Below, one piece after another: positions 1 to 64,000 of a stretch of 64,000 bases of DNA (the stretch's first letter is position 1; the number at the start of each line of letters is the position of its first letter). This stretch comes from an uncultured Bacteroidota bacterium (GTDB lineage: Bacteria; Bacteroidota; Bacteroidia; B-17B0; Aurantibacillaceae). The position numbers and the translations under genes were made by a program. Under the pieces are notes generated by a model, which worked only from the letters and a program-made list of their open reading frames with translations, had not been told where the DNA came from and searched no databases. The stretch is taken from the NCBI GenBank assembly GCA_937873155.1, contig CALMVZ010000027.1:186001-250000 (forward strand), in the 5' to 3' direction.

Positions 1-20
1 GAAGGCGTATGCAGTATCTC

Positions 21-51
21 AAAAAAAGTAATTTTTAAAATTACTTTTTTT
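21..51 (-). terminator. Hairpin terminator overlapping a stop codon
   Basis: Two perfectly complementary 15-base arms (21-35 and 37-51) with almost no loop, rich in A and T. The stem includes the stop codon of the secreted-protein gene that ends at 41, so the gene's last lysine codons form part of the stem. The T-run lies on the minus-strand side, which fits termination of that gene. The arms are T-rich on both sides, so it could work in both directions. Confidence 0.6.
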
Positions 52-463
52 GCTTCTTGTTGGGGTCGCAATTCTTACAATCCGGGTAAATTAAAACCCC
101 ACACTTATCCGGTAATTTTTGTACGTGGCCGTCTTTATCTTCAGCTACAATTTCCTTTAAACAAATATTGGTGGCCCTGGAACGGCCTTTGGTTAAATAA
201 TTAATTGTTTTTTTAGGAAAGGTATTTCCAACAACGGCTGATTCAAAATGTCCTTTACTATCCTGGAAGGTGATCTTGAAACTTTTTACTACATCCATAT
301 ATGGATTGCCATATTTATCCAAAGCAAATACTTTGTATTCGGTCTCGTCAAAATCAGCTTTGTAAAAAGGATCTTCTTTTACGATCTTAATTTTTTCAAC
401 CTCTTGTGATAGCAAGCAGGCAGGAAGCACTAAAAAACAAGCTATAAATTTTAAAAATTTCAT
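41..463 (-). CDS. Small secreted hypothetical protein
   Basis: 140 residues. The N-terminus has a hydrophobic segment (about residues 4-19) ending at LLSQ, typical of a Sec signal peptide in this phylum. A cysteine in the hydrophobic core (PACLLS) could also be a lipobox, so lipoprotein attachment cannot be excluded. The mature part is polar, with a Cys-rich C-terminal end (DKCG, PDCKNCD) and a lysine-rich tail. Four cysteines after residue 95 could form disulfides in the periplasm or outside the cell. I do not recognise a family. It is followed at once by its own hairpin terminator and is probably a single-gene unit. Confidence 0.6.
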   Translation of the reverse strand: MKFLKFIACFLVLPACLLSQEVEKIKIVKEDPFYKADFDETEYKVFALDKYGNPYMDVVKSFKITFQDSKGHFESAVVGNTFPKKTINYLTKGRSRATNICLKEIVAEDKDGHVQKLPDKCGVLIYPDCKNCDPNKKQKK

Positions 464-535
464 TAATTAAATTTATAACGAAAAACCTGATAAAGGATAC
501 AAGGCAGATGCAAGTTATTTAGCGCAGAATGTTAA

Positions 536-2215
<1,680 letters not shown>

Positions 2216-2236
2216 CTAATTTAATACCTTTAGTGC

Positions 2237-3067
2237 ATGCGGTTTTTAGCGGTTTTTCTTCTTATTTCATCAATTTCCATGGGTCAGGGTATTTACCATG
2301 CTAAAATAACAGATGTTTCGACAAAGACCGGAATTCCGTTTGCAAGTATTGGGATAAAAGGTAAGAATATTGGAACCGTAGCCAATGATAAAGGAGATTT
2401 TGAGTTAAATATTCTAAAATGCGATGAAGATGATACGCTCAAAGTGTCGGCAATAGGATACAAAACAAAAGCCTTCACCATTTCTGAGGCCAGGCAAGGG
2501 ATGAGTAAAGTAATTCTTTTAGAGCCGTCAGTTGTAAAATTAGATGAAGTTGTGGTGATCTCGAAAAAAGTAAAGCGGAAAGTATTAGGCACTTCGAAAT
2601 ACAGCACAAGGAATTGTTCAGCATTCATGGGAACTGATGGGAATTGGAAAGGGGAGGAAGCAGCGATCCGCGCCAACAATGAAAAAGGAAAATACGTTTT
2701 TATTGAGGACTTTAATTTTTACATCGTCCAGAATAAATATGAAGACTCTCTTGTTTTCCGATTGATGTTGTATTCTGTTACAAGTAAAAACCTTCCGGGA
2801 GAAACATTTCTGAAGAAACCTATCATTTTTAAAACGACTGTGAAGAGCGGGATCGTTCATGTTGATCTGAAGCAGTACAATATTACTTATAATGATGATT
2901 TTTTTATTAGTCTTGAATGTTTAATGGATAAAATGGAACAAACAAAATTCTGTTTCGCCGGATCTGTAAAAGTTCCTTCCTATGTGAAAACATCAACCTT
3001 CATGAACTGGTATAAGGTAAGAGGCGGTGGTGCCGATCTCAATGTCACGGTTTCCTACCTGAAATAA
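2237..3067 (+). CDS. Secreted protein with carboxypeptidase-like regulatory domain
   Basis: 276 residues with a signal peptide (residues 1-17, ending MGQG). Residues 20-100 match the CarboxypepD-reg-like beta-sandwich fold: T-x-T-G-I-P-F-A-S-I-G-I, then G-T-V-A-N-D-K-G-D-F, then I-G-Y-K-T. In Bacteroidota this domain is common at the N-terminus of TonB-dependent receptors and as a stand-alone surface module. Here it is followed by LDEVVV, the linker that in TonB receptors leads to the plug, but no barrel follows. The remaining ~170 residues are a beta-rich domain of unknown function. The stop codon directly abuts the stop codon of the convergent 1600-residue gene, leaving no room for a separate terminator. 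The surface or outer-membrane role is inferred from the domain only. Confidence 0.7.
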   Translation: MRFLAVFLLISSISMGQGIYHAKITDVSTKTGIPFASIGIKGKNIGTVANDKGDFELNILKCDEDDTLKVSAIGYKTKAFTISEARQGMSKVILLEPSVVKLDEVVVISKKVKRKVLGTSKYSTRNCSAFMGTDGNWKGEEAAIRANNEKGKYVFIEDFNFYIVQNKYEDSLVFRLMLYSVTSKNLPGETFLKKPIIFKTTVKSGIVHVDLKQYNITYNDDFFISLECLMDKMEQTKFCFAGSVKVPSYVKTSTFMNWYKVRGGGADLNVTVSYLK

Positions 3068-6000
3068 TTACCGGAAGAGTGTGACGTAACCTTTTACGAT
3101 CTTGTGTTTACCATCGAAAAGTACTACATCAGCCATATAGAAATAAGTTCCGGCCGCGCACATTTGGTTATTATTCATATTTGTTCCATCCCAACCTTTC
3201 ACAACATCTTCTGAGTTATACATTTCAATTCCCCAACGGTCGAAGATCCAAAGTCTTTCTTTGCTTAAATAATTACCACCGATATAGAAATGATCGTTAA
3301 CGCCATCTCCGTTCGGTGTAAATACATTCGGCATGATCAGGCTTTCGCAATTCACATAATTCACTATAATGCTGTCAGAGCCCCAACAACCGTTAGAGTC
3401 TGCAACCATTACCCAATATAAACCGGGTGAATTGTAAACATTCATTGTGGTTGTGTTTGTGCTATCCTGCCATAATATATAAGGGAAATTAGCGACAGTG
3501 AAACTCATACCTGTTCCGATACAAGCTGTTGTATCAGGCCCAAGATTAATAACAGGCGCCTGGAAATAATTTACTGTGAAGCTATTCGACGAGAAAGTAC
3601 ATCCGCTGTTATTAGCGTAGAAAGTATAAATCCCCGCATTGGCAGCTGTAATAGGATTTATAACAACAGGATTTGAATTGGAAGTGAATCCGCCCGGACC
3701 GCTCCAGTTATAAGTTACACCACTTGCGGTATCTGCAAACATTAAAATAGAATCATTACTGCAACCTGTAGAGACCAGGTATGAATTTATTATAGGAATA
3801 GGGTTCACAAGAACATTGATCTTCGCGGTATCACTCTTACAACCGCTGAACATTGTATATAAAGTATACACACCCGAATTGCTGATTAAAGCAGGCGCAA
3901 TTGTATTTGATGCTGAGTTGGAAGTGTAAAGTGAAGGCCCGCTCCAGTTATAAGTAGCACCCGGATCGCCGGAATAACCATTCAGTTTAATTGTATCACC
4001 AATACATAAAGATTGATTAGAAGCTGCGATCGGTTTTGCAGGAACAATAACAGATACATTGGCAAAACTGTTTGCACTTGTACAACCGCCACCTGTTAAG
4101 AATAAGAAATAAGGTCCGGCATTCGCAGTGCTGGTAACAATAACAAATGGATTCTGGATATTTGAAGTAAATGTATTTGGCCCGCTCCAGTTATAAGTAG
4201 CTCCTGTTACAGAATTAGCTGTCAGTTTAATTGTATCACCTTTACAAACCGGAGAATTTACGGTAACAACAGGTTTTATTGAAGCAGGAATTATTTTTAC
4301 CTGGACAGGAACACGGATACTGTTACAACCGCCAACTGCATTAGCCGCGTAATAAACTGTATCTTTTGTTAGGGGAGGAGTAGTGTAGGAATTTCCGTTA
4401 GCAAGGAATCCGCCAATTACAGGTTGTGAGAACCATCCGACGGTTCCGCTTCCTGTGGCTGTTAATGTTGCTGAATTCCCATAGCACACACTAACCGTAG
4501 GAATTGCTGTAGGTGTGGTAACACTTGTATTTGCTGTAATATTGATCGTTGTTGTTTTTGTACAGCCATTGACATCAGTTGTAGTTAAACTATATACACC
4601 GGCCGAGTAAACATAAATACTGTTGTTCATAGTATTTCCCGGCATCCAGTTATATCCGGACATACCATTATTCGCAGTCAGTAAAATTGAATCACCCGGG
4701 CATAACATTGTACTCGACGGAGTAATACTGGCTACAGCAGCTGAAGCAACCACGGCAACCGTACAAATTGTAGTAATGCCACACATCGTAACTTTAACGC
4801 TATAGGTTCCGGTTGCAGTAACGGTCTTCACAGTCCCGCCACCGAATAATGGCGGCATCCACTGGATCAGTGTTGAATCGTTTGTAATTACTTTAAGCAC
4901 AGTGCTGCTTCCTAAACAGAAAATAGCGGATGGATTTGCTATTAAATATGGCGTGTTATAAACTTTGACTTCTACAGTATTAGAAGTGAGAACACAACCT
5001 TGTGCATCTGTAACCACACAATGATAGAATCCCGGAATTTTTACCCAGATAAATTGAGTACTTCCAGGTAACGGTCCGCCGGGGCCGATCCATTGGTAAT
5101 TCAATGCGCCTGCAATGTTACAAGTGATCTTTGTTGAATCATTAGGACAAATAAGTAGTGGTGATAAGGTTAAGAACGGATTAGGTTTTGGAGCTACATT
5201 GAACCAGATATTCGCTGTGCCAACACAACCTGCCGTGCTTGTGAACGATGAACTAATTGAATAAAACCCGGCGATCTTGATCCAAACAGTATCCTTTGTA
5301 AAATTGCTTGCATTTATTGAACCTCCGATACTCCATTGGATCGGATGACTGTGATTGATGATTATTTTGACACTATCGCCAGGACAAAACTGAGTAGTCC
5401 CGGTATAGGATAAAGTAACGACAGGATTAGGATTTATTTTAATGTAAACGACTTTTGTGACCGTATAAGTTTGAATACCGCAGAGATTATTTATTTTAAT
5501 TACACCTGTAATTGTATAGCTTCCGGTAGTGCAGGTATTGATGAATGCGTCTTCAGGTTTTCCGCAATTGGATGAATTGGAAATTGTAGCACCGCCCGGA
5601 CTTATGGTCCATTTTAAAGTATCAATGATGCCAATACAGCTATTATTTCCTGTTGGGTTTGTAATGCTATCATAAAGATTTACGAAGATCAATGGCCCGC
5701 AACATTGGGTAATTGTATCTGCCAGTTTAATTTTTGGAATAAGAGGTTTTATTGAATCCACCTGCACCTGGACAGTTGTTGTTTTCTTGCAGCCAAACGG
5801 ACTGGTTAAAGTAAATGCATATAACCCTCCCTTGGTAGTGATCACACTTGAATCGGGTGTTGATAGCCACGGTCCTCCTGAAGAAACCGACCATGCGAAT
5901 GAATTTCCTTTTATAAAACCGCCGGTAATTTTTACTGTATCAGGATGACACATTTTAATGAGGTTTGTGTTCGGGAATTTTTGAGTATTGAAACCTTTTG

Positions 6001-7870
6001 TATCAGTAACATGAGGGAATGCGGGTATAGGATGAACCGTTACATAAACGGTATCCCTGCTGCTGTAACAACCATCCATTGTTGTAACTGAAAGATTATA
6101 TGATCCGGAAAGTGAAATAGTACCGGAAGTTTGAAGCGTATCATTAAATCCTGTCGACCATTTGAAATGATGATACGGTCCGATCTCGCCGTCATTTAAA
6201 AAATCATCTGTGTAAGTGATCCCGTTTACTTTATTTGGTCCGCACATTTTAATTGTGTCAGGGCAAGTTGTTGAAGTATAATTGATGCAACTTTTTACAA
6301 AAGGTCTTGAACAAAGTGATCCGCTTCTTTGATAGTAGTCATAAGGTTGTCTTGTTAAGTTAATGATCTTTCCTACAAATGCATCACAAAATCCTGAAGA
6401 TTTAACGGAAACATACTCGTCATATATTGGGTCTGTACAATAATTATTTATCTGGTAGAATGTAGAGAATGGGGATCCTGCTGTTGCCGGATAAACAGGG
6501 CAGACGGTTGGCCATGCCCAGGTATTCATTGGCCATGTAAATTTCCTCTCGTAACTTCCTGCAATTACAGGGTTGTTGGCAGAAACTAAAGTGATGCCGT
6601 GTGCCTCGTCTTTTGCGGGACCGCCAACGTTTCTCATCCATGTTCTTGTGCCTGTACTGCCGGAGTGCTTCACAACAAAAATATCAGAGTAACCGACACT
6701 ATTGTAAAGACCTTTATCTGTTGCGTCACTGAAATCCGTTAACGTACAACCGAATTCTCCAATGATATAAGCATCGCCTGAATTATCTAAAGCAAGATTA
6801 CGTGCAGATAAATAATTCTGAGAACTATTAGCTGCGCCCCATACATAAGTTCCGCTCTTGTCATATTTAGCCAGGAACATTTTATTGTTATAGGTTCCGG
6901 TGAGGAAATTATTTATTATTCCATAAAAACCCATGGTGCCTGTAAAATCACCTGCCATGAAAATATCGTTATTGCTGTTCACCGCTAAAGCATAAGCAAT
7001 AGAACTGCTTGCGCTTGCTTTCCTGAACCAGATCTCATTTCCTGCAGCATCATATTTAATTAGGTATACTGCATTCATGATATTATTAGTATGCAGGTTG
7101 TTGAACAGGATCGTATCTGAGAACTGTCCGCACACATAAATATCATTGAAAGCATCAGTAACCACATCCATCCCGCGGTCGGTATATTTTGCTGTTCCTG
7201 TTTTACACCATAGATAAGTTCCGTTGTTTGAATATTTAACTGTGAAGGCATCGTATGAATAAACACTTGTTGAAGGATTGATCATACTGGTGAAAGTTGC
7301 AGTACCAAATGTGGCAATACCCTGAAAAGATCCGGTTACAATAACATCACCTGCATTATCGATAGCGATATTGCTTGGAATATCCACCATGTTACCACCG
7401 GCAGAGCGTACCCAAAGAAAATTTCCGTTAGGGTCTAATTTCGCAATAAAAATATCCTGTGTTCCTGAAACTGAATTTAAAGTGAATGTTCCGAAAGTTG
7501 AAAGGCCATAATAATAACCGGTAACATAGGTGTTACCTGAACCATCAACACGAATTGATAAGCCCCTGTCGGAACCGGTACCTCCGAATTTTGTGACCCA
7601 TTGCATTTGTCCGGAAGCATTGGTCTTATAAACGTAACCATCCGGTATTCCTGAAGAAACAGAAGTTACATTGAAGGAATGGAAAGCAGCTGTATTTGTA
7701 AAGTAACCCGTAGAGTATATATTCCCTGCAGCATCACTGGCAACATCCATGGCTTCATCCACATGATTACCACCGCTGGATTGGGCCCAATAGGTTTGGG
7801 AATGCGAGGTAAGTACCGCAAATACGGACAGTAGAAAGAGGCAGATCTTAATTGTAATTTGTCTTCTCAT
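3068..7870 (-). CDS. Giant T9SS type B secreted beta-propeller/Ig-like protein
   Basis: 1600 residues with an N-terminal signal peptide (to about residue 25). Residues ~30-480 hold repeated blades with the pattern D-x-x-G-N-x-Y-x-T-G-Y-F (SBBP-type beta-propeller). Residues ~530-1500 hold many Ig/PKD-like modules; three consecutive ones share the core T-Y-N-W-S-G-P. The last ~90 residues form a gliding-motility-associated (type B) T9SS sorting domain: VFTPNGDGVND, then FDRWG, then GWDGT, ending in a basic tail. It should be exported by Sec and then by the T9SS to the cell surface or medium, probably as an adhesin or matrix protein. The three WSGP modules are also nearly identical in DNA at ~240-base spacing, which suggests recent internal duplication. 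Adhesion is inferred; I see no enzymatic domain. Confidence 0.85.
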   Translation of the reverse strand: MRRQITIKICLFLLSVFAVLTSHSQTYWAQSSGGNHVDEAMDVASDAAGNIYSTGYFTNTAAFHSFNVTSVSSGIPDGYVYKTNASGQMQWVTKFGGTGSDRGLSIRVDGSGNTYVTGYYYGLSTFGTFTLNSVSGTQDIFIAKLDPNGNFLWVRSAGGNMVDIPSNIAIDNAGDVIVTGSFQGIATFGTATFTSMINPSTSVYSYDAFTVKYSNNGTYLWCKTGTAKYTDRGMDVVTDAFNDIYVCGQFSDTILFNNLHTNNIMNAVYLIKYDAAGNEIWFRKASASSSIAYALAVNSNNDIFMAGDFTGTMGFYGIINNFLTGTYNNKMFLAKYDKSGTYVWGAANSSQNYLSARNLALDNSGDAYIIGEFGCTLTDFSDATDKGLYNSVGYSDIFVVKHSGSTGTRTWMRNVGGPAKDEAHGITLVSANNPVIAGSYERKFTWPMNTWAWPTVCPVYPATAGSPFSTFYQINNYCTDPIYDEYVSVKSSGFCDAFVGKIINLTRQPYDYYQRSGSLCSRPFVKSCINYTSTTCPDTIKMCGPNKVNGITYTDDFLNDGEIGPYHHFKWSTGFNDTLQTSGTISLSGSYNLSVTTMDGCYSSRDTVYVTVHPIPAFPHVTDTKGFNTQKFPNTNLIKMCHPDTVKITGGFIKGNSFAWSVSSGGPWLSTPDSSVITTKGGLYAFTLTSPFGCKKTTTVQVQVDSIKPLIPKIKLADTITQCCGPLIFVNLYDSITNPTGNNSCIGIIDTLKWTISPGGATISNSSNCGKPEDAFINTCTTGSYTITGVIKINNLCGIQTYTVTKVVYIKINPNPVVTLSYTGTTQFCPGDSVKIIINHSHPIQWSIGGSINASNFTKDTVWIKIAGFYSISSSFTSTAGCVGTANIWFNVAPKPNPFLTLSPLLICPNDSTKITCNIAGALNYQWIGPGGPLPGSTQFIWVKIPGFYHCVVTDAQGCVLTSNTVEVKVYNTPYLIANPSAIFCLGSSTVLKVITNDSTLIQWMPPLFGGGTVKTVTATGTYSVKVTMCGITTICTVAVVASAAVASITPSSTMLCPGDSILLTANNGMSGYNWMPGNTMNNSIYVYSAGVYSLTTTDVNGCTKTTTINITANTSVTTPTAIPTVSVCYGNSATLTATGSGTVGWFSQPVIGGFLANGNSYTTPPLTKDTVYYAANAVGGCNSIRVPVQVKIIPASIKPVVTVNSPVCKGDTIKLTANSVTGATYNWSGPNTFTSNIQNPFVIVTSTANAGPYFLFLTGGGCTSANSFANVSVIVPAKPIAASNQSLCIGDTIKLNGYSGDPGATYNWSGPSLYTSNSASNTIAPALISNSGVYTLYTMFSGCKSDTAKINVLVNPIPIINSYLVSTGCSNDSILMFADTASGVTYNWSGPGGFTSNSNPVVINPITAANAGIYTFYANNSGCTFSSNSFTVNYFQAPVINLGPDTTACIGTGMSFTVANFPYILWQDSTNTTTMNVYNSPGLYWVMVADSNGCWGSDSIIVNYVNCESLIMPNVFTPNGDGVNDHFYIGGNYLSKERLWIFDRWGIEMYNSEDVVKGWDGTNMNNNQMCAAGTYFYMADVVLFDGKHKIVKGYVTLFR

Positions 7871-8013
7871 TCAAAAGTATTTGCAGGCTGTTAGACCTAA
7901 TGAATTTAACAAAAAAGGACCGAGGAACCGGGGAGTAAATACAAGAATTGTGCCAAAGACGGCTTTTAATGAGTAAAGGTTGAAAATCTAAAATTTTAGA
8001 GAAGGAATAGGCT

Positions 8014-8817
8014 CTATTTTTTCATTTTGAGACGGATCTGAGTGACGATCTTTTTTGTGTAAAGTGGAAAATCCCCATTCATCATCCAACTGTAATAAGA
8101 CGGTTCTTTTTCAAAAACTTCAGCAACCGGTTTGTCTTTATGTTTCCCGAAAGCAAAAACTTCAACACCTTTTTCATTATACACAATTCTTCCTGCTAGG
8201 TCCACATTTTTTGTTTTTGCAGTTAGTTCACTAAGGACATTCATATCATTCTTAACAGGAATGGATATATTGCCTTTACCGTCATCGAAAGGCTTATCTG
8301 CATATCTTTCTAATTGTGCTAAAAACACTTCGTAGGTCGCTTTTATATCCGCTTCAGCATTGTGTGCATTCTCGATCCGCTTATCGCAATAGAATTTATA
8401 GGCTGCAGATAAAGTGCGCGGTTCCATGTAATGAAAGATATTCTGCACATCAATTAATTTGCGGCTTGAGAGATCGAAATCAACTTCAGCGCGTAAGAAT
8501 TCTTCCAATAATAAAGGCACATCAAATTTGTTCGAATTATATCCTGCTATATCCGCATTACCAATGAAATTTGATAATTCTGTCGCCACTTGTTTGAACG
8601 TTTTACAATCTTTTACATCTGCATCTTTTATTCCTGTGATTCGTGATGATTCAGGAGAAATAGGCATCTCCGGATTGATCCGCATTGTTTTTGTTTCCGT
8701 GCTGTTATCCACATTCACTTTTAAAATGCAGATCTCGATGATCCTATCAGAAGCTACACTTAAACCGGTAGTTTCAAGATCTATAAATGCGAGTGGACGG
8801 GTAAGGTTTAGTTTCAT
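8014..8817 (-). CDS. DEDDh 3'-5' exonuclease, ExoX-like
   Basis: 267 residues. The DnaQ-type fold is clear: Exo I FIDLETTG with D13 and E15, Exo II around N95-D99, and Exo III with H152 and D157 (AHNAEAD), so all five DEDDh residues are present. After a linker, residues ~215-255 (FGKHKDKPVAEV...YYSWM) resemble the C-terminal domain of exodeoxyribonuclease X-like proteins. The enzyme should degrade single-stranded 3' ends in the cytoplasm during repair or proofreading. It lacks polymerase or GIY-YIG fusions seen in other DnaQ relatives. It lies 26 bases downstream of ispH and may be co-transcribed with it. The exact physiological substrate is uncertain. Confidence 0.82.
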   Translation of the reverse strand: MKLNLTRPLAFIDLETTGLSVASDRIIEICILKVNVDNSTETKTMRINPEMPISPESSRITGIKDADVKDCKTFKQVATELSNFIGNADIAGYNSNKFDVPLLLEEFLRAEVDFDLSSRKLIDVQNIFHYMEPRTLSAAYKFYCDKRIENAHNAEADIKATYEVFLAQLERYADKPFDDGKGNISIPVKNDMNVLSELTAKTKNVDLAGRIVYNEKGVEVFAFGKHKDKPVAEVFEKEPSYYSWMMNGDFPLYTKKIVTQIRLKMKK

Positions 8818-8843
8818 TTTGTTTGAGGTTCGTTACACGCGAC

Positions 8844-10079
8844 TTAAATTGTGGGTATTGTGGAAAGATTTTTAAGAACGGTTTCAGTGGATTTTACTCC
8901 TGTAAAAAACGAATTTATTTTCAGCATCACTGCATCCACAACTGAATCCGGACAAGAAGCACCGCTTGTAATAATGATCTTTAAGGGTGTTTTCGCAGGT
9001 AAGAAATTTTCCGTGCTGACGTGTTTTTTATTTGGATAATCGAAGTGATTTATTTTTGTTTTACTTTCAATTTCTTTTTCTGAAGAAATAAAATAAGTTG
9101 GAAATTTCCGTTCACACAATTCTACCAAATGCGAAGTATTGCTGCTATTATAACCGCCAACAACAATCGCAAGATCGGCATCTGTATTTAATAAACCATA
9201 AGTTGCATCCTGATTCTCATTGGTTGCATAACATAAAGTATCGTGAGTATCGGCAAAATGAGAATTGACGTTTTCTTTACCGAATTTTGTTTCCATTACG
9301 GATTTGAAATATTCCGCTATCTCTTCAGTTTCAGTTGCAAGCATTGTTGTTTGATTGATCACACCAACTTTTTGCAGGTCTGTTTTGATATTAAGCCCTT
9401 CTGAAAATTTTCCCGCAAATTCTTTTTCAAATTCAGCCTGAGTTCTATTTTCAGTAATGAAAGAAGCTAAATTTATCGCATCTTTAATATCCTTTACTAC
9501 TATTGCTTTACTATGTGTAGCACTTCTCGAAAATGTAGCGCGCGTTTCTTCGTGATTGTATTTACCGTGAATGATAATAGTGTGATTCGTTTTTCCGATC
9601 TGTTCCGATTTTTTCCAAACTCTTTCTACGAACGGACAGGTTGTATTATACTTCTCAGTCTTAATTCCTTTTTGCCTAAGTGTCTCTAAAATATTCAAAG
9701 GTGCTCCAAAAGCAGGAATAATAACAATGTCATCGGTCGTCAAAGTATCAAAAGAGATCAATTGTTCGCCGTGAGTATCCTGTAAAAATTGAACACCATG
9801 AGCATTCAGATCCTTATTTACTTCCGGATTATGGATCATCTGGCTTAGTAAAAAAATGCGTTTGCCGGGATTTTCATCAATGGCTTTGAACGCGATTTCA
9901 ATGGCATTCTCCACACCATAACAAAAACCAAAATGGCGCGCAATGTAAAATTGTACCGGGCCAAAATCTAAAACCGTAGGGGAATTATCTTTTTTACGCG
10001 GATCCTGAACTTTGCGGTATTGCTTGACCGCGGAAATAATCGGACTTCGGTAAAATTCAGGAACCTGGAACGTTTTCAT
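8844..10079 (-). CDS. ispH: 4-hydroxy-3-methylbut-2-enyl diphosphate reductase
   Basis: 411 residues, the longer form of IspH/LytB. This is the last enzyme of the non-mevalonate (MEP) pathway and reduces HMBPP to IPP and DMAPP with an iron-sulfur cluster. The three conserved cluster cysteines are visible: C53 in GFCYGV, C148 in TTCPFV and C282 in TLCYATNENQ. The substrate-binding HGKYNHEET motif is at about 170-178 and SGASCPDS lies near residue 375. An ~40-residue N-terminal extension precedes the catalytic core. The RelE/Phd-type pair lies just upstream; the toxin stop is only 8 bases before this start, so read-through from the toxin-antitoxin operon is likely. Function is confident from the motifs. 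Confidence 0.95.
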   Translation of the reverse strand: MKTFQVPEFYRSPIISAVKQYRKVQDPRKKDNSPTVLDFGPVQFYIARHFGFCYGVENAIEIAFKAIDENPGKRIFLLSQMIHNPEVNKDLNAHGVQFLQDTHGEQLISFDTLTTDDIVIIPAFGAPLNILETLRQKGIKTEKYNTTCPFVERVWKKSEQIGKTNHTIIIHGKYNHEETRATFSRSATHSKAIVVKDIKDAINLASFITENRTQAEFEKEFAGKFSEGLNIKTDLQKVGVINQTTMLATETEEIAEYFKSVMETKFGKENVNSHFADTHDTLCYATNENQDATYGLLNTDADLAIVVGGYNSSNTSHLVELCERKFPTYFISSEKEIESKTKINHFDYPNKKHVSTENFLPAKTPLKIIITSGASCPDSVVDAVMLKINSFFTGVKSTETVLKNLSTIPTI

Positions 10080-10087
10080 TTGTGGAA

Positions 10088-10345
10088 TTATTCGTAAATA
10101 TTTTTTCTGTGTCCAATTGCTATTACTGCAACCAAGAGGATATGATCATGAATCTCATATATGATCCTGTAATTTCCTTGCCTAACTCTATAACCATCCC
10201 GACCCTTTAGTTTTTTATATCCTTGTGGTCTTGGATTTGTCGCTAATTTTTTAATTGTTTGAATGATAGGAAGAGCAATGTTATCAGGAAATTTATCTAA
10301 TTGTTTTTGCGCTGTTTTAGATAAAGTGATCTTATACTGAGTCAT
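10088..10345 (-). CDS. RelE/ParE-family toxin
   Basis: 85 residues with the small alpha/beta RelE fold: an N-terminal helix pair (LSKTAQKQLDKFP), then NPRPQGYKKLKGRDGYRVR, then the strands G-N-Y-R-I-I-Y-E-I and a C-terminal IGHRKNIYE. Conserved basic residues (K59-K60-type lysines, the Arg in YRVR, the Arg in YRIIY and GHR near the end) are those of mRNA-cleaving RelE proteins, as opposed to gyrase-targeting ParE. It overlaps the upstream antitoxin gene by one base (TAATG), so translation is probably coupled. It belongs to a type II toxin-antitoxin pair between xerD and ispH. Toxic activity is inferred from family membership. Confidence 0.85.
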   Translation of the reverse strand: MTQYKITLSKTAQKQLDKFPDNIALPIIQTIKKLATNPRPQGYKKLKGRDGYRVRQGNYRIIYEIHDHILLVAVIAIGHRKNIYE

Positions 10346-10545
10346 TAGTGTTTTTTGCTTTTCCTGTTTTTAAGATAATCTGTCAGATCAGTAGAAGGTT
10401 CTTTTTTTGACTTAACTTTATCATATAGACGAATATCTTCCAACTCCTCTAATTCAGCCATTAAATGAGAGTATTCATCAATTGTTAAAACAACTGCTTG
10501 TTTCTTGCCCGCAGTATTCGTAATGTATTTAGGATGTAGTGTCAT
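10345..10545 (-). CDS. Phd/YefM-like antitoxin
   Basis: 66 residues, directly upstream of the RelE-type toxin and overlapping it by one base. The N-terminal half (Y-I-T-N-T-A-G-K-K-Q-A-V-V-L-T-I-D-E-Y) matches the DNA-binding dimerisation core of Phd/YefM antitoxins. The charged C-terminal part (about 37-66) is likely disordered until it wraps the toxin. Such antitoxins repress their own promoter together with the toxin; the operator would be in the short stretch 10546-10601. The name is supported by position and by the core motif. Confidence 0.82.
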   Translation of the reverse strand: MTLHPKYITNTAGKKQAVVLTIDEYSHLMAELEELEDIRLYDKVKSKKEPSTDLTDYLKNRKSKKH

Positions 10546-10601
10546 TTATATAGACAAATTTACAATTTTTTTGAGCTCGAACCAAGGACGGGTTTTAGAA
10601 T

Positions 10602-11513
10602 TTAGGCTTTTTTGTTACGCGGATGATAACTTAAAATGTTATCCCTCAGGTATTGCCTGTCGAGATGGGTGTAAATTTCGGTAGTTGTAATACTCTCATG
10701 CCCCAGCATTTCCTGTACAGCCCTTAGATCTGCACCACCTTCTACCAAATGGGTCGCAAAAGAGTGTCTGAACGTATGTGGACTTAATTTTTTTCGAATA
10801 CCGGCCTTTTTAGCAAGATCTTTTATCACAATAAAAACCATCACCCTTGATAAGATGCCACCCCGGCGGTTAAGGAAAATATGATCTATCGCGGTTTTTT
10901 TAATTGGGAGATGAACCCGTACTTTATTTATATAATTTTTGATCAGTTTTTTAGCGCCTTTTCCTATAGGAACGAGACGTTCTTTGCTTCCTTTACCAGT
11001 CACTTTAATATAATCTTCATTAAAATGAAGGTCAGATATTTTCAGATTCACTAATTCACTAACACGTAAACCACAGCTGTATAAAGTTTCGATCAGCGTG
11101 GCGTTGCGTTCGCCTTCAGGAGTACTTCTGTCAATTACGCTAACGATCCTGTCTATTTCCTCAATGGTTAAGAATACAGGAAGTTTTCTTGTTGTACGGG
11201 GAGATTCCAGTAATTCAGCGGGACTTTGCTGAATTTCATTCTCCATTAGCAGGAACTTGTAAAACGTTTTTATTCCGGAAATAATTCTCGACTGTGAAGT
11301 AGGAGAGAAGTTTAGTTCAGAGATCCATTTTACGAAAGCTTGTAAATGGGTCAGCTCAATTTGAGTTGGTCCTTTATTATTTAAAAAAGAATGTGAATAC
11401 GATTCTAATTTGTTGAGATCATCCAGGTAAGCCTCAATAGAGTTTTTTGAGAGGGAGCGCTCTAATTGAAGGTATTGTTTAAAGCGGATCTTATATGAAT
11501 TCCAATTGCTCAA
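10602..11513 (-). CDS. xerD: Site-specific tyrosine recombinase XerD-like
   Basis: 303 residues, the normal Xer length. The N-terminal SAM-like DNA-binding domain spans 1-90 and the catalytic domain 110-300. All six active-site residues are visible: R150 (GLRVSEL), K174 (GKGSKER), H246 and R249 (HTFRHSFATH), H272 (LGHESI) and nucleophile Y281 (EIYTHL). It should resolve chromosome dimers at dif in the cytoplasm with a partner recombinase and FtsK. The start is TTG: an in-frame TAA lies four codons upstream and the next internal Met is at residue 90. The start lies only 19 bases from the divergent aroQ start. It is not next to integrase-type mobile genes, so a core Xer role is more likely than a phage integrase. 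Confidence 0.92.
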   Translation of the reverse strand: MSNWNSYKIRFKQYLQLERSLSKNSIEAYLDDLNKLESYSHSFLNNKGPTQIELTHLQAFVKWISELNFSPTSQSRIISGIKTFYKFLLMENEIQQSPAELLESPRTTRKLPVFLTIEEIDRIVSVIDRSTPEGERNATLIETLYSCGLRVSELVNLKISDLHFNEDYIKVTGKGSKERLVPIGKGAKKLIKNYINKVRVHLPIKKTAIDHIFLNRRGGILSRVMVFIVIKDLAKKAGIRKKLSPHTFRHSFATHLVEGGADLRAVQEMLGHESITTTEIYTHLDRQYLRDNILSYHPRNKKA

Positions 11514-11532
11514 AAAATGTTACATTTACGTT

Positions 11533-11955
11533 ATGAAGTTAATCATAATTAACGGACCAAATTTAAACCTTTTAGGCATAAGGGAAAAAGAGGTTTACGG
11601 AAACCAATCTTTCGAAGATTATCTGGAAGTATTGAAAAAGAAATACACTGAAGTTTCTTTAGAATATTATCAAAGTAATGTAGAAGGCGAGCTAATTAAT
11701 GAGATCCAGGAAAAAGGGTTTATTTACGATGGTATTATTATCAATGCCGGAGCGTACACACATACTTCTATAGCAATAGCAGATGCTATTAAAGCAATAA
11801 AAGCGCCATGCATTGAAGTTCACATATCCAATATTTTTGCACGCGAGGATTACAGGCATGTTTCTTATTTAGGAAAAAATTGCGTGGGAAGTATTTCCGG
11901 TTTTGGTTTGAAGAGTTATGATCTGGCCATTGATTTCTTTTTGAAACAAATATAA
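11533..11955 (+). CDS. aroQ: Type II 3-dehydroquinate dehydratase
   Basis: 140 residues from the ATG at 11533. I prefer this start because family members begin with K-x-I-I-I-N-G-P-N-L-N-L-L-G; an upstream in-frame TTG at 11506 would add nine unlikely residues. The enzyme removes water from 3-dehydroquinate in the shikimate pathway. Key motifs are NGPNLNLLG near the start, E-V-Y-G with the active-site Tyr, Y-Q-S-N-V-E-G-E, INAGAYTHTSIA (Asn and His of the active site) and VHISNIFARE. It forms a cytoplasmic dodecamer in known members. It is divergent from xerD across 19 bases, so its promoter must lie within the xerD coding region. Confidence 0.95.
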   Translation: MKLIIINGPNLNLLGIREKEVYGNQSFEDYLEVLKKKYTEVSLEYYQSNVEGELINEIQEKGFIYDGIIINAGAYTHTSIAIADAIKAIKAPCIEVHISNIFAREDYRHVSYLGKNCVGSISGFGLKSYDLAIDFFLKQI

Positions 11956-11975
11956 TTCTTTCCCTTGGGAAGGCG

Positions 11976-11994
11976 CTTTTTCCAAAGGAAAAAG
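11976..11994. terminator. Short hairpin between convergent genes
   Basis: CTTTTTCC (11976-11983) pairs with GGAAAAAG (11987-11994) across an AAA loop. A second small palindrome, TTCCC-TT-GGGAA, lies just before it (11960-11971). The pair sits between the ends of aroQ and the convergent YciO-like gene and could end both transcripts, although there is no long T-run. It may instead be a dispersed palindrome. Confidence 0.4.
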
Positions 11995-12011
11995 AGAAGG
12001 GCAACGAAAGA

Positions 12012-12635
12012 TCAATTCAAAACATCCAAACTCCCCAAACCTTCACGTACCACTTCAAAATCACCTTTACTGCAATCAATAACTGTAGAGGGGTAAATGT
12101 TTCCGTGTCCGCCATCAATTACCATATCCACTTTTGTTTCGTACTGTTGATGGATAATTTCAGGATCTGAAAAATATTCTAAAACACTATTGTCATCATC
12201 ATGCAAACTGGTTGAGATCAAAGGATTTCCTAATGCATTCACGATTTCCCTGCAGATGATATTATCAGGAACACGGATACCAACTGTTTTGCGGTCTTGT
12301 TTAACTATTTTAGGAACATTCGAACTTGCTTCTAAAATAAAAGCATAAGGACCGGGCAAGGCTTTTTTCATCACCCGGAAAATATGATTGGGAATCGGTT
12401 TTGTGTATTCTGATAGATGACTCAGGTCGCTGCATACAAAAGAGAATTTCGATTTCTCCGGTTTTATATTTTTGAGTTTACAGATGCGTTCTACCGCTTT
12501 GTTATTAGAAATGTCACAGCCCAATGCATAAACCGTATCTGTAGGATAAATGATAATGCCTCCGTTTTTCAGGCAATCCACGATCAGGGCAAGTGTCTTG
12601 CTGTCTGGATTGGTGTCGTTTATTCGGAGGAGCAT
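12012..12635 (-). CDS. YciO-type threonylcarbamoyl-AMP synthase-like protein
   Basis: 207 residues of the Sua5/YrdC/YciO fold. The nucleotide-binding core is visible as G-G-I-I-I-Y-P-T-D-T-V-Y-A-L-G-C (about 25-41), R-I-C-K-L-K-N-I-K-P (the K-R-x type lysines), P-G-P-Y-A-F-I-L and V-G-I-R-V-P. Near the end D-G-G-H-G-N, S-T-V-I-D and V-V-R-E-G-L-G follow. The overall pattern, including CSDLSHLSEY, is closer to E. coli YciO than to TsaC, as judged from memory. TsaC makes the L-threonylcarbamoyl-AMP used for tRNA t6A37; YciO is a paralogue whose role is less clear. If no other YrdC gene exists in this genome, it would be the t6A enzyme. It has no C-terminal Sua5 domain. Confidence 0.85.
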   Translation of the reverse strand: MLLRINDTNPDSKTLALIVDCLKNGGIIIYPTDTVYALGCDISNNKAVERICKLKNIKPEKSKFSFVCSDLSHLSEYTKPIPNHIFRVMKKALPGPYAFILEASSNVPKIVKQDRKTVGIRVPDNIICREIVNALGNPLISTSLHDDDNSVLEYFSDPEIIHQQYETKVDMVIDGGHGNIYPSTVIDCSKGDFEVVREGLGSLDVLN

Positions 12636-12780
12636 GGTACAAAGGTAGTTTTAATCTGTTCAACACTCAAAAAATTGACCAGTTATAGATTTAAACGTAT
12701 ATTTTACACATTTCACTCAACCTTGGCACGATTAATGCCGTATGGTTCATTAGATTTATTAACCTTAAAACCAAAATCAC

Positions 12781-14988
12781 ATGAAAAGAATTTACCTTTT
12801 CTTATTCACTATCCTGATCACATCCACCTACAGGTTATCTTCCCAAAGTGTTAATGTACCCTATCAATTTTACCTTGATGCGAATAATAATTGTACTTAT
12901 GATGCGGGCGATCAATTGCTTTATAATCTTCCCGGCGCCCTTATAATGAATTACCAGGATGTTTCATCGAGTATTCAATGGGGCAATAGTGGCCCTGTTA
13001 CGTGTATTTCACCTCTGACAATTAATAATCCGATGCTTCCACCGTCGAATACGGCAACCTTTACAGGTTTTTCTAATAGTACTTATTCTGTAAATACATC
13101 ATGCAGCGCTTATACTAATTTGTCATATACTGCAACAAACTATTTGCCAATACAGAGTATTAACGCGCAAAGTAATCCAACCTTATCTACCAACCATACG
13201 AATTATTATTTTAACACAAACACTGTTCCTGTCTGCAGTAATCTTAACGACTCCCTCAATATTTATTTCGGTTATAGTAACTTATATGCCTGTGGAGGTT
13301 TGACTACGTCCAGAACTTATAGTTTTTTTATAGATAACGTTTTATTAGACATGGCTGTATCGACCGGATCCGCTGCTTATAATTTTGTAAATGGTTCGGC
13401 ATCTAAATGTTCGGTCTCGGAATCTTATTCTAATAGTAATACTACTTTTTGGATGAGAGTCGCCTTGCCAACGGGTTTAACTTTAGGAAATCATCTCTTT
13501 GAAATTAAATCCACACCATTATATACATCACCCGCCTCTGTTGTCAATTACAGTTGTAATCTTAATTTGCAGCCATGTATTTCCGTTTCCGGTAAATTAT
13601 ACGAAGATTGTGATAATAACTGCGTAAAAAATACGGGAGATGGAAATTTATACGGAGGAGCTTTAGTGAAAGTATTTAATGGTATTACCAGTCATACTCT
13701 TTATCCGGATGGGGCAGGAAATTACTCGGGCCTCATACCTTCTCCCGGCCCTCAGTATTCCATAACTTCTATACCATCGGCTTCCGGATTTACACCTTGT
13801 CCGGCTGCAACGGCAACTACAGCACTCACAAGCTCTATGGTTACTAATCTTGATTTTGGATACAAAACAAACACCAGTTACGGAGATGTTTCAACGTATA
13901 ATGCCATAATTCCGGGCGGAATTTTTCCAAGCCAATCAAAAGTGGTTTCATCCGGGTGGATCAATCAAGCTTTTTATTATACTCCTTGCACATCTACTTT
14001 TGTAACGAATCCCGGAAAATTTAAAATAGTACTTGATAAAAATCTGACTTATTTAAATCCTACAGGTCCGACACCAACGCCAAACGCAGTAATAACAGGA
14101 CCTTCCGGGGATACATTGGTTTGGAACGTTTCGGATTTTAATGGTAGTGTAAGTTATCAATATTATACTGTATTGGCACAATTAGCCTCCTCGGTTACCA
14201 TAGGTTCAATTTTTACAAATTACACTTTTGTAAATCCACAATATGATAATTTTATGAGTAATAATTCCTCAGTGTTTAGCTGGACTGTTGGATTACCATA
14301 TGATCCAAATAATAAATTGTGTTATGCTTCCGGAATACAGCCTAACGGAGACATTCCATTAGGAACCACGGATCTTTATTACACAATTAATTTTCAAAAT
14401 ATAGGTACGGCAGCTGCCACTAACGTAAAAACTATCGATACATTAGACACCAATTTAGACTGGGCCACTTTGCAAACATTGAGCAGCAGTTTCCCGGTAC
14501 AAACACAAGTTGATAATACTTCGGGCCAGGTTATTTTTTATTTTGCCAATATCAATTTACCGGATTCAAACACCAACGAGCCGGGCAGTCATGGTTTTGT
14601 CAATTACAAGATCAAATTAAAGCCGGGTGTTCCCGTAAATACAGTTATAAAAAACCGCGCGCATAATTATTTTGATTTCCAGGCTGGAATTCCAACCAAT
14701 CAGACTCAAAACAAATTGGTGAACATTACAGGGATAACTGAAATGGAAAAAGTAAATTCTGTTTTTGTAGCGCCGAATCCTGTTTCAGATAAGGTAACTA
14801 TTTCTTCAAGGGAAATTATTCAATTTGTTTCTGTATTCAATAATCTCGGACAAATTGTTTTAAAACAAGAAGTAAATGCTCTTCAGTCACAATTAGATTT
14901 GAGTCAGTTACCAAGTTCGGTTTATTTTATAAACATTCAGTTAAAACAAGGAAGTGGCATTACAAAGAAAATAAGTAAGACGAATTAA
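12781..14988 (+). CDS. Secreted protein with T9SS type A sorting domain
   Basis: 735 residues with a signal peptide (1-21, ending SSQS). Residues ~280-365 resemble SdrD-B/Cna-B-like modules (GKLYEDCDNNCVKNTGDG, then LDFGYK). Residues ~500-660 resemble the DUF11-like conserved-repeat domain found in secreted Bacteroidota proteins (Y-T-I-N-F-Q-N-I-G-T-A-A-A-x-N-V, L-D-W-A-T-L). The last ~75 residues form a type A T9SS sorting domain: V-A-P-N-P-V-S-D-K-V-T-I, then V-F-N-N-L-G-Q, then L-P-S-S-V-Y-F-I. The protein should be exported by Sec, then the T9SS, and anchored or released at the surface. No catalytic motif is visible, so adhesion is only a guess. Confidence 0.82.
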   Translation: MKRIYLFLFTILITSTYRLSSQSVNVPYQFYLDANNNCTYDAGDQLLYNLPGALIMNYQDVSSSIQWGNSGPVTCISPLTINNPMLPPSNTATFTGFSNSTYSVNTSCSAYTNLSYTATNYLPIQSINAQSNPTLSTNHTNYYFNTNTVPVCSNLNDSLNIYFGYSNLYACGGLTTSRTYSFFIDNVLLDMAVSTGSAAYNFVNGSASKCSVSESYSNSNTTFWMRVALPTGLTLGNHLFEIKSTPLYTSPASVVNYSCNLNLQPCISVSGKLYEDCDNNCVKNTGDGNLYGGALVKVFNGITSHTLYPDGAGNYSGLIPSPGPQYSITSIPSASGFTPCPAATATTALTSSMVTNLDFGYKTNTSYGDVSTYNAIIPGGIFPSQSKVVSSGWINQAFYYTPCTSTFVTNPGKFKIVLDKNLTYLNPTGPTPTPNAVITGPSGDTLVWNVSDFNGSVSYQYYTVLAQLASSVTIGSIFTNYTFVNPQYDNFMSNNSSVFSWTVGLPYDPNNKLCYASGIQPNGDIPLGTTDLYYTINFQNIGTAAATNVKTIDTLDTNLDWATLQTLSSSFPVQTQVDNTSGQVIFYFANINLPDSNTNEPGSHGFVNYKIKLKPGVPVNTVIKNRAHNYFDFQAGIPTNQTQNKLVNITGITEMEKVNSVFVAPNPVSDKVTISSREIIQFVSVFNNLGQIVLKQEVNALQSQLDLSQLPSSVYFINIQLKQGSGITKKISKTN

Positions 14989-14995
14989 ATGGTTT

Positions 14996-15075
14996 TTAGC
15001 CGCGGATTTCGCTGATTTACACAGATAAGAACAATTGCAAAAAATCTGTGGGGAATCCGTGAAATCTGCGGCTAA
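14996..15075. repeat. Imperfect palindromic intergenic repeat
   Basis: Left arm 14996-15026 and right arm 15044-15075 are near-perfect inverted copies (TTAGCCGC-G/A-GATTTC ... CACAGAT) around a 17-base AT-rich loop. The sequence type (TTAGCCGCGGATTTCGC) is, from memory, a dispersed noncoding repeat in many bacterial genomes. It lies between a type A T9SS gene and the Tat-signal PLP enzyme gene. A TACCTTTA box (15081-15088), similar to a Bacteroidota -7 element, follows it directly. Confidence 0.75.
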
Positions 15076-15104
15076 TTTTATACCTTTAAGTAAATTTACA
15101 TCCC

Positions 15105-16412
15105 ATGGATCGTCGCGATTTTTTTCTTAAGTCAGTAGCAGGAACAGCAGGCTTAACTTTTCTTTCATCTATCGATAAAGTTTATGCCGCTGAATTAGAG
15201 AACCAGGTTAACCGTGTTAATGGTTTAAGCCCGGAGGCAGCAGCCGTAGATGAAGATTTCTGGGGTTGGGTGCGTGAGAGTTATACTGTTTCCCCGAATA
15301 TCATCAATTTAAATAATGGTGGAGTTAGTCCGCAACCCAAAGTTGTTCAGGATGCGCATATCCGTTACTACCAATACTGTAATGAAGCACCTTCGTATTA
15401 TATGTGGCGTATTCTGGATGCCGGCCGTGAAGGATTAAGAGATAAGTTAGCTGATATCTGCGGCGTCGATGCAGAAGAGATCGCTATCAACCGTAATGCA
15501 ACTGAAGGATTGAACACGGTTATTTTCGGTTTGAATTTAAAAGCCGGAGATGAAGTGGTGTTGAGCAAATACGATTACCCGAACATGATGAACGCCTGGA
15601 AACAGCGCGAAAAACGTGACGGCATCAAATTAGTTTGGATCGATATTCCTCAACCGCTGGAAGATGATAAAGCTTACGTGAAATTATACCAGGATGCGAT
15701 GACATCTAAAACTAAGATCGTTCACATCACACACCAGATCAACTGGAGCGGAAATATTGTTCCTTGTAAATTAATTGCAGATATGGCGCATTCGAAAGGT
15801 GCTGAAGTAATTGTTGATGCCGCACATTCATTCGGACAATTTGATTTTAAATTCAGGGATACGGGAGCTGATTATTTAGCCACGGCCTTACATAAATGGT
15901 TATGTGCTCCATTTGGAAGTGGGCTTATGTACGTTAAAAAAGAAAAAATTAAAAATGTTTGGGCTTTATTATCGAGTTCAGAACCCGACGGAACTGATAT
16001 CCGCAAATTTGAAACATTGGGTACGCGATCATTTGCTTCTGAAATGGCCATTGGTGCCGCTGTTGATTTTCATAATGTAATAGGAGCAAAGCGAAAAGAA
16101 GAACGTTTACGCTATTTAAAGAATTACTGGTATGATAAAATAAAAACATTGCCTAAAGTTGTACAAGCAACTTCATTCAAACCACAGTATTCCTGTGCGA
16201 TCGCTCATGTAGGATTTGAAGGATGGAAAGGCGGGGATATTGAAAATAGGTTATGGGATAAACATAAGATACACACTTCAACTTTCATTTACGAAAAATT
16301 GAATGGTGTGCGTATCACTCCAAATATTTATACCAGTACGAAGGATCTCGATACACTTATCAAAGGTTTGACAGAGATCTCAAAAATGGATCCTCCAACT
16401 GCTTCAAAATAA
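15105..16412 (+). CDS. Tat-signal aminotransferase class V, isopenicillin N epimerase-like
   Basis: 435 residues. The N-terminus is a twin-arginine signal: DRRDFFLKS (2-10), then a weakly hydrophobic stretch ending VYAAE (~30), so the folded, cofactor-loaded enzyme is probably exported to the periplasm. The rest is a fold-type I PLP enzyme of the class V (cysteine desulfurase/isopenicillin N epimerase) group: N-N-G-G-V-S near 70, R-N-A-T-E-G at 130-135, D238 in VDAAHS and the Schiff-base lysine K264 in ALHKWL. There is no obvious desulfurase cysteine loop near the C-terminus, so epimerase, lyase or transaminase chemistry is more likely. Six bases later an exported RidA follows, which fits a joint periplasmic role. 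The substrate is unknown. Confidence 0.85.
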   Translation: MDRRDFFLKSVAGTAGLTFLSSIDKVYAAELENQVNRVNGLSPEAAAVDEDFWGWVRESYTVSPNIINLNNGGVSPQPKVVQDAHIRYYQYCNEAPSYYMWRILDAGREGLRDKLADICGVDAEEIAINRNATEGLNTVIFGLNLKAGDEVVLSKYDYPNMMNAWKQREKRDGIKLVWIDIPQPLEDDKAYVKLYQDAMTSKTKIVHITHQINWSGNIVPCKLIADMAHSKGAEVIVDAAHSFGQFDFKFRDTGADYLATALHKWLCAPFGSGLMYVKKEKIKNVWALLSSSEPDGTDIRKFETLGTRSFASEMAIGAAVDFHNVIGAKRKEERLRYLKNYWYDKIKTLPKVVQATSFKPQYSCAIAHVGFEGWKGGDIENRLWDKHKIHTSTFIYEKLNGVRITPNIYTSTKDLDTLIKGLTEISKMDPPTASK

Positions 16413-16418
16413 TTCCGC

Positions 16419-16871
16419 ATGAAAAAAACAGTATTTCTTTTTATTTCTGTAGCACTTGTAATTATTGGTATTGTTTCCTTCCAGGAAAAAGCACCTGAAC
16501 GTGTTGTTATCCTAACCGATAAGGCACCGAGGCCAATTGGTCCGTATAGCCAGGCAATAAAAGTTGGGAACACTTTGTATGTAGCGGGACAAGTGGGGGC
16601 TAACCTTGAGGGAAAGATCGATACTGCCTCTGTTGAGAATGAAGTTAAGCAAGCAATGAATAACGTAAAAGCAATTGTTGAAGCTGCAGGGATGAATATG
16701 CAGCAAGTTGTGAAATCGACCTTATATGTTAAGGATCTGAAACATTTTTCTAAGATCAATAAGATCTACGCCACTTATTTTCCTAATAATCCTCCTGCAA
16801 GGGAAACAGTGCAAATTGCCGGCTTACCGAAAGACGCTAATTTCGAGGTTTCTGTAATTGCCGTTAAGTAA
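16419..16871 (+). CDS. Exported RidA-family (YjgF/UK114) protein
   Basis: 150 residues: an N-terminal hydrophobic segment (about 3-21) followed by a complete RidA domain (~28-150). Motifs are P-R-P-I-G-P-Y-S-Q-A-I, L-Y-V-A-G-Q-V-G, K-S-T-L-Y-V-K-D and near the end P-P-A-R-E-T-V-Q. The Arg in PARET is the residue that binds the carboxylate of enamine/imine substrates in active RidA proteins. RidA hydrolyses reactive enamines released by PLP enzymes and is normally cytoplasmic. Here a signal peptide or anchor places it outside the inner membrane. It is separated by only six bases from the Tat-signal PLP enzyme, so it probably cleans up that enzyme's products. The pairing is inferred, not proven. 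Confidence 0.85.
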   Translation: MKKTVFLFISVALVIIGIVSFQEKAPERVVILTDKAPRPIGPYSQAIKVGNTLYVAGQVGANLEGKIDTASVENEVKQAMNNVKAIVEAAGMNMQQVVKSTLYVKDLKHFSKINKIYATYFPNNPPARETVQIAGLPKDANFEVSVIAVK

Positions 16872-16925
16872 ATTCCCTTTAAAGGCATGCAACCTTTCTC
16901 TTTTTTGCCGTATTTAGTATAGAAT

Positions 16926-17489
16926 ATGGGGGACGCCCGCAATTATACCGATCCCAATCTTGCAGTCATTGAGCGTTGCAGGAATGGCGACAGAACAGCT
17001 TTCCGGGAATTATACAACCTGTATGCGAAAGCTATGTTCAATATTTCGCTGAGGATCTTAAATAACAGTGATGAAGCTGAAGAAGTATTGCAGGATTCAT
17101 TCTTAAAAGTATTCTCCAAAATTGATTCCTATGATAAAACATATGCGTTTGGTGCATGGTTAAAACGTATTGTGATCAATGGATCGCTCGATGTATTAAA
17201 AAAGAGGAAAGTAAATTTTGTTTCTCTTGATGAAGCTCAGTATTGTCATGAAGAAGATATAGATGAAGACGATGCTTTATGTGGAGTTGAGATATTAAAA
17301 AAATGCATTGCTGAATTGCCGGATGGATTTCGTGCAGTACTGACATTATTTGTTTTTGAGGAATACTCTCATAAAGAAATAGCGAAAGAGCTGGGAATTA
17401 GCGAAGGAACTTCGAAATCACAATATAACCGTGCCAAAAAGAAATTAATTGAGTTAGTTAAACAAAATACTGTTAGTCATGAGCGATAA
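16926..17489 (+). CDS. ECF RNA polymerase sigma factor
   Basis: 187 residues. Region 2 (about 18-90) has F-R-E-L-Y-N-L-Y-A-K-A-M-F, then D-E-A-E-E-V-L-Q-D-S-F-L-K-V-F and the -10-binding A-F-G-A-W-L-K-R-I. Region 4 (about 125-180) has L-P-D-G-F-R-A-V-L-T-L-F-V-F-E-E-Y-S-H-K-E-I-A with the helix-turn-helix L-G-I-S-E-G-T-S-K-S-Q-Y-N-R-A. There is no region 3, as in all ECF factors. The end overlaps the next gene, a membrane protein likely to be its anti-sigma factor, by 11 bases. The target promoters cannot be read from the sequence. Confidence 0.92.
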   Translation: MGDARNYTDPNLAVIERCRNGDRTAFRELYNLYAKAMFNISLRILNNSDEAEEVLQDSFLKVFSKIDSYDKTYAFGAWLKRIVINGSLDVLKKRKVNFVSLDEAQYCHEEDIDEDDALCGVEILKKCIAELPDGFRAVLTLFVFEEYSHKEIAKELGISEGTSKSQYNRAKKKLIELVKQNTVSHER

Positions 17490-18501
17490 ATTGCGATCAT
17501 ATATCAAAGAGAATAAGGAGAAGTTTGATAGTGCTGAACCTTCTAAGGATCTATGGAAAACAATCGACTCTAAACTTGAGTTGAGTGTTCCGGTTTCAAA
17601 AAGTAAATGGACCTATATGAAATATTTTGGTTTAGGAGTGTGCGTTATTGTTATAACTGTTTATTTTATCTCGCAGAACCTAAATAATTCCTCTTCAAAG
17701 GCACTTTCTCAAAATTTAAAGGACTCAGCACTGAATAGTTCAGGTGTATGGGTTAAAACGAATCAAAATGACGGTAGCGTAAATACAAATGATAATTCCG
17801 TTTCAAGTTCCGGCAATAATAAAGTAGGAACAGATAATTTTACAGATAAAAACGCTGAGAAAGAACAGAACTCTTTGATCCGGAACGATGAAAACATTAA
17901 AAAAGACTCTGTGGTAACTGATGTAGACGAGAATATTTCAAGCGGGCAGAAGGTGGAAATTGATCCGGTTCCCGTTAAAGAAGAAAATACAGCCATGTCA
18001 AACCTGGTGAAGAATAAAAGCAAAAAAATAATTGCACCTGAAGCGCCTTCAGAAATGAATACTTTTAATGCAACAATTTATGATTGCTCCTCTATTTGTG
18101 AAGTTATACAAGCATACAGATTTCCGGGAAAAGTCAGTATGAATGGTGAAAGGAATTACCAGGGTCATAGGATATTGGAAACAGTTCCTTGCAGCAAGTT
18201 GGAAAATGCAGGAAATGTAAAAGCTGTTTGGGTCAAAGGGAAGGTCAGCAAAAAATTAAGTCTATCTGTTACACAAGGCCTGAAGAGTATAACTTTAGTG
18301 AAAAGTGACGGAAGTAAAGTTCCTCCCGTGGCTCTTTCACATTATTACAAAGGATTAGGCGTGATATCGGATTATACCGGTAAACATTTTGAAATGACCT
18401 TTAAAGATAATATGGAGTTGATCTTATTTTTTAAAGACGTGAATGAGGGCGATAAAGTGATGATCGATGGGAAGATCGAAGCTGTTGTAAATACTAAATA
18501 A
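17479..18501 (+). CDS. Probable membrane-anchored anti-sigma factor
   Basis: 340 residues, overlapping the ECF sigma gene by 11 bases, so the two are translationally coupled. A short cytoplasmic N-terminal part (1-47, with DLWKTIDSKL resembling the sigma-binding helix of such proteins) precedes one membrane segment (about 48-65, FGLGVCVIVITVYFIS). A low-complexity Ser/Asn/Lys linker follows (~66-190). The periplasmic domain (~190-340) has three cysteines (C-S-S-I-C, P-C-S-K) and beta-rich sequence I do not recognise. It probably senses an envelope signal and holds the sigma factor; this rests on position and topology, not on a named domain. The stop overlaps the convergent ABC transporter gene by 8 bases. 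Confidence 0.7.
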   Translation: MSDKLRSYIKENKEKFDSAEPSKDLWKTIDSKLELSVPVSKSKWTYMKYFGLGVCVIVITVYFISQNLNNSSSKALSQNLKDSALNSSGVWVKTNQNDGSVNTNDNSVSSSGNNKVGTDNFTDKNAEKEQNSLIRNDENIKKDSVVTDVDENISSGQKVEIDPVPVKEENTAMSNLVKNKSKKIIAPEAPSEMNTFNATIYDCSSICEVIQAYRFPGKVSMNGERNYQGHRILETVPCSKLENAGNVKAVWVKGKVSKKLSLSVTQGLKSITLVKSDGSKVPPVALSHYYKGLGVISDYTGKHFEMTFKDNMELILFFKDVNEGDKVMIDGKIEAVVNTK

Positions 18502-20251
18502 CATCAGCAAACTGTAATTCATACAAACGTTTGAATTGTCCGTTCATATTCAATAGTTCCTGTTGGGTGCCTTGCTCAACAATTTGTCCTTTTTCGAATA
18601 CGATTATTTTATCGGCGTGTTTTATAGTTGCCAAACGATGGGCGATAACTACGGATGTCCGTCCTTTACTTATTTTATCCAAAGCTTTTTGTAATAATTG
18701 TTCGGTGTGGGTATCAATTGTGGCGGTAGCTTCATCCAGAATAAAAAGTTTAGGATCGTAAACAAAAGCACGAATAAATGCTATAAGCTGGCGTTGTCCT
18801 GCTGATAAAGTGATACCGCGTTCTTTCACAATATAACCGTAGCCATCCGGCAATGACATAATAAAATCATGCAAGCCAATTTGTTTTGAGGCATCTATTA
18901 CTTTTTCGAGAGTGATGGCAGGATTATTTAAAGTAATATTATTAAAGATGCTGTCATTAAACAAATGTACATCCTGCAATACAACGCCGGTATTTTTTCT
19001 TAACTCTTCTAATTTATAATTATCAATATTGACATTATCCACCAGGATCTCACCTTTATTGATCTCGTAAAACTTACTTAAGAGATTAATTATGGTTGAT
19101 TTTCCGGCACCGGTTGCGCCTACAAGAGCAACTGTTTGGCCGGCATCGATCTTAAATGAAATGTCTTTCAGAACATAATTCTCATCGTTATAAGCAAACC
19201 AAACATTTTTGAATTCAATATTTCCATTAACGCCATTAAATGTTTTTGTGCCTTTATCTTCAATGATCTCAGTTGTATCTAAAACTTTAAACACACGATC
19301 GGCTGATACGATTCCCATTTGTAAAGTGTTTAAACGGTCAGCCAGCATTCGTATCGGGCGGAACAGCATATTCACCATCATCACGAAGAAAGTTATATCC
19401 CCTAACCCAATATTCATCGAATTATAACGAGCGCCAATGAACCAGATCAAAGAACCGATGGCAATAGCAGAAAGGATCTCAACTACAGGGAAGAAAATAG
19501 AATAATACCAGATCGAACGGATGTTGGCCTTACGATGTTTATCATTGATGAGCTTGAACTTCTCATATTCCTGTTCTTCACGGTTGAATAATTGAATGAT
19601 CCGCATGCCTGTTAAATGTTCCTGCGTAAACGTGTTGAGCGATGAGACGGCATTTCTGACTTCATTAAATGTTTTCTTAACGCCATTCTTAAATAAATTA
19701 GTAGCGATCAACAATAAAGGGATCGTAGTTAAAACAATTAAGGTCAATACCCAGTTCTTTAAAAACATGACAACAATGAAAGTGACCAACATTAAAATGT
19801 CACCGGTTATCACAATGAAGCCTTCGGAGAAAACCTCGCTTAACGCCTCAATATCAGAAATTGCGCGGGTTACTAACATTCCGACAGGAGTCTTGTCGAA
19901 GTATGAATTTTTCAGATTTAAAATATGTTTGTACACTTGGTTGCGGAGATCTCTTACAATGCTCTGTCCTAAATAATTTGTGACATAGATATTCCCAAAC
20001 TGCAAAACAGCTTCAAAAAGCAAAGAGGCGAGAATTAAAAGTCCTATAGTATTTAAACCGGAGATGTCCGAAGGTTCATCAACGAAATTATTCAGGGCTT
20101 TATTAATTAAAAGCGGACGAACAATTGCAAATCCTGAAAGAATTAATGTGAGCGCTAATGAAGTAAAGAAAAAACGTTTGTACGGTTTTGTGTACGAGAG
20201 GATTCGCTTTAAAAGCCCGATATTCAATTTATTTTTTTGTTCTTCACTCAC
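18494..20251 (-). CDS. ABC exporter half-transporter, ABCB/MsbA-like
   Basis: 585 residues: a type IV ABC exporter with fused membrane and ATPase domains. Six membrane segments lie between residues 25 and 300. The ATPase has Walker A GATGAGKST (378-386), signature LSAGQ (482-486, with Ala in place of Gly), Walker B LFILDEATA (502-510) and an H-loop in V-I-A-H-R-L. It should form a homodimer or a heterodimer in the inner membrane and export lipids or hydrophobic drugs. Only one such gene is present, so a homodimer is more likely. Its start overlaps the truA stop by four bases, so truA and this gene form an operon. The specific substrate is unknown. Confidence 0.9.
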   Translation of the reverse strand: MSEEQKNKLNIGLLKRILSYTKPYKRFFFTSLALTLILSGFAIVRPLLINKALNNFVDEPSDISGLNTIGLLILASLLFEAVLQFGNIYVTNYLGQSIVRDLRNQVYKHILNLKNSYFDKTPVGMLVTRAISDIEALSEVFSEGFIVITGDILMLVTFIVVMFLKNWVLTLIVLTTIPLLLIATNLFKNGVKKTFNEVRNAVSSLNTFTQEHLTGMRIIQLFNREEQEYEKFKLINDKHRKANIRSIWYYSIFFPVVEILSAIAIGSLIWFIGARYNSMNIGLGDITFFVMMVNMLFRPIRMLADRLNTLQMGIVSADRVFKVLDTTEIIEDKGTKTFNGVNGNIEFKNVWFAYNDENYVLKDISFKIDAGQTVALVGATGAGKSTIINLLSKFYEINKGEILVDNVNIDNYKLEELRKNTGVVLQDVHLFNDSIFNNITLNNPAITLEKVIDASKQIGLHDFIMSLPDGYGYIVKERGITLSAGQRQLIAFIRAFVYDPKLFILDEATATIDTHTEQLLQKALDKISKGRTSVVIAHRLATIKHADKIIVFEKGQIVEQGTQQELLNMNGQFKRLYELQFADVI

Positions 20252-21009
20252 AGAAAGGTGTCCTCAGGATATTTTATATCAGTTAAAAATAATGCATGTG
20301 CAGGTGCAGATGTACCTGCATTATTGCGGTTTTTGGTTTCAATGATCTTTTTGAAATCAGCAAGCGTGATCTTATTTCTTCCTACCATTAATAAAGTGCC
20401 TACAATTGCGCGAACCATGTTCCGTAAAAAACGATCGGCTGTAATAATAAAACACCATTCGGTCTCGCTCAATTGTATCCAACTTGCTTCTGAAACGTAA
20501 CAAATATTGGTTTTGGTTTGTGTATTCACTTTACTGAAGCTGGTGAAATCGCTTGTTTCCATTAAGATCTCACAGGCTTTGTTCATCAATTCAAAATCAA
20601 TGAAGCCATATTGATGCCATGAGAGATTTTCTATGAATGGATTTTTATGCTGATGCAAATAATAATTATAAGTACGCGACTTCGCATCAAAACGTGCATG
20701 CGCTTCGTCTTTTACCTTGTGAATGGAAAAGATACTTATATCAGGAGGAAGAACTGTATTCAATTTGTAAACCCAATGTGTGGTGTTCTCTGAAAGATCA
20801 GTATTCCTGCAGGTAAAATGCGCATAGTAAGCTCTAGCGTGTACGCCTGTATCGGTTCTCCCGCAACCCGTCACTTCTATGGTTTCTTTTAATAACATGG
20901 CAAGTTTCTCTTCTAAAACCTGTTGGATGGTATTAGGCGTATTATCCTGTACCTGCCAGCCATTGTAATTGGTCCCGTTATATGCCAGTTTAATAAAGTA
21001 GCGCGACAT
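20248..21009 (-). CDS. truA: tRNA pseudouridine(38-40) synthase
   Basis: 253 residues, typical TruA length. The catalytic aspartate D53 is in the family motif C-G-R-T-D-T-G-V-H-A (49-58). Other family motifs are Y-N-G-T-N-Y-N-G-W-Q-V-Q near the start, R-F-D-A-K-S-R-T-Y-N-Y, D-F-T-S-F-S-K and F-L-R-N-M-V-R-A-I-V-G-T-L. It isomerises uridines 38-40 in tRNA anticodon arms, in the cytoplasm. The stop overlaps the start of the ABC exporter by four bases. It is divergent from rlmD. Confidence 0.95.
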   Translation of the reverse strand: MSRYFIKLAYNGTNYNGWQVQDNTPNTIQQVLEEKLAMLLKETIEVTGCGRTDTGVHARAYYAHFTCRNTDLSENTTHWVYKLNTVLPPDISIFSIHKVKDEAHARFDAKSRTYNYYLHQHKNPFIENLSWHQYGFIDFELMNKACEILMETSDFTSFSKVNTQTKTNICYVSEASWIQLSETEWCFIITADRFLRNMVRAIVGTLLMVGRNKITLADFKKIIETKNRNNAGTSAPAHALFLTDIKYPEDTFL

Positions 21010-21013
21010 CCTT

Positions 21014-21040
21014 TTTGATTCGTGGATTTATGATACCTTT
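21014..21040 (+). promoter_or_regulatory. Candidate Bacteroidota promoter of rlmD
   Basis: A TTTG (21014-21017) and a TACCTTTG box (21033-21040) match the TTG/TAnnTTTG pattern of Bacteroidota sigma-70 promoters, though the 15-base spacing is a little short. Start of transcription would fall near 21047, just before the ATG at 21054. It overlaps two upstream in-frame start codons and so argues against them. Confidence 0.4.
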
Positions 21041-21053
21041 GCCCTTCGAATTC

Positions 21054-22460
21054 ATGGGTAAAGTTAGCAAGAATATTGTTGTAAACGATGTAGAGGTAAT
21101 AGATACTTCGGCAGAAGGGAAAGCTGTTGCCAAGCATGAAGGCCTGGTGATATTCTGTGAGGGAGGCGTGCCCGGCGATATCGTTGACATTAATATTCAC
21201 CGCAAAAAGAACAAGTTAGCTGAAGGGAAAGTTGTTGCCGTTAAAAAAACCTCGGAATACAGGGTAAAACCGCAATGTATCCATTTCGGGACTTGCGGCG
21301 GATGTAAGTGGCAGAACATGAGTTACGAAGCACAATTAAAATTCAAGCAAAAATTCGTTAGTGATGCTTTGATCAGGATCGGGAAACTGGAGATCCCGGA
21401 GATAGAACCGATCTTCGCCAATAAAGAAGCCTATTTTTACAGGAATAAATTAGAATTTTCATTTTCCAACAAAAAGTGGTTGACAGAGCAGCAAATTAAA
21501 TCGGAAGAAGAAGTTGCCAATAAAAATGCTGTAGGTTTTCATATTCCCGGCCGCTTTGATAAAGTTTTAGATATTACCGAATGTCATTTGCAACCCGATC
21601 CTTCAAATGCGATCCGTAATGAGGTACGCGATTACGCTGCTAAAAACAATTTGACGTTTTTTGATATTCGTGATAAGGGCGGTTTTTTAAGAACATTAAT
21701 GATCCGAATTACAGGAACCGGTGAAGTTATGGTTGTTGTTGCAGTTTATGATTGGCTGGAGATGGAATTATTTGCATTGTTAGAGCATCTGAAACAAAAA
21801 TTCTCACAGATAACTTCTTTGCAATACGTTCATAATCCAAAAGGAAACGATAGTTTTGATGGATTGGAAATAAAAACATATTCGGGACAAGCATTCGTTT
21901 ACGAAGAAATGGAGGGTTTGAAATTCAAGATCAGTCCGAAATCATTTTATCAGACCAATTCACAGCAGGCGTATAATTTATATAAGATCACAAGGGAATT
22001 TGCAGGTTTAACAGGAAATGAACTGGTTTATGATCTTTATACGGGAACCGGAACGATTGCGAATTTCGTGGCTCGTAACTGTAGAAAAGTTATCGGCGTA
22101 GAATATATTGAAGATGCAGTTCGGGATGCCAGGGAGAATTCAAAAGCCAATAACATTGAGAATACATTTTTCACTTCGGGTGACATGAAAGATGTACTGA
22201 CCAATGATTTTATAAAACAACACGGTGCGCCTGATGTTATTATTACTGATCCGCCCCGCGCCGGCATGCATGAAGATGTTGTGAAAGTAATTTTGAATGC
22301 GAATCCTGGAAAAGTAGTTTACGTAAGTTGTAATCCGTCAACTCAGGCAAGAGATCTGGCTTTGATGGCGCATCAATATACAATTGTAAAAATTCAGCCT
22401 GTAGATATGTTCCCTCAAACAGCACACGTTGAGAATGTTGTTCTATTAGAGAGAAAGTGA
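21054..22460 (+). CDS. rlmD: 23S rRNA (uracil-5-)-methyltransferase RlmD/RumA-like
   Basis: 468 residues from the ATG at 21054; earlier in-frame TTG (21015) and ATG (21030) codons lie in a promoter-like sequence and before the usual N-terminus. An N-terminal TRAM-like beta domain (~1-65) is followed by the iron-sulfur cysteines C75, C81, C84 and C177. The SAM-binding motif is DLYTGTGT (327-334), with DPPRAG (399-404) and the catalytic C426 in V-S-C-N-P-S-T. It methylates U1939-type uridines of 23S rRNA at C5; TrmA-like or RlmCD-type specificity cannot be excluded. It is divergent from truA, another RNA modification gene, and miaE follows on the same strand. Confidence 0.9.
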   Translation: MGKVSKNIVVNDVEVIDTSAEGKAVAKHEGLVIFCEGGVPGDIVDINIHRKKNKLAEGKVVAVKKTSEYRVKPQCIHFGTCGGCKWQNMSYEAQLKFKQKFVSDALIRIGKLEIPEIEPIFANKEAYFYRNKLEFSFSNKKWLTEQQIKSEEEVANKNAVGFHIPGRFDKVLDITECHLQPDPSNAIRNEVRDYAAKNNLTFFDIRDKGGFLRTLMIRITGTGEVMVVVAVYDWLEMELFALLEHLKQKFSQITSLQYVHNPKGNDSFDGLEIKTYSGQAFVYEEMEGLKFKISPKSFYQTNSQQAYNLYKITREFAGLTGNELVYDLYTGTGTIANFVARNCRKVIGVEYIEDAVRDARENSKANNIENTFFTSGDMKDVLTNDFIKQHGAPDVIITDPPRAGMHEDVVKVILNANPGKVVYVSCNPSTQARDLALMAHQYTIVKIQPVDMFPQTAHVENVVLLERK

Positions 22461-22464
22461 TAAA

Positions 22465-22526
22465 AATTGACAATTTAATTATTTACCATTTACGATTGAA
22501 AAGTGTAAAAATTGTAAATTGTCAAT
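22465..22526. repeat. AT-rich inverted repeat between rlmD and miaE
   Basis: ATTGACAATTTA (22466-22477) is perfectly complementary to TAAATTGTCAAT (22515-22526), with a 37-base AT-rich loop. A second nested pair (TTTACGATT and AATCGTAAA around 22490 and 22530) overlaps it. It starts five bases after the rlmD stop and could act as a weak terminator or be a dispersed noncoding repeat. Confidence 0.55.
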
Positions 22527-22543
22527 CAAAAAAATCGTAAATA

Positions 22544-23128
22544 ATGCTTGGCTTAAAGTTAGAAACAGATCCGAATTGGGTTAATATTGTAGAGAAGAAC
22601 ATCTCTGAAATTTTAACCGACCATGCCTGGTGTGAGCAAAAAGCTGCAACCAATGCAATCTCTTTAGTAATTGCATTTCCGGAGAAGAGTGATCTGGTTG
22701 AAGCGATGTTAAGTATTGCCAAAGAGGAATTGACACATTTTGAAATGGTGCATCAAAAAATCAAAGAACGCGGTTATGAATTTGGTCCTGAAAGAAAAGA
22801 CCATTACGTTGCTGATCTTTATAAATTCATGCGTAAAGGGCATATCCGCAGGATCTCTTTGATCGACCGTTTATTATTCGCAGCAATAGTAGAGGCGAGG
22901 AGTTGTGAACGATTCAGAATTTTATCAGAACAAATTAAAGATGAGGATCTGAAAGCATTTTATAAAGAATTAATGATCAGTGAAGCGAACCATTACACTG
23001 TTTTCTTAGGATTTGCACGTAAGTACGGGGAAGGAGTGGAGGATGTGAACGCTCGTTGGCAGCAATGGTTAGAACACGAAGCAGAAGTGGTGAAGAATTA
23101 CGGGAAGTCTGAAACTATTCACGGATGA
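22544..23128 (+). CDS. miaE: tRNA-(ms2io6A37)-hydroxylase, MiaE-like
   Basis: 194 residues of a diiron four-helix bundle. Putative iron ligands are the Glu in C-E-Q-K-A, the E-E-L-T-H motif (A-K-E-E-L-T-H-F), the Glu in V-E-A-R-S-C-E-R-F and the S-E-A-N-H-Y helix. The whole sequence matches the MiaE family from memory. MiaE hydroxylates the isopentenyl side chain of ms2i6A at position 37 of tRNAs, using O2. It stands next to rlmD and near truA, so this stretch is a small cluster of RNA-modification genes, probably in separate transcripts. Confidence 0.88.
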   Translation: MLGLKLETDPNWVNIVEKNISEILTDHAWCEQKAATNAISLVIAFPEKSDLVEAMLSIAKEELTHFEMVHQKIKERGYEFGPERKDHYVADLYKFMRKGHIRRISLIDRLLFAAIVEARSCERFRILSEQIKDEDLKAFYKELMISEANHYTVFLGFARKYGEGVEDVNARWQQWLEHEAEVVKNYGKSETIHG

Positions 23129-23210
23129 GGGGCCATTACGTGACGGTATGTTCAATCACTATTTGTTTTTTAAGAAAAATCTGATAATAATTTCGGTTGC
23201 AACGCGGTAT

Positions 23211-23936
23211 CTATACAAACCTCAGGATAAATCCGTCTTTACGCTCGCGGCTAATTTGTAGTAGTTCCCCGTCACACATCTTTACCTGGCCCCGATCAGC
23301 TTTTACATAACCGGTAACGTGCCTCAGATTAACAATATGACTTTGATGAATGCGATAAAAGCCATGTTCATCCAATAATTTTTCATATTCCCCAAGGGTG
23401 CGACTGATAGTTACCTTTCTTTTGTCAGTTAAAATGAAGTGAGTATAATTACTCTCTGCCCTTAACCTGATGATCTTTTCCAGATCGATCACCTCAAACT
23501 CATCAAGATTATTCATAACAAGTTTTTTTACTTTTCGTGTTTCATTTCCATAATTCTCAAGCAGGACACGCGCTCTTTGACTGATGCTGGAATTTAATTT
23601 TTCTTTTTCATACTCCCAGGTGTAAAAGCTTCCATTCATTTGCGAAGTTAAAGGTACGTTTGGTGCACCGGGATCAAAATCAACATTGAGTCCTGCAAAT
23701 TCACCGGTAAGATAAATATTTCCTGCATTGTCGGCTGAAATGCCGTGGGCCATGGAGTAACTATTTATTTTAAATGCGCTTAAAAAATTGCCATTCATAT
23801 CATAGGTCGCGGCGAAAGCGGTCTTACTGATCTCAGGTGACAAAGTATAGGTTCCAGGACCCGGATCGAAATCAAGAGCTGCGTAATTGAAGTAGCTGCA
23901 TATGTATAAAGTATTGTTGGCTAAGTATAGATCCAT
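23211..23936 (-). pseudogene. Chimeric remnant: propeller fragment fused to LytTR domain
   Basis: 241 residues that join two unrelated pieces. Residues 1-~105 (D-F-D-P-G-P-G, then D-N-A-G-N-I-Y-L-T-G-E-F-A-G, then D-F-D-P-G-A) are blades of a secreted beta-propeller. Residues ~106-241 are the linker and LytTR DNA-binding domain of a response regulator (F-E-V-I-D-L-E-K-I-I-R-L, V-T-I-S-R-T-L, Y-R-I-H-Q-S-H-I-V-N-L). The receiver domain of the regulator is missing. The open frame continues upstream of the Met through propeller-like residues (W-V-K-T-I-G-S-T-G-D-E) to a stop near 24007, so the start is artificial. A deletion joining two genes, or a chimeric assembly, would both produce this. A working product is unlikely because a surface domain and a DNA-binding domain cannot share a compartment. 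Confidence 0.6.
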
Positions 23937-24010
23937 TGCAGTTTCATCTCCGGTGGAGCCTATTGTTTTTACCCAGATAGAAAAGCAAAAACAGCGATGA
24001 TGAACTGATC

Positions 24011-24241
24011 TTATTCCAAATGTAAATCAAAGTTTTTTGTCAATATCCGGAAACGATTATTCGTAACAGCTGAATTAGTATTGGTTGTATCCCGGGTAGT
24101 ATATAGCCATTTGCGAAATACGCTGACACGCAACCGCAGGCGATTTTCAACTCTCCAATGAAAAGTTAGCGCAGGGATCTGTCCGCCGCATAACACGGAA
24201 ACAAACACGAGGATAACAGAAAGGTGAAATTGTTTTTTCAT
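24011..24241 (-). pseudogene. Orphan signal-peptide stub of a decayed secreted protein
   Basis: 76 residues from the ATG at 24241. Residues 1-21 are a good signal peptide (M-K-K-Q-F-H-L-S-V-I-L-V-F, ending CGGQ), then P-A-L-T-F-H-W, which is how secreted propeller proteins of this type often begin. After residue ~29 the sequence becomes Arg-rich and unlike a propeller, and none of the other frames restores it. Together with the propeller blades at 23620-23990 this looks like the 5' end of the same broken gene, with the middle lost or scrambled. Confidence 0.45.
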
Positions 24242-24426
24242 ATAGTGAAAGCATGAAGAAAAATTGAATGAAAGTAAATTCTGAATACTATACCAGCGAA
24301 TTACAAATCCATGCGAATAGCTTATCATCACCCGGCTATTCCACTTTAACATGTTGAAATCTTGATTCTCCCGAATCTTGATCGCTTTTACTTATTTGTA
24401 CATTTATTTCAGCTAATAAGAATATT

Positions 24427-25668
24427 ATGGGACACCCAGAATGGAATGAAACCAAAAAGGAATGTGAGGTTAATGAAGCCGGAGAATTAGTCACCAAAAA
24501 AGTGACTTTAGAAGCAAAAGCAAAATCAAAAAAATTATTGGGTATAGAGAGTAAAGATTTTTTCGATCTCTCCATTAAATTATTAGGTTTAGTAGCACTT
24601 GTTTTTACCGCTTTGAATTATTTCAACGGAAAAGATATTCAGGAAAAAGCTGAGATGGAAAAGGTGAGGAATTTCGAAATTCAAAAAATGAATGATGAAA
24701 AAAAACATTCGGAGAATTTAAGAAAGGATTCAATAGAACGTATCAAATACCTTATTGAACAAAATAGAAATGACAGCCTGCTGAAATACCGTCAACTGGA
24801 AGTTTTGCAAACTCAGTTAAATAATGAGAATGAGTTAAAACAAAGACAGCTCGAATTCAATAAGTATTTAGGTAATGCTATCAGTTCTATAGGCGCTCAA
24901 AAATCAGCCGATCTCGAAAAGGAGAAAGCAACCAACCAGTTATCGGTGTATTCAGCAGCTTATAAAGAAGTATTGCAGCTCCAGAGTTATTCACCGGATG
25001 ATCCGGCCTGTGCAGCCATAAAAAAGAAACTCTTTATTGATTCCTATTCGCAGATCATGTTGTTCTCCAATAAAGAGATTGTCTCCGTTATAAAGGAAAT
25101 GAATAATGTCTGGACGCTTTATGAGAACATTGATGTTTTGAAAGGTGTGGCGGATTCAACCAGGTATCTGGCGAAAAAGATCCTGGACGAACATCCAAGA
25201 GATGAAAAAGGTTTGAAATATTTTAATTTGATCTCGGAAGTTAACCGGCTGAAGCAGTATAAAACCATAACGGCTGAATTACTTTACCTGTACAAGAAAA
25301 TGATAAAGCTTTACAATAGTCCTTTTTATGATGCCATGACAGATACCAGTGATAGTAAAAAGGTACAGGAAGTAATAGATAAGATCGGTATGACAGCAGT
25401 TACAGGCGACTTCCTGGAAGAATTTGCGGTAACCGCAATGGAGTATTGCGCAGAGCTTGAGGATTACAGTGAAGGTAAAAAGGCCAATGTAAGGTGGGAA
25501 GCAGACATGCTATGGAGTGAGACTTACTTTAGACTGTTCACTTTTTTAGAAAAAGACTGTCTGAATTTGAAAACCTGTAAAGCCGACCTCAGGAACTATT
25601 TTCTTAAATTAAGTGATGAATTAGGTAGTCAAATGGTCAAATCGAATGAGATATTGCTTAAGCAATAG
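24427..25668 (+). CDS. Membrane-anchored coiled-coil protein, unknown function
   Basis: 413 residues. A charged cytoplasmic N-terminus (1-45) leads to one membrane segment (about 47-66, FFDLSIKLLGLVALVFTALN). A long heptad-like, Glu/Lys/Gln-rich region (about 70-175) should form a coiled coil. The rest (175-413) is helical with scattered aromatic residues and five cysteines. I do not recognise a family. Its neighbours downstream are other unknown genes on the same strand, and the upstream flank is a broken propeller-LytTR gene, so it belongs to an accessory block. A scaffold or signalling role at the inner membrane would fit, but that is a guess. Confidence 0.6.
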   Translation: MGHPEWNETKKECEVNEAGELVTKKVTLEAKAKSKKLLGIESKDFFDLSIKLLGLVALVFTALNYFNGKDIQEKAEMEKVRNFEIQKMNDEKKHSENLRKDSIERIKYLIEQNRNDSLLKYRQLEVLQTQLNNENELKQRQLEFNKYLGNAISSIGAQKSADLEKEKATNQLSVYSAAYKEVLQLQSYSPDDPACAAIKKKLFIDSYSQIMLFSNKEIVSVIKEMNNVWTLYENIDVLKGVADSTRYLAKKILDEHPRDEKGLKYFNLISEVNRLKQYKTITAELLYLYKKMIKLYNSPFYDAMTDTSDSKKVQEVIDKIGMTAVTGDFLEEFAVTAMEYCAELEDYSEGKKANVRWEADMLWSETYFRLFTFLEKDCLNLKTCKADLRNYFLKLSDELGSQMVKSNEILLKQ

Positions 25669-25824
25669 GAGAATGATAAGCCAAACGTAATTCCGGTTGG
25701 CGATGATCAAATAAAATCTAAAAAGAGCCGTCCGTTTTTTTACTGAATATTATCCGTTCTTTTACGGATGAACTTATTACAACTTTCAAATTTGTTTAGT
25801 TTTAAGTCAGTTTCAGTTTACTAT

Positions 25825-26301
25825 ATGAAATGGCTTATAGACAAAGTTGGTAAAACGAGCGCTGTTATTATTGCTATTCTCGCTATTGCAACCGGCCTGA
25901 TCACATGCTGGCAAACATTCAAATCTTCCACCAGGTCGGATATTTCAGGCGCGTGGAAATTAAAATTCTTTATCGAATCCAGTACAATGAAGACTTATAT
26001 AGGCGAAACGCATGTGCAGGAAGTATTCTTCAATCAGAACGAATCTGTAATAATGGGCAATGGTGAAAAAATCGAATACAACGGAGAACCACTGCCTTCT
26101 GATCAGCACAGGAAAATAGAATACGCGGGAACTATCACTGACAATTTATTAAAAGCAAGTTTCAAATTGTACGGTCTCCTTCGTGAATCATCCGGCCAGA
26201 TCAAAGTTGCAATAGGTGAAGATGGAAGAACTTTAGAAGGAACGTTCATCGGTACCGCCGCTAATACAAGGGGGAAAGTTACGGGAGAAAAGATAGATTA
26301 G
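25825..26301 (+). CDS. Small single-pass membrane protein, unknown function
   Basis: 158 residues from the ATG at 25825; an upstream in-frame ATG (25768) would add 19 residues in front of a typical K-W-L-I-D-K-V-G-K start. One membrane segment follows (about 12-30, SAVIIAILAIATGLITCW). The soluble remainder is beta-rich (I-S-G-A-W-K-L-K-F-F-I near 44-54, repeated G-x-I/T-x-x-G turns, ending R-G-K-V-T-G-E). The S-G-A-W-x-L pattern resembles lipocalin-like domains in which a beta-barrel starts with GxW, but this is only suggestive. It is the second gene in the accessory block. Confidence 0.55.
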   Translation: MKWLIDKVGKTSAVIIAILAIATGLITCWQTFKSSTRSDISGAWKLKFFIESSTMKTYIGETHVQEVFFNQNESVIMGNGEKIEYNGEPLPSDQHRKIEYAGTITDNLLKASFKLYGLLRESSGQIKVAIGEDGRTLEGTFIGTAANTRGKVTGEKID

Positions 26302-26350
26302 TAAAGGACGATTTTTAAAATCAAGCACATTAATCAAATAAGTACAAAAT

Positions 26351-26662
26351 ATGAAACCAATCGATTTTAAATTATTCACAGAATCTGTGGAAGAAGAACG
26401 TAAGAAAAGTATAAATGAAATTGCTGACTGGGACGATCCCAAATTAAAGAAAAAGGACGCGGATACGATTTCGTGTGATGATGATGAAAGATATGAAAGA
26501 GTACCTATAAAAAGAGCTGTTAAGAAAATGTATCCCAATTTATTCACAGATAATGAAATTGATGCAGCAATAGAAGCATGTTGCAAAAAATTCAATCAAT
26601 CGAGAGAACGACAAGCTTTTTATAGTTGTGTCATAACAGTTCTATTCGAGAAACATACATAA
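26351..26662 (+). CDS. Small charged hypothetical protein
   Basis: 103 residues with no signal peptide and no membrane segment. It is acidic in the N-terminal half (E-S-V-E-E-E-R, D-D-D-E-R-Y-E-R) and helical in the C-terminal half (I-D-A-A-I-E-A-C-C-K-K-F). No family is recognised. It lies 49 bases after the previous gene and 40 bases before the next on the same strand, in an AT-rich stretch of the accessory block. Coding potential is supported mainly by its length, ATG start and placement. Confidence 0.45.
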   Translation: MKPIDFKLFTESVEEERKKSINEIADWDDPKLKKKDADTISCDDDERYERVPIKRAVKKMYPNLFTDNEIDAAIEACCKKFNQSRERQAFYSCVITVLFEKHT

Positions 26663-26702
26663 AAAACGTTACAATTTTTTTTGAATATTTAATTACAGAC
26701 AT

Positions 26703-27677
26703 ATGGCAAGATTATATATTCCTCAGCAGAACGAACCTGAAGGTCCATGGTTATTGGGGCATGAGAGTTTGGAAGCATTAAATACTCTCTTTAACAAAAT
26801 TGATACGAAGTTAATAGATGCGCTTGCTAAAACGATTGAAAACACGGCTAGACAACAGGCAGAAGAAGATAATCAGAATATTGATTTAGCCAAGAGAATT
26901 GCGAAGCTTCAAAGGAAATATAGTAAAAACACAAAAGTGGCTGAAATAACATTTGCAGATGGGAATGTTTATGAAGCAAATGACGTTGAAGGTATCTTGA
27001 ATTATGTAGATACAAATCCGTCCTTAGCCCCAACCGAACTTTATATTAGATCAATACATGGGAATTATGAAAATGAATTTGAACTTATCATAAATACAAA
27101 CGCGGGAAAAGATGAAGTTGATTTTGAGTATAGAATAAGATGCATTGATGAGGAGATCCAACAAAAAATAAAAACATTAATTGATAAATGGATAAGGGAA
27201 AATAAATCTAACCAGGCGCAACAAATATGGAGTAATGTTATTGTCTACCCTGTTTGGTGGATAGGAGCACTCACAATTTTTCTTTCCTGGGTTAGTTTAA
27301 CTGATATTGTAACTAATACGGTTGATTATGAATCCGAATTAAAAAAACAAGTGCATGCAACAATTGAAAGGGGAATTAATTCTTCAAATAGTGATTCTGC
27401 TTTAATGCTCGTGTTAAAGCTTCAGTCTGATTATCTTCCTAAGAACGTTAAACAGGAAACTATAGAAGTTCCAAACGAAACTGCCCGAAAAATATTTCTC
27501 GCAACATCCATTTTATGGCTTGCTTCTCTAATTAGGCCCCAAACTATTATTGGTATTGGAAAGAAACAGAACAGGTTGAAACTTTATAAGCTCTGGATTA
27601 AAGTTATATATGGGACACTTGCTGTACTTGGCGCCGCAATAGTAACGGACAGTTTTAAGTACTTTATTAATTGGTAG
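26703..27677 (+). CDS. Membrane protein, unknown function
   Basis: 324 residues. The N-terminal ~180 residues are soluble: a helical part with charged heptads (about 25-75) and an alpha/beta part with V-A-E-I-T-F-A-D-G-N-V-Y-E-A-N-D-V-E-G-I. At least two membrane segments follow (about 181-203, VIVYPVWWIGALTIFLSWVS, and 299-318, VIYGTLAVLGAAIVTD), with a possible third hydrophobic stretch near 266-280. The region between the first and last segments (~205-265) is charged and may lie outside the inner membrane. No family is recognised. It probably shares a transcript with the small gene before it. Confidence 0.55.
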   Translation: MARLYIPQQNEPEGPWLLGHESLEALNTLFNKIDTKLIDALAKTIENTARQQAEEDNQNIDLAKRIAKLQRKYSKNTKVAEITFADGNVYEANDVEGILNYVDTNPSLAPTELYIRSIHGNYENEFELIINTNAGKDEVDFEYRIRCIDEEIQQKIKTLIDKWIRENKSNQAQQIWSNVIVYPVWWIGALTIFLSWVSLTDIVTNTVDYESELKKQVHATIERGINSSNSDSALMLVLKLQSDYLPKNVKQETIEVPNETARKIFLATSILWLASLIRPQTIIGIGKKQNRLKLYKLWIKVIYGTLAVLGAAIVTDSFKYFINW

Positions 27678-27693
27678 AAATTTAAAATGATAA

Positions 27694-27840
27694 ACTTACC
27701 TACAGACACTTTTTTTTAAGGCCGTCTTTTTTGTCGGATTAGCTATAATTATTGCTCTTGCAAATCCGCGAGAACAGATTCGTTCATCATCTTTTATTGT
27801 CCAGTCAACCTTTATATATATATATATCATAAAAAGTTAG
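27694..27840 (+). pseudogene. Start-less fragment of a small membrane protein
   Basis: An open frame of 48 codons without any start codon. It encodes a hydrophobic segment (F-F-V-G-L-A-I-I-I-A-L-A) followed by N-P-R-E-Q and a polar part. This resembles the N-terminal membrane anchor plus N-P-S-E pattern of small DUF4359-like proteins, which I recall only roughly. It runs into a (TA)n tract before its stop. It is probably the leftover of a degraded gene. Confidence 0.3.
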
Positions 27841-27892
27841 ATGTTTAAAATCAAGAGTTATTTCAATTTTTTGTATCTTACTTAAAATATAG

Positions 27893-28147
27893 ATGGGTAT
27901 AGTGTTAAAAACACATAAGATTCTTTGGGGTAAGTCAGGAACCGCCCCCCTTAAAAAAATATTTCAGGCATTACATGTGTGTTCTGAGTACTTAAAAGAA
28001 AAAGGTAGTCATATTCCTTGGTTAACTCGAACCATAAAAATAAATCTAAAGTTAGAGAACTACTTTGTTAAAGATAAAAATGGAAATAAGCTTAAGATTC
28101 TAAATATTTCAACAGATAGAGAAATTATTTTGCAGCCTATTGTTTAG
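27893..28147 (+). CDS. Small hypothetical protein, possible gene remnant
   Basis: 84 residues, basic, with no signal peptide or membrane segment. The first ~16 residues (G-I-V-L-K-T-H-K-I-L-W-G-K-S-G) look like the start of certain HNH-endonuclease proteins, which continue N-R-C-A; here a C-run (ACCGCCCCCC) follows, as if a frameshift had occurred. The rest shows no HNH residues. It may therefore be a remnant with a new reading frame or an unrelated small protein. It stands alone in an AT-rich stretch and is followed by hairpins at 28216-28284. Confidence 0.35.
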   Translation: MGIVLKTHKILWGKSGTAPLKKIFQALHVCSEYLKEKGSHIPWLTRTIKINLKLENYFVKDKNGNKLKILNISTDREIILQPIV

Positions 28148-28215
28148 TTACAAAATACATTTAACTACCTCCTGTATTTCCCCCTGATCTTTCTTTAATT
28201 TTTCTATAACACAAA

Positions 28216-28246
28216 AAACCACCGCCTCTCTCGAAGACGATGGTTT
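28216..28246 (-). terminator. Hairpin between convergent genes
   Basis: AAACCACCG (28216-28224) pairs with CGATGGTTT (28238-28246) with one mismatch. On the minus strand the stem is followed by a T-rich run (complement of 28205-28218), so it could end the FN3 gene transcript. Confidence 0.5.
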
Positions 28247-28258
28247 GTTTTAAATTAT

Positions 28259-28284
28259 CCGCTTTACGGAGCGGAGGTTTTTTT
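28259..28284 (+). terminator. Rho-independent terminator
   Basis: CCGCT (28259-28263) and AGCGG (28270-28274) form a GC-rich stem, followed by AGG and seven T residues (28278-28284). It would end plus-strand transcripts from the accessory block. The T-run reaches the stop codon of the convergent FN3 gene. Confidence 0.6.
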
Positions 28285-28945
28285 ATTTAGCTTTCGCGAT
28301 TATGGGGTCACTGTAAGCGCCATAACCACCGGCACCTATTGCAAAGAGCCTGAAAGCGTATTTGCTGCCGCTGATCAAACCGGTAATAGTGAAACTTGTT
28401 TTGGTAACGATCACTACAGTCGACCATGCTGCTGCCGGTGCCGGGTTGCTGCCGCCAACACTCCGGCTGCTAATTACCAGGTCGGGATCATCAGTTTGCT
28501 CTATCACATACACTTTTGCCAATGGCACTGCATCCCATGTCAATTTAATCGCACCGTCGTTAGCCACAAAACGGGTGCTTAAATTAATCGGTACACCGGG
28601 AACCTGTGATGGTGTTCTGTCGCTTTTAACCCTCATACCTGAGCTGAGAATTTTAGCAGGGTCGTTGTTCGATGCGCTCTCTACATACAAGGCTAATTGC
28701 GTTAGAAGGTTGTCGAGATTAGCTTCAGCGGCGTGTGCCAAAGCGATTTTTGTTTTTCCCCTGTCCTGTGCATTTTGTAATGCAACATCCAGCGCGGTGG
28801 AAGCAGTTGTAACCACACTTAATGCCGGTACAGGTGTGGTGAAATTAGAGTTGCCTGTCATAGCTAATACAATAGCGCGTGCCAGTTCAACTTTGTCGTT
28901 AGCTGAAAATCTTTTCAGGCCAAGACTTACTTTTATTTTTTTCAT
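28283..28945 (-). CDS. Fibronectin type III domain protein
   Basis: 220 residues from the ATG at 28945; the reading frame extends 21 residues further but M-K-K-I-K-V-S-L-G-L is the better start. Residues ~1-95 are helical with repeated Ala (T-A-S-T-A-L-D-V-A, K-I-A-L-A-H-A-A-E-A-N), possibly a coiled or oligomerising part. Residues ~110-220 form one FN3 domain: P-G-V-P-I-N-L, then K-L-T-W-D-A-V, then Y-V-I-E-Q-T, then I-T-G-L-x-x-G-S-K-Y-A-F-R-L-F-A-I-G. There is no signal peptide or sorting domain. Similar short alpha plus FN3 proteins occur in Bacteroidota genomes without a known function. Confidence 0.7.
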   Translation of the reverse strand: MKKIKVSLGLKRFSANDKVELARAIVLAMTGNSNFTTPVPALSVVTTASTALDVALQNAQDRGKTKIALAHAAEANLDNLLTQLALYVESASNNDPAKILSSGMRVKSDRTPSQVPGVPINLSTRFVANDGAIKLTWDAVPLAKVYVIEQTDDPDLVISSRSVGGSNPAPAAAWSTVVIVTKTSFTITGLISGSKYAFRLFAIGAGGYGAYSDPIIAKAK

Positions 28946-29292
28946 AATACTGAAAGTAAATGGGTCAGAAGCAAGGCAGCCTGCACGTATCATGTTTCCC
29001 TGCTTCAAACGTTAATTAATAACGTACAAACTGTTTTAGTAAAAGTGTTATCATGCGTTTTTTAAAAACATTTTTATTCTTCAATAGTGAAATGTCTGAA
29101 AGTCCGCTTCACTAGCACGCAACACTGAATAAAACTGGAAATGGCAGAGGGGAAATTTCCCGGGGAGATTGGTTTTACCGCATTACGGTAAAGTTTATAT
29201 TCTTATACAACGCAGTGGCAGCAAAGGTTTCAGAGGCTTGTGTTTTTTTAATTGTTTTAACAACTAAAACATTACAGAGAGATATTTTTTTT

Positions 29293-29692
29293 GAAAAGAA
29301 GATCTTCTTTGATCCTGGGAAGATGGTAAAAAAGCAAAAGATCATCTTCTCCGGACTATTACTATCTGCTATGCTTCCGGGATGATGGTAAAAAACAGAA
29401 AGAATATCTTTCATGGATAAATTACCATTTGCTTTGAACCTGGGATATTGGTAAAAATTAAAAGGAAGATCTTCGTTAAGCAAATCACCATCTGCTTTGC
29501 AGCCGGAAGATGAAAAAAAATAAAAAGCTGACCTTCTTTTAATAAATTACTATCTGCTTTGAATTGGGGAAGATGGTAAAAGAACAAAAGAAGATCTTCC
29601 CTGATTCCGGGATGATCTTGCTTGCTTAAGGGAAGATGGTAAAAAACTAAAAGCAGATCTTCTTTGGTCAGCGAATGATCTGCGTTAGAGAA
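29293..29692. repeat. Noncoding array of 62-63 bp imperfect tandem repeats
   Basis: Six units begin with GG(G)A(A/T)GATGG at 29317, 29379, 29442, 29504, 29567 and 29630, giving spacings of 62, 63, 62, 63 and 63 bases. A shortened unit precedes them (29293-29316). Each unit contains a GGTAAAAA-type A-tract, an AGATCTTC-type palindrome (the best is a perfect 16-base one at 29295-29310) and an ATCTGCTTTG segment. The spacing is not a constant multiple of three and stops interrupt all frames, so it does not code for a repeat protein. The rest of this ~800-base gene-free stretch (28946-29292 and 29693-29754) holds nothing else I can identify. Confidence 0.85.
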
Positions 29693-29754
29693 AAGGAAAG
29701 TAATTAGGTGGTTGAGCGTAGCCGCCGCATAGTTGTCCCCAATGGGAAAATCAC

Positions 29755-30390
29755 TTACTTCTCAGTTTTCAGAAGTTTAATATCAGCGATCAGTTTATTT
29801 ACTGCAATGCTATCAGTACCATCGTACATACCACGGATGCGTTTTTGTTTATCGATCAGTAAAAATAATTCGCTGTGTAAAAAACCTTCAGGCGTACCAT
29901 CATCTTCCAATGCATTCACCAGGTAACTGTCTTTAGCCAGGTCATAAATTTGTTTTTTATTGCCTGTTAAAAAATGCCATTTGTCTTTCATGGCCCCGTA
30001 TTTTCCCGCGTAAGCTAAAAGAACTTCTGAGGTATCGTGTGAAGGGTTTACAGAATGGGAAAGGATCAGAAATTCATTATCATTTAAAAAGGTCTGTTGG
30101 ACACGGATCATTTCTGTACTCATTTGCGGGCAAATACTCTGGCAAGTCGCAAAAAAGAAATCAGCCACGTAAATTTTATTTTCAATAGTTTTTTGGGTAA
30201 CGGTATCTTTATTTTGATTTATGAATTTAAAATCATCAATGGTATGATAAATAGTGTCTTCTCCGGCATGTTTCTTTTCGCCATAAACGGGTAAAAGTAA
30301 TTTGTGTTCATCGTCGGGATCTTTTTTATTGCCGCAACTAAATGCTGCAATTGTTATCAGCACTAAAAATAGTTTACTTATGCGTTTCAT
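29755..30390 (-). CDS. SCO1/SenC-family copper chaperone lipoprotein
   Basis: 211 residues. A lipoprotein signal peptide ends at A-A-F-S-C19. The thioredoxin-like SCO domain (~45-205) carries the copper ligands C83 and C87 (F-F-A-T-C-Q-S-I-C-P-Q-M) and H172 (G-F-L-H-S-E-L-F). SCO proteins deliver copper to, or reduce, the CuA centre of cytochrome c oxidase at the outer face of the inner membrane. The gene starts inside the end of an upstream paralogue (17-base overlap) that lacks the cysteines, so both are made from one transcript. No oxidase genes are in the window. Confidence 0.9.
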   Translation of the reverse strand: MKRISKLFLVLITIAAFSCGNKKDPDDEHKLLLPVYGEKKHAGEDTIYHTIDDFKFINQNKDTVTQKTIENKIYVADFFFATCQSICPQMSTEMIRVQQTFLNDNEFLILSHSVNPSHDTSEVLLAYAGKYGAMKDKWHFLTGNKKQIYDLAKDSYLVNALEDDGTPEGFLHSELFLLIDKQKRIRGMYDGTDSIAVNKLIADIKLLKTEK

Positions 30391-31048
30391 CTTTAATTTC
30401 GTTTTGTTGGATCATTCTGTTCTTTTCTTCCTTTAATCTCAAATGCTGGTATTCCGATAATAAACGTTTTATTTCCATCGCATAACGGCCATCATAATAA
30501 CCGCGGATATTTCTTTTCTTATCTAACAGAACTATAAAACTGTAATCCACATGACTTGGCTTTGATTTGAAGTACATGATATTTAAACTATCATACGAAC
30601 TTTGTCGCCAATAAGATTGTTCTATTGTTGGAAGATCGATCTTCAGGCTGTCGCGCAGATTGTAAGTGATATTTTTTACGCTATCCGGCTGCGGAAAAAG
30701 AAGCAGTAAAGGTAATTCAGAAAGCTCAGTTTTTTTATGAATTGTATAATCCAGCAAGCCCTCTAACCTGTAATTATCCTTAATGTATTTGGTCTGCATA
30801 AAACAAACAGTGATCAAAGGATAATTTATGGTATCGAATAATTTCGGAACTATTGAATTATTTACAACGGTATTGAATTTCAGATCTCCCACGGAATAGT
30901 AAACTGTATCTTTTCCATTTAAAGTTTTTGGTCCGTAGTAAAGAAGTTTGCTCGAATTGATGGTGCTTGTTTCAAGTATCAGCCAAAAAGCCGATGGGAA
31001 CAGGATAATAAGAAATAGTATGAGCTTGCTCTTTTTTTGCATGCACAA
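30374..31048 (-). CDS. SCO-like paralogue lacking copper-binding cysteines
   Basis: 224 residues. The N-terminus is a membrane anchor (about 6-25) without a lipobox. The body follows the neighbouring SCO protein: Y-Y-G-P-K-T-L-N-G-K-D-T-V-Y-Y-S-V-G-D-L-K-F matches its L-P-V-Y-G-E-K...D-T-I-Y-H-T-I-D-D-F-K-F, and H-V-D-Y-S-F-I-V-L-L-D-K-K-R-N-I-R-G-Y-Y-D-G-R matches its H-S-E-L-F...I-R-G-M-Y-D-G-T. At the metal site the C-x-x-x-C pair is replaced by V-C-F-M-Q-T-K-Y (one cysteine, different spacing), although the distal His is kept. It is probably a SCO-derived partner without normal copper binding. Translation continues into the active SCO gene by overlap. Start may be the ATG at 31048 or 31042. 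Confidence 0.7.
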   Translation of the reverse strand: MCMQKKSKLILFLIILFPSAFWLILETSTINSSKLLYYGPKTLNGKDTVYYSVGDLKFNTVVNNSIVPKLFDTINYPLITVCFMQTKYIKDNYRLEGLLDYTIHKKTELSELPLLLLFPQPDSVKNITYNLRDSLKIDLPTIEQSYWRQSSYDSLNIMYFKSKPSHVDYSFIVLLDKKRNIRGYYDGRYAMEIKRLLSEYQHLRLKEEKNRMIQQNEIKDETHK

Positions 31049-31073
31049 AGGTACACAGCGGAACCCAAATAAA

Positions 31074-31110
31074 AAACCCCTGAAGCATAAGAAGTACGCT
31101 TCAGGGGTTT
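31074..31110 (-). terminator. Strong Rho-independent terminator
   Basis: AAACCCCTGAAGC (31074-31086) and GCTTCAGGGGTTT (31098-31110) form a perfect 13-bp stem with an 11-base loop. On the minus strand it is followed by a T-rich run (complement of 31066-31076), ending the T9SS gene that stops at 31131. Confidence 0.85.
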
Positions 31111-31130
31111 AAATCCAAAAGTGTTTAAGA

Positions 31131-32165
31131 TTATTGGATGATCAGCTTTTTAGTTGAAGACTTCTCACCGATCGTAGTTTTAACATGGTAGATACCGCTT
31201 GCAAGGTCTGAGGTATTCATTAAATGTTTCACTTCAAGAGCGCTTCCAAGATCAACAGTTTTAACAACCTGTCCTAAATTATTCATAACAACAACTGAAG
31301 CATTTTCAGCTTTGTCGTTAGTAAGGTCGATAGTAACTGCGTTAGTGGCAGGATTTGGATACACGTTACAGTTGATAACATCAAAAGTAACATCATTGAT
31401 ACCTGTCAATACGGCATTGTTCACCTTGATCCAATAACTGTCCGTAACAGTTGGTCCGGAACCTGAGTTTACAGTTTGTTTTTCGTAGGTAACGTTCAGG
31501 ATCGGGAATTTTTGTGTCCCATGATAATAAGTATAATCCTGGCTTATCACATCAACTGTAAAGCTTAATGGGAAAGTGCCAAGAAGGATCCTCATGTTAT
31601 TGACCATTTTAACTTGCAAACAATTCGCGAAAGTTAAAGAACCGGGAAGTATAACAGTACCTGTTCCGCTACCAGTAGTATTAACAGATCCGCTCACAGT
31701 ACCGGGTAAACTTATAGTAGCTGTACCTGCAAAAGCATCAGTATTAGTATACCCGAAATTGATCGGCCATACAGCTGCAATAGCTGAGTTGGTAAATGTT
31801 ACACCTGATCCTGCGTTATCAGCAAATCCCCATAATTCATATTGGGTCGGGCCTGCCTGCCAGTAATTGTATTGTCCTGATCCGTCATCTTCAGCTAAAT
31901 TTGCGCTTGGGAATAATGCAGGACTTGGTGTAGAAGAGGTAGCGACGTAATTTGTTACCTCAGTAACAGTATTAGCTGTTATACTTGAGAAGTTCCAGGT
32001 TTGTGATGCACCTGTATTTTTTGGAAGTACTGATGTTGAATCGTAACCTTTTTGCGTATTAACGTCTCCGATAGCCGGTTCGTTGAAGGCTTTAGTTAAA
32101 CTTAATTGCGCAGAAGCTGTGAAAGCTAAAGCAATTGTGAAAATAGATAAGTAGATTTTTTTCAT
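31131..32165 (-). CDS. Secreted protein with T9SS type A sorting domain
   Basis: 344 residues from the ATG at 32165; the frame opens 24 bases earlier but M-K-K-I-Y-L-S-I-F-T-I-A-L begins a clear signal peptide (1-20, ending T-A-S-A-Q). Residues ~21-255 are a beta-rich domain of unknown type. The last ~75 residues are a type A T9SS sorting domain: C-N-V-Y-P-N-P-A-T-N-A-V-T-I-D-L, then V-M-N-N-L-G-Q-V-V, then S-D-L-A-S-G-I-Y-H-V-K-T, ending T-K-K-L-I-I-Q. It should be secreted and anchored or released by the T9SS. It has its own strong terminator and is probably monocistronic. Confidence 0.85.
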   Translation of the reverse strand: MKKIYLSIFTIALAFTASAQLSLTKAFNEPAIGDVNTQKGYDSTSVLPKNTGASQTWNFSSITANTVTEVTNYVATSSTPSPALFPSANLAEDDGSGQYNYWQAGPTQYELWGFADNAGSGVTFTNSAIAAVWPINFGYTNTDAFAGTATISLPGTVSGSVNTTGSGTGTVILPGSLTFANCLQVKMVNNMRILLGTFPLSFTVDVISQDYTYYHGTQKFPILNVTYEKQTVNSGSGPTVTDSYWIKVNNAVLTGINDVTFDVINCNVYPNPATNAVTIDLTNDKAENASVVVMNNLGQVVKTVDLGSALEVKHLMNTSDLASGIYHVKTTIGEKSSTKKLIIQ

Positions 32166-32274
32166 AGGTTTTTGGTTTAAGGTTTGCAAAACAAAATTAT
32201 AAAAATAACTGAGAAAACGAAGTCTTTTGTAGCGAAACAGGCTGGTTTTAACTTATTCAACCTTTTAAAATGCC

Positions 32275-33012
32275 TTAAATGCCAAGTAATTCCTTGATTT
32301 TCGCGTAACCTGAACGGCTTAAAGGGACTTTTTTACCACTTTTAAGTAATGCCACGTATGTATTTTTTTCCAAAGGTTCGATCCTGGTGAGTTGTTGCAG
32401 GTTTATGATGAAAGAACGGTGTGTTCTGAAGAAAACAGAAGGGTCTAAAGTTTCTTCGTAATAGTTCATAGTTTTCTTTTTCAGATAGTAAGTGTCCCTG
32501 GTAAATATTTTCACGTAATCATCATAAGCTTCAATGTAAACGATCTCGTTTGTTGGTACGATTTGAATATCGCCGCCATTGCGTACAACAATTCTGTTCT
32601 TTTCTTCAGGTTGTTTATTCGTGTTCTCAATTAAAGCATCAATTCCTTTTTCATGACTTTTTTGTTCCTTCCATTTTTTAATGGCACCTTCGAAACGGTT
32701 CTTATCAAATGGTTTTAATAAATAATCAACGGCATTCGCTTCAAAAGCTTTTATCGCATATTCATCAAAAGCTGTTGTGAAAATTACCGGAGGGCGTTCA
32801 TCTAAAATTTCCAACATCTCAAATCCGTTGATCTTTGGCATTTGTATATCTAAAAATATCAGGTCCGGTTTATGTTGCATGATAGCTTTCACGCCTTCAT
32901 AGCCATTATTACATTCTGCTACCACTTCAAGATCAGAATGCGCCTGCAAATATTCGGCAACTATTGTCCGTGCTAAAGGCTCGTCATCAATTATTACAAT
33001 TTTCTTTGCCAT
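32275..33012 (-). CDS. LytTR-family response regulator
   Basis: 245 residues. Receiver domain (1-120) with the acidic pocket D9-D10, phospho-acceptor D55 (L-I-F-L-D-I-Q-M-P) and the conserved Lys in L-L-K-P-F. The LytTR DNA-binding domain (~145-245) has I-V-P-T-N-E-I-V-Y-I-E-A-Y-D-D-Y, then F-F-R-T-H-R-S-F-I-I-N-L. Its start is one base after the stop of the cognate LytS-type kinase, so the two form a two-component system. The likely target is its own operon and other envelope genes, inferred from the LiaF-like gene upstream. Confidence 0.93.
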   Translation of the reverse strand: MAKKIVIIDDEPLARTIVAEYLQAHSDLEVVAECNNGYEGVKAIMQHKPDLIFLDIQMPKINGFEMLEILDERPPVIFTTAFDEYAIKAFEANAVDYLLKPFDKNRFEGAIKKWKEQKSHEKGIDALIENTNKQPEEKNRIVVRNGGDIQIVPTNEIVYIEAYDDYVKIFTRDTYYLKKKTMNYYEETLDPSVFFRTHRSFIINLQQLTRIEPLEKNTYVALLKSGKKVPLSRSGYAKIKELLGI

Positions 33013-33013
33013 G

Positions 33014-34051
33014 TTACTGCGGAATTCTTAAAGTGGTGATAAATGTGTTTTCTGTTTTGGTTGTGGTCATAAGATCATTGCGCCCGTACAATAAATACAA
33101 ACGTCGTTTCATGGAAGCTAATCCAAAGCCGGTTCCTTTATTCGCGTTTTGTGTGGAAGCATCGTATGGATTCTGAACTTCCACAATTAAATAACCTGTT
33201 TCTGTTTTCGAAGCTACTGAAATAGTGATCTCGCCGATAGTATCATATAATCCGAATTTTATCGCATTCTCAACAACAGGTTGTAAGAGCAGGGGAGGAA
33301 TTAAAAATGTTTGACTTTGTTCATTGACGTTCATTTCAACTTTTAAGCGGTGACCAAAACGTACTTTTTCAATTTCGAGATATAACTTCAGATGTTCGAA
33401 TTCTTCTTTTAAAGGAACAACTTTCTGTTCATCTTTTTTTAAAGTGCCTCTTAAGAAATCAGATAACTGTTGAACCATTTGACGGGCTTCTGCAGGTTTT
33501 GTTCCGATCAGTGCGTTGATGGAATTCAAACTGTTGAATAAGAAATGCGGCTGCAATTGCTGGCGGAGTTTTGATAATTCTGCTTCACGTAACATTGCAT
33601 CAACATCGGCTTGTTTCTTTTCTTTTTCTTTTTGTTCTGCTATGGAATTAAGCATCCAGTTGATCAATGTTATAAAAGAGATGACCATAAAAGCAAAGAC
33701 AAATCTTAATATAAGGGATCTTTCAAGTAATGAATAATAACCGGGTTCATCAGCTATTAGGACCGGAAGAAAGTATTTTAGTATTACCACATAGATGATA
33801 GCAAGTGTAACGCAGTAAATAATGCGATATACCTTGTTTGAATTCGCGGGCTGATAAAAACGGTAAATGAAGGTTGTGATAAGACCGAGTGCGGTAAGCA
33901 AAGTTATTGAAAAAGCGCCATCAATACCTGCCAGGTCACAACTTAATCCGAATTGGAACAAGACGTAAGAGTGAACTACAACACCAAGTACCCAGCAAAG
34001 AAAAACTGCAAGGATGAGACGTGGAAAGGAATATGGCGGATCAGCTCTCAA
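33014..34051 (-). CDS. LytS-type sensor histidine kinase
   Basis: 345 residues. Four membrane segments lie in residues 10-132, followed by a short coiled linker rich in Lys/Glu (~137-160). The kinase core has the His_kinase phospho-acceptor H169 in Q-L-Q-P-H-F-L-F-N-S-L-N and an HATPase domain with N-box P-V-V-E-N-A-I-K-F-G and G-box G-T-G-F-G-L. There is no extracytoplasmic sensor loop of size, so it probably senses within the membrane. It is one gene of a four-gene operon with LiaF-like and DUF4288 proteins upstream and the LytTR regulator downstream. Confidence 0.92.
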   Translation of the reverse strand: MRADPPYSFPRLILAVFLCWVLGVVVHSYVLFQFGLSCDLAGIDGAFSITLLTALGLITTFIYRFYQPANSNKVYRIIYCVTLAIIYVVILKYFLPVLIADEPGYYSLLERSLILRFVFAFMVISFITLINWMLNSIAEQKEKEKKQADVDAMLREAELSKLRQQLQPHFLFNSLNSINALIGTKPAEARQMVQQLSDFLRGTLKKDEQKVVPLKEEFEHLKLYLEIEKVRFGHRLKVEMNVNEQSQTFLIPPLLLQPVVENAIKFGLYDTIGEITISVASKTETGYLIVEVQNPYDASTQNANKGTGFGLASMKRRLYLLYGRNDLMTTTKTENTFITTLRIPQ

Positions 34052-34057
34052 AGAATA

Positions 34058-34405
34058 TTATGCAAAAGTTAAGCTTTTTGCCTGAATTAGCATCGACTTA
34101 TCCTGAACATATTTTATAAATGAGCTGGCGTTCTCAATCTCGTGAGTAGTAGAATATAATTCATCACCGTCTTTCGCTCCGTTCAATGCGTACAATTCTG
34201 CCACATCGATGAATTTCCATTCTACTAAATGACTCTGGTTATTCACGAAACTTTCTTCATGTTTTTTCCCTAATGCCCGTGCCTTTAAAAAAGCAGCTTC
34301 TATCGTGTTTGCTTGTATCAAACGTGTCTGTTCGTCGAATTGTTTGTTGTTGCTTCCGTTATCGATGCTGATATTGAAGACCAGTTTTGCTAAATATGAA
34401 TTCAT
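34058..34405 (-). CDS. DUF4288 family protein
   Basis: 115 residues, cytoplasmic, no signal peptide. The pattern Y-L-A-K-L-V-F-N-I-S, F-D-E-Q-T-R-L-I-Q-A, E-A-A-F-L-K-A-R-A-L-G and V-E-W-K-F-I-D-V-A-E-L-Y matches the DUF4288 family from memory. Its function is not known. It lies 14 bases after the LiaF-like gene and 6 bases before the sensor kinase, so it belongs to the same operon and may modulate the signalling pathway. Confidence 0.75.
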   Translation of the reverse strand: MNSYLAKLVFNISIDNGSNNKQFDEQTRLIQANTIEAAFLKARALGKKHEESFVNNQSHLVEWKFIDVAELYALNGAKDGDELYSTTHEIENASSFIKYVQDKSMLIQAKSLTFA

Positions 34406-34419
34406 GATTTTAATTTTTA

Positions 34420-35235
34420 CTAACTAATAATTTCAATCCCACCCATGCACACATTTCCTTCTAAACGTAATACTTTATTGGGATCATGTGATACACCTGT
34501 ATTTACAGGGCGTTTATCATCCACACTTCCCATTACTGAAGATAATTCTGATTTTATCATCCAATTGGCAGGAACCACCAGGCGCGCTCCTCCTAAAACT
34601 GCATTCACTTCTAAATTCACCGTTCCGTTAATATCTGCCTGCGATAAATTCAATTCCCCGCCTCCCATAACAATACTCATCTCGCCACCTTTAAAATCTT
34701 TTGAGATCACATTTCGTTTTATATTACCGAATACAACAGAGAAGTCAAGATGATCACTATCGCTGGTTGTTTCTTTATAATTGTGTCCTTCACAATCTTT
34801 ATAATCGTAACTATAGTTATAATTTCCTCCCTTATAATTATAGTGTTTTCTTCTCCATCCGCGGTGTCTCCATTTACGGCGCGGTTTAAAGATCATTATC
34901 AGGCCAACAAGGATGATAAGAGAAGGCCATAAAAGAGGTTTAATGTTCAGGGCAGGACAGAGATCAACCGCTAAAAAAGTTCCTCCAACTATTACAGGAA
35001 TGATCCATCCCCATCTTCGGAAACGGTATTTTAGCCCCATATATAAACCGATCGCGATCAATAACATTTTCCAGGTGAATACCCAGTATGGGATATCTGC
35101 GCCTAATTCTCTTCCTAAAAATAGTGCACCGGCGATCACCACAAATATCCCGCCGATCACTTTTCCGCGTTTGTGTTCAGCTTCCCACTGATTCCACATA
35201 TTCTCTTTTTCTGTATTTATATTCTGAACTTCCAT
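34420..35235 (-). CDS. LiaF-like membrane protein
   Basis: 271 residues. Three to four membrane segments lie in 25-115 (G-G-I-F-V-V-I-A-G-A-L-F-L-G; W-K-M-L-L-I-A-I-G-L-Y-M-G; P-S-L-I-I-L-V-G-L-I-M-I-F), matching a DUF5668-type LiaF membrane part. A strongly basic/Tyr-rich linker follows (~117-155, R-R-K-W-R-H-R-G-W-R-R-K). The C-terminal domain (~165-271) is the beta-repeat LiaF C-terminal fold with repeated G-G-A/E-x-L-x-V-P (G-G-A-R-L-V-V-P). LiaF inhibits the LiaSR stress system in Firmicutes. Here it precedes a LytS/LytTR pair, so it may play a similar restraining role. Confidence 0.8.
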   Translation of the reverse strand: MEVQNINTEKENMWNQWEAEHKRGKVIGGIFVVIAGALFLGRELGADIPYWVFTWKMLLIAIGLYMGLKYRFRRWGWIIPVIVGGTFLAVDLCPALNIKPLLWPSLIILVGLIMIFKPRRKWRHRGWRRKHYNYKGGNYNYSYDYKDCEGHNYKETTSDSDHLDFSVVFGNIKRNVISKDFKGGEMSIVMGGGELNLSQADINGTVNLEVNAVLGGARLVVPANWMIKSELSSVMGSVDDKRPVNTGVSHDPNKVLRLEGNVCMGGIEIIS

Positions 35236-35347
35236 TTCTTTTAAATTTATAGTTCAAAATTACATACTCAACAGAGTGTGGACAAGGGTAATTAGGCTGG
35301 CTGAAAGAGGTAGTCGGTGAATGGTAACTGAAGGGCGGTAGAGTGTA

Positions 35348-36610
35348 TTATACCGGTTTATGTTGTGCTTGTTTTTTTCTGACCATTGCGCTAACTATGT
35401 AAATGAAGACGATGCAAATTATTACGCTTGCAGCAACTACATAACCTAAAATATCAAAATGCTCAATAGGACTTGTTTTCGAACTCTGTGTAACAATAAA
35501 GCCTGCTGCAATAGAAGCTATACCTCCGGCCATTTGCTGAAGTGATGAATTGATGCTCATGAATGCACCACGGTCTTTCATTTCAGGAATTGCAGTTGCT
35601 AATGTTGTTGCAGGAATAACGCGGCTCATGATTCCCATGAATAAAAGCATATTGACAATGATCACCTGCCAGATCGGAATAGGTGACATATTAGTATAAT
35701 AGATCACCATGATCCCGGCCCATATAGAACCAACAGTAAAAAGCCGGAATTTATCTACTTTATCACTTATCTTTCCGATCAGTGGCATGATGATGATGGA
35801 AGAAATTCCGGTGCAAAAGAAAATTATAGTAAGATCTTCCTGAGGGATGTGAATATTATTAACGAGAAATGCACTGCTGAATGGCATTAACATGAATCCG
35901 CCGATAGGCAGCATCACCATTGCTAAAAATCCTAATTGGTAAGAACGGTTACTTAAAGTATGCCACAGGTGTTGGAATGCATTTTTCTCAGTTTTCACTT
36001 TCAAATGTTCATCAACAGGTCTCATTTTAATAAGTGCAGCTACACCAATTAAAACTGCAAGAACTACGATCATATAAAAAGAAACATGCCAGTTCCATTT
36101 GGTGGAAACATATAATGCAGCGGGAATTCCCAAGATCTGGCTGCCCGCAAATGCCATTTGTACAAAACCCATGACGCGCCCGCGTTGATTGAGCGCAAAT
36201 ACATCAGTAATGATCGCCATTCCTGTTGCGCCGATCACACCTCCGAAAAGTCCGGTAATAATGCGGGCTGCTAAAAGTGTTTCGTATGAATTGGATAGTC
36301 CGCAGAATAATGTTCCTGCCACAAAACCGATATAAAAAACAAGAAGGAATTTTTTGCGGTCGAATTTATCTGCGAACCCTGCCGCGAGAATTCCTGAAAC
36401 AGCAGCGCTAAATGCGTAAGATGAAAGTATCCATGAAAATTGTTTGGGAGTTATTTCCAGTGATTTCATAAGCACATCACCAAGCGGCGACAAGATCATA
36501 AAATCCAATACAACTGTGAATTGTAATAAAGCGAGGATCACTACCATAAAGACCTGGTAGGATGTAAATTTTTCAGGAGTGCTTCTGATTTGTTCCATAG
36601 GATGCGGCAA
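35348..36610 (-). CDS. MFS transporter, DHA1-like
   Basis: 420 residues with about 12 membrane segments. Family marks are the A-D-K-F-D-R-K-K loop between segments 2 and 3 (G-x-x-x-D-R-x-x-x type), G-F-V-Q-M-A-F-A-G-S-Q-I-L-G-I-P-A-A-L in the middle of the first half and L-I-G-K-I-S-D-K-V-D-K in the second half. The pattern fits sugar-efflux/drug-efflux (AraJ-like) antiporters in the inner membrane. The next gene downstream (YdeI-like) starts 13 bases before its end of intergenic space, but lies upstream on the strand, so the two probably share a promoter. The substrate is unknown. Confidence 0.85.
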   Translation of the reverse strand: MPHPMEQIRSTPEKFTSYQVFMVVILALLQFTVVLDFMILSPLGDVLMKSLEITPKQFSWILSSYAFSAAVSGILAAGFADKFDRKKFLLVFYIGFVAGTLFCGLSNSYETLLAARIITGLFGGVIGATGMAIITDVFALNQRGRVMGFVQMAFAGSQILGIPAALYVSTKWNWHVSFYMIVVLAVLIGVAALIKMRPVDEHLKVKTEKNAFQHLWHTLSNRSYQLGFLAMVMLPIGGFMLMPFSSAFLVNNIHIPQEDLTIIFFCTGISSIIIMPLIGKISDKVDKFRLFTVGSIWAGIMVIYYTNMSPIPIWQVIIVNMLLFMGIMSRVIPATTLATAIPEMKDRGAFMSINSSLQQMAGGIASIAAGFIVTQSSKTSPIEHFDILGYVVAASVIICIVFIYIVSAMVRKKQAQHKPV

Positions 36611-36622
36611 AGATACGGAATC

Positions 36623-37132
36623 CTATAACTTATTGGCCTTGTAATAGCGTAACATTTCGGGATAGTTCATTTTCATCTTAAAACCATTGATGGCCATTGC
36701 TATCCGTTTTGCTTTTGTAGCTTCAGTCTTAGCTTCTTCTATCCATTTACTATAATAGTTCTGGTGAGAACGCGATAAAGAATCAAAAAAGGCCTTTGCT
36801 TCTTTTTCTTCTTTAATGCACAACAAAAAATCTTTGTCGAGTTGGTATTCTGCTTTGTCCAGTTCTAATTGCACAACAATTTTTTCACCCTGTTTTTTCT
36901 TCAGGCCTTTACGCATGGCTGCATTAACAGGCATTATAAAATCACCTTCGCCCATTGGTATTAGTGCAACACCTTTAATTGACAGCGCATCAAGTTTACC
37001 TTTTACACGGAAAGATGTTTTGACACCGGGATTTATTTTTTTGGTTTGTTCGGAGCGTACGACAAAATAGGTCCATCCGGTCTTTTCACCTTTCTTTCCG
37101 AATTTTTCCAATAGCGCTGTGAACTTTATCAT
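36623..37132 (-). CDS. DUF1905 plus YdeI/OmpD-associated domain protein
   Basis: 169 residues, cytoplasmic. The N-terminal half (1-95) matches DUF1905: F-x-A-L-L-E-K, W-T-Y-F-V-V, F-R-V-K-G-K-L-D, I-P-M-G-E-G-D-F-I-M-P-V-N-A-A-M-R-K. The C-terminal half (~110-165) matches the YdeI/OmpD-associated helical region: F-F-D-S-L-S-R-S-H-Q-N-Y-Y-S-K-W-I-E-E-A-K-T, then T-K-A-K-R-I. Such proteins are linked to peptide or antibiotic resistance in E. coli, but the biochemical role is unclear. It sits 12 bases upstream of the MFS transporter. Confidence 0.8.
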   Translation of the reverse strand: MIKFTALLEKFGKKGEKTGWTYFVVRSEQTKKINPGVKTSFRVKGKLDALSIKGVALIPMGEGDFIMPVNAAMRKGLKKKQGEKIVVQLELDKAEYQLDKDFLLCIKEEKEAKAFFDSLSRSHQNYYSKWIEEAKTEATKAKRIAMAINGFKMKMNYPEMLRYYKANKL

Positions 37133-37182
37133 TGATGTAAAAATAATAAAATCGAAGACACTAGCGCTAATAATTGCATACT

Positions 37183-37333
37183 AACCCCGGAGGGGTTAAA
37201 TGTCTGTAACCCGGGATGAAATCCCGGGTAAGAAGCACTACTACACCTTTCACTCGATTTTGCGTTCACGCAAAATCGGCGTCGAATTAGGATGGGATTG
37301 GTTTTTTACATATATATAATCCCTACGGGATTA
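37183..37333. repeat. Cluster of four REP-like palindromes
   Basis: Four perfect palindromes lie within 150 bases between convergent/divergent genes: AACCCC-GGA-GGGGTT (37183-37197), ACCCGGGAT-GAA-ATCCCGGGT (37209-37229), CGATTTTGCG-TTCA-CGCAAAATCG (37255-37278) and TAATCCC-TAC-GGGATTA (37317-37333). Stems are 6-10 bp with loops of 3-4 bases. This arrangement resembles dispersed REP/BIME-type elements. A (TA)n tract precedes the last one. Confidence 0.8.
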
Positions 37334-37374
37334 AGAATTTTTGATTTGAGTATATTTTAATTAATTTTAGAAGT

Positions 37375-37644
37375 ATGGAAAAAGAATATAAAATGTGTCA
37401 AAGCTGCGGCATGCCTTTTAAGAATGATCCTAAAGGCGGAGGAACGAATGCTGACGGCAGTAAAAGCAAAATGTATTGCAGTTTGTGTTTCGAGAATGGA
37501 AAATTCACACAACCTGATATGACTGCTGAAGAAATGCAGGCGTTTGTAAAAGGTAAATTGAAAGAATTGGGAGGCATCCATAAATTATTCGCCGGATTTT
37601 TTGCAAGTGGTACTCCGAAATTAGCACGCTGGCGAATGAAGTAG
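37375..37644 (+). CDS. Small zinc-ribbon protein
   Basis: 89 residues. The zinc-ribbon is visible as C-Q-S-C-G-M-P near 8-14 and Y-C-S-L-C-F-E near 34-40; the N-terminal pattern K-M-C-Q-S-C-G-M-P-F matches the putative zinc ribbon family (Zn-ribbon_2). The C-terminal part (45-89) is helical and ends R-W-R-M-K. It probably binds a single zinc ion. Its role is not known; relatives occur as single genes in many Bacteroidota. Confidence 0.8.
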   Translation: MEKEYKMCQSCGMPFKNDPKGGGTNADGSKSKMYCSLCFENGKFTQPDMTAEEMQAFVKGKLKELGGIHKLFAGFFASGTPKLARWRMK

Positions 37645-37690
37645 ATGCTTCGTAACAATTCATCGTAAACAGAAAAAATGATCTTGTAAA

Positions 37691-38164
37691 TTAAAAGAAC
37701 AATTCCATTTTTATATCAGCCCGTGCAAAGTCAGCCTTTCCTAAAGGAATTTCTTTAAAGCCGAATTTGTGATACAATTGAACTGCAGTTGCCGAACCTT
37801 TGGTGTTTGAGAAAAGGAAGATGCGTTTCGCGCCATATTCTTTCATTCTTTTAAGCGATTCTTCGCCGATGGCCTTCCCGATCTTTAATCCCCGGTATTT
37901 TTCATCTACGGCCATTTTTATCATTTCAAACCCGTCTTTCCCGAAATTCTGGTAACCGCAGGTGCCGGCTACTTCGTTATTATAAAGTGCTATAAAAATT
38001 TTCCCACCCGGTTTAAGAATATAACCTTCCGGATCATCCACGGTTTTGTTGTCTTCTTCCTCCATTACAAAATCCCTTGTGATCCATTGCACGTTAATTT
38101 CTTTAAAGCGTTGGTGGTGCTGTGGTCTATATTCTACTATTTCGATTTTCGGATCTTTCACCAT
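37691..38164 (-). CDS. GNAT-family N-acetyltransferase
   Basis: 157 residues with the full GNAT core: a beta-rich N-terminus, V-A-G-T-C-G-Y, then E-M-I-K-M-A-V-D-E-K-Y-R-G-L-K-I-G-K-A-I-G (acetyl-CoA-binding motif R/Q-x-x-G-x-G/A), then I-F-L-F-S-N-T and Y-H-K-F-G-F-K-E. It transfers an acetyl group from acetyl-CoA to an amine. The substrate (protein, small molecule or antibiotic) cannot be read. Lone gene before the tRNA-Pro locus. Confidence 0.85.
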   Translation of the reverse strand: MVKDPKIEIVEYRPQHHQRFKEINVQWITRDFVMEEEDNKTVDDPEGYILKPGGKIFIALYNNEVAGTCGYQNFGKDGFEMIKMAVDEKYRGLKIGKAIGEESLKRMKEYGAKRIFLFSNTKGSATAVQLYHKFGFKEIPLGKADFARADIKMELFF

Positions 38165-38205
38165 AAAAAGTGTTATGCTGACGAATTCAGCATCTCAAAA
38201 TTAAA

Positions 38206-38232
38206 AAAGCCCTTCACTAAGTGAAAGGCTTT
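38206..38232 (-). terminator. Terminator of the tRNA-Pro gene
   Basis: AAAGCCCTTCACT (38206-38218) pairs with AGTGAAAGGCTTT (38220-38232) with one imperfect pair. On the minus strand it is followed by a T-run (complement of 38199-38208). It lies 12 bases after the tRNA 3' end. Confidence 0.75.
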
Positions 38233-38243
38233 AATTTTGTGTG

Positions 38244-38318
38244 TCGGGGTGGCAAGATTCGAACTTGCGACCTCCTGCTCCCAAAGCAGGCGCGATAACC
38301 GGGCTACGCTACACCCCG
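38244..38318 (-). tRNA. tRNA-Pro, anticodon UGG
   Basis: 75 bases on the minus strand. The acceptor stem CGGGGTG pairs with CACCCCG, followed by the discriminator A. The anticodon arm CTGC-TTTGGGA-GCAG gives anticodon TGG, reading CCN proline codons. The T-arm has the standard GTTCGAATC. No CCA is encoded at the 3' end (the next bases are CAC), so CCA must be added by the nucleotidyltransferase. A hairpin terminator follows at once. Confidence 0.95.
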
Positions 38319-38401
38319 AACTTCTCAAAAATTGAGACCGCAAATATAGCACTTTTTAAATAAGTTCTAAAAAATCAGCCCTTTTTTACATAAAAATCTC
38401 C

Positions 38402-39970
38402 CTATTTGATCTCCAATTTGAAAACTTTAGAGGTTTTACGGTCCTCTTTTAAACGGTCAACAATAAGATTTTCTCCCACCGATTCAAAGCTGGTTGGTGC
38501 TAATCTTACATCTTCCTCTTTAATATCGAAGATCGGTTGTTTCGATATTTTACCGGCTGCATCGATCTTAACTGCGATCAGATAACCACCACGCCCTGCT
38601 GCATGCATGGCAGGCGTTTCACTTAATGAGATATTCGCATTCTTCGCATTATCCAGGAAGAAGAAATAACTATCACCTTTGTAATTATGATAGTGGAAAC
38701 CAAGATCACGTGTACTTCCGCCTTTTTGGTATTTCGGGATCTTGTGGCACCATTCTGTTTTTCCTTCCTTATTTACTTTTAATGCAAGTATATCATTGTA
38801 GTAATAAGTGTAAGTTGTAGTGGTAGTTTTTCCATTATAGTGGGTATGTTCCACAACGTAATGTTCTTCGCCAATAATCGTAAGACTTCCGTCCACACCA
38901 AAAACAACCCTGCGTAACTCAAGATTTGAGGCTTCCAGGTTATCATCTTTTTCTTTTTCTTCCATTTTGCGTTTTGTTCTTGCGCTTTCATAAGCCTGAA
39001 GCACTTCTTTCGGAAATTCATGATAGGTAGTATTTAATTTTTTGACTGCGTTATTAGCATCATATTCCATACGGATCACGTAAGCGCCGTCTGCACCTCC
39101 GCCTTTTCGGTTCGAGTAATAACCGGTAATAATAATATCATGTTTCAGGTCCTCAGATAATATCACATCATTTACAAATTTGCCTTCTAAACCGATCTTA
39201 AGAGCCTGCATCGTGTGTTCTTTTTGGTTAACACGCATTAATTCGTAACGGTATAAACCTTTATTTTCTTTGGTCTCGCCATCTATAGAATTGTTTAATT
39301 TAACCTTTGCCAGCAAATAGATATTTCCTTTCGAATCGATCTCCTTATCCAAAATATCCATGTCAGCCTCGGTGTAAGGCATTTCAATTTGGTGAGAGTA
39401 TAAAGTTTTCATCTGGCTATCGTAAAGGTTAAAACCTATCACATCCTTATTTAACCGGTCCCTTCTTTCTTTTGGTTTTAAACGGCAGGTCATTAACATC
39501 ATAGTACTGTCGTTCGAGTAATAAAAACTGTATTTACCATAACCCATATAACTCACTAATTTGCTTGATTCGCTTAACTTGATAGCTTTTGTTCCTAACT
39601 TGAACGTTTTTTTATCTAACGGAAGCGCCCATAATTCTTCTTTCTCTTCGCTTCTGTGCCAGGTTGAGTATAAAAAGAAAAAATCATTCTTTATACAAAA
39701 GAGTCCTTCATTTGAATAACCTTCATCCATTTTGATCGGAACGGTCTCCTGTTTTTTAATGTTATCGAATTTTTCGTTGTAGATCTGGAAGATGAATTCT
39801 TCCTCATGCCTGTAATACACTTCCGCGTATACGTTCTTATCAAGTTGGTAAAAGCCCTGATCGGCATGTTTTCTTACAGTTTCAAACTCCTGTCCGAAAC
39901 TATACTTTACGTTGTTTTGAGCACAAAGTAGATTGACCAATAGAATTGGTAAAAGGGTTAGTTTTTTCAT
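38402..39970 (-). CDS. Large secreted hypothetical protein
   Basis: 522 residues with a signal peptide (1-18, ending L-L-C-A-Q). The mature part is beta-rich with repeated strands and turns such as L-R-R-V-V-F-G-V-D-G-S-L-T-I-I-G-E, Y-V-I-R-M-E-Y-D and D-S-K-G-N-I-Y-L-L-A-K-V, suggesting a beta-propeller-like fold. A long charged helix (about 325-345, A-R-T-K-R-K-M-E-E-K-E-K-D) interrupts it. No type A or type B T9SS sorting domain is seen at the end. Periplasmic or surface location is inferred. Family not recognised. It sits upstream of and divergent from guaA. Confidence 0.7.
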   Translation of the reverse strand: MKKLTLLPILLVNLLCAQNNVKYSFGQEFETVRKHADQGFYQLDKNVYAEVYYRHEEEFIFQIYNEKFDNIKKQETVPIKMDEGYSNEGLFCIKNDFFFLYSTWHRSEEKEELWALPLDKKTFKLGTKAIKLSESSKLVSYMGYGKYSFYYSNDSTMMLMTCRLKPKERRDRLNKDVIGFNLYDSQMKTLYSHQIEMPYTEADMDILDKEIDSKGNIYLLAKVKLNNSIDGETKENKGLYRYELMRVNQKEHTMQALKIGLEGKFVNDVILSEDLKHDIIITGYYSNRKGGGADGAYVIRMEYDANNAVKKLNTTYHEFPKEVLQAYESARTKRKMEEKEKDDNLEASNLELRRVVFGVDGSLTIIGEEHYVVEHTHYNGKTTTTTYTYYYNDILALKVNKEGKTEWCHKIPKYQKGGSTRDLGFHYHNYKGDSYFFFLDNAKNANISLSETPAMHAAGRGGYLIAVKIDAAGKISKQPIFDIKEEDVRLAPTSFESVGENLIVDRLKEDRKTSKVFKLEIK

Positions 39971-40034
39971 GCTTAAATTTATATAAATTCTAATAAATTG
40001 ACGGTTTTGGCTATAAAAAGCCCCTATTTAATTG

Positions 40035-40042
40035 TATTTTTG
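40035..40042 (+). promoter_or_regulatory. Candidate -7 box of guaA
   Basis: TATTTTTG matches TAnnTTTG of Bacteroidota promoters and lies 11 bases before the guaA ATG at 40053. No well-placed TTG is seen upstream (the nearest TTTG is 40006-40009), so the call is weak. Confidence 0.3.
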
Positions 40043-40052
40043 CTTGCTTATT

Positions 40053-41582
40053 ATGCAAGAACAGATATTGATCCTCGATTTTGGCTCCCAATTCACACAG
40101 CTTATCGCAAGGCGCTTACGTGAACTAAATGTTTACTGCGAAATTCATCCTTATAACAAGATACCTAAGATCAATCCGGATATAAAAGGTGTTATACTTT
40201 CAGGTAGTCCGCATAGTGTGCGTGAGGAGAATCCTTTACAGCCTGATCTTTCCGAAATAAAAGGAAAATTGCCTTTGTTAGGTGTTTGCTTCGGAGCTCA
40301 ATATTTAGCCCATAATTATGGTGGTGAAGTTGGAAAGTCGAACTCACGCGAATACGGCCGTGCTAATTTAGATTTTGTTGATAGCAGCTGTGCTCTTTTT
40401 AATGGTGTTTCTGAAAAGACACAGGTTTGGATGAGTCATGCCGATACCATTTTAAAAATTCCTGATAATTACCAGATTATTGCAAGTACCAAAGACGTAA
40501 AAGTTGCAGGTTATGCGATAAAAGGAGAAACAACTTTCGCTATACAATTCCACCCGGAAGTTTATCATACAACGGAAGGAACTCATATTTTAAAAAATTT
40601 CGTTTACAACATTTGCGGATGTAAAGGGTCGTGGACTTCAACGTCATTTATTGATACAACGATTGCAGACCTGAAGAAAAAATTGGGGAACGATAAAGTT
40701 GTTTTAGGTTTATCAGGCGGCGTTGATTCGAGTGTTGCTGCAGTTTTACTTCATAAAGCAATTGGAAAGAACCTGTATTGCATTTTCGTAGATAACGGTT
40801 TACTGCGTAAGAATGAATTCGAATCGGTCCTTGAATCATATAAACACATGGGCCTGAATGTAAAAGGTGTTGATGCAAAACAACAATTTTATAAAGAACT
40901 TGCCGGAGTAAGTGATCCTGAGAAAAAAAGAAAAGCGATCGGAAAAGTTTTCATCGATGTGTTCGACCAGGAATCAAATAAAATTACTGATGTAAAATGG
41001 TTAGGGCAAGGAACGATTTATCCTGATGTGATCGAAAGCCTTTCAGTGAAAGGCCCTAGTGCAACAATTAAATCACATCACAATGTTGGTGGCTTGCCTG
41101 ATTACATGAAATTGCAGATCGTTGAACCGCTCCGTTCTTTATTCAAAGATGAAGTCCGAAGAGTAGGTAGAGCATTAGAGATCGATCCGAATATTTTAGG
41201 ACGTCATCCTTTCCCCGGCCCCGGTTTAGCTATTCGTATCTTAGGTGATATCACAGAAGAGAAGATCAGGATAATTCAGGAGGTTGATGCTATTTACATC
41301 AACGGATTAAAAGCTGCCGGATTATATGACCAGGTATGGCAGGCAGGCGCGATTTTATTGAATGTGCAAAGTGTGGGTGTAATGGGTGACGAACGTACTT
41401 ATGAAAATTGTGTGGCTTTACGTGCTGTTAGTTCTACAGATGGTATGACAGCTGATTGGTGTCATTTACCTTACGAATTCTTAGCGAACATATCGAACGA
41501 GATCATCAATAAAGTAAAAGGCGTGAACCGTGTTGTGTACGATATCAGTTCAAAACCGCCTGCAACTATCGAATGGGAGTAA
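40053..41582 (+). CDS. guaA: GMP synthase (glutamine-hydrolysing)
   Basis: 509 residues from the ATG at 40053; an upstream in-frame TTG would add seven residues before the typical start [12 protein letters not shown]. The N-terminal glutaminase has the nucleophile C79 (L-L-G-V-C-F-G-A-Q) and the catalytic His/Glu in F-H-P-E-V. The ATP pyrophosphatase has the PP-loop L-S-G-G-V-D-S-S near residue 220. The C-terminal dimerisation domain has [11 protein letters not shown] and ends P-P-A-T-I-E-W-E. It converts XMP to GMP with glutamine. Cytoplasmic. Confidence 0.97.
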
Positions 41583-41708
41583 GAAAGTACGAATTACGAT
41601 TGACGAAGTACGAATTTAAAATTAGGAATGCGGAATTAAGAATGTAGAATTGGGGTAGTTTAAACTCTGTGAACTCAGTAACTCTGTTTCTCTGTGTCGA
41701 ATAAGCGA
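41583..41708. repeat. Intergenic stretch with dispersed-repeat fragments
   Basis: Two repeated texts lie between guaA and the LysM gene. First, near-direct copies of TACGAATT(TA) at 41587, 41608 and similar TAGGAATG/TAGAATT steps to about 41652. Second, CTCTGTGAACTC / CTCTGTTTCTCTGTG at 41665-41696. Such strings occur, from memory, as noncoding repeats in Bacteroidota genomes. No promoter is clear; no gene is present. Confidence 0.45.
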
Positions 41709-43340
41709 ATGATAAAAGAAAAAGAAAAATATTTTAAGTGCTTTCTGTTCTGCATGCTGTGCTTTGCTTCTCTTTTTATTCAGGCACAGGAAAAATCCAC
41801 AGACATCAAAACCATCAATGGAAAAAAATATTACATCCATAGGGTAGAGAAGGGTCAAAGTCTTTATGCTATATCTAAACTTTATAATGTAGACATCAAT
41901 GTAATTTTAGGGGAGAACGATGAAGCTATTGATGGTTTACGCAATGGCCAGGAATTAAAAATCCCGCTTTCAGGTGCTGCAACTACAATTCAACCTATTC
42001 ATGGTTCACCGATTGATACGATCCGTTATAATTATCATAAAGTAGCAAAAAAAGAAACAGTTTATTCGATCATCAAACAATACAACATTACAGAAGCGCA
42101 ATTGAATACCTGGAACCCAAGTATTGCAACTTCAGGAATTAAAGCCGGACAAATGCTGATTGTGGCAGACAAGAAGAAAAATGTTATTACGGCACCCGTC
42201 CTTATCGTAGATACTGTGAAGGTTGTAAAACAAAAAAAAACAAAGTATAATATTGGTTTACTGTTACCATTTAAGATCGCCGAAACCGAATTGCTGGATG
42301 TAAGTAACCTGGTGCAAGCGAAGGCAAATTTTCCTGCGGTTCAATCTTTAGCTATCGATTTTTTAATGGGATTCAATAAAGCAGTTGATTCTTTAAAATC
42401 GGCGGATTTTGCAGTACAAACATTTTTGTATGACATTGATGATAAAGATTCAAATAAAGTTGGTCTGTTATGTAAGAGCGAAGAGTTCAAAGCGCTTGAC
42501 CTGATCATTGGGCCGGCTTATCCTTCAGGATTTAAAGACGTTTCCACTTACGCGAAGAATTATAATATTCCGGTGATCTCTCCATTCACGCAACAAAGTA
42601 AAATTCTTTTCAAAAATAATATTGCTTCTAAAGTGAACCCTTCTCAATTTACAATGATCGAAGCTTTAGCAGATTATTGTATTGATTCTTTAAAAAGTAC
42701 CTCTTCAATATTCATTGTTAACAATGGAAATATTAAGGATGCACAATATGTAAAAGCGTTTAAGCAAGCTTACAATGAGCATTTGAAAGAATTGAACTTT
42801 CCCGCGAAGGATAGTGTTGTTGAAGTGCGGGGATTAGCAGGATCGAAAGCTGCATATGTTCCGGGAAAGAAAAATGTTTATGTGCTCTTGAGTAATAACC
42901 AGGTGTATCTTTCGGATTACGTAACGCAGCTTGCGGTGTACGCTGATAAAAAAGATATTGTATTGGCAGGCTGGCAAAATGTTACCACAACAGAGAGTAT
43001 CGACCAGGATTATTTGAACCGTTTGTTCTATACATTTCCTTCGCAAAACAATCTGATCAATGTAAAAGCTTATTCTAACCTGATCCGTGCTTATCAAACA
43101 GAAATGTCATCGGATCCGAGTGATTATTTCTTCCAGGGATTTGATCTTGGGCAATATTATCTTCAGAATTTAAAAACAAATGGCCCTGATTTTGTAAATC
43201 ATTTGGATAAGTTACAAAGTGAAGGAAATTACCTGCGGTTTAAATTTTATCGTCCGGATGAGAATACCGGTTTTGAGAATAAAGGCGTTTACATTTTCAG
43301 GTACAATAACTACCAGTTGAACCGCACCGCGTGGAAATAA
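41709..43340 (+). CDS. LysM protein with receptor-like periplasmic-binding domain
   Basis: 543 residues from the ATG at 41709; an in-frame GTG at 41694 would add five residues. The signal peptide is at ~10-27 (ending I-Q-A-Q). Two LysM domains follow (about 42-88 and 110-160; V-E-K-G-Q-S-L-Y-A-I-S-K-L-Y-N and V-A-K-K-E-T-V-Y-S-I-I-K-Q-Y-N), which should bind peptidoglycan. Residues ~180-540 match a type I periplasmic-binding fold (Y-N-I-G-L-L-L-P-F; L-I-I-G-P-A-Y; I-P-V-I-S-P-F-T-Q-Q), as in branched-chain amino acid/receptor ligand domains. It probably acts at the cell wall. The stop overlaps the hemF start by 10 bases. Confidence 0.85.
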   Translation: MIKEKEKYFKCFLFCMLCFASLFIQAQEKSTDIKTINGKKYYIHRVEKGQSLYAISKLYNVDINVILGENDEAIDGLRNGQELKIPLSGAATTIQPIHGSPIDTIRYNYHKVAKKETVYSIIKQYNITEAQLNTWNPSIATSGIKAGQMLIVADKKKNVITAPVLIVDTVKVVKQKKTKYNIGLLLPFKIAETELLDVSNLVQAKANFPAVQSLAIDFLMGFNKAVDSLKSADFAVQTFLYDIDDKDSNKVGLLCKSEEFKALDLIIGPAYPSGFKDVSTYAKNYNIPVISPFTQQSKILFKNNIASKVNPSQFTMIEALADYCIDSLKSTSSIFIVNNGNIKDAQYVKAFKQAYNEHLKELNFPAKDSVVEVRGLAGSKAAYVPGKKNVYVLLSNNQVYLSDYVTQLAVYADKKDIVLAGWQNVTTTESIDQDYLNRLFYTFPSQNNLINVKAYSNLIRAYQTEMSSDPSDYFFQGFDLGQYYLQNLKTNGPDFVNHLDKLQSEGNYLRFKFYRPDENTGFENKGVYIFRYNNYQLNRTAWK

Positions 43341-44242
43341 CCAAAGAAAATATTTCAGAATGGTTAAAGGGCTTGCAGGATAATATCTGTTCTGCATTAG
43401 AAGCAGCTGACGGCGGAGCAAAATTCATAGAAGAGAATTGGACAAGGGAAGAGGGCGGAGGCGGAAGATCACGTGTAATAAAGAACGGTGATGTTTTAGA
43501 AAAAGGCGGTGTGATGTATTCTGCTGTCAGTGGAAAAACGCCGGAATTCTTATTCAAAGAAAAAGAGCATGCTGCTAATGTTGATGCAGGATCAACTTTT
43601 TACGCCACAGGTGTTTCCATCGTACTTCATCCTCAAAATCCAATGGTACCGATCATTCACATGAATATCCGTTATTTTGAAATGAGCAATGGTGTGAAAT
43701 GGTTAGGCGGAGGAATTGATCTTACACCGCATTATGTAAATCCGGAGGATGCAAAATACTTTCATGCTGAATTGAAAAAAATTTGTGATAAACATTGCGA
43801 AGGGTACTATTCAAAATTCAAAAAATGGGCGGATGATTATTTTTTCATACAGCACCGGAATGAAACGCGTGGTATTGGAGGCATATTCTTTGATCGTTTG
43901 AATTCAGATAATGAAATGAGCTTTGAAAAGAATTTAGCATTCTGGAAAGATGTTGGATCAGCTTTTGCTTCAATTTATACTGAGTTGATCAAACGTAACA
44001 AAACTAAAACTTTCACGGAATCAAATAAACAATGGCAATTACTCCGTCGTGGCCGCTATGTTGAGTTTAACCTGGTTTATGATAAAGGCACAAAATTCGG
44101 ATTAGAATCCAATGGCCGTATCGAATCGATCTTAGTTAGTTTGCCGTTGCTTGCTTCATGGGAATATAACTTCAAAACGCAAGCGGGTTCTGAAGAAGAA
44201 AGAACGCTTTCCCTTCTCAAAAAAGGTGTTAATTGGGTGTAA
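43331..44242 (+). CDS. hemF: Oxygen-dependent coproporphyrinogen III oxidase
   Basis: 303 residues. The motifs are clear: R-E-E-G-G-G-G-R-S-R-V, E-K-G-G-V-M-Y-S-A-V, F-Y-A-T-G-V-S-I-V-L-H-P-Q-N-P-M-V-P, the W-L-G-G-G-I-D-L-T-P-H-Y segment and N-E-T-R-G-I-G-G-I-F-F-D. It oxidatively decarboxylates coproporphyrinogen III in haem synthesis, using O2, in the cytoplasm. The start is GTG at 43331 inside the end of the previous gene (10-base overlap); the next internal Met is far downstream. Overlap implies translational coupling with the LysM gene, which has no obvious link to haem. Confidence 0.93.
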   Translation: MEITKENISEWLKGLQDNICSALEAADGGAKFIEENWTREEGGGGRSRVIKNGDVLEKGGVMYSAVSGKTPEFLFKEKEHAANVDAGSTFYATGVSIVLHPQNPMVPIIHMNIRYFEMSNGVKWLGGGIDLTPHYVNPEDAKYFHAELKKICDKHCEGYYSKFKKWADDYFFIQHRNETRGIGGIFFDRLNSDNEMSFEKNLAFWKDVGSAFASIYTELIKRNKTKTFTESNKQWQLLRRGRYVEFNLVYDKGTKFGLESNGRIESILVSLPLLASWEYNFKTQAGSEEERTLSLLKKGVNWV

Positions 44243-44323
44243 ATTTTCTTGCATCTTTGCATCTCTGCGGGACAATTTACACTATTTAACAGTTCAACAT
44301 TCCTTTATTTTTTACCTTTAAGT

Positions 44324-45262
44324 ATGTTAAAAATAATTAGACCCCTAACTTATTTTACTTTAGCACTCTTTTCCTTCTCCTCTTGTACTACACCACGTTC
44401 GGTATTAAGTTCCGGAAAGGTTGTTCCTAAGAATACTGTTCGCGGCGGTATCAATTACACGTTCAATATTTCTTCATCACCAATAAAACAATCTGCAAGA
44501 ACCATTTACAATTTTGCAGATACTTATTCGAATCAGGATACAGTCTATTTAGATCAAAGCATCAGGGATGTTAACGCAGCTTTATTGGCTTATTGTCTCG
44601 ATCCTATAACTTTTACAAACGAATGGTATCTGCGTTATGGATTAGGGCACAGAATGGACATAGGGTACCGCAACGCCGGTGATGCGCATGGTTTTGATAT
44701 GATGTACCAGTTCTTAGGCGGAACAGGAACTTTCAAAGATTCAGATTACGATGGTGTATATGGCAGCATAGGCTTACAATATGGTTACCAGGATTTCAAA
44801 TTCATGAACAACAGGATCTTTAATCGATTCGAAAAATTATTCGGCTTCAATATGAAACGCCAGGATATAACAGTTCCGATAATTTTCAGCAGATCATGGG
44901 GGCCGGAAGAGCGAACCGGTTGTTTATCATGGGGTGTCACTTATACGCATTCATTCGTAAAATATAAGATCAAGCCTAAAGCGATCTATTATGGAAATTT
45001 TGAAGACAGCAATATTCCTCCACAATTGGTAGAACCTATTGAAGGAAAAATGGATTACGATTCTTACGGAACATTCATCAATTTCAAAGTGGGAAGACGT
45101 TATGTTTTCTTTAATTTGTCTCTTTCTGTGTATTATCAGAATTATGGAAAGTATACTTTATTGGGTGGAACCACAACCTCTTTAGAGGGTTTCAGTTTTG
45201 TTCCGTCGTATGGAGTTCAATTCAATATTCCTACCAAGAGAAAGAAAAAACCTGTAGAGTAA
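44324..45262 (+). CDS. Outer-membrane lipoprotein-like hypothetical protein
   Basis: 312 residues from the ATG at 44324; the frame opens 75 bases earlier but M-L-K-I-I-R-P-L starts a lipoprotein signal, ending F-S-S-C-T-T-P (lipobox Cys ~21). The body has alternating strands with aromatic residues (W-Y-L-R-Y-G-L-G-H-R-M-D-I-G-Y-R; Y-G-S-I-G-L-Q-Y-G-Y-Q-D-F-K-F; Y-V-F-F-N-L-S-L-S-V-Y-Y-Q), which is typical of outer-membrane beta-barrel proteins. The combination of lipobox and barrel is common in this phylum. Family not recognised. A box TACCTTTA (44312-44319) before the ATG resembles a -7 element. Confidence 0.65.
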   Translation: MLKIIRPLTYFTLALFSFSSCTTPRSVLSSGKVVPKNTVRGGINYTFNISSSPIKQSARTIYNFADTYSNQDTVYLDQSIRDVNAALLAYCLDPITFTNEWYLRYGLGHRMDIGYRNAGDAHGFDMMYQFLGGTGTFKDSDYDGVYGSIGLQYGYQDFKFMNNRIFNRFEKLFGFNMKRQDITVPIIFSRSWGPEERTGCLSWGVTYTHSFVKYKIKPKAIYYGNFEDSNIPPQLVEPIEGKMDYDSYGTFINFKVGRRYVFFNLSLSVYYQNYGKYTLLGGTTTSLEGFSFVPSYGVQFNIPTKRKKKPVE

Positions 45263-45313
45263 TTCACTCTTTTCTTTCATTTGTCTCTTAAACTATCCTT
45301 TGCTATATTTAGC

Positions 45314-46687
45314 ATGTTAAGCATGAAAGAGACGTGTAGCATAATCTGGAACAAAGTATCCCGTATTGGTTTACGCGAAGGTGAAGATGCCCTGCAATTC
45401 AGGGAAGTTATTCTTTTGAACAGACTGATCCTTATCATGCTCCTCGTCATGTTTGTTTATCTTCCCGTGGAGTGGGCTGTGAATGGCTGGCAAATGATCC
45501 CTGCAAGTATATCATTGGACGGTTTGATCATGTTAACCTTGGTATTCCATCATTACAGGTTATTCGCTGTAGGGCATTTTTACTTGTACATTGTCAGCAA
45601 TCTTTTCATGATCTTAATGGGACTTGCAGTTGGTAAAGGTGTGCAGAATTATGTTGTGTTAATTCCTATAGTTCTTCTTTCTGTGATCATGTTCAAAACA
45701 AAAGTTCTTCGCATCACGCTTTTCCTCATCACGCTCTCACTTTATTTCATACAACAATATTTGTTCAATATAGTAGATCCATTGGTTCAGATCCCCGACG
45801 AGACCAAAGCGATGTTTGCCATTATTTTCTTCGTTTTGGCGATTTTGTTGACTTTCATCATTGGTTTTTATTTCATGGGGATCAATAAAGAGTATGAAGG
45901 AATAATTATTTTACAGAAGGAAAACCTTGAAGTGAAGAATAAAGAGATCACAGATTCTATAACATATGCTAAAAGAATTCAAACAGCCATTCTTCCTCCG
46001 GATTCTGTCATCAGAAAACATTTAAAGGATCATTTCATTTTGTACCTGCCAAAAGATGTTGTTGCAGGAGATTTTTACTGGATGGAACATCTGAATGATA
46101 CAGTTCTTTTCGCCGCAGCGGATTGTACCGGCCATGGTGTACCGGGTGCAATGGTAAGTGTAGTGTGTAATAACGCACTTAACCGCTCTGTCCGTGAGGA
46201 AGGGTTAACTGATCCCGGAAAAATTTTAGACCGCGCCCGTGAGATAATTGTTCATGAATTTGGAAAGAGTAATGAAGATGTGAAAGACGGAATGGATATT
46301 TCACTTTGCGTTTTGAATACAAAAACATTAGAGTTAAAATGGGCAGGAGCAAATAATCCGTTGTGGTATGTCAGAAATAATGAACTCAACGAGATCAGGC
46401 CCGATAAACAACCGATAGGACAATATTTCAATGCCAGGCCTTTTACCACACATTCTTTAAAAATGCAAAAGGATGATGTGTTGTACGTGATCACAGATGG
46501 CTACCAGGATCAATTCGGAGGAGAGAAAGGGAAAAAATATAAAGCCTCAAATCTTAAACAATTCCTCACCACAAACCATAAACGTTCATTAGAAGAGCAA
46601 AAAACTATGATCAAAGATTCTTTCTTTGCCTGGAAAGGAAAAAATGAGCAAGTGGATGATGTGTGCGTGATCGGAGTGAAAATTTAA
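45314..46687 (+). CDS. Membrane-anchored SpoIIE-type protein phosphatase
   Basis: 457 residues from the ATG at 45314 (a second ATG at 45323 is also possible). Six membrane segments lie in the first ~205 residues (R-L-I-L-I-M-L-L-V-M-F; L-F-M-I-L-M-G-L-A-V-G; I-I-F-F-V-L-A-I-L-L-T-F). A helical linker with I-T-D-S-I-T-Y-A-K-R-I-Q-T-A-I-L-P-P leads to the PP2C-like SpoIIE domain: F-I-L-Y-L-P-K-D-V-V-A-G-D-F-Y-W (metal Asp), A-A-D-C-T-G-H-G-V-P-G-A and K-D-G-M-D-I-S-L-C. These proteins dephosphorylate anti-anti-sigma factors or other targets in many bacteria. The target here is unknown. Confidence 0.88.
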   Translation: MLSMKETCSIIWNKVSRIGLREGEDALQFREVILLNRLILIMLLVMFVYLPVEWAVNGWQMIPASISLDGLIMLTLVFHHYRLFAVGHFYLYIVSNLFMILMGLAVGKGVQNYVVLIPIVLLSVIMFKTKVLRITLFLITLSLYFIQQYLFNIVDPLVQIPDETKAMFAIIFFVLAILLTFIIGFYFMGINKEYEGIIILQKENLEVKNKEITDSITYAKRIQTAILPPDSVIRKHLKDHFILYLPKDVVAGDFYWMEHLNDTVLFAAADCTGHGVPGAMVSVVCNNALNRSVREEGLTDPGKILDRAREIIVHEFGKSNEDVKDGMDISLCVLNTKTLELKWAGANNPLWYVRNNELNEIRPDKQPIGQYFNARPFTTHSLKMQKDDVLYVITDGYQDQFGGEKGKKYKASNLKQFLTTNHKRSLEEQKTMIKDSFFAWKGKNEQVDDVCVIGVKI

Positions 46688-46690
46688 AGA

Positions 46691-47497
46691 CTAGTCCAAA
46701 ATAGTAATTAACGGTTCTGCATCTTCGTCCCTAGTGATTCTTCTCAAACATCTTTGTTTTTTCTTTGGAATTTCTGCTATAACGTTATTCTGTTTGCCTA
46801 AACGCATGCAAATTCCAATTTCAAATCCGCCGCCTGTTAGTGTTGTTGAGATCCCGCCATTACTTCTTCCATCTGAGATAGGCGATGGCTTATTACGCTC
46901 TCTTACGCCGCCCGTGTAGGCATAAGCCATGGCCATAACACCCCAGCGTTTTGAGTAATAATAACGGGCGCGGGCACCGGTTCGGATAACACCACCACGT
47001 GCATTGTAACTGAATAATGTTTGTTGGTAATCAGACCCGCTTATGTATTTGGCATAGGCGTTACCTGAAAGTTTATAATAACCGGCGCTGCCAAAAACAG
47101 AAAGATCCAGTCTTTTAGTAGTTAAATAGTGGTAGGAGACATCAAATGTAATATACTTTGTAGAAGCCGCCATAATGTGCTCGTTCTCTCCTTCCAAAAT
47201 ATTCTGCCTGTAAAATTTATTCACGTTCACATTAAAATTTTCACCGCCGCGGGTCATACCCAGGCCAATCTTATCAGTCAGACCATATTCTGTAATAAGC
47301 GGATCGATATACCCGTCGAGTAATTCCGAATTAATTAATGCACCGTCATTGGCCCGTGTTGTATATAGTGCTTTACTTGGGCCACCTGTAACGCTTGTTA
47401 CCAAACAATATTTATGAAAAGCTTTTGGACCTTGTGCATTAGCCCCGAGTACCATTAGAAGAGCCAAACTGATTGCGTAAATTCTGTTTTTTCTCAT
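46691..47497 (-). CDS. Secreted beta-barrel-like hypothetical protein
   Basis: 268 residues with a signal peptide (1-21, ending A-N-A-Q). The mature part alternates Gly/aromatic-rich strands (L-D-L-S-V-F-G-S-A-G-Y-Y-K-L-S-G; A-R-Y-Y-Y-S-K-R-W-G-V-M-A-M-A-Y-A-Y; G-G-G-F-E-I-G-I-C-M-R-L-G) expected of a small outer-membrane barrel. Unusually, a basic 33-residue tail follows the last strand (P-K-K-K-Q-R-C-L-R-R-I). No family is recognised. Convergent with the SpoIIE phosphatase gene, three bases between stop codons. Confidence 0.6.
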   Translation of the reverse strand: MRKNRIYAISLALLMVLGANAQGPKAFHKYCLVTSVTGGPSKALYTTRANDGALINSELLDGYIDPLITEYGLTDKIGLGMTRGGENFNVNVNKFYRQNILEGENEHIMAASTKYITFDVSYHYLTTKRLDLSVFGSAGYYKLSGNAYAKYISGSDYQQTLFSYNARGGVIRTGARARYYYSKRWGVMAMAYAYTGGVRERNKPSPISDGRSNGGISTTLTGGGFEIGICMRLGKQNNVIAEIPKKKQRCLRRITRDEDAEPLITILD

Positions 47498-47616
47498 GAC
47501 TTCTTTGGTTTTAAATTTAAGAACGGGGATGTAAGCATTTTATTGCTTCCATTAAAGGTAATGAATTTTTAAGGCGCAATGAGTTTTTTAACAAATCGGT
47601 TTTTTGTAAATCGTGG

Positions 47617-48438
47617 TCAATCCTTGAATCGCATCAACTGTGCCCTTGTAAAAGTCCACTCAGGTGTTTTTAAGAACGGACCAAAAGCTGTTGAGTACCA
47701 TGGACTGATAACATCAGCGGGCACGCCATTTTTGAGAATTTGAATATCCTGTGCCGGCATATAACTCTGGGCGAGAATAAAATATTTGATCTCTGTTTTT
47801 GGATGTTCAACAACATCCAGTACAATTACAGCGTGTCCGGGTGAACCGCCTTTTATAAAAACATCTCCGGGTTCCATCTCTTCCACATCAACCTGTTCCA
47901 ATTCTCTGCTTAACGATAATGAACCTGCATACATAAAAACGAGATCCAGGTATTCTCTAAACGTTTTATATGAATTATCTTCTTTCGCCGTTTTTACCCA
48001 CGAATTTGTTTTGACCTGGAACCGGTATCCCTCTGCATATTTTTCCCATGAGGCTTTATTCCCATTGGTGAAATTGAAATGGATCTCATCAAAACGTTCC
48101 GATTTAAATAAATATTCCGCGCGTAAACGGATAACTGCATCTGCACATTGCTGAAGATCTTTATTGCCGATCTCCATATTCACAACAGCTTCATAAACAT
48201 TCTCCGGTTGTTTTATCGTGCCATCAAAATTCCGGACTTTTGTCCCTGCAGGTTTGAGTGGAAGCGCTTTTAAATAATATTCAAAAGAACCTGTAGAATA
48301 ATTTTTCCTTTTATAACCCTCAGGCGGAGTAAAGCGTTCTTCAACTGTTGTACCTTTTACATTGACTAATTTACCCGCCGGCTGCGATTGGCAGCTTAAC
48401 AGAATGGCGCAAAATACTATAACCAAATACTTAGGCAT
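47617..48438 (-). CDS. DUF4846 family lipoprotein
   Basis: 273 residues with a lipoprotein signal (lipobox L-L-S-C16). The body matches the DUF4846 family from memory: F-T-P-P-E-G-Y-K-R, S-F-E-Y-Y-L-K-A-L-P-L-K-P, C-A-D-A-V-I-R-L-R-A-E-Y-L, and the well-conserved P-G-D-V-F-I-K-G-G-S-P-G-H-A-V-I-V-L-D (about 190-208) plus A-Q-S-Y-M-P-A-Q-D-I-Q. The His in PGHAVIVLD and a nearby Cys/Gln suggest an NlpC/P60-like papain fold, but this is an inference. Surface or periplasmic. Function unknown. Confidence 0.75.
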   Translation of the reverse strand: MPKYLVIVFCAILLSCQSQPAGKLVNVKGTTVEERFTPPEGYKRKNYSTGSFEYYLKALPLKPAGTKVRNFDGTIKQPENVYEAVVNMEIGNKDLQQCADAVIRLRAEYLFKSERFDEIHFNFTNGNKASWEKYAEGYRFQVKTNSWVKTAKEDNSYKTFREYLDLVFMYAGSLSLSRELEQVDVEEMEPGDVFIKGGSPGHAVIVLDVVEHPKTEIKYFILAQSYMPAQDIQILKNGVPADVISPWYSTAFGPFLKTPEWTFTRAQLMRFKD

Positions 48439-48452
48439 CTACCAAATGTAAA

Positions 48453-48480
48453 AAACCCCCTGAACTAAATCAAGGGGTTT
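48453..48480 (-). terminator. Hairpin terminator
   Basis: AAACCCCCTGA (48453-48463) pairs with TCAAGGGGTTT (48470-48480) with one mismatch. On the minus strand a T-run follows (complement of 48449-48455). It ends the long gene that stops at 48508 and separates it from the DUF4846 gene. Confidence 0.75.
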
Positions 48481-48507
48481 TGGTAGAAAAACGTTATCCT
48501 TTAAGGA

Positions 48508-50868
48508 TCATAAGCCCATTAGCTTTTTGATCTCGTCACTGCTTTTATTCTTAATGCTTACCTGGTTAGTGAGTGGAAGATCAACAGAACCGCCTTTTAC
48601 CTCGCGTCTTTTGAATGTGTCAAATTGAACGTAACCTTCCGGATCAAGTCTTAAGATCATGAACTCTTTACCCTCAATATAACGAGTTGCGATATGAGCG
48701 GCGCCATCATAATTGTAATTGTTGATCGAGGTATTGATCCCTTTTATGATCGTAGTGGTATAATCTGTTTTAACCGGCTTCTTTTCAGGAGAAACATAGT
48801 TTACATACAGATCCTGTACAAGTCCCTGATGTAAGTAGCAGTCGATATTATTAAAACCAAGCCTGCTGTTTATCAAAATGGAGTTGGTCTTTGCAACAAT
48901 GGTATCCAGGCTTTTATTAAATGTTTGTGATATTTGGGTACTGTTAAATCTCCATCTTATTTCCACCGAATCAGCCATCTTCACATAACGTTCATAATTA
49001 AAAGACCTCTCTGTTTCATTGAGATCTTTTTTTACTTTATCATAAGCCATTTTACTTGCCAGCGATTTTTCAACTCCATAAATATGATCGTATACGGGAC
49101 GATTATTTGATCTTTTATTACGTTTATCATAAACTTTATTGTCAACTTTTACTCTCAGTTTAAAATGTCTTGCAATCCCATGCTCGGTCTTTGTTTTTGT
49201 GATGAATTCTTTTTTGTCGTGATCGTACTCAACAATATTGAACGGTAGTTCTTCAACTCCATTCTGTGTTTTAAGCTTTAGAGTTAAGTAACTTCCATTA
49301 TCTTCCATCCGTACATCAGTAAATAACGTTTTATAGTACTTTTTCTTAAATTCTTCTTTACTGATATTGCCTGCATACATTAGTTGCTTGTCCTCTAAAG
49401 CGCGAAGGTTTTGTCCCATGCCGTAATCAAGGTTTTGTCTTGTAACATACCTGAAAACAAGCTGATCGTCTTTAGTGAGTCTTGCACTTGTAAACTTATA
49501 TTTGGATCTCACTCTGTGTTTATTAAAAATAGAGTTGCGCTTGTTATAGATCCACGGACGAGGGCCTTTTAAACTATAAGCAGTAGAATCCTTATAGTAA
49601 TTGTAGTTTTTTTTATGGATGATCCCTGCATAGTTTGCGTCACTAAAGCGGTCTTCGAATTTTGTATGATCCGGGAATTGCCTCATTAATTTATCCCGTT
49701 CTGCTAAGAATGCACGGAAAGAGGTTGCATAACTATCTTTAAAATTCTTTGTAAGGTTCACGCTTTGCGCTGAAGAATTCCATTTACCCGTGTTTGTATC
49801 CAGGTTGTAGAAATTATAAGTTCCTGTATCAGTAGTAGGTTTAAAATTAACGGTTATATTCTTGTCTTGCTTTAATTGTAATTTTTCAGCTTTATCATTA
49901 AAGGCCCACAGCTCATACATGCCTGCTGAAACAAATACATTTTCTTTTCCATTCTCGTGTTCGGTCATCGGAATTCCTGCAAGCACCTGGTCGATCGGAT
50001 CCCTGAATTCGCGGTAGAATAAAGTAACAGGACCATTATAATCTTTTCCGTTTGCAGTTACAAAAGCGTTCTTGGGAACGTAAAGTGAGGTTCCGCTTTC
50101 ATAATCAACGATCGATTCTTCTCTTGATTCTAAATAATAAAGCGTATCGTTTATTTTAATACCAGGGAAGAGAGGTTTTACTATGTTATTGCTGAAACTG
50201 AAGTTTTCTGTAACAGGCGCAGAACTTTTAACTGGTTCATAAGAAATTTCAGCTACAGCCGGCTCTTCAAAACCCAATTGATCAAATGCAATATTGTTCC
50301 TTTCACCTGAAGCCGTCACATAAGTGAAGTTTGAATTGAATGCTTTTGTGTTTTTCCGAGGTTTTTCAGAATTGATCACTGATAATTGTTTGAGGGCAGT
50401 TAAAAGGTGAATACTATCCGGAACACTTGTTGCCTCTTCAACTGAAAGTGTCAGCACTATTAACGCCGGATTATTTCTTAAAGCATAAACAATATCATTA
50501 GGATTATAGAATGAAGTATTCAATACGCTGAATTTTTTCAAAGTGCTAAGCGAACCGAACTCAAAACTTAAAAAGAAAAGATCACAATTATTAAAGGTGA
50601 GTTCTTCAAGTTTGTTCATAATAAGGACCCGCTTGGCGATATTCTCCAGGACTTCCGGATCTTTTATGCCTTTTAATTCAACTCTTTTCGCATCAATGAA
50701 ATCATCAACATTGCGGTTTAGGAAGTGAACCGAATTTTTGGCTGTTAGTACCAATTTGGATTCGGTATCCGTGAATTTGTTGGTCTTGGATGGACTGAAT
50801 TCACGTAGGGTTTGGGAGTGAAGAACGAAACTAAGTGAAATAAGAAAAAGTGGCAGCCAGTTTTTCAT
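48508..50868 (-). CDS. Large secreted hypothetical protein
   Basis: 786 residues from the ATG at 50868; the open frame extends 35 residues upstream but M-K-N-W-L-P-L-F-L-I-S-L-S begins a signal peptide (1-19, ending L-H-S-Q). Residues ~45-150 contain leucine-rich-repeat-like turns (L-E-E-L-T-F-N-N-C-D-L; L-K-K-F-S-V-L-N-T-S-F; L-K-Q-L-S-V-I-N). The rest is beta-rich with a Lys/Arg-rich stretch near 575-600 (K-V-Y-D-K-R-N-K-R-S-N-N-R). There is no T9SS sorting domain. An immunoglobulin-like or propeller fold is possible. Family not recognised; a surface role is inferred from the signal peptide only. Confidence 0.65.
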   Translation of the reverse strand: MKNWLPLFLISLSFVLHSQTLREFSPSKTNKFTDTESKLVLTAKNSVHFLNRNVDDFIDAKRVELKGIKDPEVLENIAKRVLIMNKLEELTFNNCDLFFLSFEFGSLSTLKKFSVLNTSFYNPNDIVYALRNNPALIVLTLSVEEATSVPDSIHLLTALKQLSVINSEKPRKNTKAFNSNFTYVTASGERNNIAFDQLGFEEPAVAEISYEPVKSSAPVTENFSFSNNIVKPLFPGIKINDTLYYLESREESIVDYESGTSLYVPKNAFVTANGKDYNGPVTLFYREFRDPIDQVLAGIPMTEHENGKENVFVSAGMYELWAFNDKAEKLQLKQDKNITVNFKPTTDTGTYNFYNLDTNTGKWNSSAQSVNLTKNFKDSYATSFRAFLAERDKLMRQFPDHTKFEDRFSDANYAGIIHKKNYNYYKDSTAYSLKGPRPWIYNKRNSIFNKHRVRSKYKFTSARLTKDDQLVFRYVTRQNLDYGMGQNLRALEDKQLMYAGNISKEEFKKKYYKTLFTDVRMEDNGSYLTLKLKTQNGVEELPFNIVEYDHDKKEFITKTKTEHGIARHFKLRVKVDNKVYDKRNKRSNNRPVYDHIYGVEKSLASKMAYDKVKKDLNETERSFNYERYVKMADSVEIRWRFNSTQISQTFNKSLDTIVAKTNSILINSRLGFNNIDCYLHQGLVQDLYVNYVSPEKKPVKTDYTTTIIKGINTSINNYNYDGAAHIATRYIEGKEFMILRLDPEGYVQFDTFKRREVKGGSVDLPLTNQVSIKNKSSDEIKKLMGL

Positions 50869-50961
50869 ATTTAATAGGTTTATATATATCATAACGCTAA
50901 ATTTTGAAGAAAGTTGCGTGTAAATACAAAATTTTTCATCTAAATAATTTAGAAATAAAAA

Positions 50962-50992
50962 ACCCTGAAGCATGCTTGTCCGGCTTCAGGGT
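50962..50992 (-). terminator. Rho-independent terminator
   Basis: ACCCTGAAGC (50962-50971) and GCTTCAGGGT (50983-50992) form a perfect 10-bp stem. On the minus strand the complement of 50955-50963 gives the T-rich tail. It ends the GIN/barrel gene that stops at 51017. The stem core (CCCTGAAGC) is the same as in the terminator at 31074-31110. Confidence 0.8.
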
Positions 50993-51016
50993 CTTTACAT
51001 AAAAACTGTTTTTGAA

Positions 51017-52462
51017 TTAATTCCAGTTGGCTAAGCGTATACCAACACTGAATGGATATAATTGAGGGCCTTTTGTGTATTGGAACAGGTCATTCAATCC
51101 GTACTGTGCAAATACGGTCACAGAGCCATAACCTACACTTGCATAAGCATTGAATTGAAATGGATTTAAATTATAACCGTCGTTACGGATCTGTTTATAA
51201 GTATCACCATTCTTCTCAACGATCTGTTTGGTACGCGCCCCTAACAAATATTTACCTATAACCCCTAAAGAAAGGTGAAATGCTTTGTGAGGATTTGAAC
51301 TTGTGTTGATGTCGAGTAACAATGGAACAGTAACATAATAAGAGGTCAATCTGTTCTTCTTGTAAGAGAATGTACCGGTCGAGTCAACATTTCCCCATGT
51401 GAAGTTACTGTCAGCATTTAATTTCACTTTGTTTTCAAATTGGTAGCGGTTAAAGTCAAATCCTAAACCTGTACATAAATTAAGGTAGTTCTTTACCAGG
51501 TGAATGTTTTGCTGCCAGATATTTATTTGCCAGTTGAAAGAGCGGCTGTAATCCAATTCCATATAATTGTATGGTTTAGGGATGTAGAAACTTTGTTTGT
51601 TATCAGTATAACCTGTTACGCCCATGAAGAAGCCATTCCAGTGACGGAACTCGTCGTTGCGTTCACGAGCGGCGTGTATGCTGTCCCATTTATGATCGTC
51701 ATCAGAGATGATTATTTTTTTACGTCCCCAGTTAAAGCTGGTGCTGCTTGAATCTTTTCCGATCGCTTTGGTTTGTGAATCATCAGCTGCGATGCGGATG
51801 ATCTGGGATGAAGCAGACCCTTCAGCAGAAACTTCTTTTGGTTCACCTTTGAATTTAATTGTACTTGCCCCGGTTGCATTAGCAACTAATTTTTGAGATG
51901 CAAATACTTTCGCGGTTGATGCGCCTGATGAAGTCACTGATGTTTTAGCGGAAGCCAATTTGTATGATTTTAAATTCGAGGCACCACTCACATCTGCGTA
52001 AAAATTATCGTTGTTCCCTTCTAAAGTTACATCCGATGCACCACTTACAATCGCTCTTACAGCATGTGCGTTCATGAATATATTCAGATTACTTGCCCCT
52101 GAAGCCTCGATCAGCAATGAATCTGCTTTCAGTGAAGTAGTTGTTTTGAAATTGGTAGCGCCCGAAGCTGAAATGGCATTCAAAGTATTTCCGCGCACCC
52201 AGATCTTGTAAGGGTGCCTTACGTTTCCTTTTGTTTTAATGAAAAGGGTATTATCAGCAACACGTGTTTCTATGTTCTCGAGATCGCCGGCCTCACCTTC
52301 AACAGTTAAACTTAAACTGTCGGATTGCGTGTAAGTGATGGTTGGTGCACCTGAAGCATCGATCTTTGTGAAACTTGTTACTTCACGGTTCTGTTTTGTC
52401 TGTGCCAATGCAAATACTGAGCTTGCAAGTAGTATGGCAGTGAATATGTGTTTAGTTCTCAT
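51017..52462 (-). CDS. GIN-domain (DUF2807) protein with C-terminal barrel
   Basis: 481 residues with a signal peptide (1-20, ending F-A-L-A-Q). The N-terminal domain (~25-215) is a head-GIN domain (DUF2807): F-T-K-I-D-A-S-G-A, then repeated S-G-A-S/T steps (I-S-A-S-G-A-T-N-F; I-E-A-S-G-A-S-N-L; D-V-S-G-A-S-N-L; V-T-S-S-G-A-S; N-A-T-G-A-S), a right-handed beta-helix ladder. Residues ~270-481 are a Tyr/Trp-rich outer-membrane barrel. Relatives are called putative auto-transporter adhesins. It is the last gene of the ECF/anti-sigma/GIN operon. Role in adhesion is inferred. Confidence 0.82.
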   Translation of the reverse strand: MRTKHIFTAILLASSVFALAQTKQNREVTSFTKIDASGAPTITYTQSDSLSLTVEGEAGDLENIETRVADNTLFIKTKGNVRHPYKIWVRGNTLNAISASGATNFKTTTSLKADSLLIEASGASNLNIFMNAHAVRAIVSGASDVTLEGNNDNFYADVSGASNLKSYKLASAKTSVTSSGASTAKVFASQKLVANATGASTIKFKGEPKEVSAEGSASSQIIRIAADDSQTKAIGKDSSSTSFNWGRKKIIISDDDHKWDSIHAARERNDEFRHWNGFFMGVTGYTDNKQSFYIPKPYNYMELDYSRSFNWQINIWQQNIHLVKNYLNLCTGLGFDFNRYQFENKVKLNADSNFTWGNVDSTGTFSYKKNRLTSYYVTVPLLLDINTSSNPHKAFHLSLGVIGKYLLGARTKQIVEKNGDTYKQIRNDGYNLNPFQFNAYASVGYGSVTVFAQYGLNDLFQYTKGPQLYPFSVGIRLANWN

Positions 52463-52487
52463 TTTAATTTGAATAAGGTTATAATAA

Positions 52488-53150
52488 TTAATTGTTCTCG
52501 CTTACGGAGGTGTTTGTACGTGTAACGTCTTTTGGATTACCATCGTATTTTACGCTGCTTGCACCTGACGTATTGGTTGATATTTTTTCAGAAGCATAGA
52601 TCTTTGCTGATGAGGCACCCGACGCTGTTACAGAAGCTACAGCAGATTTAAGGTCACCCGCTTTTAATGTGGAAGCACCACTTACGTCAGCGATCAATTC
52701 CTGCGTGCTGCCGGATAATTGGATACTTGAGGCACCATCGATATCCGTATGGACTGATTTTGCTGTCAATGGCATCTTAATGCTGCTTGCACCTGAAGCA
52801 CGGATGGTAAAGGCATCCGCTTTGATCGGACTTGCAGTTACAAAGCTACTGGCGCCTGACAGATTCAACGCGTTCAATCCGCTGCCTGCAATTTTAATTT
52901 TGAAGGGGTGATGGAAATTCCCTTTTGTTTTAATAAAGAGTGTTCCGTTCTTTACTATAGTCTCAATTTGTTTGATTTCTTCTGCATCACCTTCAATGTT
53001 TAAAGACGGGGTAGTAGAATTTTCAAAAGTGATAGGAGCAGCTCCTGAAGCATCGATCTTTGAGAACGCAGTAATATCTCTTTTTGCTGTTGTTTGTGCC
53101 TGGGTAAGCATCGTCACCGCTAAAGCTGTTGTTAAAAGTATATTTTTCAT
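52488..53150 (-). CDS. GIN-domain (DUF2807) secreted protein
   Basis: 220 residues with a signal peptide (1-18, ending L-T-Q-A-Q). The rest is one head-GIN domain with the repeating S-G-A-S ladder (I-D-A-S-G-A-A-P; L-N-L-S-G-A-S-S-F; I-R-A-S-G-A-S-S-I; D-I-D-G-A-S-S-I; D-V-S-G-A-S-T-L; V-T-A-S-G-A-S-S-A; N-T-S-G-A-S-S-V). It is a short paralogue of the first half of the next gene, which adds a barrel. The two genes are 25 bases apart in the same operon. It probably acts in the periplasm or at the surface. Confidence 0.85.
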   Translation of the reverse strand: MKNILLTTALAVTMLTQAQTTAKRDITAFSKIDASGAAPITFENSTTPSLNIEGDAEEIKQIETIVKNGTLFIKTKGNFHHPFKIKIAGSGLNALNLSGASSFVTASPIKADAFTIRASGASSIKMPLTAKSVHTDIDGASSIQLSGSTQELIADVSGASTLKAGDLKSAVASVTASGASSAKIYASEKISTNTSGASSVKYDGNPKDVTRTNTSVSENN

Positions 53151-53228
53151 AATGTTGTTTTTTTAATTAGAGTTCGGCCGTTTTGTAATAAGACGTACTC
53201 AGTCTTTAAAAAGTTACAGCTACAAGAA

Positions 53229-54266
53229 TTATTCTGCGTTATATTTATGATTTTCCACCTTGAAATTACCTAAGGTCAACACGTATTGTTCGGTATTAGG
53301 CTGAACTTCTTCTGTGCCTTTTGCTTTTTTAACGCCAAGTTTATTTAAACCGTTAAGCGCTTTCATGGCTTTATTCCAGAATCCTTTTTTACTGTTTGAA
53401 GCAAGAACTTGTTCATCTTTATCATAAGCTTCTTCTGTAATTATATAAGATCCGGTGTTCAATGGTTTGGAAGCTAATTTAACCGGCGCATTATCGGTCA
53501 CATCAACTGTATTGGTTAATGGCGTAATTTCTTTCTGAGGTCCCGGTTTATTTTCCTTTACGTTATTAACCAACTGAGGAGTTTCTTCTTTTTGCGGTGT
53601 TTCTTCCTTAATGATATTTTTTACATTTTTATTTACCGGAGAATAAGCTACCTGGTTGGTGTTAGGAAGGGCGTCATTTACTTTTTCAACTGTGAATGAT
53701 GGGGTAGAGGAATTATTCCTTAGAGCAAATGTTTTGATATCTGAATTCCCTTTTATCTTTTCTGAATTCAGATCAGCAGTTCCTAAAGTTTTTTTAAATA
53801 CAAACCATAACCCTAATAATAGGACCAACGAAGCAGCCGCAGCTAAAACTTCGCGTGAGAACAACCTAAATACTTTTGTTTCCGTTTTCTTTAATGAAGC
53901 TTTATTCTCAAAAACAATAGTTGCATCTGCCGCTAATAAGGTCTTCTTAAATAATTTTAATTCAGCAGCTAAAGTTGGGTTTACATCGCAAAGAGCGTCA
54001 ATAGTTTTCTTTTCCTCAGTACTTAGTTCATTCTCTACGTATGCAACAAATTGTTCATCGCTTACTTTTTTCAATTCATGCTTTCCTTCAAATACGGCGT
54101 TCTCAGAATTTAACTCCACTAACTCTGTATCGTTAAGGTCGATATTTAAATGCGGATGTTGTGCTGCAAAAATTTGTAAGGCCACAAGATCTTCAGTCGA
54201 GATATTCCCCTCCATGTAGTCAAGCAAAAATGCTTCGTAATTTTCTATGTTGATCTTGTTTGCCAT
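53229..54266 (-). CDS. Probable membrane-anchored anti-sigma factor
   Basis: 345 residues. The cytoplasmic part begins N-Y-E-A-F-L-L-D-Y-M-E-G-N-I-S, the pattern of Bacteroidota anti-sigma-like proteins, followed by a second similar helical repeat (about 70-110, F-V-A-Y-V-E-N-E-L-S-T-E-E-K-K). One membrane segment lies at ~141-157 (L-A-A-A-A-S-L-V-L-L-L-G-L-W-F). The rest is a low-complexity periplasmic region rich in Asn, Lys, Pro and Glu, without a clear fold. It starts within the last base of the ECF sigma gene (TAATG overlap). It likely controls that sigma factor. Confidence 0.78.
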   Translation of the reverse strand: MANKINIENYEAFLLDYMEGNISTEDLVALQIFAAQHPHLNIDLNDTELVELNSENAVFEGKHELKKVSDEQFVAYVENELSTEEKKTIDALCDVNPTLAAELKLFKKTLLAADATIVFENKASLKKTETKVFRLFSREVLAAAASLVLLLGLWFVFKKTLGTADLNSEKIKGNSDIKTFALRNNSSTPSFTVEKVNDALPNTNQVAYSPVNKNVKNIIKEETPQKEETPQLVNNVKENKPGPQKEITPLTNTVDVTDNAPVKLASKPLNTGSYIITEEAYDKDEQVLASNSKKGFWNKAMKALNGLNKLGVKKAKGTEEVQPNTEQYVLTLGNFKVENHKYNAE

Positions 54267-54751
54267 TATATCACAACCTCCATCTTCCCTATATAATTCT
54301 TTAAAAATGTTCTTGCCCTGAAAATATAAACCTTTACCTGACTCTCAGTTAAATTCGTGATCTCACCGATCTCGGCATAATCATAACCTTCGTAATCACG
54401 TAAAAGAATTACTGTTTTTTGTATCTCCGGTAATTTGCTTAATCCGGCGTTCAGGATTTCTTTTAAGTCGCTGTATTGTTTATCATGGCCTAATTTATAT
54501 TCTTCAACCTCCGTAAAACTTCCTTGTTTTTTTGCCTTGCGAGTGTGATCGATCAAGGTATGATAACCGGCCGTAAATAAATACGATTTACTTTTCGCTG
54601 CATCTATATCTTCAACTTTGCGCCACATCTTTTCAAAAGTATCCTGAACTATATCCCGTGCAATATCTTTATCACGTATATGCTTCAATATAAAACGGTA
54701 TAAACCATCACTATGCTGGTCAACACAAGTATTATAGTCGGCTACGGTCAT
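54266..54751 (-). CDS. ECF RNA polymerase sigma factor
   Basis: 161 residues. Region 2 (about 10-75): H-S-D-G-L-Y-R-F-I-L-K-H-I-R-D, then A-R-D-I-V-Q-D-T-F-E-K-M-W-R-K. Region 4 (about 105-158): L-P-E-I-Q-K-T-V-I-L-L-R-D-Y-E-G-Y-D-Y-A-E-I-G, then the helix-turn-helix L-T-E-S-Q-V-K-V-Y-I-F-R-A-R. It should drive its own operon (anti-sigma, two GIN proteins) and perhaps other envelope genes. It is the first gene of that operon. The stretch upstream (54752-55035) contains AT-rich DNA with no recognisable gene. Confidence 0.92.
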   Translation of the reverse strand: MTVADYNTCVDQHSDGLYRFILKHIRDKDIARDIVQDTFEKMWRKVEDIDAAKSKSYLFTAGYHTLIDHTRKAKKQGSFTEVEEYKLGHDKQYSDLKEILNAGLSKLPEIQKTVILLRDYEGYDYAEIGEITNLTESQVKVYIFRARTFLKNYIGKMEVVI

Positions 54752-55035
54752 TAATTAGTTATAAGACGCTTTTAAGAGGTGAAAAGTTACAGCTTATTCC
54801 AATTTATTTTACCCCCTTTGACCTACGGGGTATTCAGTATATCTACATGATAATTAGATATTTATATTTAAAATATTTTTAAAATTTGTTAAATTTAAAG
54901 GAGAAGAATTTTCCGTATCCCGAAATCAACCAGTTATAAAGCGGAAGCAGGTAATTATATACTAAGCGGATTGTTTTTAATAAATACGGAGTTTTTGGAA
55001 CAGTCTTTGCATAGTAATCAGCAAACCTTTAAGTC

Positions 55036-55983
55036 ATGATAAAAAAACTACTTTTTTCGGCCATACTTGTGTTTCCTTTTTTAATGAATTCACAGTGCAA
55101 TCTCAATTTTGAGTCCGGTAATTTATCTGGGTGGACTGTAACGAAAGGCAGTCCCAGTTTATCCTTCAATTATAATATGAGCGGCTGTTGTGCAACTCCC
55201 GGAAGCACAGCCGTAGCAGTTTACTCAACACCATTAGCTGATCCATATTTAGGAACACTTCCTGCTTCGCCTCTTGGCGGTGTATTCATCGCACAAGTAA
55301 ATAATCAGAATATGAATGGCAATGCCTCCCGTATTACAAATACTTTTATGGTTACTTCCAATTCAATTTTTCAATTCGCCATTGCCGGCGTTGTTGATGG
55401 AATTACTGAGAATTGTCAAAGTATTGCTTATGCTCATGTAAGGTTGTTGGATAACACAGGCACGCCGTTTTATTCTACACATTATGTTCCTGTAGGACCA
55501 AACACATCTACTTGTTCGTATGCTGCTTTTACAAATACAATTAACGCCACAGCATTTTTTTGCTGGCAAACTTATTCAGTTAACCTGGCACCATATATTG
55601 GTACGAATGTTAGTGTAGAAGTTTCAGCGGCTAATTGTGGCGGCTGGGGCCATTGGGCATATTGTTATTTTGATGCAGCGTGTTCTGTTACAACTCCAAC
55701 GCCGGCTTCTTGTCCGATGGTAACCGCGATCAATGAAATAACAGAAGTGAAACTGGTTAATGTTTGGCCTAATCCGGCGAGAGATATTTTAAATGTGAGC
55801 CTGGAGATTCCTATTATTGATAATGAATTTGTGATCTATGATATATTGGGAAAAGTTGTGTTAAGACAGAAAAACCTGAAGCATGATAATAAGATCGACA
55901 TTGAAAAATTACTTCCGGGAACTTATATCTACAAGCTCCTGACCACCGAAGAAACTAAAACCGGAAAATTCATTAAAGAATAA
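55036..55983 (+). CDS. Secreted protein with T9SS type A sorting domain
   Basis: 315 residues with a signal peptide (1-19, ending M-N-S-Q). Residues ~20-230 form a beta-rich domain with F-E-S-G-N-L-S-G-W-T-V near the start, a pattern seen in secreted jelly-roll-like domains of this phylum; nine or more cysteines may form disulfides. The last ~70 residues are a type A T9SS sorting domain: V-N-V-W-P-N-P-A-R-D-I-L-N-V, then V-I-Y-D-I-L-G-K-V-V, then L-L-P-G-T-Y-I-Y-K-L. It is probably exported to the surface or medium. Enzyme activity is not visible. Confidence 0.83.
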   Translation: MIKKLLFSAILVFPFLMNSQCNLNFESGNLSGWTVTKGSPSLSFNYNMSGCCATPGSTAVAVYSTPLADPYLGTLPASPLGGVFIAQVNNQNMNGNASRITNTFMVTSNSIFQFAIAGVVDGITENCQSIAYAHVRLLDNTGTPFYSTHYVPVGPNTSTCSYAAFTNTINATAFFCWQTYSVNLAPYIGTNVSVEVSAANCGGWGHWAYCYFDAACSVTTPTPASCPMVTAINEITEVKLVNVWPNPARDILNVSLEIPIIDNEFVIYDILGKVVLRQKNLKHDNKIDIEKLLPGTYIYKLLTTEETKTGKFIKE

Positions 55984-55984
55984 A

Positions 55985-56010
55985 AAAAGCCCCGAGAGAC
56001 CGGGGCTTTT
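55985..56010. terminator. Bidirectional terminator between convergent genes
   Basis: AAAAGCCCCG (55985-55994) and CGGGGCTTTT (56001-56010) form a perfect 10-bp stem with a six-base loop, with T-runs on both strands. It ends the T9SS gene to the left and the DEAD-box gene to the right. Confidence 0.88.
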
Positions 56011-56013
56011 AAT

Positions 56014-57948
56014 TTACTTATTCCTTGAATAACGCTGCTTGCGGCTCATACCGTCTGACTTACCGAAGGATTTTTTTTCTCCTCCGCCATCACGGTCACG
56101 GCCTTTATCTCCATACTTTTTATCGCCTACAGGTTTATCACCGTATTTCTTTTCACCGTATGTTTTTTTACCGCCACCATCGCGGTCGCCGTAAGATTTT
56201 TTCTCACCATACTTCCTGTCACCATGTGATTTCTCACCGTATTTCTTGTCGCCATATTTTCTATCGCCCCCGAATTTACGGTCACCACCACCTGAACGGC
56301 CACCACCGAATTTACGGTCTCCGCCACCTTTACGTTCTCCACCGCCTCCGCCACCTTCTTTGTAACGACGCTCAGAGATCTCAAAAGAAACTTTGCGGCT
56401 GTTGAATTCAATTCCTGCTTTATTTAAGTTTAAGAAATTATCTACGAACTTGCTTTCAGTTTCAAAGAATGAGAACGAGCTTTTTACGTCTACATTAAAT
56501 ACCATGCGTGGAGGAAGTGATGCAGTCTCTGTTAAAAATTCCTTTAACGAATTCTGGTTAAAGCCATCCATCATTCCCATATTAAGGAAGAAACGTTTGG
56601 TCTTATTGTTACCTTGTCCTTCGCCGCCTTGATTAAGATCCGGTGCATTCTGGTAATAAGCATAGAAACGGTTGAATTCTTCCGAGATGAAACGTTTGAT
56701 CAATTCTTCTTTACTCAGGTCTTTCAACTCTTCATAAATTTTCGGAAGGTATTGTTCTATATCATCATCCTTTACTTCAACATCATGTAATTTATGTACT
56801 AAGTGGAATAATTGTTTCTCGCACACTTCGGTGCCGGTTGGTACATGGGCTTTCTCGAACTTTTTATTTAAGATACGCTCGATATCTTTTATTCTTCCCA
56901 TTTCTTTCGGGGTGGCAATCACAATTGAAATACCAGAACGGCCGGCGCGCGCTGTACGTCCGCTGCGGTGAGTGTAATTCTCAACGTCTTCAGGTAAATT
57001 GTAATTAATTACGTGTGTGATGTTATCCACATCAATACCACGCGCTGCTACATCAGTCGCCACTAACATTTGTAAAGTACGTGAACGGAAACGCTTCATT
57101 ACAAAATCACGTTGTGATTGTGATAAGTCACCATGTAATGCATCAGCATTGTATCCGTCTTTAATTAAAGCATCAGCCACTTGTTGTGTTTCTGCTTTGG
57201 TTCTGCAAAATACTAAACCAAAAATTTCAGGATAGAAATCAGCGATACGTTTTAAAGCAGCATAACGGTCACGTTGCGATACTGAATAATATAAATGTGT
57301 GATGTTTGTTGCACCTTCATTTTTCTTTCCTGCTGCTAATTCTACAGGATTGCTCATGTAGTTCTTAGCGATACGCTCAACTTCACGTGGCATGGTAGCA
57401 CTAAATAACCAGGTGTTCTTGGTATCTTGCGCCTGTCCTAAGATCATATCTAAATCATCTTTAAAGCCCATGTTCAGCATTTCATCAGCTTCATCTAGCA
57501 CAACAGTTGAGATAGTTTGTAATTTCACCGCGCGGCGTTCAATTAAGTCAACTAATCGGCCGGGAGTTGCAACAACAATTTGTGTTCCGCGTTTAATATC
57601 ACGGATCTGGTTTTCGATGCTTGCACCGCCATAAACAGCAACAACATTTAAACCGTTCACATACTTACCAAAGTTTTTAAGATCATTGGTAATTTGCATG
57701 CAAAGCTCCCGTGTAGGTGCTAAAATTAAAGCTTGTGTATCTCTGTTATCAGGATCTAATTTATTTAAGATCGGTAAACCAAAAGCTGCAGTTTTACCTG
57801 TTCCTGTTTGTGCTAATGCAACAACATCGGTGCTTTTGTTGGTTAATAATGGGATGGTCTGCTCCTGTATCGGAGTAGGGTTTACGTAGCCAAGGTCATT
57901 AATGGCACGCATAAGGCTGTCTTGCAGCCCCAATTCTTGAAAGGTCAT
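56014..57948 (-). CDS. DEAD-box RNA helicase, DeaD/CsdA-like
   Basis: 644 residues. Helicase core: Q-motif around P-T-P-I-Q-E-Q (25-31), Walker A A-Q-T-G-T-G-K-T (46-53), P-T-R-E-L, D-E-A-D (152-155), S-A-T, then domain 2 with V-A-T-D-V-A-A-R-G-I-D and H-R-S-G-R-T-A-R-A-G-R-S-G. Residues ~390-520 resemble the DbpA/CsdA RNA-binding and dimerisation part. The tail (~535-644) is a low-complexity Gly/Arg/Lys/Asp/Tyr-rich region with repeated G-D-R-K-Y-G and K-K-Y-G-D units that should bind RNA non-specifically. It acts in ribosome assembly or RNA decay, often in cold. A structured leader precedes it. Confidence 0.93.
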   Translation of the reverse strand: MTFQELGLQDSLMRAINDLGYVNPTPIQEQTIPLLTNKSTDVVALAQTGTGKTAAFGLPILNKLDPDNRDTQALILAPTRELCMQITNDLKNFGKYVNGLNVVAVYGGASIENQIRDIKRGTQIVVATPGRLVDLIERRAVKLQTISTVVLDEADEMLNMGFKDDLDMILGQAQDTKNTWLFSATMPREVERIAKNYMSNPVELAAGKKNEGATNITHLYYSVSQRDRYAALKRIADFYPEIFGLVFCRTKAETQQVADALIKDGYNADALHGDLSQSQRDFVMKRFRSRTLQMLVATDVAARGIDVDNITHVINYNLPEDVENYTHRSGRTARAGRSGISIVIATPKEMGRIKDIERILNKKFEKAHVPTGTEVCEKQLFHLVHKLHDVEVKDDDIEQYLPKIYEELKDLSKEELIKRFISEEFNRFYAYYQNAPDLNQGGEGQGNNKTKRFFLNMGMMDGFNQNSLKEFLTETASLPPRMVFNVDVKSSFSFFETESKFVDNFLNLNKAGIEFNSRKVSFEISERRYKEGGGGGGERKGGGDRKFGGGRSGGGDRKFGGDRKYGDKKYGEKSHGDRKYGEKKSYGDRDGGGKKTYGEKKYGDKPVGDKKYGDKGRDRDGGGEKKSFGKSDGMSRKQRYSRNK

Positions 57949-58069
57949 TTTTTAAGTTTTATAATTATACATTAACTGCTTCCTGGAATTCAACTTGCAG
58001 TTAATGCCTTACGGCGGACAATATTCGCAGAGTTAAACTCACCTGACAGTGATTTCGGGCACAAAGGTA
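57949..58069 (-). promoter_or_regulatory. Promoter-like box and structured leader of the helicase gene
   Basis: TACCTTTG on the minus strand (complement of 58062-58069) matches the Bacteroidota -7 box TAnnTTTG; no convincing -33 TTG is visible. A start near 58056 would give a leader of about 105 bases. The leader contains a perfect 9-bp stem: ATTAACTGC (57971-57979) pairs with GCAGTTAAT (57997-58005), 22 bases before the ATG. Long leaders are known for cold-shock helicase genes in other bacteria; control of this gene by the stem is inferred. Confidence 0.4.
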
Positions 58070-58153
58070 CACAATTAATGCTAATATCCTAATCTATTGC
58101 GATTTAGTAATGTGAAAGATGGTTAAACTATGCTCTAAATTTCATACTTTTGC

Positions 58154-58170
58154 CCTTCGGCAAGCTCAGG
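58154..58170. repeat. Single copy of a CCTTCG-CAAGCTCAGG repeat
   Basis: CCTTCGGCAAGCTCAGG is a one-mismatch copy of the repeat arms at 60609-60659. It lies in the 5' region of manC, just after a TACTTTTG box (58145-58152) that looks like a -7 element. From memory, this text is dispersed in many bacterial genomes. Confidence 0.65.
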
Positions 58171-58198
58171 ATGATCCGAGTTTGAAGAGAGCTTTGTT

Positions 58199-59290
58199 AT
58201 GAAAAAGAACCATTATGCAATAATCATGGCCGGTGGTGTGGGAACACGTTTTTGGCCAATGAGTACCACTTCTCACCCGAAACAATTCATCGATATTTTG
58301 GGAACAGGCCGTACTTTATTGCAACAAACATACGATCGTTTAGTTAAATGTTGTCCGAAAGAAAATATTTACGTGGTAACAAGTACTTCTTATCACGATC
58401 TGGTTCACGAACAACTTCCGAAATTACCGAAGCAAAATATTTTATGTGAACCTTCACGTAAAAATACAGCGCCATGCGTTGCTTATGCTTCCTATAAAAT
58501 TCACAAATTAGATCCGAAAGCAATTACAGTTGTTGCGCCGAGCGATCACTTAATTACAAAAGAAGATACATTCGTGAAAGCAATTAAATCCTGTTTTGCA
58601 AAAGCAGAAGCAGAAGATTGTTTAGTAACGTTGGGAATTAAACCTTCTCGTCCGGATACAGGCTACGGTTACATTCAATACATCGATTCGAATGCAAAAG
58701 AAAAAGACAAACGTATTTTCAAAGTAAAAACATTTACTGAGAAACCTGATCACGATATGGCGAAGTTCTTTATGGAGAGCGGCGACTTTTTATGGAACTC
58801 AGGTATTTTTATCTGGAGTACGGATAGTATCATCAAAGCCATGGAAGCCCACGATCCGGAATTAGCGAATGTGTTCAAAGAAGGCTGGGATGATTACAAT
58901 ACCAGGAACGAACAGAAATTCATTAATGGTGCGTACAACGTTTGTAAGAATATTTCCATCGATTATTCGGTGATGGAAAAAGCAGATAATGTTTTTGTTC
59001 GCTCTTCTATTATAGGTTGGAGTGATCTTGGTACGTGGGGTTCTCTTTACACTCACCTGAAACACGATGCACATAAGAATGCTATCGTTGGAAAAAATGT
59101 AATGCAATACAACTGCAACAATTGCATAGTGCAGGTCCCAAAAAACAAACTTGTTGTACTACAAGGTTTAGAAGACTACATCGTAGTTGAATCTGAAGGT
59201 GTCCTAATGATCTGCAAAAAACAAGACGAACAACAGATCCGCAACTTTGTGAATGATGTTAAGGTTCATAAGGGTGAGAATTTTGTTTAG
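58199..59290 (+). CDS. manC: Mannose-1-phosphate guanylyltransferase
   Basis: 363 residues with the single nucleotidyltransferase domain. The GTP-binding start is I-I-M-A-G-G-V-G-T-R-F-W-P-M-S, then H-P-K-Q-F (21-35 region), C-E-P-S-R-K-N-T-A-P, then G-Y-G-Y-I-Q and F-T-E-K-P-D, then L-W-N-S-G-I-F-I-W and Y-S-V-M-E-K. The enzyme makes GDP-mannose from GTP and mannose-1-phosphate for surface polysaccharides. No fused phosphomannose isomerase domain is present. No other sugar-nucleotide genes are adjacent. Confidence 0.92.
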   Translation: MKKNHYAIIMAGGVGTRFWPMSTTSHPKQFIDILGTGRTLLQQTYDRLVKCCPKENIYVVTSTSYHDLVHEQLPKLPKQNILCEPSRKNTAPCVAYASYKIHKLDPKAITVVAPSDHLITKEDTFVKAIKSCFAKAEAEDCLVTLGIKPSRPDTGYGYIQYIDSNAKEKDKRIFKVKTFTEKPDHDMAKFFMESGDFLWNSGIFIWSTDSIIKAMEAHDPELANVFKEGWDDYNTRNEQKFINGAYNVCKNISIDYSVMEKADNVFVRSSIIGWSDLGTWGSLYTHLKHDAHKNAIVGKNVMQYNCNNCIVQVPKNKLVVLQGLEDYIVVESEGVLMICKKQDEQQIRNFVNDVKVHKGENFV

Positions 59291-59331
59291 TTGGTAGTTT
59301 CGTAGAGTAAAAATTCATATCTTTTATAGCA

Positions 59332-60159
59332 ATGGCAAGTTTTTTAAAAGACAGCAGACTTAATTCAGAGATTGAAAAAATATTTGAAGAAGCAAGCGAG
59401 CTTTTGATTTTAATCTCTCCTTTCATAAAGTTGCACCCGAGATTTGAATCTATTCTTAAAGCCAAGATTGATAATGATAAATTAAGAATATTTATTGTTT
59501 TTGGAAAGAATGAGAAGGATATAACAAAAAGTTTAGCTTCAAAGGATCTGGAGTTTTTTAAGCAGTTTCCTAACATTGAGATTAAGTACGAAAAGAGGCT
59601 TCATGCAAAATTCTATGCTAATGAAAAAAGTCAGGTTTTGACTTCGATGAACTTATATGAACATTCACAGAATGAAAATATTGAATTTGGAGTTCTTACC
59701 GAGGTAAATCCATTAAATAACCTGGCCAGCACAATTGTAGGAAAAAATCTGGACCAGGAAGCGTGGGATTATTTCATGCAGGTAATTGATAATAGTGAAC
59801 TACTATTTAAAAATGAGCCTGTATATAAAAAAAAGTGGGATGGAATTAGGAATGAATATGTTGATATAAAAAATGTAAAGGATAAAATAACAGAGCATTT
59901 TATGCTGCCCAATTTAAGTCATAAATCTAGTGTGAACCAGTCAATTTCAGTTAAGACTTTTTCCGCTTCTCAACTATCTAAATTACTTAGTGTATCTCAG
60001 AATGATATCACTGACTTAATGCAAAAGATTGGATTTATAAATGGAGACAAAATAACCGAAGTTGGTATCTCAAAAGGCTTGGTTATGAAAAGTTATATGG
60101 GAAAGAATTACATTTCTTATCCGGAAAACCTTAATGAATTATCACAATTAAAGAAGTAA
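59332..60159 (+). CDS. Phospholipase D-like protein with C-terminal wHTH-like part
   Basis: 275 residues. Residues ~1-130 match a PLD-like nuclease domain: L-L-I-L-I-S-P-F-I-K, L-R-I-F-I-V-F-G, then the HxK motif in K-R-L-H-A-K-F-Y-A-N-E-K followed by V-L-T-S-M-N-L (the N of HKD-like sites). Only one such motif is present, so a dimer would be needed for the active site. Residues ~205-270 (S-A-S-Q-L-S-K-L-L-S-V-S-Q-N-D-I-T-D-L-M-Q-K-I-G, then G-D-K-I-T-E-V-G, then I-S-Y-P) resemble small winged-helix or antirepressor-like C-terminal parts. The gene stands alone after manC. A nucleic-acid role is suspected but not proven. Confidence 0.72.
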   Translation: MASFLKDSRLNSEIEKIFEEASELLILISPFIKLHPRFESILKAKIDNDKLRIFIVFGKNEKDITKSLASKDLEFFKQFPNIEIKYEKRLHAKFYANEKSQVLTSMNLYEHSQNENIEFGVLTEVNPLNNLASTIVGKNLDQEAWDYFMQVIDNSELLFKNEPVYKKKWDGIRNEYVDIKNVKDKITEHFMLPNLSHKSSVNQSISVKTFSASQLSKLLSVSQNDITDLMQKIGFINGDKITEVGISKGLVMKSYMGKNYISYPENLNELSQLKK

Positions 60160-60176
60160 ACTCTACGAACTTAGAA

Positions 60177-60590
60177 CTATTTCACCCACATCAACACTTT
60201 CGGATTATTCAGGTACTGCTCAAAATCTTTGTCGAAACAGATGACAAAGAAATCTATTAAAGGTAATATGCCAAAAATTCCACCGAGGCTTGCGATATAA
60301 GTAACAGGCACATGAGGTTTTGTTCCTAAAAAAATTCTGTGTAAACCAACGATTCCAAATGGAAACGGAAATGCTAAAAGTGCCGCGGTTAATCTGCGTT
60401 TATCTTTTTGTTTTTTACGGAAGAGTTTAAAGAGTGGGTTAGGGGCATCGTCCGCTGCTTGTAAAATATCCGTTTCAATTATTTGTTTTTCCAATACGGT
60501 TCCCGTGTTGTCGATCAACCATACTTCTTTTTTCTCTGAGAAGGAATTCAGGGAAAGAAAAAATAAGAATATGAAAAACAGTTTCTGCAT
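60177..60590 (-). CDS. TM2-domain-like membrane protein
   Basis: 137 residues. A signal peptide or first membrane segment (about 3-18) precedes a short soluble part (E-V-W-L-I-D-N-T-G-T). Two further membrane segments lie at ~67-90 and 95-118: A-A-L-L-A-F-P-F-P-F-G-I-V-G-L-H-R-I-F-L-G-T, then I-A-S-L-G-G-I-F-G-I-L-P-L-I-D-F-F. The G-x-x-G-x-H-R-F/I-x-L-G and G-x-F-G-x-x-P-L-x-D motifs are those of the TM2 domain family. The function of bacterial TM2 proteins is largely unknown. It converges on the PLD-like gene. Confidence 0.75.
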   Translation of the reverse strand: MQKLFFIFLFFLSLNSFSEKKEVWLIDNTGTVLEKQIIETDILQAADDAPNPLFKLFRKKQKDKRRLTAALLAFPFPFGIVGLHRIFLGTKPHVPVTYIASLGGIFGILPLIDFFVICFDKDFEQYLNNPKVLMWVK

Positions 60591-60608
60591 TTTGGTTTTT
60601 ATTCCGGC

Positions 60609-60659
60609 CCTTCGACAAGCTCAGGGACCTTGCATTCCGGTGCCTGAGCCTGTCGAAGG
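60609..60659. repeat. Inverted repeat CCTTCGACAAGCTCAGG
   Basis: The 17-base arms CCTTCGACAAGCTCAGG (60609-60625) and CCTGAGCCTGTCGAAGG (60643-60659) are complementary with one mismatch, around a 17-base loop. A one-mismatch single copy is at 58154-58170. The sequence lies just upstream of the TM2-like gene and before the SOD gene end. It is a dispersed noncoding repeat by sequence type. Confidence 0.8.
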
Positions 60660-60787
60660 CACAATAGTATAATGTAAAATTAAAAAAGGGATCGCCGTTC
60701 CCGACAATCCCTTCAAATTAAACTTAACAACTTAGTGTTACTTAGCAATGCTCATTCAGAGGACAGAGTCATAGTGAGCTTGCCGAA

Positions 60788-61399
60788 CTATTTAGCCGCT
60801 AAATAAAGCTCATTCACTTTATTCCAATTGATCACATTAAAGAACGCTGCCATGTAATCCGGGCGACGGTTCTGGTAATTCAAATAATAAGCATGTTCCC
60901 AAACATCCATTCCTAAAACTGGAGTGCCTTTGCAACCGGCATCAGCGATATCCATTAAAGGATTATCCTGGTTAGGAGTAGAGCATATTGCTAATTTTCC
61001 GTCTTTAACACAAAGCCATGCCCAGCCTGAACCAAAACGTTTAGCACCTGCATCAGCAAACTGTGTTTTAAAATTATCGAATGAACCGAGATCGGCAAGA
61101 ATTGCTTTTCCTACTTCATTATTTGGTACACCACCTGCATTCGGGGCCATGATGTTCCAGAATAAAGAGTGATTGTAATGTCCGCCGCCGTTGTTACGCA
61201 CTGCTACAGGATATTTAGAGATATTTTTGCAGATATCTTCAATGCTCATTTTCTCAGCATCAGTTCCCGCAATAGCAGCATTTAAATTCGTTACATAAGC
61301 GTTATGATGTTTACCGTGGTGGATCTCCATGGTCTTAGCATCAATATGTGGTTCAAGTGCGTTAAACGCGTAAGGTAATTTTGGTAATTCGAAAGCCAT
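60788..61399 (-). CDS. Superoxide dismutase, Mn-type
   Basis: 203 residues. The four metal ligands are visible: H27 (M-E-I-H-H), H77 ([10 protein letters not shown]), D165 and H169 (D-V-W-E-H-A-Y). Metal-type marks point to Mn rather than Fe: Gly-Gly-His-Tyr-Asn-His and Q144 in [10 protein letters not shown]. It converts superoxide to H2O2 and O2 in the cytoplasm (no signal peptide). Monocistronic, with AT-rich DNA upstream. Confidence 0.93.
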
Positions 61400-61504
61400 A
61401 ATAAAAGTTATTAGTTAATGGTTATTAGTTATTTGGTTAATAGTTTTAGGACAAGTTTAGTGAGTCGAAGTTATAAAATTATTTATAAATGCGCTTATAT
61501 ATTC

Positions 61505-63139
61505 TTAAGGTTTTTCAAGTATCTCAATAGCCTTTTTTATGCTGTTATCGGTCTGGTTGATGATTGGATAATAAGCATCTTTATCATATATGTTCCGTCC
61601 TATCAGGGCTTTAATCAATTGTTTTAAATTAACCGTACTCTTCGTTCTTTCGGCATCAGGAACGGGTATCTTCTTTTGTTCAGCGCGGGTATATAATTCA
61701 TTGATCACATTATCGCCAACCACATAGTCATTTGTGAATTGTTCAGCAGAATATTTTTTCAGGATCTCAGCCCTGATCTTGTCACTATAACTGAAACCAA
61801 ATTCAGTGATCACACCATTATAGAATAATTTGTTCACAAAAGCACTGTACTTGGCTGTATCTAACGACACGAACACATCCGGCATGATACCGCCGCCTCC
61901 ATAAACGATCTTACCACCGGGTGTTACGAATTTTTTAGATTTATCAAATTTGGTACTATCAGCTGTTATCATTTCACCATCACTGTAACGGTCGATCTCT
62001 TCCTGGTAATATTCTTCCGTACCGTGCTCGTATGGTTTTTGAATACAGCGTCCTGTCGGTGTATAATATCTCGCAACAGTTAAACGCACAGCAGAACCAT
62101 CAGGTAAATCGCGCTGATCCTGTACTAAACCTTTTCCAAAACTTCTTCTGCCAATAATTGTAGCGCGGTCGTTATCCTGTGTAGCTCCGGCAACGATTTC
62201 ACTTGCACTCGCACTGCCTTCATCAATTAAAATCACTAAGGGATTATTTTCAAAACTTCCGCGGCTTGTTGCTTTGTAAACTTTTTTCGGATTAGCACGG
62301 CCTTCCGTATAAACTATCTGCAAGCCATCCATTAAAAATTCATCGGCAATGTCAACAGCAGCTTTTAAGAACCCGCCCGGATTTCCTCTGAGATCAAGAA
62401 TGAGTTTTTTCATTCCTTTTTTAGTTAAGGCATTGAAGGCACTTAAATATTCTTCATATGTTGTAGCGGCAAAACGGCTGATCTTCATATAACCAATTCC
62501 CGGCCTTACCATATAAGAAATATCAATGCTGTACAGTGGGATCTCTCCGCGGGTGATCTTGAAATCGATCGGATTTTTCACACCGCTGCGTAAGATGGTC
62601 ACTAAAACTTCAGAGCCTTCCGCACCACGTAATCTTTCAAACACTTCTTTGTTGCTGATCTTAATACCTGCAATTGGTTTTCCTTCTACTTTAATAATTT
62701 TATCTCCGGCTTTAATTCCCAATTTATCAGATGGTCCGCCGCTTATAGGAGCAATAACACGGATAGTATCATTAATGATATTGAATTCAATGCCTATCCC
62801 TTCAAAGTTTCCCTCTAATGTTTCATTCACTTGTGCAAAATCTGCAGCAGGAATATAAGAAGAGTGGGGGTCCAAACTTTGTAACATGGAGGTCACTGTT
62901 TTCTCCACCAATTGTTTTTCATTGATGGTATCTACGTAATCCAGTTTAATATATTCTAAAAGGCTCGTGATCTTGGAATATGAATTACCGCTTTTTCCTT
63001 TTCCTCCCGCACCGGCATCAACACTGTTAAATGATAACCAATACCCGGCTGCTATCCCGATAACTAACACTACAGCGAAATAAAGCGGCATAAAAGGGTT
63101 GCTTTCAGGCTTTTCTTCGTTTTGGTTAAAGTCGGTCAT
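61505..63139 (-). CDS. C-terminal processing (S41) peptidase
   Basis: 544 residues from the ATG at 63139; the open frame extends 39 residues upstream but M-T-D-F-N-Q-N-E starts the normal cytoplasmic lead before one membrane segment (~18-37). A PDZ domain spans ~105-195 (G-I-G-I-E-F, then G-P-S-D-K-L-G-I-K-A-G-D-K-I). The S41 core has L-D-L-R-G-N-P-G-G (248-256), catalytic S311 (D-E-G-S-A-S-A-S-E-I) and K336 (G-R-R-S-F-G-K-G-L-V-Q), with the usual 25-residue gap. The C-terminal ~150 residues form a helical domain. CtpA-family proteases trim or degrade periplasmic substrates. Divergent from the lipoprotein gene at 63189. Confidence 0.93.
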   Translation of the reverse strand: MTDFNQNEEKPESNPFMPLYFAVVLVIGIAAGYWLSFNSVDAGAGGKGKSGNSYSKITSLLEYIKLDYVDTINEKQLVEKTVTSMLQSLDPHSSYIPAADFAQVNETLEGNFEGIGIEFNIINDTIRVIAPISGGPSDKLGIKAGDKIIKVEGKPIAGIKISNKEVFERLRGAEGSEVLVTILRSGVKNPIDFKITRGEIPLYSIDISYMVRPGIGYMKISRFAATTYEEYLSAFNALTKKGMKKLILDLRGNPGGFLKAAVDIADEFLMDGLQIVYTEGRANPKKVYKATSRGSFENNPLVILIDEGSASASEIVAGATQDNDRATIIGRRSFGKGLVQDQRDLPDGSAVRLTVARYYTPTGRCIQKPYEHGTEEYYQEEIDRYSDGEMITADSTKFDKSKKFVTPGGKIVYGGGGIMPDVFVSLDTAKYSAFVNKLFYNGVITEFGFSYSDKIRAEILKKYSAEQFTNDYVVGDNVINELYTRAEQKKIPVPDAERTKSTVNLKQLIKALIGRNIYDKDAYYPIINQTDNSIKKAIEILEKP

Positions 63140-63188
63140 TTTTAGTAAATTTGTATAAAGGTAATGGTTTATAGCCAAGGCTTTACTA

Positions 63189-63641
63189 ATGTTATTTATA
63201 AAAAAAATAAAAATTTTATCACTGGTATTAATCGCGGTACTGGCGGTGGCTTGCAAGAAAAAGGCTCAGAAAGTGCAGGATAATGGCGTACCCTATACCC
63301 CGATAAACATTGTTATTTATGTTGGTGATCCTTTGAATGCACCTATACAGGTTGCCGGCGGATGGAAGTATTTTAGCGGAGGGGTAAGCGGATTGATAGT
63401 GTATTGTAAAGTGGCAAATTCAGAATTTGTGGTGTTGGACAGGACTTCCACCTATTTACCGGATGATTTTAATGCGAGGGTGAAAGTCCAGCCGGATGCT
63501 TTTACGTTGAAAGATACAATAAGCGGTTCTAAATGGCAGATCATTGATGGTGCTGTGATGAGCGGACCTGCTACTGCCCCTTTACGTTTATATCCTTATA
63601 CTTACGATTCCGGAACCGGAACTTTGAGGATCACAAATTAA
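63189..63641 (+). CDS. Rieske-like lipoprotein lacking [2Fe-2S] ligands
   Basis: 150 residues with a lipoprotein signal (lipobox A-V-A-C22). The body follows the small Rieske-type lipoproteins of this phylum: P-I-N-I-V-I-Y, then V-A-G-G-W-K-Y-F-S-G-G-V-S-G-L-I-V-Y, then F-V-V-L-D-R-T-S-T-Y-L-P, then G-S-K-W-Q-I-I-D-G-A-V-M-S-G-P-A-T-A-P-L-R. In active members the D-R-x-C-x-x-x-P and C-C-G-S-K/x-F steps supply the cluster ligands; here T-S-T-Y-L-P and T-I-S-G-S-K-W have no Cys or His. It therefore should not bind a cluster. It overlaps the end of convergent gldD by four bases. Confidence 0.6.
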   Translation: MLFIKKIKILSLVLIAVLAVACKKKAQKVQDNGVPYTPINIVIYVGDPLNAPIQVAGGWKYFSGGVSGLIVYCKVANSEFVVLDRTSTYLPDDFNARVKVQPDAFTLKDTISGSKWQIIDGAVMSGPATAPLRLYPYTYDSGTGTLRITN

Positions 63642-64000
63642 TTTTTAACTTTTCCTGGAATTACCCCGTCTTTCCACTTGCAGGTTTGCACCATCCGTAT
63701 AATATCCTTCCGGATAAAATCGATCACAATTTTCAACGAATCAATATTGGTAACTGTATTAAAATACAAGGAACCACGCAGGAAATGTTTTGTACTATCA
63801 GTCAGATAAAATTGAACAGACGAAGCTGTATTCCCTGCAATATCATAAACCAATCCGTAAACTTTTGAACTGTCACGTATAACAACAGATTCTTCTAAAC
63901 CGGTTGCTTTTATCTGGTGACGGATAGCAAAATCGCGTGAATCTTCCAGGTAACGGTTCAGGCTTGTATCATTTACTTCTTTATAACTTAAATGTACTGT
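63638..64000 (-). CDS. gldD: Gliding motility lipoprotein GldD, C-terminal part
   Basis: Partial: 120 residues whose frame is open to the right edge, so the N-terminus and start lie outside. The sequence matches the GldD C-terminus from memory: V-H-L-S-Y-K-E-V-N-D, then Y-L-E-D-S-R-D-F-A-I-R-H, then K-V-Y-G-L-V-Y-D-I-A-G-N-T-A-S-S-V-Q-F-Y-L-T-D-S, then F-L-R-G-S-L-Y-F-N and I-D-F-I-R-K-D-I. GldD is required for gliding motility and the T9SS in Flavobacterium. This fits the type A and type B sorting domains found elsewhere in the window. Confidence 0.88.
   Translation of the reverse strand, partial: TVHLSYKEVNDTSLNRYLEDSRDFAIRHQIKATGLEESVVIRDSSKVYGLVYDIAGNTASSVQFYLTDSTKHFLRGSLYFNTVTNIDSLKIVIDFIRKDIIRMVQTCKWKDGVIPGKVKN

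Follow-up and report, generated by a model that had tools for sequence, protein, structure and literature searches.

A class V enzyme dependent on pyridoxal phosphate (PLP), with a Tat-type signal, is encoded directly ahead of a RidA with an N-terminal hydrophobic segment in a stretch of 64,000 nucleotides from an uncultured bacterium of the Bacteroidota (hereafter the window). The pair is kept in several families, which suggests that reactive by-products of enzymes are cleaned up outside the cytoplasm. Judged from the predicted N-termini, export of both proteins is well supported, and we infer their location, the reaction of the enzyme, and the action of RidA on its product.

Gene Pair in the Window

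As shown in Table 1, the pair consists of two open reading frames, whose products begin with MDRRDFFLKSVAGTAGLTFLSSIDKVYAAEL... (PLP enzyme) and MKKTVFLFISVALVIIGIVSFQEK... (RidA). The sequence-only reading of this DNA had placed the RidA frame six bases after the PLP gene, and this agrees with the ends of the two frames, since the stop of the PLP gene lies at 16412 and the RidA frame opens on the same strand at 16419.

The gene upstream of the pair (window 12781-14988) encodes a protein in which family profiles recognized a T9SS sorting domain and DUF7619, and a gene similar to it also precedes the PLP gene at locus L072. An inverted repeat lies between this gene and the PLP gene (window 14996-15075), with 22-nt arms that are 86% complementary and 36 nt apart, and one diverged partial copy of it was found elsewhere in the genome. 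Downstream of the pair (window 16926-18501), an ECF sigma factor is encoded, as is a 340-aa protein that matched no family; from its position and a hydrophobic segment, the latter is possibly a membrane anti-sigma factor.

Table 1. Coordinates of the gene pair and its functional elements in the window.
Feature	Position	Strand	Basis
Class V (fold-type I) PLP enzyme, 435 aa	15105..16412	+	ORF, Pfam, alignment, fold model
Tat-like signal region, residues 1-28	15105..15188	+	motif conservation, low pLDDT at residues 1-22
Schiff-base lysine K264 (LHKWL)	15894..15896	+	invariant in 40 sequences
R403 (GVRITPN), expected substrate carboxylate-binding Arg	16311..16313	+	invariant; SufS alignment
RidA with N-terminal hydrophobic signal/anchor, 150 aa	16419..16871	+	ORF, Pfam, NCBIfam
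RidA export/anchor segment, residues 1-25	16419..16493	+	best 13-residue mean hydropathy 3.2
RidA substrate-binding Arg R128 (PARET)	16800..16802	+	invariant in 23 aligned RidAs

Signal, Active Site, and Fold of the PLP Enzyme

A class V PLP enzyme with R-R-D-F-F at residues 3-7 had been read from the letters, and the open reading frame together with the Pfam profile Aminotran_5 (E 3.4e-40, 138.6 bits against 21.5) bore this out. The protein starts with MDRRDFFLKS, which is followed by a hydrophobic stretch, and V-Y-A/A near residue 28 is a possible cleavage site. R3 and F6 were invariant in 37 A-type relatives, defined as those at or above about 43% identity to the window enzyme, and residue 4 was R in 32, K in 3, and M and H in one each. 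TatC is encoded in the same genome (G000:C26:298492) and was found in 36 of the 37 genomes checked. The PLP enzyme thus carries a twin-arginine motif and its genome encodes a Tat translocase, the two sequence marks of a Tat substrate. Loss of Tat did not serve as a control: TatC is nearly universal, and the paired PLP enzyme of L124 has R-M, yet its genome (G010) keeps TatC.

In an alignment of 40 relatives, K264, D238, H210, and R403 were invariant. R403 was invariant in both the A-type and the B-type enzymes, the latter being of the kind of a KR-type paralogue in the same genome that is about 40% identical to the window enzyme, and E303 and R308 were particular to the A-type. SufS-type cysteine desulfurases were the best sequence-profile matches of the window enzyme. 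Unlike them, it carries a Tat-type signal and lacks the catalytic-loop Cys, and no suf genes adjoin the pair. No Cys occurs at residues 385-403 of the window protein, the positions of this loop are occupied by T, V, S, A, or P in its relatives, and a cysteine desulfurase of the SufS/IscS kind was rejected.

The predicted structure of the enzyme had a mean pLDDT of 90.6 and was confident from about residue 30, with low values at residues 1-22. The nearest folds were PvdN (Z 46.5), the L-cysteine/cystine C-S lyase C-DES (Z 44.1), and SufS-type desulfurases (about 43). PvdN of Pseudomonas is a class V PLP enzyme that is exported to the periplasm by the Tat pathway, and we know of no RidA partner for it. 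On the basis of motif and model, PvdN (NF051467; PDB 5i90/5hh9) shares with the window enzyme a Tat-type signal and the class V fold, and it was the closest solved structure (1.9 Å over 374 residues). It differs by its context of pyoverdine tailoring and by an identity of only about 20%, and orthology was ruled out despite the closest fold, as the window enzyme scored 111.3 bits against the NF051467 cut-off of 650. Short PDB queries against the active-site residues of PvdN gave a weak alignment of the C-terminal part only. C-DES (PDB 1elq, 1n31) is of the same fold class and the second best structural match, at about 21% identity. Its reaction goes through aminoacrylate, and no export signal is known to us for this enzyme.

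The Window RidA

RidA is viewed as a cytosolic guardian against the by-products of PLP enzymes. The window RidA was confirmed as a complete domain, as had been claimed, by Pfam Ribonuc_L-PSP/RidA (E 2.6e-36) and by TIGR00004 (Rid family hydrolase; 144.5 bits, above the cut-off of 106.25), which places it with the RidA/YjgF/UK114 archetype. The substrate-binding Arg of the PARET motif, reported earlier to be intact, was invariant among the paired RidAs together with Y43 and E143; the active-site roles given to these Arg, Tyr, and Glu residues are those established for E. coli RidA.

The window RidA differs from the archetype by its export or anchor segment (the protein begins MKKTVFLFISVALVIIGIVSF), and the hydropathy of residues 1-25 substantiates the hydrophobic N-terminus first seen in the letters. 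There was no clear A-x-A cleavage site in this segment. There was also no internal ATG, GTG, or TTG between residue 2 and the start of the domain, so that internal initiation could not give the window RidA a cytosolic form.

Conservation of the Pair Among Relatives

Scanning genome contigs turned up 80 loci with a close relative of the PLP gene. At 20 of them (21 with the window) RidA was directly downstream, starting within about 30 bases of the end of the PLP gene. At L072, two genes on the opposite strand separate the PLP gene from a RidA 3.9 kb downstream, and at L083 a RidA fragment, possibly frameshifted, is visible. Every intact paired RidA, including that of L072, has an N-terminal hydrophobic segment. 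RidA was the commonest neighbour of the PLP gene and the only one common to clearly different genomic contexts, and the pairing therefore exceeds chance. Since no neighbour but RidA was shared across the contexts of the PLP gene, the gene neighbourhood gave no clue to the substrate; the amino-acid permease and SDR genes seen repeatedly upstream were essentially confined to one clade.

In the tree of the PLP enzymes, the paired loci fall into two supported groups and scattered exceptions. Adjacency was also found by class-wide searches in families f37 and f43, as well as in f14, where the PLP gene is frameshifted; the pair of family f19 came from the search for relatives. Adjacency in relatives had been proposed as a check on the pairing, and it was kept in several families and hence not absent in all relatives.

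Signal-Bearing RidA and the Exported Enzyme in Bacteroidia

The association was then counted in 143 Bacteroidia genomes of 50 families, many of the genomes being MAGs; the sample represents the part of the class with the RidA most like that of the window. A signal-bearing archetypal RidA, in some cases lipoprotein-like, was present in 42 of the 143 genomes and in 20 families, with signals called by eye and by a hydropathy rule, not blind, and with some RidAs scored as signal-less on the length of the open frame alone. An A- or B-type enzyme, scored as present at E <= 1e-80, was found in 38 of the 42 genomes with a signal-bearing RidA versus 29 of the 101 without, and the same association was seen by family (19 of 20 versus 12 of 30, p 7e-5). 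Seven within-family contrasts were for this association and none against (p 0.016). Pairs on well-supported branches of the RidA tree gave a mean of 3.7 in the same and 0.7 in the opposite direction, which was not significant at low power. The signal-bearing RidA co-occurs with the exported class V enzyme even when the two are unlinked.

Three of the four genomes with a signal-bearing RidA and no A- or B-type enzyme at the threshold have a more distant relative of the enzyme (31-35% identity). The fourth, G049, has the RidA (L193) and no such PLP gene, and in its congener G090 an intact signal-bearing RidA is preceded by an A-type gene with a frameshift (L285, G090:C1:2672500-2675200). The PLP partner has apparently decayed in these two genomes, the possible alternative being an error of assembly. 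The cleanest single case for RidA export going with the Tat enzyme is family f16, in which four genomes have both the Tat enzyme and the RidA signal and two have neither; one genome without the Tat enzyme keeps an in-frame remnant of the RidA signal (YYYFSKHPI).

Signal-bearing and lipoprotein-like RidAs that are unlinked to a PLP gene occur in many families. An A-type enzyme was found in 50 genomes of the sample, and in 24 of them no signal-bearing RidA was seen; the partnership of exported enzyme and RidA is therefore facultative. The claim of a periplasmic PLP unit with its own damage-control enzyme is partly supported, by the export-type N-termini of both proteins, the adjacency, and the co-occurrence, with the correction that the partnership is facultative.

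A Second Cluster and Internal Start Codons

The genome of the window has a second cluster (C11:543431-546270; L041:7432-10271, G000) that consists of a KR-type class V paralogue, a second class V gene without a signal, and a RidA without a signal. The ends of these genes adjoin or overlap, and the same gene order was found in G002, G004, G006, and G007. An NlpC/P60-like gene, recognized by eye, lies just upstream of the cluster. A further cytosolic archetypal RidA is encoded in this genome (L010/L192).

Where the signal-bearing RidA is the single archetypal RidA of the genome, 25 of 25 genomes had an internal Met at the canonical cytosolic start or close to it. Of 17 genomes that encode a second archetypal RidA, 15 have no such Met in the copy with the signal. 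This contrast, noticed and counted in one data set, gave a p of 1.4e-9 by genome and, when families were counted and the mixed ones (f37 and f44) scored as lacking the Met, of 1.3e-5. The RidA extension of family f39, shared by three species, looks coding, since its hydrophobic sequence is kept with mostly third-position changes; the third-position bias was not clear in two other groups tested. Candidates for a dual start, which have a signal peptide or lipobox ahead of an intact Met near the cytosolic start and one archetypal RidA per genome, are L055, L062, L208, L211, L214, L215, L219, L221-L223, L250, L256, L260, L262, L263, L274, L281, L283, L286, L287, and L291.

The simplest reading of these sequences would be that single-copy genomes make an exported and a cytosolic RidA from one gene, and that genomes like that of the window use separate genes. 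Alternatively, signals may have been added before old start codons, the Met merely persisting. Within the Bacteroidota, HBP35 of Porphyromonas gingivalis is a precedent for the dual start, as its exported and cytosolic forms arise via internal start codons (PMC2907840); it differs in that the protein is unrelated to RidA and the window RidA itself has no internal start. We tentatively propose, with confidence somewhat short of even, that Bacteroidia defend against reactive intermediates in two compartments. Where a class V enzyme is exported, RidA would tend to be exported too, either through a dedicated paralogue, as in the window, or, with one archetypal RidA, through a two-start gene giving exported (often lipoprotein) and cytosolic forms.

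Proposed Mechanism and Alternatives

The explanation we favour, at about even odds, is that a periplasmic PLP enzyme releases an enamine or imine that is hydrolysed by the exported RidA, the pair being an enzyme of the cell envelope and a partner for damage control. The class V enzyme would fold and load PLP in the cytoplasm and then be exported by Tat as for PvdN, and RidA would leave the cytoplasm on its own by means of a Sec-type signal or anchor. The periplasmic substrate would be amino-acid-like and bound through its carboxylate by the invariant R403. The reaction is most likely a beta-elimination or a related one that frees an enamine or imine of the 2-aminoacrylate type; beta-elimination would yield the classic RidA substrate and is for that reason the most economical guess. 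RidA would hydrolyse this enamine or imine before it attacks PLP enzymes. Outside the cytoplasm PLP is not readily replaced, so that inactivation of the exported holoenzyme would mean its loss, and selection would favour a RidA located in the compartment of the enzyme. The conserved pairing, the co-occurrence, the separate signal-less RidAs of the genome, the intact catalytic residues of RidA, and the fold of the enzyme speak for this explanation. Against it stand the non-significant result on the RidA tree, the 24 A-type genomes in which no signal-bearing RidA was seen, the lack of a clear A-x-A site in the window RidA, and R-M in place of R-R in the paired enzyme of L124.

The enzyme could instead be a periplasmic tailoring enzyme like PvdN that oxidatively decarboxylates an amino-acid residue within a larger molecule. 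RidA would then hydrolyse the imine or help to form the product, and its target would not be 2-aminoacrylate. The closest solved structure is PvdN, itself periplasmic; a review ascribes decarboxylation and oxygenation to it (PMC7497351); and an oxidative decarboxylation of this type fits the modelled fold equally well. The NCBIfam score (111 bits versus 650), the identity of about 20%, and the absence of a recurrent biosynthetic cluster around the genes argue against such tailoring, which we regard as rather doubtful.

A specific tie between the two proteins would be dispensable if the exported RidA were a general protectant of the envelope, acting on enamines whatever their source or serving as a chaperone, so that adjacency is historical. 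The unlinked signal-bearing RidAs and the A-type genomes that lack one would fit this; the co-occurrence with A- or B-type enzymes, the immediate adjacency in several families and contexts, and the absence of the RidA signal from the f16 genomes without the enzyme do not, and we think this explanation unlikely. An ordinary cytoplasmic PLP-RidA operon, with one or both N-terminal segments not being export signals, has in its favour the second cluster of the same genome, whose RidA has no signal. It is very improbable in view of the strong hydrophobic segments in all intact paired RidAs, the lipoboxes in several unlinked ones, the third-position-biased substitutions in the f39 extension, the lack of an internal start in the window RidA, and the R-[RK]-x-F motif retained by nearly all relatives of the PLP enzyme.

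Relation to Described Systems and Significance

A survey of the Rid family (PMC4433059) makes no mention of signal peptides or the periplasm, and nothing relevant was found in the open-access papers searched on an exported or periplasmic RidA, on an export pairing of PLP enzyme and RidA, or on Tat-exported class V enzymes in Bacteroidota. Tat-exported class V enzymes and the biochemistry of RidA are already known. The claim that the arrangement is undescribed thus holds within these open-access papers for the exported RidA and the pairing, and does not extend to the Tat-exported class V enzyme, for which PvdN is an example.

If the proposed partnership is true, damage by PLP enzymes arises and is managed in the envelope, where a lost cofactor is hard to replace. 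It also offers a chemical clue for a widespread enzyme family of the Bacteroidota, in that these enzymes may release an enamine or imine, and the dual-start pattern makes a testable prediction, that one gene would serve two compartments.
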